NCBI GenBank assembly: GCA_964019165.1
Contig: OZ025281.1
Span: forward strand, 10,369,888 to 10,433,887
Source: Mastigias papua
Taxonomy: Eukaryota > Cnidaria > Scyphozoa > Rhizostomeae > Mastigiidae
Length of the DNA: 64,000 nucleotides
Reading direction: 5' to 3'
Both the position numbers and the translations under genes were made by a program. Below, in pieces: positions 1 through 64,000 of this stretch. Within the stretch, counting starts at the first letter, position 1, and each line of letters starts with the position of its first letter. The notes beneath the pieces were generated by a model. The model saw only the letters and a list, made by a program, of their open reading frames with translations, was not told where the DNA came from and did no database searches.

Positions 1-1
1 A

Positions 2-199
2 AGCTGTGGCAGGTATGCGCGAAATAACTCACTTGTTGTGCCTCGAGTAGCAACGGAACAAGAAAGGATGTCAGCAAGGGTTCGAGGTCCAAATCTATGG
101 AATCAATTGCCAGAGACTCTAAGATCAAGTCATAATCAAGAAACTTGTAAAAGGAACATTAAGATGGCAAAAGCAGCCGTAAAATCATCAAGTTTCTAG
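2..199 (+). pseudogene. LINE ORF2 C-terminal end
   Basis: An open frame enters from outside the window and stops at TAG 197-199. Around residues 35-43 it reads GPNLWNQLPETLR, the tryptophan-containing motif found near the C-terminus of CR1/jockey-type LINE reverse transcriptase proteins. About 20 basic residues follow and then the stop. Only the last ~65 codons are inside the window, so reverse transcriptase and endonuclease cannot be judged. The AT-rich stretch after the stop (200-330) is probably its 3' UTR. The family call rests on motif resemblance. Confidence 0.55.
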
Positions 200-329
200 A
201 AGGAAGCATCTTTAATAACAGTCAAACAACAAGATTTTATTTATTATTAACTGATTTACCTTTTAATATTGTACTCTGTTTTACATAAATCTCTATATAC
301 TAAGATCCCTAAAATGCAAATGAGCTCGC

Positions 330-700
330 CTATTGTTTACATCAAAAGGACCGTCACCCACTGGGTAAAACGAACTCCTCCTAGGATCTTGGTTGGATTG
401 CCCCCAAACTTGGCCATTGGTTCCCGCCTGGTCTGAATGTCACTATTGCGTTTGGCTTTATTTTTAATATTTTTCTTCACTGAGATATTCCACTTTCTAT
501 CTGGAAATTTTTTCAGCTTTGTGTGTCGTCTTTTGTTCTTCATTGTTTTCGTCCGCAACCATAACCTGCTCTCATTACAACGTGAGATCGCACTTGTAGA
601 GGAAGTTGTTGGAATTCGTGGAAAATTTCGTTCTCTCTGTGGCAGTTGAGTGGTTGTTTTCATTCGAAAGGTTAGTTGTTGCTTGCCTGTAGCTACTTCG
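330..700 (-). repeat. Interspersed repeat copy, related to 30060-30390
   Basis: The minus strand resembles the plus strand at 30060-30390. Shared blocks include GCGGACGAAAACAATG versus GCGAACGAAAACAATG, a purine-rich lysine/arginine-coding stretch, and CTAGGAGGAGTT at the far side. A lysine-rich frame of 108 codons is open here, but the frames are not conserved between the two copies, so I do not call a protein. The family is unknown to me. Confidence 0.35.
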
Positions 701-2533
701 CTGATTATCAGTGTTTTTCTTCCCTTTTAAGCTATATATTTCCATGTTCTCAGCGAGATTGTGATACTTTTGCTCGAGGGTGATATCACCATGAAAGATC
801 TTCCGAGCAATTCGATTCTCTCTGCTACATCATAGTGCTTTTGCCGTATGTTGTGACAAATCCATGTAGAAGATATTTCATGTTGTATTTTGTGGTATAT
901 CGCTGTGTATTTCGCTTACTTTTTACGCTTTGTTGCCTGACATGGAATAACATTCGGGAAGATTTCAGTTTTGGTTGTTTTTGCTTGAGGTGAAGGTCCA
1001 GTTTTATTTTGGGGAGAATACAGTAAGCCGTAATAAAATATCTACCAGTAGAGTACTGAAATTGTTTTATCTTATTTCTTTACTTTTTTACGTGCTTTTT
1101 TGTATGACGTTTTTCGTTGTGTTCTCTACTATAACTTTGAGGGGTTTGTAGGCCCCCTTATAGTTTAAACAATAAAGGGACTGTTCTTCGTCTTTCATGT
1201 CAAGTGTGATTTCCCGGAAACTACGTGATATATTCGTTTACAAGATGCCCGAATATTTTGTACTTTACTTGCTAAGTTTCTTGGGTTTTAGCCATATAGC
1301 GTTTTGGTATCCCTCAATCTTTATTCTGCTGTAGTTTGTAAGGAGATATGCTAGGGGATTCCCAAGTTCATCTCACGATTGCAGATACATTAGATCCTTT
1401 GTTTCGGAACAACTACATTATAGAATTGTGACTGCAGAGAGTTCTGGAAGTTGTTTGGCAGAACCTACGGGAATAATTAATAATTGCTAGGATTTTAGCG
1501 TGCTATACACTTCTTGCTTACACTTGTCAGTTGGAGGAAAGGATGTCGCTATGCTAGGCCACTCGGACATTGTTTACAGTTGAGATGTTATTTGTAACCT
1601 ATACATGACTCTGTATCTTTGCAACACAGTTATTGTAGGCTAAAGCTAGGACGTCATCAAATTTATTCTGTGGATTATTGAAGCTTGATACATCTCTTTC
1701 CATGTCTTTCCCTTGCATTATTTTGAGGAAACTATCACGTGCACTCTCTTGAAAACCGTGAGGGGCGTCTCATATTACTCTCAGCCCCCGTAGCTGATGC
1801 CATCCTTATTCCCAGTACAGTTGCCAGCTAAATTCCAGTACTCTTTATTTATAACACTTTCATAGTTCTTTTCACTATGAAATGCGTCTTTGCTTAAAAA
1901 CAGTTGCACTCCTTTCTATGATCATTTGTTATAAATGCCATTAATGATTCCATAGATCATTCTGTACATGATCATATAGTTTTAAGGGAGTATTTACTAC
2001 TATATAGCATGATCATTCCTATTGTGTAGATTTGATTCTGGAGCCCCTGCCATCATCTCCCATCCCATGTACTGTTATTGTTTGAAACCCCGAGTTGATG
2101 GTTTATATTGCATAGCATGTTACCTATACATAGCAGTATTCTTTTATATTTTTTAAAGTAAGACTATGGAGTCCTCTGAGGTATCAGAATTCTATACAAC
2201 CTAATTTAATGGCTAAATAAAGTTAATATACCAGTTAACATAGTGTTACTGGATGCTACCATATTACAGGTTTATCGCTCGGACTTAATTGTGTGCCTCT
2301 TTGGAGAAGATTTGTGATCACCCACTATATCATAGTCATAGTCATACCTGTCAATTGATGGGCTATATTGTATATGTTATACACTGTTACAATTATACCA
2401 CTAGATTTTACAACACTCTCTACGTTAGAATTGAAATATGCAGGAGACAAAGCGTGATGTTGTTCACTAATGTCTCATTGTAAAGACCAGTTTGAACAAC
2501 TATGTGCTTATTTCATATATAGGAGACTAGCTT
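701..2533. other. No gene recognised
   Basis: This is AT-rich sequence with short unconserved open frames only. I see no recognisable domain, splice-consistent exon chain or terminal repeat. Confidence 0.5.
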
Positions 2534-2589
2534 AGTACAGATAGCCCACTAAACGCGGGCTCCCCTTATCCCAGTTAAAAAGTTGCAGA
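2534..2589 (+). repeat. Unpaired flank of the hairpin repeat
   Basis: This stretch, containing CACTAAACGCGGGCT, directly precedes the left hairpin arm but is not mirrored on the right. A diverged relative lies at 29072-29135 with CGCTAAACGAGGGCT and the same TTAGCCTTGGA block, so the hairpin belongs to an interspersed repeat family. Confidence 0.5.
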
Positions 2590-3057
2590 TTAGCCTTGGA
2601 ATGACTAACGCTGTGTCCCCATAAAAATGCATGGTCTACATTTTTGATGAGCAAGGATGAGAAAAGCTCGCATAGGATAACAAGAAGGTGACATCATGGG
2701 CCTCTGTTATGGAGCACGTGATCTTCGGCCTTGCATTGTGCAAATCAAAGAAAATTGCAAGAAAACATTGTGCAAGAAATGCTCGGATACCTGCGCTAGG
2801 CTACGGGGATTCTTGACTTTCAACCTTTTCCTGTACAGCCCCGTAGCCTAGCGCAGGTATCCGAGCATTTCTTGCACAATGTTTTCTTGCAATTTTCTTT
2901 GATTTGCACAATGCAAGGCTGAAGATCACGTGCTCCATAACAGAGGCCCATGATGTCACCTTCTTGTGATCCTATGCGAGCTTTTCTCATCCTTGCTCAT
3001 CGAAAATGTAGACCATGCATTTTTATGGGGACACAGCGTTAGTCATTCCAAGGCTAA
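2590..3057. repeat. Near-perfect 468-bp inverted repeat (hairpin)
   Basis: The arms 2590-2808 and 2839-3057 are 219 bp each and reverse-complementary, with three mismatches that I can see (about 98.6% identity). The loop is only 30 bp (2809-2838). Both outer ends carry TTAGCCTTGGAATGACTAACG. No open frame of note lies inside. The structure fits a fold-back or MITE-like element or a recent inverted duplication. If transcribed it would give a long double-stranded hairpin RNA. I could not define a target duplication. Confidence 0.9.
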
Positions 3058-3149
3058 GCTAGTTCTAGAACTAAATTGTAAAATGATCTGTAAAAGTAGG
3101 TTATGTGGAAATACTTAGATAGCAAGTCCACATCAGCCAGCGCTGCCGT

Positions 3150-3205
3150 AGTTTTAACCTGCTCAAACAAATAAATTGAATTGAATTAAATTAAATTGAA
3201 TTGTA
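3150..3205 (+). repeat. ATTGA-rich simple repeat, LINE tail-like
   Basis: Imperfect ATTGAATTGA/AATTAAATT units follow a short unique stretch. Many CR1-like LINEs end in such short tandem units, so this may be the 3' tail of a 5'-truncated copy. No coding remnant is left to confirm it. Confidence 0.4.
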
Positions 3206-4630
3206 TAGTGAGAGCGAAGATCTCGACAAATCAATTAGATGTAGCAAAGAGTTGCTTCCGATATGGTGAATACTGTTGCCAGGGTTGCAATGTCATTTCA
3301 GAGTGTAGCAGTCTTAGATACAGTGTCTCTGATAAAGAGTGTAAGATAAGTAGCTATTTTTAATGGCAATTTTACAGTAGTAGTATATTAACTAGGTTGT
3401 AAAGTTTGTGGTAAGTAATATGTAGGTACCTTCATCACACCATTTTATTGTTAGATTTCATAACTATAAGTCATCAAGTGCGAAGCTTTCTTGTGGAACA
3501 CAAGTTGCACAGGCAGACATTTTTAGACATTTTACATAGATGAACCACCATTGACTTTTAAAAGATATTTTATCTCAGATTATGGATAGAGTTCTTAGAG
3601 ATTCTAGACTTGGAGAAGGATTTTGGCTGTATTTGTTAAATAGTTTGTGCCTCATGGTCTAAACGTAAGATTTATAGATTCAAAGTTATTCTTCTTTTGC
3701 AATACAACATACAACATTTCATGTCTATTCATTTTTCTTTTTTTCTCTACTCATAATATTTAACAAAAAGAGTACAAAATAGCAATTTAGCATTGCAAAC
3801 AAAAGTACTAAACTAAATACTCACTCATCGAATGTTACTTTTCCCTCTGCTACTTGCAACTTAAAGGTGGTAACATAAACTGAAATAATAGTTTCACATC
3901 TATATACACATTGAGTAATGAAATATTAAGTGACTTTTACTTCAATAATCGATGGAGAATAATGCTGGCAATGAGGTAGCTCTTCTGACTGAATATGTTG
4001 TGCACAAAGACTGCACTTAAAAGTGAATTTGATATTTTTGGGACCTGCTACTTTCCATTTCTTCTCTGTTCTAATCATTCATTTACAATATAATGATCTT
4101 ACGGTCTACTCTGCAATTCTTATGCTATTGTGCAAACACTTCTGAAAGAACTCCAAAGGGAGTAAATTAAACACTTGATATTCTATGGTCTATACAAAGT
4201 AATATAAATGAACACAAAAAACGTAACTGGAAGGAATAGCAAAAATGCAATGAAAAGCGAACAAACAAGTGAAAAGAGCAAAAGCCAGCTAAATATCAAA
4301 ATGACTGCCTTGAATTCCAATGAGAAATCACAATGCATAGAATGAAATATATGATAATTGCTTGCATTCTAACTTTACTGTCTGCCAAGTATTATATTCT
4401 TCATGTTATTCAAGATTTAGGCAAAAGCATTTTGCAGTTTAAATCAGTAGAGCAAATTCCTTATTCCTTAATGTAGATACTGCAACTAATTAACACATGA
4501 AATCATGCATGACATGGATGGGCTGTAACCTGGTCATATCTACCCATAAAGGTGTAATAGGACATTACCCTTTGCATTATATGGGTCGATCAATTTCTAT
4601 GTAGCTGTTCTAGTTAGAAATATATGTGTT
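3206..4630. other. No gene recognised
   Basis: AT-rich DNA. I find no domain, splice-consistent exon chain or terminal repeat. Confidence 0.5.
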
Positions 4631-4636
4631 GTTTAA

Positions 4637-4882
4637 TAGGTCCCGTTAATGCTTCATTCCATCAGAGTCCCGTTAAGTATCCACTATGACATAAGCAGAA
4701 CGCGCACTTAGCGGGACTTGGCATGGGACATTCTAACTGGAAGACTATTCATGTTACTGTGATATCAACCGATAGTAAGGTGATGTCAGTCCTATTAGTA
4801 CCTGCTTACACTAATGAAATGACAATTGCACTCAGTCCCGCCAATGCTGCATGATGTCAAAGTCCCGCAAAGTAACTGGAAA
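4637..4882. repeat. Dispersed GTCCCG repeat units
   Basis: Two ~45-bp units with the pattern GTCCCG(T/C)(T/C)AATGCT, spacer, AGTCCCG(T/C)(T/A)AAGTA occur at 4637-4682 and 4833-4882. An inverted CTTAGCGGGACT lies between them near 4707. They directly precede the TATG array. A subterminal repeat set of a DNA element is possible, but no matching terminus was found. Confidence 0.4.
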
Positions 4883-4885
4883 TAC

Positions 4886-4937
4886 GTATGTATGTATGTA
4901 TGTATGTATGTATGTATGTATGTATGTATGTATGTAT
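4886..4937 (+). repeat. (TATG)n microsatellite
   Basis: About thirteen uninterrupted 4-bp units. Because the adjacent 4938-5220 segment reads as a minus-strand LINE 3' end, this array is best explained as that LINE's terminal (CATA)n tail. Confidence 0.95.
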
Positions 4938-5225
4938 AGAATTACTTAAAGGAGGAACTTTCTCAATAGGAAAAACTAATCGAACGAGCATCACCTCTCC
5001 TCTTATCCATAGATATTATCTGGTAGATATATTTGTATATTTGGTTATAAAATTCGCTTTGCATGTCAGTGCACAAAAAGAAAAGACTAAGATTCATCGG
5101 CCAACCTTCCTCAGCTCAAAATATAGATTTGTAGCTGTGTTTTGAACGATAATATTGGATGAGCGCTTTGGACTTCAATGGCCAATGTATTCCAAAGGCT
5201 AGCTCCTAGATAGTCCATTCAATCT
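4938..5225 (-). pseudogene. LINE 3' end: ORF2 C-terminus and 3' UTR
   Basis: On the minus strand at about 5220-5119 the frame reads GASLWNTLAIEVQSAHP, then SFKTQLQIYIL and a stop. This is the C-terminal motif of CR1/jockey-type LINE proteins. A ~170-bp 3' UTR follows and ends in the (CATA)n array. The UTR block resembles 19550-19640 (shared ACTAATCG and CTCTCTCAGTAG/ACTTTCTCAATAG segments), so two 3' ends of one family are present. Upstream of 5225 the coding frame is scrambled. Confidence 0.5.
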
Positions 5226-6715
5226 CAAACAGTTTTTTGAGAACAAATCTATACTGTTTTTTTGGGACATCTGTAGCTTGCATTTAACGGCACGTCTTGG
5301 GGATAACTAATGAATAGATGAAAGTCATGAAGGTCACGACATAGTCACGAAAGCAACTAGGTGAATTTTTTTTAAAAGAATCAAAGACGAAAGGTAAAAG
5401 TCGGAGACCAAATATCCCAGAAAGTCTCAATAGTGTAAGATCAATTAAAGTTTGAGGATAATGAGACATATGTGGTTGAAGAGAGCTAACTAGAAAACCT
5501 TTATCTTGTAATTTTAACATAGAATCAATGTACGATGCATATGTTTGACTCCAACAGTGCTGCCATTAAGTATGAAGGAGAGAAAGACAGCATGGTACAA
5601 ATAGAACAAAACGTCTAATGGAAGTTGGTCCATTATTTTCAACACAACCCGAAATGCTTCAGCTTATTTTTTGAGACTTCACTGAGCTGGCAATGTCCAG
5701 TTTAGATACACTCACCTAGGAGAAGACCTGGCAAATTAAGAGACTAAGGGGTCAGTCATATATCGATTTTGTGTTCACTTAGCGTCATTCCGAAGCTAAT
5801 TGGTGGTGGGTAAACAGCCCCAACGCTGAGGAGAATTTGCTATAACTGAATTTTCATATCATGTGTTATAAAATCACGGTAGTGCCCTGAAACAGCATTA
5901 CGTCAGCAAGGGTCTATTTTCCAGCTAGTTGAAGTTCGTTGATGTTGTCGTCATCAAATAGGTATTGAAGCTGTTCTAATTGCCGGCTCGACGGGGGTAT
6001 AGATTTTGGATGGAGCAAAGTTCTGGGCAGATAGCTATTGCAAAAGTTTGTCAATTAACTTATCTCATTTACCTAGCATGTCTACTATTGCTATGAATAA
6101 TAAAACAATTTTACTGTAGCATAATAAATACCTCTTAGTACAACTCTTGTCGGTTAGTTCCAGATTGCTCAAACCAAACCTAAAATACCGTGGATCTAGA
6201 AACATTACAATTCTTCTACAAGAGCCTATGAAAGCCATAGTACCATCGGGTTCATTAAAGCGCAACTTCAATTTACAAATTCTTTGACTTAAGAATCATA
6301 GCCAGTATAAGCATTTTTAGTATTTCACTTATACAGTTTGATGCCTTGAATACATTCTACACCGTTCTATAATGAATCTGATAGCTTACTAGATTCCAGG
6401 CCTACCTCATAATAGCAGATGCTGCTTGCAGGCCATTTTTCAGTTTGTCATCGGCTGATGGTACGCGTAAGGGGTAGTGCAGATATCCGAAATTTAGCGT
6501 CGAAATTATACTAAGCGAAGATAAAAAGCCATTTACATGAAAACAGCTTTCATAATGGGATTATCATACAAATTTAGCAAGAGCAAAACTTTGTGGCCAG
6601 TCTCTATTGGGGAATCCAGGACAAAAAATTTCATCGATACTGTATCGCTCTTGAAAGACGGTCGTTTCCTTGCTGTCAGATGCAGAGTTAAAATCCAGGT
6701 TGGGCCTGTTTCAAA
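5226..6715. other. No gene recognised
   Basis: The part up to ~5520 may be further decayed LINE on the minus strand, since a 78-codon frame is open but shows no clear motif. From 5530 to 6715 I see only short unconserved frames. Confidence 0.4.
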
Positions 6716-7104
6716 TTTATCCTCTGAAGACGTTCTTTTGTCTACCAGGTGTAGCTAGGAGGTGTCCTGCTTCAGGGAAGCGGTTATAGATATATTTGCA
6801 GACTTGCAAGGAGATTGCAGATTTGGATGGGAGAGAATTCAGGTATTTCCCAAATTCTTTAGCGAGGGATGACAATTCAGGCAGAGCAGCAGAAGGGGAA
6901 GACTGTGGAAGAAGAGGTTGAGGGGGTTCAACTACAAGGCCCTCTGAGGGACGTAAGTCATAACTCGAAATGTCGGGAACATAAGCTGGCGTGTCCAGCC
7001 CTAAAGACTCAAAAAGTAATGGTAAAAACGCAGGTGATGAACTGGTAATGGAATAATCCTGGTGGGTGGAAACGCGTTGTCTTGAACTGTCATCTCAGAG
7101 TGCT
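6716..7104 (-). pseudogene. Retroelement polyprotein fragment, 3' of LINE insertion
   Basis: The minus strand stays open without an ATG for ~125 codons and ends at a TAA near 6718. It reads FLPLLFESLGLDTPAYVP, then a proline/serine-rich linker and a segment with SLAKEFGKYLNSLPSKS. It has the same orientation as the gag/protease remnant at 8790-11239, on the other side of the LINE. I infer that it is the downstream part of the same LTR element, split by the LINE. No catalytic motif is visible in this piece. Confidence 0.4.
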
Positions 7105-7129
7105 GTTGATGAAGAAATGGAGACAGAAT

Positions 7130-8790
7130 ACAAATAAAATACAAATAAATCACTTAATATAGCGCATTTTTGATATAACATCTTAAAGTGCGCTTCACAG
7201 TTCCTAAAAGTTCCTAAAAGCTTAAAATGTCCATCTAAAACTTATTAAAAAGAAAGGTCTTTAACTTTTTCTTAAATGTTTCAACATTAACGCATTGTTT
7301 TAAATCATTAGGAATGTCATTCCACAGTCGTGGTCCCATTACACTGAATGATCTGTTTGCAAATTATTCTCTCTTTACTCTGGGAATATCTAGTTTCATG
7401 TACATATTGTTTGATCTTAATAGTCTCACACTCTTACTTAGCTTCAGCATATCTTTCAGATATTGAGGAGCTGTGCCTTTCAGTGCCTTAAAAACTAGAG
7501 TTAGAACTTTGTGTTCAATTCTGAGATGTATAGGTAACCAATGAAGTTGTTTATGACATCTTGTGCTACTTTCATGAGCTTTCCTTCCTAGTACAGCTCT
7601 GGCAGCTAACACCTGTACTCTTTGCAGCCCACTAATTTCATGTTTTGGTAGGCCAATCAAGATTGCATTCGAGTAGTCTAGGTGGGACATCACTATACCC
7701 ACAGCTATTGTTTCTGCAGCTTCATCTGTTAAAACTTTCCTCACTTGTTTCAATCTGTACAATCCATACATTGCTTTTCGACACATCTCCGTTATATGTT
7801 TTTGCATGTTGAGTTGTTCATCCATATAGGCTCCAAGGTATTTTATTACTTCAGTCCTCTTAACTAGCTCTCCATTAACATCAAGGCCCTTATTCTCACA
7901 TTTTGTAAGTTGATAAGAAGAACCAAAGTATATGTACTCCGTTTTAGAGGGATTCATTGTCAGTCTATTGCTATCCATCCAGTCTTTCACAGCAAGACAT
8001 ATTCCCTGTAGTTTCTGGTTGCCTTCACATTCATCTTGGTGGTGACTTGGTTTGAAAGATGTACTTAAAGCATGATCATCAGCATAACCATAGATATGCA
8101 GGTTTTCAGGGATAATATCTGCTATCGTACTGGCATAGATTAGGTAGAGAACTGGCCCCAAAAATGACCCTTGGGGGACAGAGCACATCACATCCTTTAG
8201 TGGAGAATATTCTGATCCTACATTGACCTTGAACTTGCGGCATCGAAGATAGGATTCAAGCCAGCTAAGAGCTACTCCTTCAATACCAAAGTGCATGGAT
8301 AGTACATCTAACAAGATATCATGGTCCACTGTATCAAATGCCGCACTAAGATCAATTGCCACTAATGCTGTCACTTCTTGCTTTTCCATCTTCCATAAGA
8401 TATCATTAAATATTTTAACTAGTGCTGTTTCACAACTATAGCTCTCTCTGGAGGCTGACTGATAGTCTGGAAGTAAGTCATTGCTGCCGCAGTGTTCCAT
8501 TAACTGTACCAGAGCAGCTTTTTCAAGTAATTTTGACAAGAAACTCAAGTTGCTTACTGGCCTATAATTATTCAATAAAAGTTCTAATACTATTTTCTTC
8601 AATGTTGGTCTGACAATTGATAATTTCCATTCTTTTGCAAAAACTCCTTGTTGCAGTGACAAGTTGATCAGTTTAGTGATAACTGGTAGAATTTTCTTCA
8701 GGATGATGTCATTTTCAGAATATTTGTAGGCATGGCATCTAGTTCACAGCACTTTGTTGACATTCCTTTTATTAGAATACGAGAGGAATG
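7130..8790 (-). pseudogene. CR1-type LINE, reverse transcriptase, 5'-truncated
   Basis: This is a non-LTR reverse transcriptase that copies its own RNA at a nicked target. The main frame covers 8662-7364 (432 codons). It shows NNYRPVSNLSFLSKLLEK (residues 31-48), the first catalytic Asp in AIDLSAAFD (D104), SVPQGSFLGP, and the active-site box YADD at 193-196. Upstream, KCCELDAMPTNILK lies in another frame (~8760-8710), so a frameshift sits near 8700. Downstream, after a TAA at 7364, the same frame continues with GPRLWNDIPNDL and ends near 7233. A 3' UTR follows with an AAATAAAATAC tail near 7130-7155. The endonuclease is missing. The element lies inside an older LTR-element remnant. Confidence 0.85.
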
Positions 8791-9540
8791 CGCAATAGAG
8801 GCGTCAGTAGGCATCGATACCACAGAAGCAAAGGCTGTTGGAAATGATACTGGACCTTCTAAGAGAAGAAAAGAATGCCAGGATTCGGCCAGATGATGAG
8901 CTGTATAAGTGGAAGCATCGTTATAGGTCATGAGGTCATCTGGTGTTTGGGAACGAATGGGGCAAAAGGCCATATCATGAGGGAGGTAGGCGGTGCCCTT
9001 TTCGGAATGAATGAGAATGTTTGTAGTAAAGAGGCGGCCAGAGGCTAAATCGTTTGTAGAGCTTGGAGACCCTGTAGAAAGAAAACCTGCATGACACAAG
9101 AGATTTGAAAAGGAAACAGAGAAACTATGTTGTCCACTAGAAGAGAACAGAGAAGGATTAGAATAAAAGGAACATAGAAAATCTCCAGTGGGTGAAAATT
9201 GGGGAACAAAAAGCATGGTGAACGTGGTAAGACGACCATTTTCCCAGACGTTAGGGACCTGCATGGTGCCCACAGCCCGTAAATCGAAGGAAGGCCCGGC
9301 GACAGACACTGGGATAGGCGGCACCAATTTGGTGAAAAGAAGGGTAGGGCTAGCTTTGGCAACTAATTCCGCATGATTTTGACTAACCAACGAAACAGAG
9401 CAGCAACTATCCAAAGGGAGGGGCAAGGACACACTACATGAGGTGATGGAAGTCCACAAAATATTGCGATGCGCAAGATCGAGGGCTGAAACAGGGGAGA
9501 GCGGGGCCGAAGGCGTGACGGCTGGCATGCCAAAAAGGGA
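8790..9540 (-). pseudogene. Retropepsin-like protease of LTR element
   Basis: The frame 9528-8698 holds LPLDSCCSVSLVSQNHAELV. In resemblance to retroviral-type aspartic proteases this is the active-site loop, but DSG has become DSC. The flap side reads ALG/AVGTMQVPNVW. The final ~30 codons of this open frame belong to the inserted LINE, not to the protease, so it is a chimeric frame made by insertion. It lies just downstream of the gag-like pieces in the same orientation. The superfamily (Gypsy or BEL) cannot be settled without reverse transcriptase. Confidence 0.55.
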
Positions 9541-9623
9541 TCTTGCACTGAACTACCCCTCGGGAACGGGGCGGGAAGGGGGTGCAGGAAGGCGTTTTTC
9601 CACTTTATACATAATGCTTGCTG

Positions 9624-10141
9624 TTAACTCCGAACGTAAACTAGCAAAAGATTCATAAATATGACGCTTAACAGAATCAAGGGTTCAGCTACATTAACTG
9701 ATACGTTAGACGAAGGGGATGAATTGTCATTCCTCTCAGCACGAGTATTAGAAGAAGGGGAGGTGATGCCACGAGAAAATCTACTCTGAGAGTGAGCTTT
9801 ATTATGAGAAAACGTCTGAGACTGAGGGGTAGGGGGAATGCGATGGAGTAAAGCCTTACACTGAGATGTGTGACGTACACTACATTTATGCAAATACCCA
9901 TTTTTACAGACATTATTGGGAAGCTCACAACGGGAAGCGGAGAAACGATTAAAATTTCTACATATTGTAGAATTCGCCCTACTGTGAAAGTTCGTAGACT
10001 TATGTGAAGAACGAATCTTTGATCTTGGTCTTTGATAGTTCTTGTACAAAGCTTGATCTGTAATAGTTTACAATCGAATGTTTGTGATGTCATGAAGTGG
10101 TATTTTACTAAGACTGCACATGGAAAGAAGACAAGAAACAA
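9624..10141 (-). pseudogene. Gag zinc-binding region (broken)
   Basis: The frame 10049-9624 contains ICRNFNRFSASRCELPNNVC, then KNGYLHKCSVRHTSQC. The C/H spacing resembles a nucleic-acid-binding zinc region of a retroelement gag. A serine/arginine-rich low-complexity tail follows. An overlapping frame (10141-9689) has no motif. The piece sits between the gag body (10457-11239) and the protease (8790-9540), as expected for gag-pro order. Frameshifts separate all three. Confidence 0.45.
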
Positions 10142-10456
10142 TGAAATATCAGTGAAGTTGCCTCAAACGAGAACAGAGTTTGGACGATAAGGAGTCAATT
10201 TTTCATCTGCGAAAGAATATAACTCCTTGCCTTTTCAGGCGAGAAAAACCAACTCTCGACTTCTTTTTAGAAAGTTTCTTGATTGCTTTTTTAATGATTT
10301 TTAGTTTTTTATCTATTCTGTAAGATCTTTTATCTTTCAAGCTATATATGGACATTGTTCCTACTCCCTATAAAGGAAGCTGGACCCTGTTTATAACAGT
10401 ATGTAAATACTGATAGGTTATCCTGTCAAAACATTTGTATATTACTACTTCTATTC

Positions 10457-11239
10457 TTAAGAGCGTCTCGGAGCGGAATAGAGCACGTCTGCAGGCATGG
10501 ATAAGGAATCGGGAACTATCATTGCTTCGTGGCGCTTAGCACAATCGATTGCAGCCAACAAATCCTTGAACGGTTGATCTCTACTGATGAGGGACTTGGC
10601 AAGTTCTGGGAGCAGCTTCATGCTAAAGGCGTGGACCAGCTCTAGTTGATTTCCATCAGAAGAAGAATGAATGCCGGGAATGAGTTTTTCTAATGAGTTC
10701 TGAGTTTCTAGGAAACGATCAGCAAAATTCGAGATAGATTCGAAAGGGTTTTGACGCATTGAGTAGTAAGTAGCAAGAAGAGTTCAAATTTTTTGGTAAA
10801 CAGGAATGCCGTGCTGGTTGCGAAGAGTCTATAGACAGGCATCGTAAAGCTTGCGAAATTCCTCAATGCTAGTTTTGTGAAAAATTTCAGCCTTGTGTTG
10901 CGTTTCATACGATGACATGGTATCAAAGGCACGGGAATCGTTCTGGCATTGCTGCTTGAGATAAGGAATCCTGAACCGTGGGTCTACGCTGGACGAAGAC
11001 AAAACCTGCGAAAGCTGATCCAGGAAACGATCTAGAAACTCACCGCCTGTAAATTCAGGTAAGGAGAGTGGAAGCAGACTTAACGTAGAAGCGGGTGGCG
11101 AGGACTGAGAGTGTACGGAGGTAGATAAGTCTGCAACAGCTTTTGAAAAATCCTGGATTTGAACTTGTGTGCGAGAAGAATGTTCTTTTGAGGACTGATG
11201 TTGCGCACGAATGGCTCCAACAAGGCCAGGAATTCTCAT
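10457..11239 (-). pseudogene. LTR-retrotransposon Gag-like protein, two frames
   Basis: The first frame, 11239-10829 (136 codons), carries LPLSLPEFTGGEFLDRFLDQ, then DPRFRIPYLKQQCQND and a helix-rich stretch. The second frame, 10759-10457 (100 codons), carries SISNFADRFLETQNSLEKLI, LVHAFSMKLLPELAKSLIS and FKDLLAAIDCAKRHEA. This order and composition are typical of retrotransposon Gag capsid-like domains of invertebrates. The two frames are joined by a broken stretch (10760-10828). The start ATG at 11239 is plausible, but no LTR was found upstream. Confidence 0.55.
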
Positions 11240-11753
11240 TTAAAGTGAGTTAAGACGAATAAACTTCTGCCAAGCTACAGTTCCTGCCAATAGTAGTGGG
11301 GATACTTATACAATTCTATGAAGTTCCAACTCTTGCCGCTTTTCCGTAACACCATTTAAAATGTAAACCCACTCCCCATTAAAAATGCTGATGTGATAGC
11401 GAAACCCTTATTTTTATACACAGGCATCACTTTGAGCCTTCGAGTTGCTCACATTTGCATGATACAACAGTGTTTAACGGACGGGGGAGGGGATACTATA
11501 GCTCGTCTATACTGTAAATCATAGCTAGTGTTCCAAGAATTTTGGCAGGCATTGAAAAGTCATGGAGAAGATGATTAAAATTGATAGGAAGATTAAACTA
11601 GTAGCTGTTGTTTTATTAATTAAGATTCTAAGCGAAGAACTGTAGTTTGTTACTTTCTTTTTCTGCTACAGTGGTAGTAACAGAATGCCAAGAAAAATCA
11701 GTTTGCAATTCTTGAACAATTTCTTACTCAAACTCAATTTCTATTCGTTTTAG

Positions 11754-11833
11754 GTGCAGCAGTAAGTTTTTACATTGTGAAAAAGTACAAGAAAAAGAGA
11801 AAGGACGGACCCAAACCACCTCCAAAGCCGTAA
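11754..11833 (+). CDS. Possible terminal exon of a membrane protein
   Basis: After a good 3' splice site (TTCTATTCGTTTTAG at 11739-11753) the frame reads AAVSFYIVKKYKKKRKDGPK, then PPPKP and a TAA at 11831-11833. A short hydrophobic end followed by a lysine-rich, proline-ended tail is what a cytoplasmic tail after a membrane segment looks like. I could not find the preceding exons, so this may be chance. Confidence 0.2.
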
Positions 11834-11909
11834 ACAAGGCAATCAAAATTGTGAGTATATTGCTTAGCAAAATAGTTAAAAAGTTCAGGTGTTTTAGTCA
11901 AATGACATA

Positions 11910-12578
11910 CCGTAATTACTCGAAAAAGCACCGCCTTCGAATAAGCTCTGCACATGTTGGCTGGATTTCAAAATAAGCGTCTTCCTCAAATAATCCCTGC
12001 ATTAAAACTCAGGCTAAGGCTAACTATCGCTTTTTCAATTGGTTGTTTTGAATATGACGTACAAATCATTACAAAAAGCAAACAAATAAGTCAATAAGTT
12101 TCTGCTTTACTATTTCATAAGCTTTGGAAAGGACCTACCTTCATTTACATTGTGTTGCAGGTCAAAGTGGCTGTTCTGGGCTTAGTTTTTATTCAACTTG
12201 GCATTTGGAATTTTTGCATGTTTCTTAATGATTTTCCGAGCCTTGTATGATGCAGGAACGACTAAACCAACTTCTCTTTGCCTTTTTCTGGTGACAATTG
12301 CATAAACTTTGCTTCTATATTCGCCTTTCAAGAAGTCTACCAAACTAGAAATTTCTATTGGAAAGTGTCTAACTAGCACGTTGTTATCAACAGACTTGTA
12401 CACAACAACAGCGTGGACATCGCGCTCTTTTGCTTCCTTTCGTGTGTCTTCTTTGCATTGGACAAATGTTGTTCCTTTTCTTTGAAAATAAGCGCCGCCC
12501 CCTGAATACGTGCCGCATTTTGAAATAGGATATGAAAATAAGTGCTGCGACACTTATTCGAGTAAGTACGGCAATCAT
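11910..12578 (-). mobile_element. DNA-element remnant with CCGTAMTTACTCGAA ends
   Basis: The left end (CCGTAATTACTCGAAAAAGC at ~11912) and right end (rc CCGTACTTACTCGAATAAG at ~12574) are inverted relatives, and GAATAAG/GCACCGCC-like motifs recur inside each end. Between them, minus-strand frame 12553-12182 (123 codons) reads DVHAVVVYKSVDNNVLVRHF, then PIEISSLVDFL and GLVVPASYK. This looks like a HIRAN-like small domain seen in repeated invertebrate proteins, with its N-terminal half missing. The assignment of both parts to one element is inference. Confidence 0.4.
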
Positions 12579-12579
12579 A

Positions 12580-14869
12580 GACATACTAGTTGCTTATACT
12601 GCTATTTCTATTTCGTGCAGGTAATATTTTCACAATATTTGTTTACTTCATGGCTCTATTGTTTTTATCTCTTTTTGAATGGCATGAAGGAGGCCATGGC
12701 CTCTCAAGAAAGGGACCAATTGTGAAGTTTTGAAAGTTATTGCGCTTCAAATAATTTTGATTGGTAAGGCGCTGGAAAATAATAGTAAAGCTTTCAGAGC
12801 CAATCGTAAGGAGCTCTGATGCTATTGTGTCGCATTTGAAACTTTAAATAATAGTTTGGCATCTTCTGATGTCCAATGGCTGCTCTAAGCAATGAGAGGG
12901 GGAAGTGAGTGTAGTATATATGACAACAAATAAAAGTGGAAAACAAAGAAACATCTGACTATGTGTGATGGCATCTTCTCATGTTCGAGTAGGGTTTGCT
13001 ATCGCTTAACGTCGCTGATGCTGTTTGAGTAACACCTAGTTGTCTGCATTTTCGCCTTATGTAATACAATGGATATTTGGATAGCTGCTCTGATCTTTAT
13101 CCATTTGGAGGAATTTACAGGTATTATTTTGAAGAGACATCGTATTTCTGTTATCCAGAAGTTGGAATCTAGCGAGGTATTATATCAGCCACTCATTGTT
13201 GATCACATGTAAACAAACATTTTTTAGCAATCCTGTTCACAAATTCAGCGTAAGAAATAAACATTATTGTGTTCTGGCCAGCTCTTTCCATCAGTACACT
13301 TACAACTGCATTCTAATTTACTCAAAAGAGGTGGCATTTGCGTACAGCATGAAGTCAGAAGCAAAGGATGACTACCAAACAGCACTGAAGTAGATTGTTT
13401 TCACGTTTTTGCTAGCTCGAGGAAGTGTATTCTAAGGTCACAGTATTCAGCTCCCAGTGAGAAAAATTCTAAGTGTATATTTAACACAATTTCTGAAAGT
13501 ATACTGAGTTTGAATACGCCAAAACACTGCTAGGAGAATTTTTAGGCTATATTTGATATGTAATATTCCTCTGGCCTTGGGATATGGAGTCCGTCAGCAC
13601 ATTAAAACTGTACTACTAAGCCAAAGGAAACACCATGCAGCCACTGAACCACGTCTTGTTTTCTATTTGGCAAGCAGTGACTAACGTTGGAGACAATAGG
13701 ATTTCATTTAGGATTACTACCTTAATGTAGAGCAATATACAAGATATAGATAGCCAGTTTCCTAAGAAGAAAGAATGTTTTGGCATTTTGCATTTTATTG
13801 TTGATGAAATTCATGTATTTGAAGAGCAGAGCACAAATGTGAACTATGATTGTTAATTTTTTATCAGTGATTTATGTTCCAGTTCAGCAATGCTTATTTT
13901 CAGCATCACTGCCTTGATTTTTATAAGTATTCAAGCAAACCCCTTTTCGCATTGATTTTTGGTTGCATAAGTCACTGATGTTGCAGCCTGCTTATTTATC
14001 AACAAAGAAAGTTATCATGACTTCCTATAGCCATTCCTCCCAGTATTACTTTTAGATTTTCATGACCTCACTTCCTATCCTTGTCCACTCTCTTTGACCA
14101 CGCCATGTTTAAACTGCGCTTTTTGCCACGCCCTTTTGCTGTAGTTACAATTTATGCAGGATCCTCCCTTGCAAAGAGGTAATTTATTGCAGTGCATTTC
14201 ATGAAGTCTGATCTTTATGCAATGCGTTTAAGATGCTCTGAGACACCTAACTTAGAGTAATTTCATACATCACATTGAAAGAAATTTTCAATGCAAAGAT
14301 TTCTTGAATGTACTTTTAGAGGGCTGAGTGACGTAGCCACCGCTGTATAGTGTTACCGTTCATTACTGCAGAAATGATTTTATCATTTCACAAATTGGTT
14401 TTTGCAGCAGATTAAAATTAGGTATGCTTTGGAAAAAATATTTTGGCTTCTATCGACTTATTATCTATTTTGCCGCAAATATAAAGACTGAATTTGTCCA
14501 TATTTAATGGACATTTAACCATGTCTCTTTTGTTGTTGATGGTATTGTCTTGCTATTATTACTTATTATTGCTGTCCTCTTTCTCTTAGTTTTACTTTCG
14601 TTTCTTCTTTTGTGTCTTTTTTGTAATTTGCTTCTGTGTTTTCTTTCTTATATCTTCTTCGTTTCCTGTCTGCTTTAGTCATTATTGTTTCTATCAATGC
14701 TAAGCAGCAAATTTTACACTTCTTATTAGTAGAGAGATGTATGATTGGAGCTTAATTGTTATAATCGAATGAGAAGTTAAAAAAGCAAAACTTATTAGTA
14801 TTATGATGATGCTGCCGTTATAACTAGTCTTGTAAACGAAAACAAATAGCTTCTTAATCATTTCTCTTG
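12580..14869. other. No gene recognised
   Basis: AT-rich sequence with only short frames (longest ~65 codons). No domain, terminal repeat or convincing exon chain. Confidence 0.5.
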
Positions 14870-16262
14870 ATGGTACACATGGCCGGGAATCATACTTAGA
14901 GCTGATAAATGTTAAACCGTTGGTATAAAAAAGACTTCAACTTCCTCTTTACACTTTCTTCCGAAAACTGTCATAAACAACGTTCTTGCTCCCTCGGTTG
15001 ACAATGGTAAATCATTCCGGGATTTAGGCCCATACTTCAATTTTAGTATGAATAGCCCACAGCATACGTCTGATCTCTTTGATATAACTAATACTCTAAA
15101 GACTAAAATCAATGATCTACCTAGTCATCCAAGAACAAGCTCCTCTTCTATCATCTCTTTCTATTATCTAAAATCTTATGGAATCCAACTATCGCTGACA
15201 TTTCTAAAACTTGGATTGTTGACTGCCCTGACAGCATTGTCTCCAAATACATTAGACAATGGCCTGAGTCCTCATAAGCTCAACTATGAGTAGCCTTATA
15301 AATAAATCAAAATCTGGTATTAGCCTGTTCTTCCTTCCAATACAGTTTTGAAATGCCAGGCAACTATTAGGAGTGCTTTGAAGACATCTCCAATTATGAT
15401 ATTATTAACCTTCAAATGAAACAAGCTATCACACCAATATCCAATAAAATCAATATAGAAATACTACACATGCACTAAATGCAATTTAAACTCACAGTGA
15501 AGACAGAGTTATTAAATATGTTTTGTCACTGGATTCTGTCATCTCATCCATCCTTAAATACTCAGTCTCACAATCTTCTTCTTTGTGGTATAGAGGTTTG
15601 CAAACTTTCCCCAAGAACATTTTCAAACTGTTAAATACATAGCTAACACTCTGACTACTAGAAAAAGCCTTTATAAATTGTCACTCTCCCAGAAACCATC
15701 TTGCTCTTTCTGTCTGCCAAATGAAAATATGACGCAAAAGATATCTCGACCGTGTAGAATACATTTGGAGGCACGATTTGGTTCTCTTGTGTCTTTCAAA
15801 AAGTTTTTCATATTTCGCTGAATGGTCTATTTAAGTTGATTTACTATCATTTCCAACACCAAGTTTGAATAGTGGGAATCCAATTAGGCCGGATCAAATC
15901 TTGAACAATAAACACAAGAATATCTTATACATCCTTCAACTTACGGTTGGTTTTGATAGTTATCTCAAGGTCAACAGTGATCGTCAGTTGACTAAATATA
16001 AATCCTCTGTTCTCTCTCTATCTTCTTCATATAATGCGGTACACTTTGTGAATGTTTCAATTAAATGAGTAGTAGGAGCATTGGATAATTTGTTTGATTC
16101 ATTTGTTTGATTCACTGATCAAGATGATGAAACACTTGGGCATATCAGAAGCTCTACAACGTCATATAATTTTGAAGAGCACGAACAAAGCTATTCGCTG
16201 TACATATTATTTATTTTGCAACCAAAACAAAGACTGGTCTAATCCAGACTTGATGGACTTTT
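14870..16262 (+). pseudogene. LINE ORF2 C-terminal region, many frameshifts
   Basis: Recognisable blocks appear in order on the plus strand but in different frames. They are TWIVDCPDSIVSKYIRQWPE (~15210-15270), a CPNCH-like cysteine block SCSFCLPNE (~15700), ILYILQLTVGFDSYLKVN (~15925-15978) with QLTKYKSSVLSLSSSYNAVHF after it, and LGISEALQRHIILKSTNKAI with CTYYLFCNQNKDWSNPDLM (~16135-16256). This is the C-terminal half of a LINE protein repeatedly seen in cnidarian genomes. Reverse transcriptase itself is not visible. Short tandem-like AT-rich sequence fills the gaps. Long dead. Confidence 0.6.
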
Positions 16263-16269
16263 GTTTTTC

Positions 16270-17940
16270 CTCGTTTTTATTTGTGTTTGTAGTATCATTT
16301 CTTTTTTTGTTGTTAACACATTATTTACCAGTGTTGAAACAGTCAATTTTAGTCTGCCTGTTATTAGTTAGGTGTACAATTGTAATATAACTATTACGAA
16401 CGAATGAAGATACTTAAATAAACGTATTAGTATTTTGACTATTAAAAGTCATAAAGTATACTGAGGTTAAAATACAAATGCATGATGCATTGGTCTCAAT
16501 TATAATTCTAAGTAAACCACTATATTGATGTCTTTTTATTCCAACAGACTAGCCCTTGCTGCCATTGATGAACAAGTGAAGTGACATTGAACTGCTCTGT
16601 TTACAGCTCTCTGATGCTGATTGATTCCTGTTAACATTGTTCGATGACTAATACCAATTATTCATGAAGATTTTCAATAATTGAACAACATCTAAAATTT
16701 CCACTTCATTTCATATATGTTGTCAAACGCTCTTCTGTAAATTGAATTGAAACTGAATGGATATCGGATACCGGAAATTGGGGTGGATGAAATACGTTAA
16801 ACTTTGTATTGAATATTTTCCAGCTGATATTGATAATAATAAACAACAATTGGTTTGACTTGCTTGCTGACCGATACAGAAATGGTCAAGGTGAGAAAAT
16901 CTTGCGTACATGATCTCAGAGAAACGAGGAGTCCGTTTATGGTACTTTTATTCAGATTCTGCCTTCCCTGTGGAGTCAACTTTTTAAAATGTAACAACTT
17001 TTACAGTCTCACTCCAATACATGAATAACAAAACTAACAATGCTGGTTTTACTATTCAAGCCATAGAGTCAAATGAACATTGAAGATATCAACCTGAGAC
17101 CAAGGGCATACTTACACCACTTAATGTTTACTCGTGTTCGCTCAATGTCTCGCCTACTTTAGCCACACTCTGCATTCGGGTGTTGAGTTAGGGTTTCTTT
17201 TTATCACAACAATGATGCGTATTCTCACCGTATGATGCGTATTTCTGTTTATGCTTTTGTTTTTGACTTTGTAATGGTCAATCTGTAAAAGATTCTTTAG
17301 CGCTATTGATATACAGATGGAAAAATGGAAATCTCTTTGAGACCGTAATTTGTTCTCCATTCCTTAGCTACTAGCTCCATTATCATTAGAACTCATCTGA
17401 GTTAAAATGTGAATTAAAATGTGAATGCTAGTACAATTTAACATATACTATAACACAAATCAAATTTAATGTGATGTGTCAGAGGTAGAGAACGTACGTT
17501 ATCGAGCCACCTCATACGCATCATAGTTATTTTAACCAGTAGAGTTTAACAAAATTAAAATTACAAATCAAATTACAAGACAAAGTAACAAAACGTATCA
17601 CGTAACAAGCATAACAGGATTCATGACGAAATAGTTATGGCCAAATAGTTCACTGTTGATGTAGTGATTTTGATAGATTTATATGAATTATAAACCTGAC
17701 GTTAGCGTCTAAGGTCATTCTGTAAGCTATTTCATTGAATGATTGACAAATCGAATAAATAATCGTCAGGCAATTGCGTAAAATCAGTATTAAGTACTAT
17801 AATTATTTATTATTTTATTATAAGTTATTTATACATGAAATTCATTCAGTAGCTAATAAACAAGACCTACATTTACAAGACTTCTTCAATAGTAATTAAT
17901 TAAACTAATGTAACCTACAAAAAAACTAATTAACTAAAAC
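16270..17940. other. No gene recognised
   Basis: No domain or repeat boundary that I can support. The frames are short and overlap on both strands. Confidence 0.5.
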
Positions 17941-17949
17941 CAAATACTG

Positions 17950-18560
17950 CTCTTCCATGAATTCGTGTCTTTCAAAAAGGACTTTTTAAAAGGACTTTTT
18001 CAGCTCAAAAAATGAGTTGCTAGACTTTTTTGAATGTGATTATTGATCTAGCATCTTTAATGAGTTGTGGAATGCTATTCCATACTCCTACCCTGGTATA
18101 ATAGAAGCTTTTCTTTACGCATTCTAAGTCTGGCCTTTGAAAATGTAGGTCTTTTATGTTCCTTGTGTTATATTTGGAAATGGAAGACCTTTCTTGAAAT
18201 TTGTTCTGCAGGATTTCGGGACAAAGATTGTTCACTATTTTGAATGTCATAACTGAACGATCATAAAGCATTAACTGATTTACATTTAGTGGCCTTCTTT
18301 CCCCTGAATCCGTAAATCTCAATGAGTCGATTATATTAAAGGCTCTGTTTTGTAGCCATTGAAGTGCTTCCATTATTGTATCGAATAAACTTCCCCAGAC
18401 TGCATTTGCATAGCTCAAATGGCTTTCTATTACTGCGTAATAAATGTGTATAAGTTATGACTTGGGGGATTATGTTCTTTAACATTTTTAAAGATGCGAG
18501 GCCGCTGGTAATTTTTCCTTTGACTGACCTGAACTGATGTCCTCCACTTTTGATACTTCA
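17950..18560 (-). pseudogene. LINE reverse transcriptase C-terminal part
   Basis: Minus frame 18418-18020 reads LQWLQNRAFNIIDSLRF, LMLYDRSVMTFKIVNNLCP, and ends with the family motif RVGVWNSIPQLIKDARS. Upstream at ~18550-18420, another frame with SGHQFRSVKGKITSGLASLK continues the same protein. This is the thumb/connection part and C-terminus of a CR1/jockey-type LINE. The catalytic core is absent, which is consistent with a 5'-truncated copy. Confidence 0.6.
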
Positions 18561-18939
18561 CCTTGCAGGTTATTCCTATAAACTTGTTACAGTGGGTAGT
18601 GCAAGAAAAAAATCAACAGTTGATTCAATTATTTATTTACAGCTACATACAGGACTTTCACAAGAGACATTGCGAAGAAATCTGTGTTCATTTAAGCTGC
18701 TGAAGTTAACTCTAAGCCTCGTTATAAGTGCTGATTACTGCCTGTTTATTATTCAATACAGAAATTTCTTAGATGGACGAAATATAGACATCAGTGTTGT
18801 TTTACACTGGTAAATTTTCGGACAGCATCTTACTTGATAATAAAGCTTGTTCCATAGCTTAACGCAGAAGGGAAAGAAACTCTCTAGATACCTTTAAGAA
18901 TCAGACTGTTTTACCAGCAAGCATTAGTCTGATTTAATC

Positions 18940-19360
18940 GGTGACAATTCTTGTTCTCTTCGGGGATGCACTCAACCAACTATTTTGGGGTTTGATTATT
19001 TACTATGTAATATAAAAGAGACAAAATCTTTGGTATAATCTTCTCTTGCTGAGAGTTGAAGTTCTTCCGTGTTTGTACCCTTCCATGCTCCGCTAACTGC
19101 CAATGCTACCTCAAATTGTGTAGGGCCCAATTTGCGATAAAGTGGGGGTATTTTGGTCATGATAGATTGTCTCTATAATATAAATGTGGCATGACAAAGA
19201 GCTTGTACATTTGATCAAGTACAACCCTTGAAGCGTTCTGAGAAAGAAAGCAGATTACTCCTATTCCACACTTTGCTTTTACAATTGCCTCCCTAACATG
19301 CTCTGCAAATGTACTTTTCTCGTCCACAATAAGGCTTAAATGCTTATGATTCTATGATTC
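18940..19360 (-). pseudogene. LINE fragment (connection region)
   Basis: On the minus strand at ~19355-19185 the frame reads HKHLSLIVDEKSTFAEHVRE, AIVKAKCGIGVICFLSQNAS, VLDQMYKLFVMPHLYYRDN. In intact LINEs this segment follows the FADD box (KHLG..LD..L.F..H). Several stops and frame changes follow towards 18960, where the coding signal fades. It is not obviously continuous with 17950-18560. Confidence 0.55.
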
Positions 19361-19549
19361 TTTTCAGCAGTTATTTGATAGTAATTTAATTTTAAAGATA
19401 TATGATGATCTTTGATTTTTTTCAGTTCAGTTCATTTCATATGCTTTCAAAATTCCTCTACATACAGACAAATACACAACACAAGTAATACATGATAAAG
19501 AATATCTAGATCAAAAAAAGCAAACGAATGTTAGAAGTGAATGGATGTA

Positions 19550-19640
19550 TGGGAATTTCTAAAGAGGAGCTCTCTCAGTAGCAAGGCTAATCGTGGGAAG
19601 AGCCCCCCCCCCCTATATTCAGAGATAGCTAATAACACTG
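19550..19640 (-). repeat. LINE 3' UTR fragment
   Basis: This stretch resembles the 3' UTR block at 4938-5030. AGGAGCTCTCTCAGTAGCAAGGC matches AGGAACTTTCTCAATAGGAAAAA in position and composition, and both are preceded by a TATG-like tail. A run of ten Cs sits at ~19605. It is probably the same LINE family, 5'-truncated to its tail. Confidence 0.35.
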
Positions 19641-19983
19641 GTCAACAATTTTTCAAAAGTTGTTTGCTTCAGAAATAAACAGCAAACACTTCTTACATAA
19701 TTTCAGCTGCTGAATTCAAAATTGATAGTTAAACTTAATGATTGGCTCTAGTTTAAAAGATACAAAAGGTTATATTTTTGCGTGTGGATGTATATATGGT
19801 AGTCAAGGTGCACTACTAAAAACAATGGTAAAGCTATGCCACATAATCAATATCATCGTTGCACTGTTTAGAACAACGATCAGAGAACAAATAGTAAGCG
19901 ATTCTCAACTTTTTGTTATAAAAAAGAGCTAGTCAATATCTTTTCTTTGTCTTTTCCCTTTTCGCTCGCATGCACTAATATTT

Positions 19984-20095
19984 GAAATCAATCAATCAAT
20001 CAATCAATCATTCAATCAATCACTCAATCAATCAATCAATCATTCAATCAGCCAATCAATCAATCATTCAATCAATCACTCACTCACTCACTCAC

Positions 20096-20144
<49 letters not shown>

Positions 20145-20160
20145 CAATCAATCAATCAGT
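19984..20160 (+). repeat. (AATC)n microsatellite
   Basis: About 44 units of AATC/AATCACTC/AATCATTC variants run over ~175 bp. The open frame through it (serine/isoleucine/asparagine/glutamine repeats) is a by-product of the repeat and not a gene. Confidence 0.97.
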
Positions 20161-20169
20161 GCAGTAAGT

Positions 20170-20620
20170 GGGGCATCTCTCGCTACCATCCAGCAAAAGT
20201 CTGCAAGCATTGACGGACTCCATTTGTCCTGGTATCACCCTTCCATTGCAGACGTATCTTGGTGAACTCATTTGACATGCTCCACAATCCACACTTCGGT
20301 GAGAGTTCAAAGAAATCCACATGAGAGTTCAAAAATTAATTTTCAGTGACATATTGCATTCCCTTCAACTGTATCTTCTTACGATGTTGGAAATCTATTC
20401 CGTTAAGTTGTCAGCTCCTTTTTTCCCTAGAAATTTCGGCACCGCCAGCTCAAATGCTTCCCACACTATTTTTTCTTTTCCATATGGTGCTTGGTCAAAT
20501 TCACGGCTATGAAGAAGCCACTTTATCTGGGGACCTATGAACTCACACTCCACTATTTTAACTTCACTCAATCTGGTAAACTTTGTACCGGGTACTTGAA
20601 ACCTGTTCCTGTTTTGTACA
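20170..20620 (-). pseudogene. Fragment of a repeated invertebrate protein family
   Basis: The minus strand from ~20590 reads RLSEVKIVECEFIGPQIKWL, KEKIVWEAFELAVPKFLG, then (~20390-20290) RECNMSLKINF and NSHVDFFELSPKCGL, with stops and frame changes. I recall the pattern 'hydrophobic-GPQIK ... VW.AF ... FLG ... C.MSLK.HFL.SH.DFF' from high-copy uncharacterised proteins of arthropods and cnidarians that are probably transposon-derived. I cannot name the superfamily. The copy is dead. Confidence 0.45.
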
Positions 20621-21860
20621 TGACTTTCATTAGCCCCAGGTTTATGCGCAATGATAGTATCAAAATTTTACTGGGTTGAACAGGAACGTTTTTCTCCTAG
20701 GAGTTATAAAATCTAATTTCAGACTTATCACGACAGCTACTACTTTTGAGTTTCTATACAGCTGCCATTAAGGTTGATCATAGTTTATACACTTTAAAAG
20801 CTGCTTTAAATTTTAATTTACTGTCATGGGGACTGCATAGGCTGAATTATGAGATGTGGCTCATTGGAAGTAGACTAGATGTTGAAAAGTATGATTCCTA
20901 CATCATTGGGAAGCGACCGTTACTCTTAGAATTTACACTTTGTTCAACATATGGATCAAGTGTAAAATCCTGATGTGCCTCAGGTACAGGTAATGTTCCT
21001 CCATGCGTTACGAATTGCTTCTGGAAAGTCAGGACATTGAATATTCTGTTTCTTTCTTCTTGACAAGCTTTTGCCTACTGGTGGGGTCATGCAAATTTTG
21101 GCATAGTGCCATATCTTGAAAACTAGAGCCAACGAACACATTTTAAGTCGATATTCGAGCTCAGCGACCTAGAAGTAGGCATGATTGACTTCATTTGTTT
21201 CGGAAGCAAATTTGCTGTAGACCAGTGTAATCATTTCAAAAGCAAATGTTTCTCTATGAATGGTTGGTTATGATTGATAGTTGCTTAAGAAAAATGCCTT
21301 AAGTTGTTAGCGAAAGCTACAGACAGATGGTGAAATTTCTATATAAATGGGGATGTAACGATATGAGTTAACTTAAGCAAATGTTCATACTTGCCAACTT
21401 GTGGGTTACCATATTGATGAGCAGATCCAGCCAATGGAAAGAGAGAATGAAAACATGAAAGAGAGAGATCTAGGTAACACAGTCATATACAAAACTGAGC
21501 AGTTGCAACTTAAACAGATCATGCAGCTACAAAATTTTCAAAATATAGGTGTAGATGAGGAATTAAGATGTTCAAATGGAACGCCCTTACAACTCGTTTC
21601 TGTAGCGAAAACGCAGGATTTATATGATTATCATGAGTTAGGCTCCGAACTAGAATGCCGTATTGGAGAAAAGATGAAAATAAAGACCAGTAAAGACAAA
21701 TTAGATTAGAATATTTGAAACATAAAAGTTTCTCACTTTGAAGAATATATTACAAACTCTGGCAAGCTTTTTTGAGAGCTCTGTCAAGTGGTACTTCCAT
21801 GAAAGGTTTTTATCATGCAGAAGCCAAGAACTTTAACATAGCAGGTATTTTTTACGAGAA
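20621..21860. other. No gene recognised
   Basis: A plus-strand frame at 21401-21709 is open for 102 codons. It is rich in Glu/Lys/Gln (EQLQLKQIMQLQNFQNIG) and could form a helix, but I recognise nothing in it and see no exon context. The frame at 20746-20973 is also unrecognised. Confidence 0.4.
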
Positions 21861-21869
21861 AACTTCCAA

Positions 21870-23400
21870 TATTTATTGAAACAGCTCTAGAGAGTGAATG
21901 TTTGGGGACCTAAAAACATAGTTTGTTTTATCAGTATTCAGTGATAATTTATTCATATTCTGCCACATTTTCACCTTTTTAACTCTATGTTTATTACTTC
22001 ATGAAGTATATCGAGATTTGCAGCTTCCTAGTGGATTTCGGTTTTATCTATAAATAAATAAAGTGTTCGTTTGGCAAATCATTTAGGTAAATCATTGGCA
22101 TGTACTAAAAATGCAAAGGGCCAAGGATAAAGCCCTGAGGGGGGAACAACATGTAACAGTTCATTTGTATTAAAAGCATTTATTAATACATATTGCTTTC
22201 TATCAGAAAGGTATGATTTGAACCAGTCAAGGTAACTCCTCTAATTCCATAATGTTCAAGCTTTAACAAGATTATATCATGATCAACAGTATCAAAAGTC
22301 TTTTGTAAATCTAAGAATATACCACAGCCAAATTTCCTGTTATAATGAATTCTTGATAGCTTCAGCTAAGACTTACTAGGGCATGATTGGTGGAGTGACT
22401 AGCACGGACTCTAAATTGTAAATTATATAAGATTTCATGTCTTGCCAAGAAATGATAAGGACGCTTGTAAATGACTTTATCTGTGATTGTACTGAAGACA
22501 GGTAGAAAGTAAAAAGGTCTATAATCAGATGCCGTCAGTGTGCAACCCTTCTTAAATAATGGGATAAATTTGGCTAACTTCATCTTTTCTGGAAATATCC
22601 CGGACTGAAATAATTGATATATAATTTGAAATAGTGGGTTGGATATTGTCGAGACAAGGATTTTCAAAAGTTTTAAAGTTATACTGTTAGGTCCCAAAGA
22701 CTTACTTTCAAGGCTTTAGAAGTGAATTTATATCAGCTAATTCACACGGAGCAGAGGTTGTAATAAAGAAGAAACTTTTAACCCTACTAGACATGAAATC
22801 TGCCAGTGACCGAAAAGATCTTTGTATGGTACTAGTAATGCTACGAGAGACATTAATAAAGTACTTGTTACACATGTTAACAATGGCAGCTGGATCAGAT
22901 GTAGTGTTTCCATTTGAATCTTTATTCTTACTTACTACATTTGTATTACTTGATTTTCTAGTGACTATGACTGATTTGATTCCTGGCCACAGTTGTTTCA
23001 TATTGTTACTATTTCTCTGGAAATAACAACAGAAATAACTAGCTTTGCTTTCTTTCAAGGACTTTGAAACGCAATTTCTAAACTTTATGTAAAGATCTTT
23101 CAGGGAGGCATCATTACTCTTTTTGTACTTATTGAACACACGATCTCTGATATGTATCATGTTTTGTATTTTGCTATTGACAAACGGTTTATTCCTAAAC
23201 TTCATATATCTTTTAGGGAGTCTTTTTAGAGCTGCATGATATTTATCAAGATTGGGAAGGCTGCGTATGAACTTTTTGAATTTTGAATTATCATCAATTA
23301 CATTGTCCATCAGGTAGCTTAGATCGACGTTTACAAAATTATTAAGTAGATCTTCAGCATTAAGTTTGGAGAAATCATGTTCGAAGTGTGACATATTCTT
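21870..23400 (-). pseudogene. LINE reverse transcriptase region
   Basis: Frame 23394-22708 (228 codons) is a lysine-rich linker as found between endonuclease and reverse transcriptase, with DPAAIVNMCNKYFINVSRSI near the end. Frame 22697-22362 holds GPNSITLKLLKILVSTISNP, IPLFKKGCTLTASDYRPFYF and STITDKVIYKR, the N-terminal RT blocks. Below 22350 the blocks [21 protein letters not shown] and VPPQGFILGPL-like are visible through several frames. The LSLNTDKTNYVLF-like block lies at ~21900. The active-site FADD box is destroyed (near 22050). This is a CR1/jockey-type LINE, decayed, without a recognisable 3' tail. Confidence 0.7.
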
Positions 23401-23609
23401 ATAGGTGGCATCAGCATGTTTAACAATTGGTGCTGTTTTGAATTAGGGTAATATATAAGATCCATAAAAAAGTTGCTTTAGTAATAGATAGTAAAAAGGC
23501 AAAATCCGAAAAGTACAAAGATGAGACTTTATAAAAATGCCGATGCCACAGTTCGGAAAATTATCTTTTTGTGTTTTTTTTGTAAGACATTCAAGTAACA
23601 ATTTTGTTT

Positions 23610-24535
23610 CCAAAATCTGTTGGATGGAAAAGGCCAAATAAACAGAAGCTCATAACTTCTGAAAGACTGCTTGATATTTTTAAGGCTTTTGTATGTTTTT
23701 TAGCCACAATGAATTCCCTCTGCACAAAAAAGACAGAACAATGTACGTTGCTACTGTATAATAGGAATCTTGTACTGACTTCTCTTTAACAGTTTATTGG
23801 TTTTCCGTCCAACAGAAATTTGACCACTAAAGTTGTTTTCTCAGAAAAACAGCCAATTATTTTAAGACAGATCAATGCTCAGTTATCATTAATACTGCCT
23901 AGCGTGGAAAGAAGTGTGCTTGCAATTGTGTGCTGCAAATGATAAGTCTTTTAGTTTTATTTTAAAAATGACCATTCCGTCCAGCAGATTCCACAGGGGC
24001 CGGCAAATTTGCAAATTGGCGGTAAATTAGCGATTCTCAAAGCCGTACACACCAGACGCATACCTTTACAACAACTCATAGTAAAGTTTGTCTTTTTGAT
24101 GTACTTTTTGGTGTACCTCTGGAAATCTTTTTAATGGCTCCAACTAAAATACATGTTGCTACTGTAATGAGAAGTATCAAAGGTATGAAGAATGGATAGA
24201 GTGTTCCATTTGCAAAAAATGGTTACATAAACACTGTTTTTATTTTTAGAGCTACGATAATCATCACATGGGGCCTACTTATGGACAGATGAAACATTTT
24301 TTCTGCTTTGTGTAGAAATTCGGTTCAAAATGTGGCATTTGATTTTTCTGTTGGACGTAATCCTTCTCTTGAATTCAAATTAAACCATGCTATGTATGCT
24401 TGGTATTCAGGTCCTCTCGATAACTTATCGAAGTAATCCACTAGAATCACAGTTAAGCATGCATTTAACAATTTTAAGGATATTATTTAAAAAGTTGCAA
24501 TTTTTCCATCCAACAGTTCCGTCCAACAGATTTAA
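23610..24535. repeat. Segment with repeated CCRTCCAACAGA motifs
   Basis: An ~11-bp motif recurs at 23615 (minus), 23805, 23977 (CCAGCAG variant), 24347 (minus), 24506 and 24519. The outermost copies point inward or outward in a way that suggests subterminal transposase-binding repeats of a non-autonomous DNA element. I could not define termini or a target duplication. It abuts the truncated end of the Harbinger gene. Confidence 0.35.
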
Positions 24536-24649
24536 TCTACAAACTTTACGCTTGATTGTATTTAAATATTCAATGTTTTTCGTTCGGAATAAGTGTTTGA
24601 AATGTTGCAAGTATTCTATTGCTGTATAATATTCTGAGTTGAAGTTGTT

Positions 24650-25794
24650 GAGTTAAGCATTTTAGCCACCCTGAACTAGCCCAGATGAATCTATATTTTG
24701 CATCAACCATTGCCATGAAAATTATTGAGTAGAAGTTCTTGAAATTATGAAATTCTTTACATGCTTCTAGACCACCAGGGGGGCATTTCAGAGGTATGTG
24801 ACAGCCATCTATTGCCTCATAAGCATATGGAACCTGCCATTCTTGCTCCATTTCTCTAATTTTCTGATGCAGCACATTGCTGTTTGTTGGAAAGTGTCCA
24901 TCAACATATCTAATCCAGAGATTTTCTACAATGGCATTGGCAACTTCCCTAACAACGCAGCACACTGTAGCCTCACCAATTCCAATTAATTCTGCAATAG
25001 TGTGGTAATAATCTCCTCTGCTGAGTCTATAGAGGCAAATTGCAAGTCTAAGTTCTGAAGAAACTGGATCTTCTGTAAGTGTAGCTTTTGATATGTCAGT
25101 TTTTATTAGTTCACGAATCAGTCTAAATGTTTGCCTTGAAACTCTGAAAGTTTTCTTGAACCGCTTCTCAGAGTAGGTTGACCACACAAGGTTCCACCAG
25201 CCACTGTTTCTCACTACTCTTCGACACGAGCGTACACGGGGCCCAGGTAATGTTGCTAAGGCATGTCGAAGAGCTACTAGAAGCAACTGCAAAACGAACA
25301 AGCTTTTCAGAAGTCGACTTCGCTTTTCATTCATCAGAAGCAAAATGGCTCTCTGCAATAATTGCCTTCTTCTTCTTGCTGCAGCCAAACTTTTGAAAAA
25401 CAAAATTTTCTTCTGCCGGTGAATGGCTAATGGGTTCATGTCCAGGACAAGGTTCCTCTGACGGTGCTGACTGAATACTTATATGAGATCTAAATAAAGC
25501 TTTTCCTGATAAACTATACAACGTAATAATACTTCAAAATATCAATCTAGAACGTGCTTTATATCTAAGAACTGTGGTGTCAATAATTTTCCCGCCAAAG
25601 ATCACTCGAGCCCAGTCTCGCTTAAGCCTTTACCACTGTCACCAAAGTGAGGCTAGCTTGAATGCCAGTCAAAATGCGACACAAGTTTGACGTTTAAATC
25701 GAACGACATTTCTCTCATGAACTTTTGTCGCGCTTTTGTCGATCTTAGCTGCAATTGATTCGACGCGACTAAAGTGCGACGTATAAATCAAGCC
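24650..25794 (-). mobile_element. PIF/Harbinger element, 3'-truncated
   Basis: The upstream terminus of this minus-strand element is at 25794. It reads (minus) GGCTTGATTTATACGTCGC and is preceded by TTA, which fits the 3-bp TWA target of PIF/Harbinger. The matching second terminus is not found, because the gene breaks off near 24668 at a segment with repeated CCGTCCAACAG motifs. The internal ~350 bp between terminus and start codon has no gene. Confidence 0.6.
24668..25439 (-). pseudogene. Harbinger-type transposase (HARBI1-like), truncated
   Basis: The frame opens at 25439. The first ~70 residues are basic and hydrophobic. A helix-turn-helix-like stretch FRVSRQTFRLIRELIK lies at ~98-113. 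The DDE nuclease follows, with the first Asp in YEAIDGCHIPLKCP (D211) and the second in MVDAKYRFIWASSG (D246). The sequence diverges right after ASSG (~residue 257), so the third acidic residue and C-terminus are gone. Family members are about 350 residues. It would cut DNA at TWA sites together with a Myb-like partner, which is not seen here. Confidence 0.8.
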
Positions 25795-25809
25795 TTAGCA
25801 CAAAGAAAT

Positions 25810-26653
25810 TTACACATCATTTTGCATTGAGGGTATACTTGAGATTGATTCAAACAATGGCACTGACAGTTGGGATAGTAGTAAACTAATTTTTAAAAAT
25901 TAAATAATAAAAGTATAAAAAACACCATTAGAGCATTTAACTGTAGCATCAAGTTACACCTCAAGTGACTCACAAGAGTCAAATACATTGCAAAACCAAA
26001 GTTATATACTCTGTAATTTAGTAGATCCTTCTTACTACTTGAATCAATTGTGAAGATGCTATCAAAGGAAGTAGCTTTTTGCACTGGGTGTATTACTGAA
26101 CATACCATAATGCAAAGAAACCATATCAGATACTATACTCAAATGCAAACATCCAGCAATATTGTCTGAGGATATACTTATTCCTAAAAATTCCTGATGC
26201 ATTTTGTTAATATCCATTAAGGTATTGCTTAGATTCAAGCTCATTTGGATAAAACTAGGGTGAAATCATAAATGCTGGCATTATCAATGACAAAGGGAAA
26301 ACTGCTAATGAAAGGCTTTGGACATCAAACTTAGAGCGGTTAACAGTTTTGTTCAAATTAGCTGAAATTAGTAAGGATGAACATATCACATAAAACAGAA
26401 TCTTGACACATACTTGACGGGCTTGTGATTTTCTGATCGTAACATGTCTACCAGTCTTGGAACTGCGGCATCAAGAAATGACACTCTACTAGATCGGCCA
26501 TCTGTGGCGTGAAAATTAAGTCAATAATCTTGTATAATAGGAAACAACTTATATTTATAATTCTTGATCTCAGTTGGTTTGCAAACGTTGCATAGCGTTG
26601 CATAGTGCTTCAGAAATTTCTGTTAATAGATAAAAGTTACAGCCGGCAGCCAT
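25810..26653 (-). CDS. Possible small host gene, four exons, 118 codons
   Basis: Proposed exons (minus strand) are 26653-26587, 26501-26414, 26254-26106 and 25862-25810. The reading frame starts MAAGCNFYLLTEISEALCNA. Exon 2 carries SFLDAAVPRLVDMLRSENHK, exon 3 LSNTLMDINKMHQEFLGIS, and exon 4 ends MQNDV-stop. Phases match at all three joins (1, 2 and 1 bases carried over). Acceptors are good (CACGCCACAG, TTTCACCCTAG, CCCAACTGTCAG). Donors of exons 2 and 3 are GTATGT, and that of exon 1 is a weak GTTTGC. The product looks helical and lacks a signal peptide. I do not recognise the family. The Harbinger terminus lies 15 bases beyond the stop. The gene could also continue past that insertion. Confidence 0.4.
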
Positions 26654-26754
26654 TGTACAAGATTGAGAAACCATGCTGCAGTGAGTCTCGTTTTAAGATT
26701 TATTTCGGTCAGTCCATGGTGTCTTAATGCATGATATTTTACTATTCAAAATAC

Positions 26755-27060
26755 CACCATGGTTCGCGCCAGAACCTTAGCTACTTCATTTGAGCTTATG
26801 ATTGGTGGAGGAGCACAATTTGAAACTGTAATGTTGCTCACAATGGCTCGCGCCAAAACTTGGATGTAAATGCTAAGTTCTGATTGGTAGAGAGCTAGAA
26901 TTTGAACTTAACATGTTGCTCACCGTGGCTCCTGCCAAAGAAAAGCTCGACAAAACATGGACTACTGTGGCTCCCTTCAATTTTTGAAATATGAATTTTT
27001 TGTAAACTTACTCGGTGTTCCACCCTACAATTCTGCATCTGATTGGCTTAAAATTGAAAA
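26755..27060. repeat. Imperfect tandem units with GATTGG boxes
   Basis: Three diverged units of about 90-110 bp carry (G/C)TGGCTC(G/C)(T/C)GCCA followed by TGATTGGT(G/A)GAG. Units start near 26757, 26848 and 26928, and a further TGATTGGC is at ~27046. GATTGG is the inverse of the CCAAT box. The units lie just upstream of the proposed minus-strand gene start (26653), so a promoter role is possible. A repeat fragment is equally possible. Confidence 0.4.
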
Positions 27061-28440
27061 CTAATCCACCCCGTTAATCGTTCCATGATAAGCTTAGGTA
27101 CGAAGAGGAAGGGAACTAATGACTCGAAAAGCGTTGATATCCTTACTTTAATTTTGCATTTAGGCACTGAAAGTAGATCTTATAAATATGGTACTGGAAA
27201 TCTGAGTGTCGCTTAAGCGACGCTCGGAACCCCCCAGATGCGCCCCTGGATCAGTAGCATATCAAGTGTCTGAATGAATGAAAACGTTTCAATGAATCAC
27301 TTGAAGAAAGAATTATGAAAAGATGCACAATAAGAACAGAAAGCAAGAAAAAATATGTAAATGGTATAATACAGCAATAAAAGTAAAAGCATCGACAAGT
27401 GACCACCAAAACTTTTGCACGGGGACCCTGTAAGGAAATTGCCCAAATTGAGGAGAGGCAAAATCTATAGGCAACATGGCCCGTCATAGAAAATCATGTG
27501 TACGTAAAAACGACAGATAGTATGCTTTAACCGAAGAAGAAAGAGCGGTGAAGCAAGAGATGAGAGACAATGATAAGATGCAGGGAATGATAATTTGTGA
27601 ACTTTGTAATCAACCAATATCGAGAGCAATTGTCAGTATGCATAGGGGAACCTGCAAGGGGAAACAGGTCAGCTTCGAGATGGGGAATTGGACGGCGAAT
27701 TCCTGATACGGAATGACAGGCAATGACGATGAAGACGATGATGAAAGGCTGGAGGCAGAAAGTGCCGCTTTATAAGGAAGCCCAGTGTAGAATATGAAAC
27801 AAAATGTGAATGAAGGTATGTAGCAGTCTTCTTTACAATCTAAAGTATAATACATAAATATTGTAATTCAAAACAACAAATGCAATAACCAGGCCACCTG
27901 GAGATACTAGGTTGTCCCTCATGCAAACAATATTACAAGTCACCTTAAGCTAGCTGGAAGCAACTTTTATTGCAAATGTGCTGCATACTTATGCCATCTA
28001 AAGTGCTTTGGCGACACGCAGGCATTTATGCAGGGTAACCTTATGCTTTATCAATTGACAGCCTTAGATATTCATTTCGACATCCATCTAAGCTCACATG
28101 ATTCATCTACTGATTCACTCTTTGCAGTAAATTCTAAAAAAAAATTAGCTAATGATAGAATGAGCTCTTTTTCAATTACAGCTGAGATAGAGAACTCATA
28201 AAGATCAATTTGAGTGTACTGATTGCCGCTAACTCATTAGCGTTTAACACTTCCTTTTTGACATGGAGTACCAGGGTCTCGTAGCCACTTGCCCTTTTCC
28301 TAACTTTTTACTTCTATATTCTATGCATTTACCTTGAGCAAGAATCTGACCTATGCGGAAATAATCAGAGTTGCTACGTTACAAATCAATTTTCTCTCAA
28401 GTCAACCTGATTTTAGAGTTTCGTGTAATAAAGTCCCTTT
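27061..28440. other. No gene recognised
   Basis: Short frames only. A TTCGTTTTTACG-like and ACGACGAAGACGATG-like low-complexity stretch occurs near 27500-27760. No domain found. Confidence 0.5.
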
Positions 28441-28459
28441 TACTTTTAAAACCAAATTG

Positions 28460-28835
28460 ATTATATAAGTAGGACCTGTTGAAAGGACAAATTTATAGCA
28501 TTCATGACAAATCTGAAGTGTATAGATTAACTGAATTGAGATTGAGTCCTCTTCGTGAACACAAATTTAGACATAATTTCCTTGATACCACTGACCCAAT
28601 GTGCTTGTCAAATGCTGGCATTCAAACCACTATTCATTTCATGCTGCTCTGCCAAAAATATGCTATCCGCAGAACTGTGCTCCTTGACAAGCTACTCCCG
28701 TTTGTGCATCATATGGAGTTGACTGTAGTGAGTTGAACGATCAAGAACTGCTTGGAATGAGAGCATTTTCTTAGCAATAATCGTTTACATCAACTCTACA
28801 AACAGATTTATTTAGTTGTAGCCATGTCTGTCATT
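28460..28835 (+). pseudogene. LINE C-terminal zinc-binding region
   Basis: The frame 28479-28736 reads SIHDKSEVYRLTELRLSPLR, EHKFRHNFLDTTDPMC, NAGIQTTIHFMLLC and ends before a decayed tail. The spacing C..C......H....C matches the C-terminal domain of CR1/jockey-type LINE proteins. A related domain is at 53447-53760. The 3' part after 28736 continues in another frame (NDQELLGM). Only ~120 codons remain of the element. Confidence 0.65.
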
Positions 28836-29071
28836 TTATTTTGATATATCGGTTTATTTATTGATTGTTTTGTTTCTTTGCCGAATTTATTCAAATAGTG
28901 ATCAAACACATTTCCATAGTGGCATGTATGCTTATATACAATTTAATGCACCTGGAGGTGTCTACGCGTCAATTAAGTATGCATAATGAGTTTCTTGAGT
29001 ACAGAATCCCTTTTGGAATAGGACGGTACTGTTGATATTTACACATGGTAGTTTTATACTACTTTATTATT

Positions 29072-29135
29072 GACAGCCGCTAAACGAGGGCTTCTTTTAT
29101 GGCCATCAAAATGACTTGGCAAATTAGCCTTGGAG
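29072..29135 (+). repeat. Diverged relative of the 2.5-kb hairpin repeat
   Basis: AGCCGCTAAACGAGGGCTTC, then AAATTAGCCTTGGA, corresponds to 2536-2600. The hairpin arm itself is not present here. This shows the unit is an interspersed family and that the long hairpin is specific to the 2590-3057 copy. Confidence 0.5.
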
Positions 29136-29139
29136 AAGG

Positions 29140-30050
29140 GACAATTAAGTGAACCAGAAAGGTGCTGGCTTGAAAAGAAAACTTCCGAAGCGATATCATG
29201 GAATCTCCCTCAAAATATCCAAAGTAAATCTCGTCAAAGAGGCAAAACAGCAATCATTCTAAGACAATACCGCTGATGAAGCTAGTTCAACACCTGTGAC
29301 ATAAAATACACCACGCATTTCATGCTATACTGACAAAATTGCATATGAACTTACAACACAACAATCCTGAGATGAAATTGGGAATCCTCTCGAAATTCCC
29401 TGACAAACTACAACAAAATAAGGACGTAAGGATACCAAAACAATACATGGCTGAAACCCAACAACCTTAGCAAGTAAAGTATAGAATAGTGGGATCCTTT
29501 GAACGAATCTATCATGTAGTTTGTGAGTGATTGAAATTTCCATGAAAGTCCAAGAGCATTCCCTTCATTTACTGAACTTTATGGGGACTGCAAACCGTTC
29601 AGAGTTATAATGGAGAAGAACAACAATAGGAAAACTCATAGAAAAACTAAAAAATTAAGACTAAAAACTCCAGTAAACTACAGTATAAAGCTCATCATAA
29701 CTTACCAAGAAGAATACAGCGAGTTAGGGAACGAAAATGAACATTCCGAACGTGAAAGCTACATGATCTCTAAAGTATGTTATACAAAAATACATGGTAA
29801 ACGCAAGTGAACTAAATCATAATTCAGGAAGGAAGTGGGCAAAAGGAATCTTGTAGCTGATTAATAAAAATTTAGAATTAAATCCATTGTCATTTGGCGA
29901 AGGAATTCAAACGGGTTGGTAAGAAACCGTCATGGTGATAGCACAATCGACATCGTGTGAAGTTCATGGAATATCGCCGAAAACGGGGGCATAAATTGCT
30001 TATATCATATGAAGGCTCATATATTAGAACATGTAAATACAGGCAATCAT
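29140..30050. other. No gene recognised
   Basis: AT-rich. The frame at 29610-29810 (66 codons) is lysine-rich but shows no motif. Confidence 0.5.
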
Positions 30051-30059
30051 GAATGAAAC

Positions 30060-30390
30060 CTTTTGGCACGATAGAAGCGACTCATATTGTGGCAAAAGGA
30101 CCATATTCCCCTCGACATGCCGAACAAATCATGCTCCTTTTACTGCGAACAAGTCGTATTGAATTGCGAACGAAAACAATGGAAAATAAGAGAGGACAAC
30201 GACGTAGAACAAAAGTTGATAACAAAGGCCAAAGAAGTCGCTCTGAAAAAATGGAATATGTTGGCAAAGAAAAATGATAAAAATACTATCTAATCTTCAA
30301 TATAATCTACAAAACAGGTTGGACCATAAAAAAGTCTGAGATCGAGCCTGCAAATACACTAGGAGGAGTTGTGTACACAAACACTCTGCC
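30060..30390 (+). repeat. Interspersed repeat copy, related to 330-700
   Basis: This is the plus-strand counterpart of the minus-strand repeat at 330-700. Shared landmarks are GCGAACGAAAACAATG (30167), a run coding KKWNMLAKKN/RKWNISVKKN in different frames, and CTAGGAGGAGTT (30359). Overlapping frames in all three phases are open for 60-74 codons, which reflects its purine-rich composition. The family is unknown. Confidence 0.35.
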
Positions 30391-30699
30391 GGCCCTTTGA
30401 TCTTAGAGAACCACATGGTACAATTCCGAATCCTCCAATTGGCCTGGCATAAATTATCATATAGGTATCTTAGCATATAGAGATATCTGGGTAATAACTA
30501 ACACTTGTGTTGGAGCATCTTCAAAAAGGAGATTCATTATGATGAATAGTAATGCAGAACATAACAACACTGGCAGTGCAGATCATGGAAGGTCTGACAC
30601 AGTTGTACATTTTAAAGTAAACACTTTTTCACAAGACCGCAACATATTTTTCTTTCCTGATGCCCTACATTTAGCTTAAACTTTGCTCTACTGTCTTTA

Positions 30700-31525
30700 C
30701 CATTCAGGATCAGGAGCATCAACGTGTACAAGATATATGTGAAATGATAGAAAATATGCTCATTGGCAGCAAATTGTGCAAATGTATAGTGAAGACATAG
30801 AGAATGGTCTGAAGTTGTTGCCTAAGATAAGCCATGACCACATTCGCCTCTCGTCATATTCTGTCATGAGAGTAAAATTGGCAGCACAGATTTTGAGCTC
30901 AACAGTGGCTGTTGGGTTAACTGACTTTGGGCCAAAGGGAGCATTTGAAATAGCAAGGCTCTATAAAAATACATGACAGGCTTTTAACTGTCTTAATGAG
31001 CATAGTCTAAACACACACTTCCACATAAGAAACCCTTTCCTTCCCCCTTACACTAATCCTAATGATAAGAGGCTTATTTTTTCTGAAAGAAGAGACCACT
31101 TTAGAGAATGGGAAAATTCCATTGATAAGCGTTTTGGAGAATATACAGAATATGCCAAATAATATGTTTATTTCAAGATAGACATTTGAGGGAATAGAGA
31201 TCATAGTAAATTCACTAATTTGTGTGTGCAAATCTTTACTGGGAGAAGGCATGGATTATGATTGATCAAAGAGATTATGCCAAAACCCTGTGGAAGCCTA
31301 TTTTGGGAGTCAGCGCTCATTAGGCCACCAATATGATAATCAAGATTTTTCTGCATTTGGCTATATTGATAACACAGTTAGAATTCAGAGAAATTTTGGA
31401 CTTAAAACTGGAAATGACAGCGAAACAGACCATATCAGAGAGATGGAAAACTGGGTTCAATTGATTGAACATCCTTTCCAAGAGCACCATGGTAATAGAA
31501 ACACATGTAATAGTGAATAAAACAT
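30700..31525 (+). pseudogene. P-element type transposase fragment
   Basis: Three pieces in changing frames match the order of P/THAP9-type transposases. SEDIENGLKLLPKISHDHIR and MRVKLAAQILSSTVAVGLTD are at 30776-30975, FNCLNEHSLNTH with RLIFSERRDHFREWENSIDK at ~30983-31150, and PVEAYFGSQRSLGHQYDNQD with FSAFGYIDNTVRIQRNFG at ~31280-31410. The last piece corresponds to the conserved 'PvEeyFgrqRs.G.rndNPs...FGyndntir.qR' region. The GTP-binding and THAP domains are missing. Stops and frameshifts make it dead. Confidence 0.7.
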
Positions 31526-31529
31526 GTAC

Positions 31530-32125
31530 TAACTCCAAGCAAGAACAGTTCAACAATACGATTAAGACACTTCAATCTTTAACAATGCAAAGATGAAATC
31601 TTCAAATATATTTTGCTTAATGCACTCCCTAGATACTGAATACTTCTCAAGAGTTTCAAAACTGTTGTAAAGTGATATAAAAGTTGTAAAATATCTAAGT
31701 TTCAATCCTAATTATTGAAGGAGCCTGCAGAAGAGCAATTTATTTCAGCACGCAACCAATTTTGCTAGGTGATGTTTCTCTTTGATTTACATTTTTGTAT
31801 GAAAGGTTTATGTTTTATCTCCGAAGATCACACGCAAGAGAGTAGAACATTTATCCGCTTTTAAACCAGCAGCCATAGTAAAAGAATATGCCAACACAGA
31901 AAAAAAGTAAGCACGATACACTGAGAATTTTTAAATGTAAAACAAATGTTTATAGATAGTTCTTTTCTGTCTTCCTTTGTTCTTCAAAGAATGCAACATT
32001 GCACATCGTACGCTGTCAACCCATCTCATGTCCCAAAAGATTAAATGTCGGCTAAGCACCGCTACGCAACGTCAATAACTGGTAGCATAGCAAATCTGAG
32101 CCACTGCACTACCCCAGAAAGCCTT
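31530..32125. other. No gene recognised
   Basis: AT-rich gap between the P remnant and the Gypsy remnant. Nothing recognised. Confidence 0.5.
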
Positions 32126-32130
32126 GAACC

Positions 32131-32810
32131 TCACTGAGAAACCGAGAATCTCATGATAGGCTTTGGGCCTCGCTTGGATCTTCGTGGGTTGTGAGGCCCG
32201 TACTCTGGTGTAGCTGGTCTTGGCATTGGGTAAGTTTCAGTTAATACCATACTCTCTGTAGCCGTGGAAGTCTTGCTGATTGCGGGAGGATCTGCAGGAT
32301 CATCATCCTCTACAGAGACATGACGTGGCTGCAACTGCTTAGGGTGTCGTCTCCAAGTAGGGCCTTTTGGTTGTACTCGAACATTGAAAGAGCGAGACCC
32401 TTTGCGCTTGATACTTACAACGGGTGCACAGTGACCTTCCTTGGCTCTTCTATGACCCAAGTAAAGAGCATAGACAGAAACTGCAACTTTATAAGATGTT
32501 GCTACTTTGGACATAAACTCTTTCTGTTGGCATTTGCTAGCTTCTTTGGCTTGTTTCCTTTGGGCTGGATTTACCTGAGAAGGAAGTAGGGTGTCAATGT
32601 TGGTTCTTCTCTGACGCGAGTTCAGCAGTTCACTCTGAGAGTATCCACTGGATGATGCTGATGCTCGGCCAGTAGACTGCTGTGTGAGCAAGTTGCATCA
32701 TTCGCTTCGTTCCAAAGTTTCCCAAGTGAAGCAGGTCAAGAACTTTCATTTGCGTGCTTCCTGGAATCACTACTCTCGATCCATGGATCAAACATTCAAT
32801 GCAAATAGAT
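32131..32810 (-). pseudogene. Gypsy integrase ends with core deleted (Gypsy copy A)
   Basis: From ~32800 down, the minus strand reads VVIPGSTQMKVLDLLHLGNF, then RMMQLAHTAVYWP. This is the HHCC zinc-finger start of a Gypsy integrase with one His changed to Asn. At ~32690 it jumps, with a frame change, to a 186-codon frame containing SRQRRTNIDTLLPSQ, VYALYLGHRRAKEG, APVVSIKRKGSRSFNVRVQ and GPTWRRHPKQLQPRH. This is the C-terminal DNA-binding region. The catalytic DDE core between them is deleted. The proline-rich tail ends at 32131. Confidence 0.65.
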
Positions 32811-33032
32811 AATGAAGAAGTAACCTGTCAAAAACTGTGCATTTCTGTTCCTTCATCATTAGCCTTCTCTAATGAATCTCGGTAGAGTTGATATTATTGG
32901 ATCTTTTGCTGACTCTTTTGCAAGAGACGTCAATCCAGCATTTTTCTATGGAAAAAGCCAAGAATTCCTCTCGATCCAAAGCGATAGTTCTATGAAAATT
33001 TTCTACGGCAAAGTTCAAATTTTATCCTTCAT

Positions 33033-34206
33033 AAATTGTATGTGAAATAGGTGTGGGTACCTAGGGAAAGTACCTCTCAACCCCAAAAGAACTGTTCATA
33101 GTTCACAATCAATAGCTCAAGATTTCCTCAAAGGAACCCCTTCTCAATAACATTGTTGAATTGAAATTAATTTCTTATTGTAGCTACAACTTTGTCTCTT
33201 CCCACCCCAGAAAACTAGGTAATGATGTGCACATTTCCCTTTTCAAAACCCAACAAGAGAAGTAGGACAAAGAAAATTAATATCCTTCTTTAACTTAGAA
33301 TTGCTTCATCAAGGCAGTATCTTTCGCAACAATCCTATTGCAGAGTGAAACGGAGTTGTAAAGTTGCCATTCGGTGAATTAGAATTATTCCCTTTGCTGA
33401 ATTAAACTCCATGTGTCTACAGTGAATATGAAATTTGCAATGGCTTCTAGACGTATTCTCATTACGTCGATGAAACATATTTTTCGGTACAAGAGTGCAT
33501 TTATTTCATCAAATTTGCGACAGCAGGCATTCATATTTGCCAGGCTATGTCAAAGAATTTTGCAACTTATTATCTATTTTTCTGAGGTGGGAGAGACAAA
33601 GTTGAAATTGAAAAAAGGAAATTAACTTCAAACTGAAGAGGCTGTATAGCTAATAGATTACTATTGGAGGTAACAATGTCACTTATTTTGTTCACTAAAC
33701 TGATGGAGCGAGCTTATTAGACTACCAGCAGCGTACCGCCTATTGTATTCTTTCTTTTCGTTGCTTTATTTGACTAATAGTTTTAAAACTTCAGCTGTCA
33801 TTAGCTTTCAAGAAGTTTGGTCATGTAAATTTATTCAGTCTATAGATATAGAATTATTTGGTACACTCAAAAATTGTCTAATGTTTACCTTGTCCATTTC
33901 TTGTACAAAAACTCAACATAAAATTTGACATGAACTTTACTTATCTTGTTGTACATGTGTTGAATTGAAAGCAACATACTCTGCAGGAGTCAGAAAACTT
34001 ACTGTCCTTTCTTGTTGCATTTTGTCACAATTTAACCAAAGCAAATTGTAATTTTAATCTTCTAATGAAATATGATAGGAGAAAAGAGGCTACTGAGAAA
34101 GGGCTCCCTTGAGGACTTTGCGGTATTGATTGTGAACTATGAACAGTTCTTTTTATGGATTGGGAGCTACTTTCCCTGGGTACCTAAACCTATTTGACAT
34201 ATAATT
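33033..34206. mobile_element. Non-autonomous element with ~115-bp inverted repeats
   Basis: 33033-33150 and 34085-34206 are inverted relatives at roughly 80% identity. AACTGTTCATAGTTCACAAT occurs on the plus strand at ~33092 and on the minus strand at ~34145. A second, inner pair (ACAACTTTGTCTCTTCCCACC at ~33187 and its complement at ~33585) shows nested inverted repeats. No transposase frame lies between. The element sits within Gypsy copy A between integrase and protease remnants. Exact ends and target duplication were not resolved. Confidence 0.55.
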
Positions 34207-34222
34207 TAAAAAGTATGAAATT

Positions 34223-34838
34223 TTAATGTCGCTGTATAAATGTTAGGTGCAAAGTTCGCTTACGGCCGCGAGGAATACATAATTTATTGTTTTTTATAAA
34301 AATGCTGCTAAAAATAGGGAGAGCTTCACGCAAGTATGTATTGATGTCGGCCTTGGTTTTGTATGTACCGATGATTGATAAACTTTGCGTACTTGCTGAT
34401 TCATACTGTAAATCAGGCTTCTCAAGTTCTGGACTTCCCATATCCTTCCATGTCTGTCTTGATATGAAGTTTCCACCCGTTGCAGTATCCAACTTTATTC
34501 TGCATGTTCGCCCTTTGATCTTGAATGGTACTTTCAGCTTTGGCAAGGATACTTCGTTTACCGCTTTGACTTCAGAATGAGACTTACTGATGCCTTGAGT
34601 TTTTAGCATTTACAGACTGTCTCTCTCTGTACACACCTTCCAGATACATCATTTTCATGCCACAGAGGTTGCACTCAGAGTTATTGAAATGACATTGTGG
34701 TGCTTGACGGGATTCATCACCACAGCGGTAGCAAGCTGATTTCCCTGTCGTGGGCTTGATTTCCTTTTCCTTGCTAGATTGCCGTGGAGTAACATTGTGA
34801 ACAGGGTTTGGTTTAGGACCATGAGCAGTGTTTTCGAC
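34223..34838 (-). pseudogene. Gypsy gag end and protease (copy A)
   Basis: The minus strand from 34838 continues a gag frame and shows a zinc knuckle, CYRCGDESRQAPQC with NNSECNLC (~34735-34650), in a frame that also runs into the protease frame at 34609-34223. The protease reads VPFKIKGRTCRIKLDTATGG, then NFISRQTWKDMG. The active-site triplet DTG has become DTA, so it is probably inactive. The gag frame is cut at 34838 by the 5-kb transposon and resumes at 39933. Downstream reverse transcriptase is missing. Confidence 0.65.
34830..34838 (+). other. Left 9-bp target-site duplication
   Basis: GTTTTCGAC abuts the left terminus of the transposon. The right-hand partner at 39924-39932 is GTATTCGAC, an 8 of 9 match. 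Confidence 0.8.
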
Positions 34839-35638
34839 AACAAGGGCGAAAATCGTTATTAACCAATCAGCTTCATACTCTCATATGCTGTAAAAGCCAA
34901 TCAGAGCTCGTAGAGGCCCCCTGACTCTTCTGAAAATGTAAACAATGGCGGCCAAAAAGCCGCCGAGCTGTGGGAAAGTGACCCTCGAACTCCGAACTGC
35001 TGCAAGCGAAAAACGCTCAAAACAAAATAAACTGATGTTTTTCATTTAATATAGGAGTCATTCTAGGTTTTCATCGTGCGCATTTTGAAAACTCCCTATT
35101 AAACTGGAGATATGACAGTTTAAAGTTAGCCTAAATTCGCCAAATTTGCACTACACTTGAAGCTTCGAACCACAGTACAGTATTTACCACACATCCACAC
35201 AGACTGTCTGCTTTTAAATTGAAATCATCTTATAAAGTCATACAAACTATTGAATTTCTAACAATTTCAATTAGGCTTTTACAATTTTAACCATTGTTTA
35301 GATACCAAAATGGCCTTCTTTAACACAATTCTCTCTATCTACTGTACATCAAATTTTGTTACTTGAATTTTGAAAAGGTAACTTGGTCACCTGAAGAAAA
35401 TTGAAATCCAACAGTAATTGTTGCTATCATTAATTATTGCCGCATCCTAATGCGGCGAGGAGGCCTATCTTTATTTTCGGTTCAACACTAATTTTTTTCA
35501 TGGAATATCAATTTGTAATAAGTCTACATGATGATGCAGGGGGCTATCACCACAAATTCTCTACATACAAGTCTAACACTCCCGAGAGAATTGAACGCCC
35601 GTCGTGTTAAATCAAAATTACAAAAGTACATTTTCAGA
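34839..35638 (+). repeat. Left 800-bp terminal inverted repeat
   Basis: Reverse-complementary to 39124-39923 and of equal length, so there are no net indels. It contains an AT-rich interior, a CCGCATCCTAATGCGG mini-hairpin near 35441 and a GC-rich outer 150 bp. The match ends exactly at CATTTTCAGA. The transposase start codon lies 130 bp inside its inner edge, so this TIR probably holds the promoter. Confidence 0.92.
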
Positions 35639-35767
35639 TCAAATGTTAAATGTACTTTACGAAACCCCTGTTATGTTGAAACAAAGTTGTAAGGAATGTT
35701 GTTTGGAGAATTTATTTGACTTATCTTGATACGATACTATTAAGTTTTTAAAGAAAATGGCTTAATA

Positions 35768-38700
35768 ATGCCGAAAGTGTTCACAAGGCTTTGTCATAAT
35801 CCTCTTCATTATGCATGGACTGGCGATACAACAGAGAAAAACATAATTTCTTTGCGTGCTAATGGCTTGGGGAAAGTTATCAATGTATTTAGAGCCATTG
35901 AAGTTGAAAGAGGTGAAAGAAGGAAAAATATAACAAATTGCTGTTCGCTTTGTCTCACGTATTGCTGTGAAAAAGGGATTTTAAAGAGGAAATTTATGAA
36001 AAAAGTTACACCGCAATTAATTGTAAAGGTTAGTAAATTTTTTTATTTGTATTTATATACCAGTCCAGGGACGCCGGAACTATATTAGGGAAAAGGGGCC
36101 CAACAGGAAGGGAGGGACGCTCAAGACCACTGGTGAGAAAAGTGAGCCAAAAATGGGGGCTCTCTTGAATGCCCTTTCCATTTGTCAGTATATATGGTAC
36201 AATTTGAGCAATATCTGATATTTATAATTTTTATGAATTATGCATCTCTACAAGACTCGTTTGATTTGAGTGATTTGAGCGATTTATGTATTTCTACAAT
36301 CTTAATACTAAGACAAAATTTTCAAAATCAATTCATTTTTTGTAGATACAAGCCGTTTTAAAAGAGCATGGATCCACAACAAGTGATTTTGAATGGGAGT
36401 CATCAGTAACCGAAACAGAAGACTCTGAATTATGTTCTCAAGCATCCTCCTCTGGTCAGCTTCCACTTCAAAACGATTCGCAGATAATTTTGTCTTCGAA
36501 AACCCAAGCTGGTACAGAAGAAAAGTCCTCTCAAACAGACATTTCTGGTTTTTTTAGGCAGGAATTGTATGATGAAATAGCACAAAAGTCTTCTGCTAAA
36601 TTTGATATGAAAGAAGAAATCATAAGAGTTAGAGCAAAGTGTAATGAAATTTTTGGGGCTAATGGGTACCCTGAAATGGATCCAGGAAAATTGGAGAGGA
36701 TATGTCTAGAAGCCAATGCCTTAAACATATTTCCGTTTATTCATAATGCTATGTGCCAGGACAGAGCCTCTGAAAGTCGATGCTACTTAAATAAAATCCG
36801 GACAATGGTTGTGATTTATATGATGATATATGGACAGTCTCAGCGAGCCAATTGGTTCCAGGTTGCCCTTTCCAGAACACTATCCCAGCATGGAATTAGC
36901 GATTGTGGTTTAGCATCACTAAGAAACCTAGGAATCACTGCCCATCCTCGCACAGTTACCTTAGCATCACTTTCATCAGCTTCAAGTCACCTATCATCTG
37001 TAAATGAGTTCATTAAAGAGGCAGCAGATAAACAGCACTTCATTGTCTTTTTCATTGACGACTTTCACAATATTCATACCATGCATCGCCCTTCTGATAA
37101 AAAGCAATCACAGTCAGTTCATATGTCAACTCTTCTCATCAAAGTATTCAAAAACATAAATGCCATACCAGTAGAAAGAAATGCAAGTGCATTGAACAAA
37201 GAGCCAGCTAATGCCTCTTTACTTAAAGCAATAGTGGATAGATGCATGAGCACATTATCAAAAACATATGCCCAAGTAATGCCTGATTATATCACATCCA
37301 AGTATTTTGATCCAGAGGAAGAAAGAAGAAGGCTCCTTATTCATGATTATCAGCAAACAGAATTGAAAGAAATGAGATCAATGCATAACACAAAACTCGT
37401 AGATTGCTTGGAGATGCCTTTAAAAAACTTTCAGGACACCGTTGCTGCTCTCGAATACATTTTTCATAACGAACTTTCCACTTATCTTGCCAAATTTTTT
37501 GTACCATTCATTGGTGACTGGCCAACACAATTCTACATGCGTCAGTTTGTATACAGTGATACAGTATTTCTTCGTAATAAACGTAACATTCTTCCTTTTA
37601 TTGGCCCATTGCACATCTCATTGAATTCAAGGCAATCTGTTGTACTGAAATTCTATCCTCTCTTTAAAGAAATGCATTGCTTTTTGTTTGGTAGAAAGGC
37701 AGTTTTGGCTAAGAAGCCAAAAGCCTGGCGCCAGTCTTTGCTATTGGAAATTTTGTATGGTGGTTGGTCATTAATTCGAGATGAAATAATGGCTCTTTTT
37801 GACAAATGCAAAGATACAGAATATCTTACCATCCTAAACCTTCTCGATAATTACTGCCCTCTAGTTTTAAGTCTGTACTCCATTGAGTTCAAAAATAACT
37901 ACTTTAAGAATTTCTTCCATTCTATCGTTCGCTGCTGGGTGATGCTAGTAATTTTCAATAGAAGACATTACAACAAAGCCCTTATAATTCTTCTCACTTC
38001 TTTCTATCATTTGCAAATAACTGGCCATCCTCTTTACCAAGTCCTCTCTAATCATTTAAACGCCTTTGATGAGTATCCCGTCGAAAACTGTCATTCCATC
38101 CTGAGAAGCAAAACAAAGTCCACGGACACTGGAGAGCAAATTTTTCGAAAGGCAAGAGAAATTGATGCCTGTAAAAATGATCTTCAAGAATTCCAATCAT
38201 GGTTTGTTTCGAAAAGAAAGCATGCGTTCTGCCCAAAAAAGATCAAAAGTTTAAAGCTTCAAGCTGCAAAGTTTTTAATTAGCAAATTTGAAAGGATCGG
38301 AGATAATCCAGGACAAGCAAAGATGATACGTAGGACCAGGGGGCAGAAAAAGACCCTAACAAAATGGATGCTTCCAAACATATTTGGCAATGAAATCGTC
38401 AGTAATGAAGTTTTACCACTTGCATATAACGATCCTCAGACTATGCCTTCAAATGAAAAGTAAGTAGTGCCTAACGTTCTAGCTAGCACTGTTCTTTACT
38501 TTGATCTTTAATATTTTTCGATTGTTACCATATTAAATGCTCAATGAAATGATTCGTTATATTTTATTACTTTGATATATCAATTGGCTTCACACTCTAT
38601 TTTGTACTGAAATTGCGAAAACATACTAACTCAACTGCTTAAAATACAGTATTTTAATCTACCGATCTATTTGAATATTTTGAAACAAAAACCTACCACT

Positions 38701-39061
38701 GTCATCTAGGAAATGCGACAAACATGGATGCAGTTCAGCCAGCCCCATATGGAAACTTTTTCAATGCGGGCATTCATTCCACGTTGATTGCAATTTGCCG
38801 GCTTTGAGCGAGTGTCCTGTTTGCAAAATTCATCTGAAAAGTAAAATCCAAGATCTACCGAGGAAAGCCAATGAATCCATCAAAGATCTGACCTTTTGCG
38901 TTGATGATGGAGCCGAACTTGAAGGTGAGATTGATCAACATGAAAATTCCAACAGTACTATCGATGAGGATTTTGGTGATGTTTATGTTGACCAACAAGA
39001 AGTGCTTTTGATGATTCAGCAAATTTCCTCGTGGCCACGGCCATCTCCACCGAGAATTTAA
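35768..39061 (+). CDS. Putative transposase with C-terminal RING finger
   Basis: Exons 35768-36028, 36346-38459 and 38710-39061 join in phase to 908 codons plus TAA. Junctions are AAG/GTTAGT, TTTTTTGTAG/ATA, GAAAA/GTAAGT and TCATCTAG/G. The N-terminus has a Cys cluster (NCCSLCLTYCC, ~57-67). The core shows FIVFFIDDFHNIHTMHRP (D325/D326), FVPFIGDWPTQFYMR (D478), IGPLHISLNSR, LLEILYGGWSLIRDE, LNLLDNYCPLVLSLYS and FDEYPVENCHSILRSKT (E667). I infer a DDE-type RNase H fold with D325 or D326, D478 and E667. Residues 794-830 form a RING-H2-like finger (C-x4-C, C-x-H-x2-H-x2-C, C-x2-C). An acidic tail follows. I recall relatives among uncharacterised cnidarian, sponge and fungal proteins. The function is inferred from its place between intact TIRs. 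Confidence 0.8.
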
Positions 39062-39123
39062 ATGAAATGTGATCAATTAATCCACGCTACTCATTCGAAC
39101 AGTACGTGAATTGTTATTTTTGT

Positions 39124-39923
39124 TCTGAAAATGTACTTTTGTAATTTTGATTTAACACGACGGGCGTTCAATTCTCTCGGGAGTGTTAGACTTGTATGTA
39201 GAGAATTTGTGGTGATAGCCCCCTGCATCATCATGTAGACTTATTACAAATTGATATTCCATGAAAAAAATTAGTGTTGAACCGAAAATAAAGATAGGCC
39301 TCCTCGCCGCATTAGGATGCGGCAATAATTAATGATAGCAACAATTACTGTTGGATTTCAATTTTCTTCAGGTGACCAAGTTACCTTTTCAAAATTCAAG
39401 TAACAAAATTTGATGTACAGTAGATAGAGAGAATTGTGTTAAAGAAGGCCATTTTGGTATCTAAACAATGGTTAAAATTGTAAAAGCCTAATTGAAATTG
39501 TTAGAAATTCAATAGTTTGTATGACTTTATAAGATGATTTCAATTTAAAAGCAGACAGTCTGTGTGGATGTGTGGTAAATACTGTACTGTGGTTCGAAGC
39601 TTCAAGTGTAGTGCAAATTTGGCGAATTTAGGCTAACTTTAAACTGTCATATCTCCAGTTTAATAGGGAGTTTTCAAAATGCGCACGATGAAAACCTAGA
39701 ATGACTCCTATATTAAATGAAAAACATCAGTTTATTTTGTTTTGAGCGTTTTTCGCTTGCAGCAGTTCGGAGTTCGAGGGTCACTTTCCCACAGCTCGGC
39801 GGCTTTTTGGCCGCCATTGTTTACATTTTCAGAAGAGTCAGGGGGCCTCTACGAGCTCTGATTGGCTTTTACAGCATATGAGAGTATGAAGCTGATTGGT
39901 TAATAACGATTTTCGCCCTTGTT
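39124..39923 (-). repeat. Right 800-bp terminal inverted repeat
   Basis: Mirror of 34839-35638. The inner edge at 39124 is 62 bp after the transposase stop codon, so transcription termination probably lies within the repeat. Confidence 0.92.
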
Positions 39924-39932
39924 GTATTCGAC

Positions 39933-40340
39933 CACTTTGGCTGCATTCTCTGTTTCGATCTCAATTTAAATAGCTCTAGTTAAATCCAGCCCGTCATCTG
40001 TGACCTTAAAAAGGGCTTTAAGCAGTGCATCGTTCTTCAGAGAGCATATAGAACGAGATCTGAGTGCTTCGTCTTGAGGGTCCTTGAGGGATGAGAAGTT
40101 ACATGTGACAGCATCTTGACGAATACGTGCCACACGTTTTTGGAGTGTTTTACCTGGTGTCCTACGCATATCAGAAAGGTCATTAGCTGGAAAAATTAGG
40201 TCTTTTTTCCTGTCAAAAATTTCTCTTCGGATTCCTTGCCAAGAAAAATTTTGGAAAAGACTAAAACTTGAGGCAACTTGAGATTTGCCAAAAAATTCCA
40301 GATGGTAGAATTCGTCAAAATGGCTGAATTTTCGCACTGT
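39933..40340 (-). pseudogene. Gypsy gag, N-terminal side of transposon insertion (copy A)
   Basis: Minus frame 40337-39966 reads DLSDMRRTPGKTLQKRVARI, DAVTCNFSSLKDPQDEALRS and ALLKALFKVTDDGLDLTRAI, a Gag segment common in invertebrate Gypsy elements. It runs without a stop to the target duplication at 39932. The same frame resumes at 34829 after one copy of the 9-bp target is discounted. No ATG-plus-LTR context was found upstream; the first ~40 codons look unrelated. Confidence 0.6.
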
Positions 40341-40344
40341 TTGG

Positions 40345-41630
40345 CTATAAATTAGCCATGTAAACTTGTAAACCGAGCAGAATTTTGCGCCGGAGTGTCA
40401 TATTGCATCAAAGGCATGTTTCTGGTCGTGAATGACCATAGACAAAGTCAAAATCGTGTTCGTAGCATCGTAGAACTCCAAAAATCGAAAATTTTGGCAC
40501 TTTTCTCTATTGCAACAAAGTCACTGCAATAAAAAACTTTCTGTAAGTTAAATAAATTTGAAAAGAGAGGCTCATAGGTAAGACTAGAACTTTATGAAAT
40601 AAAGAAATCCTATTTTAGGAAAAGAAATGGAAACAAATCGTACCATCAGAAGACGATGATTTGAGATTGTCGAGGTGCATTTCTACATTATAGGACTCTT
40701 TTGCATGCGGAATATACCTCAAGTTTCTATTACTGTCCTATTCTACCATAACGGTAATTATTGTAAACTAAAAACCATTCTCAGCTCCATTTGAGTCATC
40801 ATCAAAGTCACAGACACTATTTGTCATTTTCATGTCAGTTTATCAATAGTTATACACGGTAAACCTCTCTTTAACTGGAAAACATATATTAGAGAGAAAA
40901 ACAAATGGAGATTTAAAGTGATAGACAATTTGATATACTGCTATACCAAGTGGTGGTGTTTGGGGGCTTTAGGCTGAAGAGATGATTTCTAATTCGCTGG
41001 TGTAAATAACTGGAATTAAATCTTTGATAGCATGTCGGAACAAGAATCAATTGCCTCTGCGTCCTGCTTCACTACTTTCTCTTTAAACAATAATTTCTGC
41101 TGAGCCATCTTTATTTTTACGCTTTTCAAGACTTTTTGCACAAACATACAATGCAGACTGTGTTGATATAATCATATGACCGGGTGCAGATTTGACATTT
41201 CTTTGATCACGCTCTTTTGGAACTTCAGACACGGATATTTTTAAAACTTTCCTATGTCATATCAGTTGAAAGATTAATAAATATATAGTACTATCTAACC
41301 AAATCAAATGTTATTTTCATTGTTATCATTGGTCCCTGTCAAGCCTCTCCAATCTTTCGCTAAATCCATGACAATTTGTTCTATTTTTCTGATGTAGCCA
41401 AAACATCAACCTTTAGTTATTTTATGTTATCAATTACATTAAAATGTTGCCAAAGCTTCGTTATAACGGCCTAAGTACTCTCCGATGAATGAGTTTCAAA
41501 TGTCCGCCAAGTCAAACCGTGAAACCTATAGGAGTACTATGGATATTCATGTTGCGTAACTTTGAAAGGATTTTGATCGGGTTCAAAGCTGCGAATGAAT
41601 GCGTCACCGGGTTCAATTTCCTTCTCTTAG
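40345..41630. other. No gene recognised
   Basis: May include the 5' region of Gypsy copy A, but I cannot identify an LTR. No domains found. Confidence 0.45.
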
Positions 41631-42285
41631 GACGTGGCCAAACGACTCGACTTTTCACTTGACTTTCTCCTCAACATTTGATCTCAAAGTTGAGCATAAT
41701 CGAGCATGTGTGGCCAAACGACTCGACTTTTCGCTCGATTTTTCCCTCGACGTTTCACTCAACTTTCACCTTTATCAGAGAGCCCTTTTTGAATTCAAAT
41801 GCGCGCCAAATAAGCTATTCTCAGCGATTCAAGATTACGGGAAGGAAACGCAAAGCAGCTGCGATTCCAGACGTAGATTCATCAGAACTGATATGATAAC
41901 CTTCATCGTATTCAAATTTTCCTGCACTCCCAGATTTATCAATCGAAATCTTTGTTTTCGTCGATTCACTCATGGCTTCGTAACGTAAATGAACCAACAA
42001 AGATTTGTCATCACAAAGAGTCCCCCTCCCAATATGACGGTACTGCGCATGCTCTCACTCGACTCACTAGACAAGGTGGCCAAACGGCTCGATTTCCACT
42101 CAACAGCAATTCTTCTGCTCGATGTTTTTGACAGAGATATAACTTCACTCAACTTCACTCGACTCCACTCAACTCCACTCGACTCACTCAACAAGGTGGC
42201 CAAACGGCTCGATTTTTCCCTCAATTTTTTGTCAAGCAAAAAATCAAGTGAAAGGTCGAGTCGTTTTGCCAGGGCCGTACGCGAT
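41631..42285. mobile_element. MITE with repeated GGCCAAACGACTCGA motifs
   Basis: The ends are inverted: CGTGGCCAAACGACTCGACT, then TTTCACTTGA, at ~41633, and the complement at ~42240-42284. The motif GTGGCCAAACG(A/G)CTCGA occurs four times on the plus strand (~41634, 41711, 42078, 42198) and once, mutated, on the minus strand at the right end. CTCGACTCACT-type repeats fill the interior. Such subterminal motif arrays are typical of non-autonomous DNA transposons. Frames on both strands (up to 129 codons) are by-products of the repeats. Confidence 0.6.
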
Positions 42286-42289
42286 TCAA

Positions 42290-43179
42290 AAGCCATCATA
42301 GATATTCAATAGAGGCTAGACACGATTAGTAAACGCACTTTATGTGCTATATGATATAGAAGAAACGTTCTTCTGGTCAATTGTGTATTATGTTGTTTTA
42401 CGAATAGAAAACAATATCTATAGGAATCTTAATAGTTTGGCATCCATTCAATTGTAAAGAGGGGACCCAAACTTAACTTAACTTATCGCTTTTTATAAAT
42501 CAGACTTCTTCTATTAAAATGACATTCATCATTGGTGACCTCTGTGCAAACCAGGTCGAAGGAAATCCTTTGCACTAGACAAAAATCAAATGGAAGCCAG
42601 AATGGGGTCAGTTCTTCGATATTACTAGACAAAAATACAAGAAACGATTATCTTTGAAGAAACCTAATCGAGATTTGAACCAGTAACAATCATCAGACCT
42701 TGAAATGGAATTTTAGCAACTTGCCCGGAGTTTTGAACCCAGTCAAACTGATCGAGATCCGCCCCAGATATCTTGCAGCAAATCAAAACGAGTGAAATGG
42801 CACAAGAACTACAAAAATATCAATTTTTTACGATGTTGTGCTAATATCACAAAAAATTCCAGCCTTATGCTTGTTATTTTTATATTTGCTAAAGCCTCGC
42901 CTTCATATTGCGAGACAACCCAACTTTCAGTTAAATTGCAGTTGCTGTTAAGGTTTTGCAGAAGAATATATTAACATTGGTATGATCATTCAAACTACTT
43001 GACCAAGAGCAATCTGGTGCGTGAAATGCACAAAAGAAAGTATAGTCAAATTTGCTAACAGCATTGTCTCAAAACCTTAAACATATGCCGAAACACTAGT
43101 TAAAGTGTGGAAATTTACCTCTTGATTAGTGGGGTTGACACACATATCTGAAGAAACATTGCAGCTAAACTGCAGAGAA
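42290..43179. other. No gene recognised
   Basis: Short frames only, nothing recognised. Confidence 0.5.
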
Positions 43180-43932
43180 GTACTCCTAAGTGCCTAATTG
43201 CCGTCCCCCCATCCGCTAATTAATTTTTGACAATTTCTCCAACCCACCCGTGCTTATTAGGACCCCCCAGCAATTATTTTTAACACATTAAGAGCGAAAA
43301 ACGCTATGGAGATGTATCTTCAAAGGCGGAGACATTTCTAAGCATAGCACAATATCAGTTAGTTTAACATGTTCTGAAACCGTTTAGTATATATGATAGC
43401 CCATGCGATGCAACTATTCTAATACATGATGGAAGAAAACAATGAGTCAAGCAGAAGAAACTTTGTTCGTCAGTTGGAGAAGTATACATTAGCAGAGAAG
43501 CATAAGCTCGGGGAATGCGTTGAAATGTTTAAAAAAGAATACGATGCTCAAGTGGAATGTTGGAAAGGAAAGTCTCACTGCGATGCCAAACGCAAAAGTT
43601 TATACCACAGGATGTTGGAATTTATGTTACACTTTCATAACTACATAATTGTTTTATTGATATTGTTCAAACTGATTTTCAATTATTGGTTACTTATTAC
43701 ACTGAAATATTGAAGCCATAGTTGCTAAGGAACTTTTCTCTTTAAATGGAGAAAGCTAACCAGCTCAGAATCCTTTTAAAATCCGTATATTAATTTGATT
43801 ACACAAATCCAGCCCCCTCTACGTCTGAAACCCATTAATTGAAGTTCCAAACAATTCCACCTCCCGCTAATTCCGACCCTCCCCCGTTAACTGAATTTTC
43901 CAATTAATTCAAACTCTCCCGTTAATTCCAAC

Positions 43933-44106
43933 TGTAATATTTTGTAGCAACCAACAAGAAAAACAGACTATCATGTCCATGGTAAACAACTCATATCATC
44001 TAGTAAACAACTCCATGCGACTAACATACAATACAATACATAAGTGTCAAAGTGTGACATTGGCAAAAGCCTTTTGTTCATATTGAAAATAACACAATAT
44101 ATAACA
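43933..44106 (-). repeat. 3' LTR of Gypsy copy B
   Basis: 174 bp, TG...CA ends on both strands. It is preceded (in transcription) by the purine tract AAAGGGGGA at 44115-44107, the expected plus-strand primer. Confidence 0.95.
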
Positions 44107-44130
44107 TCCCCCTTTCAAGACAAATCCCTC

Positions 44131-45360
44131 TCAAAGACATTTTGTCCCCATAATATAGTCCTTTTGCCAGTTGGGAACCTTGATTGTTCTCATTGATCTT
44201 CTAAGCTCTGGTCTTGTACAAGGTATTAAACTATCTGGTTGCATATGAGAGTTTATGTCCCTGGGTGTATCTTCTACAGGTGTTCTTTGCTCATTAGATC
44301 CTGGTAACTCTGTTGCTTGTAAGGAATTTGAAATATCTGGATATGGTGGATTCACTTTCACTGCTTCATGAGAACTCCTGATCGCACTTTTGTTTCGTCT
44401 TATTGTCTGGCCCTTCTCTGTTGTAAGAATGTAGCTCCTTGGTGTACAGTGTTCATTGTCAATTACTGCATGTGTCCACTCTCTTCCAGTATCAACTATA
44501 ACTCTGACTGATTCTCCTCTTTCAAATCCATTGCGTGCTTTAGAGTTTCTGTTGTAATATGCTGCCTGTTTGGATTGTTGGTTGGTTAACTGCTGCTTTA
44601 CATTAACAGTAATTTTAGGCTTTAATAGACTATCTTTGATCGGCAATTTGTCTCTCAAACGTCTATTGAATAGCATCTGCGCAGGGCTGTACATCATTCC
44701 CTTGATTTTCGTGTTTCTATAACATAGCAATGCTAGGTTTGGATCAGTACCAGCTTCTTTGCATTTCCGAAGCATCATTTTAATGATTCCAACATACCTT
44801 TCTGCTTCACCATTGCTTTCTGGATACCTAGGACTCGATGCAACAAGGCGAAAATCCCATGACTTTGAAAAATCTTTAAATGTCTTGGAATTAAATGGTA
44901 CATTGTCAGCAACAATAATTTCCGGAATCCCGTGACGCGCAAATATAATTTTCATAGCTTGAACAACAGAGAACGCACTTTTACTAAGGACACTCACAAA
45001 CTCTGGATATTTGGAAAAATAATCAACGACTATGAGATAATCTCGTCCAGCAAAGTTAAATAAATCTGCACCAACTTTGAGCCATGGAGCATTAGGGATA
45101 TCATGTTGAATTATTGGCTCCTTCACCTGATTTCTTTGAAACTTATTGCAAACTTTGCACTTCTGTATTGTCTCCTCAATCTGCTTATTCATTCCTGGCC
45201 TGTAAATTATTTCTCTTGCAAAGCTCTTTGTCTTATCTATTCCAAAGTGACCTTTGATACAACCTTTGTAAAGCAACATCTCTTTCGCTTTCTGGAATAA
45301 TGAGCTTATTTGATAGGAATACCAAACCATCCTCCTTATATATCTCATGTCTTTTATCAT
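44131..45360 (-). pseudogene. Gypsy integrase (copy B)
   Basis: This 409-codon frame inserts the cDNA into host DNA in intact elements. The zinc finger is damaged: GHFGIDK keeps one His and CKVC keeps both Cys (C68, C71), but the first His is lost. The catalytic triad is present: D99 (VGADLFNF), D152 (IVADNVPF) and E185 (PESNGEAERY). A chromatin-facing C-terminal region with RLRDKLPIKDSLL and RPELRRSMRTIKVPNWQKDY ends 24 bp before the LTR side. The frame overlaps the upstream polymerase frame by 128 bp in another phase, so a frameshift near 45300 separates them. Confidence 0.85.
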
Positions 45361-47260
45361 AATAAGGTATTAACTTAGGGTCTATGTCCTTTTTATCAGG
45401 CCATCGTGCTTTGATATAAAACATTATTAGCTGCGATGTTTCATCTTTAGAAGTAGATAATTTGTACTCATTGATCTTTTTGGCAGGTGCTGGATAATAC
45501 TCCATTACCGAGTGTGCATGCAATTGGAACAAATCCTTCCCCTTTGAATCTGCATCAATAAAGGCTCTACTCAATGTGTCAGCAATATGCATTTCACTTC
45601 CTGGCTTGTATACAATATTTAAGTTGTATCTCAAAAGTTTGAGTAGCATCCTCTGTAACCTTAGTGAGACTTTATGAAGGTCTATTCTTTGAATTGACTC
45701 TAACGGTTTATGATCAGAATGAACAATAACATCTGCTCCATATATAAAATGATGGAATCTCTGTGCTTCAAATACAATAGCAAGAAGCTCTTTTTCGATT
45801 TGTGCCCAACGTTGTTCAGTTTCTGTCAATGACCTTGAAGCATATGATATTGGCTGGCCATTTTGAAGCAAACAAGCACCTAATCCAGAATGAATTGCAT
45901 CTGCTTCTATTACAACCGGCTTTGTTTCATCATAGTCTGTTAACATTATCTTAGAGCTTAGTATGTTCTTAATTGCTCCCAGTGCGTTATTTTGAGCTTT
46001 ATTCCAAGACCACACTGTTCCTTCTTTCATGAGTATCCGTAATGGTTTTGTGACTTGAACTTTATTTGGAATGAAAGGTGACAAATATTTTACCATTCCA
46101 AGAAGACGCTGAATATCTTTTTTATTCTCTGGATCTGGCATACTTAGAATTGCTTCCACTTTACTAGAATCTGCTTGTATACCTTCTGCCGACAGTTTTG
46201 TACCGCAGTATACAACTTCGTTCCTTTTAAATTGCAGCTTACTCGCATTAAATTTTATGTTATTATCTTTAGCTCGTTGAAGCACTGCAATTAAGGCTTC
46301 ATCATGTTCTTGTTCCGTATCTCCAACTATAAGCATGTCATCTGCAATAATGTGCACGTTCTTGATATCACCACATAGCTGAAAAGCTTTCTTCTGTAAC
46401 ACTTCGCTTGCACTTGATATACCAAAAGGCATTCGCTTGAATCTGTATCTACCAAAGTTTGTCTGGAACGTGGTTAAATCTCTACACGTTTCTTCTAGCT
46501 CAACCTGCCAAAATGCCGATGATTGGTCAACGATTGTAAAGAAACGTGGCTTCCCCAATTTTACAACAATCTCTTGAAATTTAGGGATTGTGAAATGCTC
46601 GCGCTTGATATATTTGTTTAATTCTCTTGGATCTAGACACAAACGAATACTGCCATCTTTTTTCTCTATACACACAATACTATTTACCCAATCTGTAGGG
46701 TGCTCTACTTCTTCAATGAAATTTTGCTTTACCATTTCTTCTAACTTTCTTTGTAATGGGACTATAAGCTTATGTGGAACCCTCCTTGGAACATTTATTT
46801 TCGGGTTCGTATCCTTTGTAAGCGTGATTCTGTAACTTCCTGGGTATTTTCCAAGCTCACCCTCAAAAACAGATCCAAATTGCTCTTTGATCTCTTGTTC
46901 CGTAAAACTATGGGGCTCAGACTTAAAAACTGCATCAACTCTAGAGCTCGCATTATTACCCCTCTGAATGAGACCTAGCTGAGTAGCAGTTTTTAATCCA
47001 AGAATAGGACATGTTTTATCCCTTGTGACATAGATTTCATCTCGCACATTGGCATTTTTGATACCAAGCTCTACCACAGCTTTGCCCATATTTGAAGTGT
47101 GCCACCATTCAATGTTTGCAATACAGCTTTGGATTCCTTCAATGGAACCCTCTGTACCAATCTGTCCCATTGTTCCTTTGAAATTAGGTTAACTTCAGCA
47201 CCACTGTCACTCTTGAATCTAATGACAGAGCTATCAATGCAAATTTTTTCCTACCAAACA
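45233..47260 (-). pseudogene. Gypsy protease, reverse transcriptase and RNase H (copy B)
   Basis: The protease active site DSGAEVN lies at ~47205 in a frame that shifts near 47080-47100 into the 645-codon polymerase frame (47170-45233). Reverse transcriptase blocks include NSIVCIEKKDGSIRLCLDPR, IVDQSSAFWQVEL (first Asp, D215), FKRMPFGISSA and the active box ADD at 276-278 (IIADDMLI; Gypsy elements usually have YxDD). RNase H shows D424 (IEADAIHSGLG), E461 (KELLAIVFE) and D486 (VHSDHKPLE), then IADTLSRA. The frame runs out at 45233 inside the integrase linker. Confidence 0.9.
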
Positions 47261-48258
47261 GTGTCCGAACTGTTTTCCTTTTTCTTGAAATTCAGACCAC
47301 CCATGAAAAACAGTTCATCATCACTACTAAGTGACTGGTCTACCTGAATTTCCCTGGTAACAGCTCCTGCCTTCCTTGCCACACTGCGACAAAACATGGC
47401 AAAGTGATTCTTCTTGTGACATTTGAAACACACTTTCCCATAAGCTGGACAACTTTTTGGTGCATGCTTATTACCACAATTAAAATAACTTGTCTTGTCA
47501 ACGGAAAATTTTCTCGACTGAAAAGAAATTTTATTTGATTTCTGTCTATGTTTTCTTACAGCTTCAATTCTTTTCCCTTCCGTCAAATCTGATTCCATTT
47601 GATTGATTTCCTTTCTCGTAGTTTCAGCTGCAATGATCTTGTCTTTTACGTGCTCTAACGTAAGACTGTCCATTTCTAACAACCTCTCCTTCAATTCTTT
47701 GTCACGCATAGAAAAAATCAACTTATCTCGAATCATGTTTTCCTTCTCTTGAAACTCGCATTGATTCGCAATCTTTTGCAAATCAGTATGATAATCGATA
47801 AAGTCCTGTCCCTCGGATCGCTGGTGACTCCAAAACTTATATCTGCTAAACACCAACCTCTTCTTTCCTTTGAAATGTTCATCAAATTTTGCTACAACAG
47901 CGGCAAAACTTTCCGGATCCTCAGCTTCTCCCCATGAAAACTGATTATATCTTTCAAGGGCATCTTCCCCCACGAAATTCAAAAGCATCGCGATTTTGAC
48001 AGCATCTGGCTTTCCAACAGCATCACTTGCAAGGAGATAAATATTAAATCACTGCTTCCACAAACGCCAGTTTTCTGCAACATTACCAATAAGTGACAAC
48101 GGATCAGGTCTACGAAAATTAGAAGATCTAACGGCAACTTCCCCACGATAGCGCAAACAAGATACATCAGCACGTGGTCGCTGCTCACGATAAAAAGAAA
48201 CCTGGGCTGTTTACACCGCTCGCGGGCTTTCAGAACTAACACAGTTGGAAAACATTAA
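47251..48258 (-). pseudogene. Gypsy Gag (copy B)
   Basis: The main frame 47988-47251 reads LLNFVGEDALERYNQFSWGE, a capsid-like helical region, then two zinc knuckles. The first is damaged (YFNCGNKHAPKSC, Cys to Tyr) and the second is intact (CFKCHKKNHFAMFC). The same frame extends upstream to an ATG at 48258 but is cut by two stop codons (in the first ~15 codons and near 48043). Gag would package the element's RNA. The frame overlaps the protease frame at its end. Confidence 0.8.
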
Positions 48259-48288
48259 CAAGTCCAATTATGCAGGCTTCACTTCTGC

Positions 48289-48306
48289 AACTCACTTCTG
48301 TCACCA
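48289..48306 (-). promoter_or_regulatory. Primer binding site of Gypsy copy B
   Basis: Directly after the 5' LTR the minus strand reads TGGTGACAGAAGTGAGTT. TGG pairs with a tRNA CCA end, and the rest is close to a leucine-tRNA 3' end as I remember it. The tRNA identity is tentative. Confidence 0.6.
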
Positions 48307-48480
48307 TGTAATATTTTGTAGCAACCAACAAGAAAAACAGACTATCATGTCCATGGTAAACAACTCATAACATCTAGTAAACAACTACATGCGACTAACA
48401 TACAATATAATACATAAGTGTCAAAGCGTGACATTGGCAAAAGCCTTTTGTTCACATTGAAAATAACACAATATATAACA
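48307..48480 (-). repeat. 5' LTR of Gypsy copy B
   Basis: 174 bp, 169 of 174 positions equal to 43933-44106. It should contain the element's promoter. No TATAAA is evident beyond the TTATATATTG at its start. Confidence 0.95.
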
Positions 48481-48524
48481 CCGACCCCACCCCCTCCCGG
48501 CAGTTAGGCGCTTAAAGAGTAGTG

Positions 48525-50440
48525 TTGTAAATAGCGTAAGTAATAGTTTTGCTAGTACATGCACGTGATCAGGAAGCCATTTTGGTACTTTTGCTAGATC
48601 TCTAGCTGATCACATGCTAAGCCTTTTCATTTGATGCTCTTTCCTATTCATTTGTCCTTTTTAACCTTTTATGGACAATTTTAGGACTTCTATCGTTCTA
48701 TTGTTTTTCGTATGCAAGAATTGTAAGTAACTTCTGTCACAGTTAGTCGAAAAGTGAATTTGCCTAGATAAGACGCAATTTTCGGAAAAAAGTTTAGATG
48801 TGAAGCTAGAAGCTAAAAGCTAAAATGCCGAGATGCTGTGACAAGTTACACATTGCCATTTAATAATTACTGCCGGTAGAGGTTTCTTGTTCTTGCAGCT
48901 TGCACTGTTTATGAAAGAAGTCGTGTATTCTCTGCGACTGACGCTGCAGTTAAAAGTGTATGGTCGTTAGTTTATTAGTTTAATTGATCTATCTACATTT
49001 TTGAATATATTACTAAGCCTTCGAACTCGCATCTGTGATACCCCCTTTAAAGTGGTATTACACAAGAAAAGGGTATACTTTTCTGCGAACTTTAGCCCTA
49101 CTTTTATTATGTCCTAAAACAATAAAGTAACATGCATTCTCAGTGAAAGAGCATACTTTCAAAGTGAGTTATTATGCAACCTCAATAATGTTTTTCCAGC
49201 CGCTTAAATTAAGATGGAAGAAGCTTCTACAATGTGATTGTGTTGCAATGTACGAGTTGGAGATATGGCCATTAGTTGCTAATAGCCACCATTTCGATCA
49301 AGGAACCCTAGTTAGCTTGACTAAAGAGTGCAGATGCAAAATTGTAACGACAAAAGCAAGTATATTGCAGCTACTTTCTATAAGTAAAAGGATGAATTTG
49401 AGCTTAACTGTCAAAGGCTCTTTAATTAATTATCAACATAAAATATTTTATAAACTTCAAATATTTTTATCATTTGTATAAGCTCATTGACTCAAGAATG
49501 CTCAGCTTAGGAAAGAAAGTTTTAGGGACTCTTTGATGTGGTGATTACCTCGCTCAAAATTAAAATCACTATAGTATGGCAGGGAGTAGAGTAACGATGC
49601 TTTGTGGAAAAAAGCCTTAGGAAGACGTAATGCTTGCCTTGCTTATCACTTATGGGCATTAGCTTCACTTTTTCAGGTATGTTTCAAGTAGTCATTTCAA
49701 GCCATTAAAATATACCTAGCTTATCGACTCATGAACAGTAGACCACGTTTGTCATTATCAGGTTATACTTAAAGTAATAAATTGCGAATTTATCTATCGA
49801 AATGAACAGCCATTAAACTTTTAGCAATTTTAGTGTTTATGTTTATTTTAAACAATTAAGTGTTGTATATAAGTAACCATGGTGATTTCGTAATAAGATG
49901 TAGCTTAGAGGGGTGTTTTTGCTACGTAGCCAGTTATAAATTAGTACATGATGTAATTTTACTCGTATTATACATTACGTGATGTAACTAGGAATAGCTC
50001 AGGAAACAGTATAAATTCACGTTAGTTTTAGCTGTATGTGAGAGATGTGATGAGCGCACATAGGGTTCTAGACGGAGAACTACTGTCTGAATCGATTCTA
50101 GCTCAAGTAATCTATGTCTGTTAGTTGAATAGTTGAATCTATTATCACGAATACAGTCTTCTCAAGCAAATCTAGTTGTTTTTTCTACGCACAAGTCTAT
50201 TACGTCAGAAGCAAGGCTAACAAAGCTAGTATTCCTGACAATATAATGACAATTTACTATCAGTGCAATGCACCAGACGTATTCACCAATTCTAAGAGTT
50301 ACCACAGAAAAAGAGCTATTGGTTCTTCTCGATGTATCAGCGATCAGATATCAAAGTAAAAAAATTAGCAATAAATCACAGCAAAATGAGGCAAACTAAA
50401 GTTCCCAGTGGTCTGTTTGACCCCAAAGCAATCTTTCAAA
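48525..50440. other. No gene recognised
   Basis: A plus frame at 49143-49481 (112 codons) has no known motif. 49960-50180 (with CAGTATAAATTC) resembles an LTR-type promoter stretch, but I found no partner repeat. Confidence 0.45.
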
Positions 50441-50449
50441 CAATTGGGA

Positions 50450-51468
50450 TCAACAACGTCTAAGGCACTTGCCGCATGAGCGACAAAAGTATGCTTTGTA
50501 ATTACGTCTGCAACCACCTCTCCAGCATCGTACGCATCTATTGCACATAACATAGCATCTACTCAGAATACGTCTTCTGCCGTGTCTTCTGGCATATCCT
50601 CTGCTGTATATTCCGCGGTATCTTTTGCTGAGTCTTCTGCCGTATCTTCTGCTGTGTCTTCTGCCGTGTCTTCTGTAAGGGTCCATTGTCTCAACATCAA
50701 GTTCTACGGAGCATGAGGCAATCGCCGTTATACAATTAGGTGAGAAGAACACACACATACACCCACACCCACATCCACCCACCCTTCCCACCCACACACA
50801 CAAAAACACACACACTCACAGATAGACGCGGGTATACGTGATGTAATGAATAATGTGTCCAGCTAGCCATATCTTTGGCCACTTTTCAGCTATTCACCAT
50901 TGTTTACTTGAAGAGTCAAAGTAAGAAAATGAACTCGTTTTGTTTACACAAGATTGGGATTTGAGTCTTTATGTAAACTGATTCCAAAGCACCAAAATGA
51001 AAGGACGATCTTGCTTGCCCTATGATGCGAAATTTATCGTCTTAATATGTTTTTGGGCATTCTGGATCTTTGATGAGATGATGGACAACGTCTCATGTAT
51101 ATATGCATATGTGTATACTAATGTCACTTTATTAGAAGGTCAACGCAATGTTTCAAATGATAATAATCTACCTGTTGATTTCAGATCGTGCGAATTTTCA
51201 CTATCGTAATTCAAATCAAATACATCGTTATTGTAGTCATCGTCATCTTCTCGTATCGATGCAGCTACAAGGACAAATTGGTACAACTTCAATATGACTA
51301 TGTAAATTGTGAGTCTAAGACAACGTAATTTCTTAGATGAAGTATTGCTGATTCTATATAGGATACGGTTGTTAATGCTAGTAGTATATTGTCCACTGAA
51401 TTATAGGGATCCTCACCTTGGATGACAGTTGCAATAAGTAGTGCACATAGAATTACCAATGTCTTCAT
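50450..51468 (-). CDS. Secreted basic nine-cysteine peptide precursor
   Basis: Two coding exons, 51468-51417 and 50703-50450, join in phase (CAAG/GTGAGG donor, CTCCGTAG/AA acceptor) to a 101-residue precursor. Residues 1-17 (MKTLVILCALLIATVIQ) form a signal peptide. A short acidic stretch ELDVETMDP follows, then a basic region (27-66) of RR(H/Y/L)(G/S) units. The cysteine domain (67-101) has nine Cys spaced 3-2-2-4-8-2-2-3 and many Arg. Signal exon, acidic pro-part and cationic Cys-rich end are the layout of antimicrobial peptide precursors such as cnidarian periculin or damicornin and mollusc mytilins, but the Cys pattern matches none that I know. The odd Cys number suggests a dimer or a free thiol. 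A venom or structural peptide is an alternative. Confidence 0.7.
50745..50818 (+). repeat. CA/CCCA-rich microsatellite in intron
   Basis: CACACA and CCCACACCCA units lie inside the intron of the peptide gene, about 40 bp upstream of its second coding exon. On the coding strand it is a GT-rich tract followed by a short pyrimidine stretch before the acceptor. Confidence 0.9.
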
Positions 51469-51489
51469 TTTGGATATCTTTGGTACCTT

Positions 51490-51710
51490 TCTGAAATAAA
51501 AAGAGGATAGAATATCATCATGATTCACACAGATATTCATGGTGAAAGATGTAAAAAGTTTCATCGTAGACGGCAATGAGATCAATCTTGTCAAGACGAA
51601 TGCAGCTAGAGGGACCAACCTTGTCCTGTCAGCTCTCCAAAATGTGTAGGATTCAGTTGAAATTCTCCCTTTTATTCTTTTCAAGAAATTCCTACACTAA
51701 TTTATATATT
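51490..51710 (-). promoter_or_regulatory. TATA-like promoter and 5' UTR exon of peptide gene
   Basis: On the minus strand TATATAAA lies at 51708-51701. A 5' UTR exon would run from about 51675 to 51620 (donor CAAG/GTTGGT) and join at 51490 (acceptor TCTTTTTATTTCAG) 22 bases before the ATG. An intron in the 5' UTR and a close TATA box are common for small secreted-peptide genes. The start site is estimated. Confidence 0.45.
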
Positions 51711-51719
51711 GATACCCCG

Positions 51720-52445
51720 CCTTGCGTCGACATTGCAGGGGGATTCATGGCATACCTTGCAAAAAGATAATTTGCTAAGACAGAACCGAATTCAAAAGAT
51801 TATGTTTTTCCAAGCATAATTTTTACAGCTGACTTTGATTTCATATTGAAAAACCAGCTAAATATACAATAATGGCCGTTATATGCTAGCTGCTGCAAAG
51901 TGAATATACAACTAATGCTTTTCATTATGCAACCAAGCAACTCAGTTTATCAATAATTTAATCATTGACTGTCTTTAGAGACACGTAGGTAAGTGCTTAT
52001 TGGCGCCGGTAAGTCTCTGTCACAGATCAGCGGTCTCGATCTGACAGCATGGAACAGAGCTACGCATGAAGTTAATTTGTGTCTACTTAATGGGCATGTA
52101 ACTTGAAGAGCAAGCAAAGTTTCAGATTTGAAAAAGAGTCTAAGTAATGTTATATATTCCACATATTCCTTTTCTGAAGTAGCCGAAGAAGAAACAAGCT
52201 TTCCCTGAAACGCTCAAATTGGTTATTCTCTAACAACCGCTCCGAACGAGACTCGTCTGTAAATAACTATCGAGGCTGGAAGCTGAATCTTGAAAGCTTA
52301 CTTTCCGATTCTCTTGCTTGCGAATCGCCAAGCCTATTCATATAATTCTGCACTCTGATTGGTGAAATTTAGATGGAGGAGGTTAACTGCTTATTGAATG
52401 ACACAGCCAGTGTCATAACAATCCAAAAGGACAAAATCAGTAATT
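51720..52445. other. No gene recognised
   Basis: Upstream region of the peptide gene. It has one CCAAT-type box (CTGATTGGTG, ~52355) and no recognised coding sequence. Confidence 0.5.
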
Positions 52446-52449
52446 CCAT

Positions 52450-53240
52450 GCAATTCTGAACATGAAAGCACCTTACAACAGTACGTTGCAGTGCTCAGTT
52501 TTAATCTGCTAGGGATCTGGCTTACGTGAAAAGTCTGTTGGTACTACAGAACTTCACCACAGTACCAGCACTCAGGGACATCCGTTAAGGATACAGCAAG
52601 CTCGGAAAATCGGAAGCAAAGCAACTCTTTGAATTTTCTAAATATATCCGTGGAGAAAGGGGCACTGGATTTCTTACCAGCATTTGTAGGAAACCAACGT
52701 TTACTGGCCATTACATCAATTGGATTTTCCTAAGTCCAAAAGCAAGAAACATTAACCTTATCAAAACTTTTTTTTCATATGGTACTTATGATTTGCTCTA
52801 AAACTCAACTCGATTCTGAGGTCGATACAATAAAACGACCGGTAATTGACAATGGGTATCTAGAAGATATCCTTCTTTCTTCCATTAAGGAAAAAGTAGC
52901 TAACAATTCATCAGAAAAACAGCTTGGTACTGAAAGTGTCCGGTTTACCTTAACCTGCCCTGGATTCGAAATGTCTCCTAAACTTTGATCCCAAAGTAAT
53001 AAGGACATTGCATCCTGTTTATATGCTTTGAAGCCACATTCAGTTTACATTACTTGGGTGGTGCTACCATCTGCTAAGAAGATAGCGTTCCTACAACTCG
53101 AAAAAGCTTTTTTTATACTCATAGAAATTACAATTACATTCAACGATATAGAAATACATTACGGAATACAAGACAACACCACAGGGAGCATGGAAATACA
53201 TAGCAACCCTGCAGCAATTTCAAATTTACTTAAAAATTAA
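52450..53240 (+). pseudogene. Penelope-like element fragment, copy 1
   Basis: Broken plus-strand frames show LDFLPAFVGNQRLLAI (~52668), then MICSKTQLDSEVDTIKRPVI with DNGYLEDILLSSIKEKVAN (52791-52905), the thumb region of Penelope-type reverse transcriptase. AKKIAFLQLEKAFFIL (~53075) leads towards the GIY-YIG domain, which is lost. It is close in sequence to 59840-60330 (TTTGAATTTTCTAAATATAT is shared). Stops are frequent. Penelope elements prime at exposed 3' ends and encode a single RT-endonuclease protein. Confidence 0.7.
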
Positions 53241-54864
53241 AATAAAATTACTTTACTACTGAACGTTCATGTACCATGTTTTCTCCAATGAGCGACCGGG
53301 AGCGCACCGAAGCGCACGATTTAAGTGTTTTGGTTCCTCGGAGAGGAACCACTCTGGACAGGGGCACTCATCAGAAAGAAAACGGTATCAATCTATTCAA
53401 GGAATGAGGAAATGAGGAGAGAAGATTCACGTTAGTCTGTTACCATTTATTCAGAGCGTTTTGTGGCCTTAATATAATCTAGTGTTGCGGTGAGAATGCT
53501 AGCATTGAATGTAAATGACAGGTGCTTATGGCCGTAAAGAATAATATCTACTAGTTCATTATTTGAAGGATTTGCAAGACCGTGGGACAACAATATTGCA
53601 TTCACACGACAGAGGAGATAACACCTCTGTACATCATAAGTATGACAGAACACCATATAGTGCTCAGGGTCCTCAACACCATCGTTTGACGGACACAAGG
53701 GGTTCAATGTATCCTCAAAATTATGCCTAAACTTGTGAAGTTCAGTTTATTGAGACCAACACGTAGCTTTGTTAAAATGGATAGACCTTTCGGATCATAA
53801 ATATTATAGACAGGTTTTGGGGGTGGACGGATAATGGACAATAGTTTTTGTTTAAAGATATTTACAGAGCTAGACTGTCTAATTTCTGGGTCAAGTCTTT
53901 CCCATTCCAGCAAGCAATTAGGATAAAAACTTGACTTGAAACTTCTTGTTCTTGCGCATATTTGTCCTATTGAAATGTGTCTGCGAAGATTATAATGAGG
54001 TGTGTGAAGAGTAGGAATTGGGCATCGTGTATAATCTGGGATGCAGTTTTTAACTATTTTATAACAAAGAATAAGTCGCCTGCTCCACCAACGAAGGTGT
54101 AATGGTTCCCACCCGAGCTCATCACATAGTTTTTCACGAGAGGTCCCTTTCCAAGTTCCTGTCAATGCTAAAGCGGCAGAGTATTGGATAGATTCCAGTC
54201 TTTCCATTTGACCATTCAAAATGACACGATTGCTAAATTCGCAAATACTATCTGGAATGTGGTATACGACATCGCAGTAATCCAGGTGTGGTCGAATGTA
54301 ATGCTTATACATATCATTTAAAATGTGACGTGGCAAATATTTTGATAGACATTTCAACATTTCAATTCCTTGTCTGCATTTTGAAATGACGGATTTAACT
54401 TGGCTGAAAAAGGACTGTTTGGAGTCAAGAGTGACTCCAAGATGCTTTTGCTCGCGAACGCTTTTAACTGGAGCATTTTAAAGGATATGGGTCGGTGGTT
54501 TCTTGGGCATCTGTTTTTGGAAAAGATTACCTCGACAGCTTGCTTACTAGGGTCTGGATTGAAGGACATTCTCCATTTAGTGGCCCATAGGTTTATCAAA
54601 TCCAAGTCATGATTTAAACTTTCAGCGGCTGTTGTTGATTCGTGGACAACAGTAAAGATTGAAGTATCATCAGCAAATAATTTCACATTACATTTTAGCC
54701 CGTCTGTCAGATCGGTGATATAAATAAGGAAAAACAAGGGCCTCAAAATAGAGCCCTGAGGAACCCCAGCTGGTACGGTACCCCACCGGGAAGCTTTGCC
54801 ATTCAGAACAGTAAGTTGCATCCTATGGGCGAGGAAACTTTTCGTGATCCATTTCGTGATCCAT

Positions 54865-55235
54865 AAGCCCTGACAACCTGGAGGCGCGGTGTCATGGACA
54901 GTGGGAACTCCGGGGGGAGGCAGGAACAGCAGCAATTATTGCTGTTGTTGGTTGCTCTTTTGGCGGGGGTCTATTGTTCAGCATCAGGAGCCTCCGTCGC
55001 TGGTCTGGTGCCCGGTGTGAAGCAGACTCCAGGATCTGTCAGTATCATATAGTGTGTGTATTGTTCTGTGGGTGTTTATTTAGTTGCATTGTATGTCTTA
55101 ATGTGTTGCCATGGGGTAGACATCGTCTTTTGCTCCCCATGGTATAGTCCCTTGTAGTATTGTATAGTAATTAGAGTATAGTAGAATGTAGCATTATATT
55201 GTAACTTTTTATATTGATATAAAATAAAAACAACT
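54865..55235 (+). mobile_element. Retro-insert with short ORF and AATAAA end
   Basis: This ~370-bp insert breaks the LINE reverse transcriptase between its SGKL and KSFLAHRMQ blocks. On the plus strand it holds an ATG frame and ends AAAATAAAAAC, as in a polyadenylated RNA copy. CGTGATCCATTTCGTGATCC just before it is a short direct duplication. It could be a SINE, a LINE tail or a retrocopy of an mRNA. I could not place the exact junctions. Confidence 0.45.
54894..55052 (+). CDS. 52-codon ORF with signal-like hydrophobic segment
   Basis: The frame reads MDSGNSGGRQEQQQ, then LLLLLVALLAGVYCSASGAS and VAGLVPGVKQTPGSVSII before TAG. The leucine-rich run followed by small residues looks like a signal peptide or membrane anchor. 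The ORF lies within the retro-insert, so it may be the end of a retrocopied gene or of an element protein. There is no homologue that I recognise. Expression is unknown. Confidence 0.25.
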   Translation: MDSGNSGGRQEQQQLLLLLVALLAGVYCSASGASVAGLVPGVKQTPGSVSII

Positions 55236-57129
55236 TTTCGTTAACGAAAATAACTTACCTGAAATCCCGCACCGATGCAATTTATACAGAATGCCTTCAT
55301 ACCAGACCCTGTCAAAAGCTTTTGACATATCGAGGTAAACAGAGCGAACGTCTAGGGTTGGATTGCAATCAAAAGCTTGAAAAATTGAGTTAGTGATAGA
55401 AAGAAGCTGATTAACTGCCGAGTCGCCTGGTCGGAAACCTGATTGGTTTGGATTTAATAAGTTATTTGTCTTCAAGTGATAATAAAGCGTATCAAACATA
55501 CATTTCTCTAACATTTTCCAGAAGACTGGAAGAAGAGAAATTGGACGATAGTTTTCTTTTGTAACTCTTGTGTTTCTTTTTATGAATCGGGACTACGTTT
55601 GCCTTTTTCCACACATCAGGAAATATACCTTGATTTAAACAATTTTCAAAGATCAGTCTGAGGGGCAATAGGAGTGCATCATCGCATACTTTAATCATCC
55701 GGATTGAAATATCATCCCATCCGTGCGCTTTATTCAGATTTAATGACCTAATAATCCTTAAGAACTTCTCATCGGAGATGGTAAATTCTGTAAGAGGTGA
55801 AGCTATAGGGGAATTGAATTTAGGAATTTCGCTCCCAGTGTAAATAGTAGTGCATTGTGCTATAAAGTAATCGTTGAAAACTTCTGCTTTCGCTGTGAAA
55901 TTCAAAACAAATATATAATTCTCTAAGATAGGGGGATAATTGGTAATTTGGTTTTATTTAACATATATTTAATAAGTGACCAGTAGGATTTATTTCTGGT
56001 CTCAGAACGTGCAATAGACGAGCCTGTTTTCCGGAAGTAATTTTCTTTGGCATCTTCAATCATGTTAGATACACGTGATATCATATTGTTAATGGCCTCC
56101 AATTTATGACTCGGCCAACCATTTCTAACAAATGACTTATATGCTAGATTCTTTTTCGCAATAAAATTTTCAGAGATTGTGTTATCCAGGGTGCCTGCTG
56201 AGGTCTGATTTTGATTGTTTTGTTTGGTATATAGTTTGAAAAGATGTTCAAGAGAGTTTCAGTCAGCAGCTCAACTTGTTGGTTAGGACAAGTCAGATTC
56301 TTGATGTTATCACGCCAGCAAAAGTTTTGGATATATTTGCGAATCGTATAGACATTCGCACGATCATAAAATCAGACCTTGCGGTAATAGGGAGGTGGTG
56401 CTAGATTTTTAACGCTTAGCTCACCGTAAACAATTTGATGGTGACATTGCTCATGTACAGATGGGTGAACACCTGATTCTAGAAATAGATTTGTTTGGTA
56501 GGTGAAGATAAGATCTATGCAGGATTTAGAATCTCCCATGATATGAGTTGCTTCAGAAATCAGTTGATGCAAACCAAGCTCGGAGGTGCACGGCTGAAAA
56601 ATTTTACCCTCTTCATTTTCGTTATCATTTTCCCGCCATTGTGGGGATCTACAGCTGAAATCACCAGTGATGATCACGGCATATGGGTTTTTGGCTGACA
56701 TCCTGAATAACATTACGTCAAAATTTTTAATAAAAATTTCAAATTCAGCGGTCTGACTAGGACTCCTATATAGGAAAACAAAGAAATATTTCTTCCCGTC
56801 AAGCTGGATCTCACTAACTATACATTCTGGAAGGGTGATATGGTCTGCTCTATTTCTGGCCGGAAAAGATTCTTTCACATAAAGACCAACGTCTCCTTTT
56901 TTTTAGGTTTCCCGGGTTGTTGCTTCTCGTTAGGTTGTACCCTCTAAGAGAAAAGTTTCCCTCATCGACGGTGTTGTCGAGGTGGGTCTCGACGATGCCT
57001 ATCAGATCATATTTGTATAGAGAATTGTATGCTTCAAGTAGGGAGACGCGTATATATTTATGAACACTAATACTATTTAGGTTCCATGAGCAGAATTTTA
57101 AGGTTTCCCGATGAGGGCCAGGGTTGCTT

Positions 57130-57525
57130 TCAATATCAACATTTAATAAAATATGTTTATAAATTGTCCATTGCGTTGTGTAGTCTATAAATACTAGTGT
57201 GAATGTGAAGCTCGGTACGTAGGACGCACTACCTATAGACTAACGCACAAAATAAAACAGCAAGTTCCCAATTACATTAGGAAGAAAAGCAATACGGTAA
57301 GAGAACAGACGACTGGTATGTGCAAAACCAATGATACTTAAATGACTTGTGATTCGGCCATAGGAAAACATCTAAATACACATTGGGAATGCATCAAAAC
57401 AAATACAGGAGATAATTGTCGGATGATTGGGCAAGCAAGATATTCCTTTCATTTAAGCTTCTTGGAGTCAGTTTAGCTTTAAACACAGATCTTAGTCTTG
57501 TCTAAACAAAAAGGGTCCTTTTTCT
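57130..57525 (+). pseudogene. Penelope-like element, GIY-YIG endonuclease end, copy 2
   Basis: The plus-strand frame around 57210-57480 reads CECEARYVGRTTYRLTHKIK, QQVPNYIRKKSNTVREQTTG, MCKTNDT, then after a stop MTCDSAIGKHL and CRMIGQARYSFHLSFLESV. RYVGRTT..L...I is the GIY-YIG endonuclease start typical of Penelope-like proteins. The C-terminal lysine/leucine end is near 57525. The reverse transcriptase part is absent, because the copy begins just where the LINE 5' end stops. Confidence 0.7.
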
Positions 57526-57649
57526 CACGTGGACTTTTCATGTAAGATTCATATAGATCTCCCACATCACTACACAGCATCCCAGAAGATTTGCCTGATA
57601 TCTCGAATATAAAAATTCATAAATTCTTAGACGACATGATTTAAGTATA

Positions 57650-58671
57650 CAGGATAATCCCGTTATAACGTACTCGGTTATTACGTACCTTCGGATATAA
57701 CGTACCATAGTCACCGGTCCCGGCAAAAGGCCCATACAAACCCTTATAAAAATACTCCGGTTATAACGTACTCGGTTATTACGTACTTTCGGTTATAACG
57801 TACCCTCTTTTTTGCCCCTCGAGACAAATATATTTGGTTATAATGTACTTCCTTGCGGGTTTTGTTTTTCCCCTTTCCGAATCAGTCGTAAAAGTCTTCA
57901 ACACTGTTACTACTACCTGTAGTAGCTGCTTTAAGTAAGCATACTACTCGTGTACCAAGCAACCACACATTTGATGCAGCTGTACATAACGCTTGGAATA
58001 AAAAGACTGTTCAGAAGCATGTTACAGATTTTTTTAGACCTTACACGAGATAAACATTGGTCATGAACATAGCAACTAAATACAGGGACGCTGAAGAGGG
58101 GGACAGAAGGAGGTAGAGGGGAGCAAGCACCCCTCCTGCCTGTTATTCGAGGGAACAGGGGAGCAAAAGTGCCCCTTTTGAAATGCAAAAGAATCCTTTT
58201 CAGACATTGATATGGTACAACGGAGATACAGTAAGCTACATAAGTAAGCAATATATGATTGGAGGAGAGATATATTCGTATGATTGTGAGAAATATAGCC
58301 CTTGCAAAAACGATGGAACGAAAATGTTCCAAAGAGGTATCCTAGGCCCCAAAGAGGTACCTATTTTAGTTGGTTCCCTTCTGATCCTGTTGGTTTCCTT
58401 GCCCCACTATCGCTCGGGGGTCCCTTATTAAATCTGCCCCACTACTACATTTTGTGTTAGTCTTTCTATATTTCTCCATGCTATGACGCTTATCTGAGCC
58501 TCTAGCTTCGGTATTTCAATCTTTATAAGCTATAGAAGCGGCCCAAAAGCACATATCATTCAATACTTTACAAAGTCTGGTATATTCCTATTACTTCGGT
58601 TATAACGTACTTCGATTATAACGTACCAAATCAGTTAGTCCCTTAAAATACGTTATATCCGGATTATACTG
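57650..58671. mobile_element. Pogo/Tigger-like non-autonomous element
   Basis: The ends are inverted: CAGGATAATCCCGTTATAACG at 57650 and (minus) CAGTATAATCCGGATATAACG at 58671, each flanked by TA, the Tc1/mariner-pogo target. CGGTTATAACGTACTCGGTT-type units are repeated at both ends (57660-57850 and ~58597-58630). No transposase frame lies inside. At 58080-58440 there is GC-richer DNA with AGAGGGG-type purine tracts. Confidence 0.75.
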
Positions 58672-59505
58672 TATATCATTTCCCTTTGTTTGGAATTTCA
58701 TTTTTTTAAAAAGAAACCCTTTTCAAATTACACCAGAGCTTCAACACTGGAAAATACCATGATCGGAAAATGTCCAGGATGATAATGGGGATTTCAATAT
58801 TAACAGAATCCTACATAAAAAAGATTGGGCAGTCCCTGGATGTAAAGATTAATGGATAGAACGAAACAATACCAATGTAAAAAGATGTTGTCAGTTAATT
58901 GATCAATGCGAAAACTACGGCATGTTCAAGAAGTTGTGTTATGTGAAACGTCTGTTGGTGCTATAGAACTTCCCTATAGCACAAAAGGCGGGAACATTCT
59001 TTTAGCATACTACATACTTGTTTTCGCCTGACACTCGTCAGAGTATGAAATGCTGGATAACGAACGAATAGGTGCACTGAAATACATACTTGCAATGATT
59101 CTTTCAATAGTTTTTTCAACATATCAAAGGGGACGGTGTGACTCACATTTGCAAATGCATAGCAAAGTTGTTTGCTGCGTTATGTCAACACATCACTATG
59201 CAAACAACGTCATAACAACAGGATTGCTTCGAGGTTTAGAAGTTCAATTACGTCTTCCCATATACTGATATATTTCTCTGTGTAAACGATAATTTAAGAG
59301 TGGGTTTGTGACATTCCAACCGTCTGGGTGCTTTCCAAGATACCTATAAAAGCACCAATTAAACACTAATAAGATTGTATTCTGAATAGGAAAGACAATT
59401 GTTTACTAATATGAGCTTCTGGCATATGTCCAAGAAACAGGAAGCTGTGCAAAGCATTGGATACCCCATACCTGCAGAGCTAAACACAAGCACACAAATA
59501 CACAA

Positions 59506-59506
<1 letters not shown>

Positions 59507-59599
<93 letters not shown>
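59507..59599 (+). repeat. (CA)n microsatellite
   Basis: About 46 CA units at the end of the first 780-bp repeat. Frames of Thr-His or Cys-Val repeats through it are artefacts. Confidence 0.98.
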
Positions 59600-59601
<2 letters not shown>

Positions 59602-59839
59602 GCCTTAAAATCACTCCGCTAAGAGGTTACGCATTAATCAAGCTAGATTTTGATTGCACTCTGACTGACATTTGCAAGACTTCCTGCTGCCTTGAAAGCA
59701 TGTCGAAAATATCAGAGAATTAAGTGATTGTTGTGCTTCCGAAAAGAATTTGATGTTTGTGCAAGCTGCATAAAATCAGATCAATTTCACAGTAGACTTC
59801 TGTCATAGTTATCTTTTAACTCTAATTTGGAATTGAAGA

Positions 59840-60690
59840 CGACACACTTTGAATTTTCTAAATATATCCGTGGAGAAATGGGCACTCGATTTCATACCAG
59901 CATTTATAGGTAACCAACGATTACTGGTCATTGCATTCGTGGAAATTCTTTCAGCCCAAAAGCAAGACACAGTAGCCTTATAAAAACTTTAGTTCATAGG
60001 GGACATATGATTTGCTCTAAAGGTAAGTTAGATTTTGACCTGGGCACAATGAAACAGCCGCTAATTGACAATGGATATCTAGAAGATGTCCGTATATCTT
60101 GCATTATGGACATAGTACCGACATTTCATCAAAAAAACAGTTTGGCCCTGAAAGCGTTTAGTCGACTTGAAATTACCTTGGATTGGATATTTCTCCTCAA
60201 AATTTGAAAACCAAATTAATAAAGCCATTACATCCTTTTTCTATGCTGTGAAGCAACGTGTAGTGTACAATACTAGGATCATGCTACAATCTGCTAAAAA
60301 GATAGTGTTCCTAAAACTCAATAGAGTTTTGTGTTATATGAATGTTCGTGTGGATGTAAAGCTCGATATATAGAACCCACTACACAGAGACTAGCAGATA
60401 GAAGAAAACAATATGTTCAAACGAGTATGAGGAATAAAAGCAATAGGGTAGGAGAACAGCCAACTCGTATGTGCAAAACCAATAATTCTAAAATGACTTG
60501 TAATTCAGCAATAGGAGAACATCTTATTGCAAATCCAGAACGCACCAAAACATATACAGACGACAATTATCGAATTACTTGGCAAGCAAGATCGTTCTTT
60601 CATGTAGACCCCGTTTACACTGGACCGCATAGAGATCGGATCCTATGCTATCCGGATACTTCTGGATCCGATCAATGTTTGTGATGGTGT
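59840..60690 (+). pseudogene. Penelope-like RT thumb and GIY-YIG endonuclease, copy 3
   Basis: Successive frames carry MICSKGKLDFDLGTMKQPLI with DNGYLEDVRISCIMDIV (60007-60120), LPWIGYFSSKFENQINKAIT with SFFYAVKQRVVYNTRIML (60170-60290), and from 60331 YECSCGCKARYIEPTTQRLA, QPTRMCKTNNSKMTCNSAIG and DDNYRITWQARSFFHVD. The GIY-YIG start has Ile-Glu-Pro where Val-Gly-Arg is usual, so the nuclease was probably damaged. The end after 60610 is unrelated GGATCC-rich sequence. It is the best preserved of the three Penelope copies here. Confidence 0.75.
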
Positions 60691-61529
60691 TTACATGGGA
60701 TCGGATCCATATGGGTCTGCTCTGCATTCAAGAACATTGCACAGGAGCATTTACGTTTTCGAGAAGTTTTTGCACCAACGCCTTTTTCCCCCTTGTGTGT
60801 GCTTGTGTGCTCATCTGAATTATGCATATAAAGTCTCAGAATCAATAAAACAGTGGAAAGATTGTGCAGTCCATGGATTGAAAGACTATTGGATAGAACG
60901 AAACAACACCAATGTAATGAAGTGTTTCAAGTTTATTGTTCAACAAGACAATTACCACATGTTCAAGAATTTGTGTTATGTGAAAAGTCTGTTGGTATTA
61001 AACTTAACTTCCCTATAGCACAAAAAAGCGAGAAAACTCTTTTAGCATACTACATACTTGTTTTCGTCTGACACTCGTCAGAGTATGAAATGCTGGATAA
61101 TGACCGAAAGGTGAACTGAAATATATACTTGTAATGATTCGTTTAATAGCTTTCAACATATCAAACTGGAGAGTATGATTCTCATTTGCAAATGCATAGT
61201 AAAGTTGTTTGCTGCGTTATGTCAACACATCACTATGCAAAAAAACGTCACAAAAATAGGAATGCTTAGCGGTCTAGAAGTTCAATTACGTCCTCCTATG
61301 TGCTGATCTATTTTTCTGTGTAAACAATAATTTCAGATTGCGTTTGTGACATTCCAAACAGTCAGGGTGCTCTCTAAGGTACATGGAAAGTACCAATTAA
61401 GCACTAATGAGATTATATTCTGAATAGGACACACAATTGTTTACTAATATGACCTTTTGGCATATGTCCAAGACACAAGAAGGCTTACAAAGCATTGGAT
61501 CCCCTATGCCAGCCAGAGCTAAACACAAG

Positions 61530-61602
61530 CACACACACAACCACACACACAAGCACACACACACACATACACACACACATACACACACACACACACACAT
61601 AC
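61530..61602 (+). repeat. CA-rich microsatellite
   Basis: Interrupted CA units at the end of the second 780-bp repeat, in the same place as the array at 59507-59599. Confidence 0.95.
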
Positions 61603-61614
61603 TGACATGACCGT

Positions 61615-61990
61615 AGTTGTGGGGACTATGACCTTTCACATACATTGTGAGGACAGTATAAACTACGTAATAACTCGCTACAGGGAACTGACAAACATGG
61701 GATGATATATTGATATGAAAGGCATATTCAAGGCGCACAGCATGCATTCTTTTGTTTTGGTACTTGAATATGTGTATCATTTTAGTGGGGACTGTCAGTT
61801 TTATTTCAGCATTGTGGGGACATTATTCCAATATCATGTTGTATGCTTAGCGTTTTGCTTTGATATATAATTGTAAGTCGACAATAACAACTAGGTGAAA
61901 GAACGGGCCTTAGCAATGGAGATTATTAGCTGATCTCTATACACAATTTGTGGGGACCTATCTTACACACACTTTGTGGGGACATTACTT
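61615..61990 (+). repeat. Dispersed GTGGGGAC motifs
   Basis: TGTGGGGAC or near variants occur at about 61618, 61783, 61812, 61949 and 61973, with TTGTGAGGACAGT at ~61648. Spacing is irregular. It resembles simple motif families found in many animal introns. No termini were found. Confidence 0.4.
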
Positions 61991-61994
61991 AATA

Positions 61995-63900
61995 TAAGTC
62001 GTGCACTTATGAACTTCAATGGTAACTTCTGTAAGATTATTGTCCCGGGGTTACTTACTTGTTGATAGCTAATTTTTCTGAAAATAATGGAGATCATAAG
62101 TTTTCTACATAAAAATTATAAGTCAATTACTCATTATATTGGCTCTATAAGTATACATGGGTGTTGAAGTATGTTTGACAAATGAAGGGATGGAGTGGGA
62201 TTTTAGGCACTTTAAACAGTGAGTTTTACAATTTTTAGCAAGGATAGCTAAACGCGCAAAGGGATAAAAGAAGAGCACGCTGTTCGCCAACGTCCTTTTA
62301 ATTATAGGTGCACGTTTGAAAGTCATGTTTAATTAGGACATCACGTGCATTCTGCAATTACAAAGTATAAATCGTTATGAGCGACTGTAATGTTCCACAT
62401 AGTAAAAATCCATAACAATACACTTACATAGTAGTAGATGGAAGGAAGATGAATCCAGAAAGTTTCAGATGGTTGTACTCAGGAACGGTTTTACTTAGAG
62501 GGTGAGGGGGAATGATACATCCCCAATGTTCAGTGTTTTTTTCCGTAGCTCCTGCTAAAGTTGGTAAGATGCTATACTAGTTTTGTAATATAGGGTCAAA
62601 AACCAAGTAACACTGAAAGTTGCCAAGATTTTGTATCCAGGACTTCCAATGTATATATGTAATGAAAATGCATAGAGAAAACCTTTAGAGGAGTTATGTG
62701 GAGTATGCTTATGGCAAATACCCTCTTCTCTATTTGAAGGTGTAACAATTTTAACCAAAAGTGGTACAAAAACTTAGTTTCTCTCCTGAATATCGACGAT
62801 TTCATGCACAGTGGAATTTAACAGTTTCTTCTAGAATGGGCATATCTCTATATTCAGAAAAGGTGGTTTCCTTAAATCTAAAGGATGTATTCCTATACAT
62901 TTTCCCGGAGCTTAAATTCCAATCATCCATTCTTCTATTCCTTTCATTTCATATTCACCTGTGTTGCTACTGGATGAGACTCATGCTTTAGTTGTTACTA
63001 TCCATAGATGTTAAAACCTTTCCCAACTACAGAAAGAGATCCTCTTGTTCATAGGGCATGATCGAAACACATCTCCGTCTTCACCACTGCAAGGAAATCG
63101 TGCTAGACCCGCCTCCTGGTTGCACTCATCAAAAAAGATCTTTTGGAAGGGGACTGCATCCCTAAGGTCCCTAAGTACAGTAATGGCTATAAAGGACATA
63201 AAATGTATATTGTAATGGACAGTAAGTGAATGATTCCAATGCAGCAATGGCCTGATTGCCACTAAAAGTCCTTTTACAATTTAAGAGCTGAAAGCAATTC
63301 TAATACGGTTAAGACTGCAGATATTTGGACAAGCTGTCCTTGTAGTAGATAATCAATGACTTAGATGAAACCGTAGAAGAAATCAAACTCCAAATGTTCA
63401 CAACCAGTTTCGTGGTTTGGCAGCAAGCTCTTCCATATTCGGATAGAGACAAATAGGTCTTACGGTCGTTTGTGTGAGGCATAGCTGAGCAACCCACATT
63501 CTCTACTGCTTTGAAATTTTTCTTGCTTTATTCTCTGCATTACTTTTACCTACCCTGTATACTCTATGTTAGCTTGATATCCAACAATAGCAAAAAGGAG
63601 TGGGGCCCCTGCCTACCAAGCCCATCATTTCTGGAGTACCTGTTTAAGTCCTGAATTTAAATTAAGCGAGTAGAGGATTCATTTTACCATTTGAGATAAT
63701 ATGGCCCCCCCTTTTCCGTTTCATCCCTATTATCCTCTTACTTGCACAACATTTGGTACTCTGTCACGTTGTGAAAGCAATGTTTTATCAAACTAGCAAG
63801 TGTTATGTACGGCTTCACTGAAAAGACTGCATCACCCTATGGGTACCTCATGTCCCTTCACTTGCCAGTTGACTCTATATTCGATCAATGATTTCTCTAC
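61995..63900. other. No gene recognised
   Basis: Only short frames, and no domain or terminal repeat. The last kilobase before the ATC array is also without a recognised feature. Confidence 0.5.
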
Positions 63901-63903
63901 AAT

Positions 63904-63914
63904 TGATCATCATT

Positions 63915-63991
<77 letters not shown>

Positions 63992-63996
63992 TATCA
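63904..63996 (+). repeat. (ATC)n microsatellite
   Basis: About 30 ATC units with few interruptions, ending a few bases before the window edge. Confidence 0.98.
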
Positions 63997-64000
63997 AGTG

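Follow-up and report, generated by a model that had tools for sequence, protein, structure and literature searches.

The window analyzed here is a stretch of 64,000 nucleotides from the scyphozoan Mastigias papua (GCA_964019165.1, contig OZ025281.1, positions 10,369,888 to 10,433,887). It carries a transposon that extends from 34839 to 39923 and is bounded by long inverted repeats (Table 1). The two arms of this copy are 805 bp each with one mismatch (804/805 identical); of the original prediction of two identical 800-bp repeats, the length stood and the full identity did not. The lone mismatch must lie in the inner 85 bp, as the outer 720 bp are identical. The arms may also be measured as 807 nt because two flanking bases pair too. 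The flanking 9-mers, GTTTTCGAC and GTATTCGAC, are identical at eight of nine positions, and the 9-bp target duplication first proposed from them recurs across other copies. The only tandem array in the element, 2.7 copies of 9 bp, is in intron 1.

Table 1. Features of the transposon and its gene (window positions; residues in exon-2 numbering).
Feature	Position	Strand	Remarks
Left target site duplication, GTTTTCGAC	34830..34838	.	flank comparison and empty-site alignment
Left terminal inverted repeat, 805 bp, starts AACAAGGGCG	34839..35643	+	
Subterminal CCAAT box CCAATC, 25 nt from end	34863..34868	+	mirrored at 39894-39899
Second CCAAT box	34897-34902	+	mirrored at 39860-39865
Exon 1, with N-terminal Cys/His motif CHNPLH (35792-35809)	35768..36028	+	
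Exon 2, transposase core, predicted RNase H fold and helical insertion	36346..38459	+	predicted model
D239 codon, proposed first catalytic Asp	37060..37062	+	model and conservation
D391 codon (GDWP), proposed second catalytic Asp	37516..37518	+	model and conservation
E580 codon (PVEN), proposed catalytic Glu	38083..38085	+	model and conservation
Exon 3, C-terminal RING-like zinc finger and acidic tail	38710..39061	+	zf-C3HC4_2 E 0.0023, below cut-off
Right terminal inverted repeat, 805 bp	39119..39923	-	
Right target site duplication, GTATTCGAC	39924..39932	.	

The element encodes one gene, modeled as three exons with predicted GT-AG introns picked from the sequence. It is open for 908 codons plus a stop, as the original prediction of a single spliced gene of that length had it. 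Among the frames listed for the window, the longest from stop to stop is that of exon 2 (705 codons). The N-terminal motif has counterparts in P0003 (CHNPRH) and in Rhizophagus proteins (CSHPKH), and the RING-like exon is present wherever a searched locus gave long matches (L041, L043, and L045). Both sequence blocks singled out earlier, IDDFHNIH and one of the EYPVEN type (EYPVENCHSILR), are found in the window protein. Structure prediction, one of the checks named at the outset, returned an RNase H fold with three positioned acids, as in DDE/D enzymes. D238, directly before D239, is equally conserved. The best fold matches of the predicted core were the P element and Hermes transposases, with Hermes first in Foldseek. 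The predicted fold and conserved acids support the 908-residue protein being a DDE transposase, the class already suggested for it and its relatives.

Pieces of other mobile elements are found elsewhere in the window on the minus strand. Those at 45236-47188 and 44134-45369 are of the Gypsy type, with reverse transcriptase with RNase H and integrase zinc and core domains, the core below the cut-off. A partial PIF/Harbinger-like transposase lies at 24573-25478 (DDE_Tnp_4, E 5e-5, just below the cut-off), and non-LTR-type reverse transcriptase/endonuclease pieces lie at 7367-8743 and 56375-56902 (RVT_1, Exo_endo_phos_2).

To count copies, the host genome (346.8 Mb, 172 contigs) was searched at the DNA level with one arm, and 40 of 63 candidates were scored. 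There were at least 45 matches; 22, at 98-100% identity, are the arms of 11 copies, and the remaining 23, at 66-80%, are fragments. Six copies are full-length (5,082-5,086 bp) and five internally deleted (1,225-4,624 bp). The five full-length copies beyond that of the window are 98.1-99.1% identical to it. The coding frame is wholly open in two of the six, the window copy and L030; L027 has one stop and L028, L029, and L031 carry indels. The near-identical full-length copies and nearly identical arms support recent mobility of the transposon, as judged from sequence and in line with the recent activity originally suspected. The window copy itself departs at E376 and C582 (exon-2 numbering), positions that its relatives and the six sister copies examined conserve; C582 lies two positions away from E580, the proposed catalytic Glu. 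With these departures this copy, although its frame is open, may not be fully active.

The target duplication is perfect in seven of the 11 copies, matches at eight of nine positions in the window copy, and is perfect with two extra bases in L025; L022 and L028 have none at their flanks. For 17 copies, the ends were defined with no reference to a duplication; their flank identity was 0.889 at 9 bp (13 of 17 perfect) compared to 0.16-0.33 at 4-8 and 10-13 bp. Adding the four loci in which a 9-mer search helped to locate the ends (L047, L048, L049, and L052) gave 0.905 at 9 bp, with 16 of 21 perfect. The 9-bp signal is far beyond chance. The joined flanks of the window copy match 12 places: its own two flanks, seven sites spanning the junction, which were read, and three partial matches. 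All seven have a single 9-mer where the window has two, so the site into which the window copy inserted belongs to a repeat family and the duplicated length is 9 bp. The 9-mers at these empty sites differ from the window's at two to five bases. Elsewhere in the genome, the repeat at the insertion site (34689-34838 and 39933-40073) is present at least seven more times, at 74-87% identity. That the element is a transposon is supported by its many copies, its exact 9-bp duplications, and its empty sites. Both the further copies with 9-bp duplications and the empty sites by which the prediction was to be checked were found in the host genome, and inverted repeats, a constant duplication length, multiple copies, and empty sites together are what is expected of a class II element with terminal inverted repeats.

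Searching the host genome with the exon-2 protein gave at least 72 matches (63 of 254 candidates scored). Twelve loci were read for their ends. Ten were resolved, with arms of 319-720 bp, while L050 and L051 were without resolved ends. All ten have a 9-bp duplication, nine perfect and one with one mismatch. The end sequences are AACA(A/G)(A/G)G or AGCATAG. In the window family (L021-L031 minus L026, which was too short; 10 copies), arms differ on average at 1.6 of 720 positions within a copy and 6.8 of 720 between copies. Minority arm variants in these copies are found on both arms of a copy in 33 cases and on one arm in 16. The pair L041/L042 has no arm differences within and three between, of 700. 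Gene conversion between the arms, or repair templated by one arm, would equalize them. As a family-wide rule arm homogenization was rejected: the window family and L041/L042 fit, but L043/L044 and L045/L046 contradict it.

We also examined the subterminal CCAAT box in eight loci drawn from different families or lineages, the window element and L041, L043, L045, L047, L048, L049, and L052. By raw count, the box starts 20-25 nt from the end at 14 of the 16 ends. It reads CCAATC in four loci and GATTGG in the other four. Related families may simply have retained it. The box agrees with the NF-Y consensus and may therefore serve transcription, end recognition, or both, which would hint at a link between these functions and the host factor NF-Y.

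Protein relatives were collected in one search that listed 100 proteins and in two more with P0100 (best 120 of 165) and P0099 (best 120 of 307). Among the matches listed, most of them nameless, the seven named animal relatives are all cnidarian: three from Rhopilema and the others from Dendronephthya, Oculina, Desmophyllum, and Acropora. No sponge-named homolog was seen among these mostly nameless matches; the cnidarian part of the prediction of cnidarian and sponge homologs held and the sponge part did not. Of the best 120 of 165 P0100 matches, 43 are from Rhizophagus, Gigaspora, Diversispora, Ambispora, Paraglomus, Glomus, and Entrophospora, genera we take to belong to the Glomeromycota. 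Several of the fungal homologs are named 'RING-type domain-containing' and, among the matches listed, none was seen with transposase as its protein name. The window protein is 25-34% identical to P0100 and its fungal kin. One relative is labeled as a Bacteroidetes MAG and is probably misbinned. In a tree of 48 chosen rows, 13 fungal rows split from 18 others at 100/100, with 17 rows without a group. The 18 are seven cnidarian, seven window or host, and four EukProt rows without an organism name, counted as cnidarian. At least four lineages of the tree include copies from the host itself. With homologs in cnidarians and Glomeromycota, the family appears on sequence comparison to be a deep one, its fungal members represented by protein sequences.

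We consider it likely that the element is an autonomous cut-and-paste DNA transposon from a deep family that could be placed in no superfamily testable here. Going by the model and conservation, the N-terminal Cys/His module and C-terminal RING-like finger would bind the transposon ends, the transposase would pair them, and the RNase H site D239-D391-E580, with a helical insertion as in the P element and Hermes, would cut. The 3' ends would then be joined to the target with a 9-bp stagger, repair of which would give the duplication. Internally deleted copies exist, making it likely that they were moved in trans. The evidence also leans, with moderate confidence, toward a new eukaryotic DDE superfamily common to cnidarians and arbuscular mycorrhizal fungi. 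It would be characterized by a 9-bp duplication, ends of the form A(A/G)CAnRG, a single CCAAT box that the families share, in one orientation or the other, at 20-25 nt from each end, a C-terminal RING-like finger and, in some families, long arms equalized within a copy between or during jumps. If so, a deep branch would be added to the eukaryotic cut-and-paste transposases, and many uncharacterized mycorrhizal-fungal and cnidarian proteins would have a likely identity. In Rhizophagus, about two thirds of the transposons had lacked a classification, according to PMC11075540. With intact ends and near-identical copies, the transposon lends itself directly to assays of excision and integration.

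The superfamily is probably undescribed, being set apart through Pfam as shown, the PDB by sequence, and the open literature. Pfam families were listed in full in one scan and as 25 of 26 and 25 of 42 in two others. A PDB sequence search gave nothing relevant, and a literature search found, among the matches listed (subscription journals mostly outside), no title describing this transposon group, consistent with the little-described group originally proposed. A scan of viral_contigs with A1 gave 33 pattern matches, none a relative. Weak Pfam rows, among them AAA (E 0.05), were attributed to chance, as they are below the cut-off and scattered over members. An identity as DUF6589 was dropped; it is not among the Pfam families shown and a literature search gave no paper on it. 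A possible but rather unlikely alternative is that Repbase or Dfam already lists the superfamily by a name that open papers and Pfam do not use. There is precedent, as the known Rehavkus elements are described in Repbase only (PMC6446971). Against this, the literature titles listed contained no description, and neither Pfam models nor two motif groups gave a link, a comparison made at that level rather than one by one over the 24 superfamilies counted in PMC12730594. That source ascribes C(2)C and H(3-4)H motifs between the second D and E to CMC and Transib; in this region of our rows CxxC was at 0% and H(3-4)H at 10% or less, setting the element apart from Transib/RAG1 and CMC. For the KDZ group (Zisupton, Dileera, and Kyakuja), which has a KDZ transposase and a 7-8 bp duplication (PMC12730594), no Pfam match was listed and the duplication here is 9 bp, a comparison via Pfam and description only. 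Merlin, Kolobok, Dada, Novosib, and Academ also had no Pfam match listed, though Pfam may not cover each.

An undescribed superfamily is also preferred over a divergent MuDR/Mutator (MULE) lineage, for instance a Rehavkus-like one, that kept its 9-bp duplication and long repeats while its transposase drifted beyond recognition. We think this improbable. MuDR/MULE elements duplicate 8-11 bp and often carry long inverted repeats (PMC6446971), and the element here does both and has a zinc finger as well. The Pfam MULE domain, however, is absent from the full Pfam list and from the families shown in the other two scans, although the model matches 11 places in the host genome, all more than 180 kb from the element's relatives listed. 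Aligned with hhalign, the A1 or A2 profile matched host MULEs at a probability below 1%, whereas ten host MULE pairs, some near-copies, matched mutually at 97-100%. A transposon with Mutator-like ends and an unlike transposase, as first noted, is what was found. The C/DxxH motif that the MuDR/hAT/P/Kolobok/Dada group has between the second D and last E (PMC10045372) is not conserved: the best column pair has it in 17% of 70 rows and 15% of 40 rows, and the pattern occurs anywhere in the stretch in 15/70 and 11/40 rows. Compared by description only, Rehavkus has a PHD finger and a minisatellite before its 3' repeat (PMC6446971), but the element here has a RING-like finger instead and lacks a minisatellite ahead of its right repeat.

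Descent as a remote offshoot of the P or hAT superfamily, whose structures the element resembles most, would account for the fold but is about as improbable, given that no P-element, THAP, or hAT Pfam match was listed (E up to 10, with HMMER filters dropping most above 0.1) while the hAT dimerization model works in the host genome (130 matches). The target duplication is 8 bp in P elements and hATs and 5 bp in Transib, as opposed to the 9 bp found here. The predicted overall fold of the transposase here is that of the Drosophila P element transposase (6p5a, 6pe2), including the helical insertion in the RNase H site; the RING-like finger and absence of C/DxxH distinguish the present element. 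Hermes of the hATs (4d1q, 8sjd), the second fold match, has the helical insertion before the last acid in common with it, but no hAT dimerization domain was listed here. While the features tested for these groups (MULE domain, hAT domain, and C/DxxH) were not found in this cut-and-paste transposon, its mode of action would be like that of a P element, hAT, or MULE transposon.
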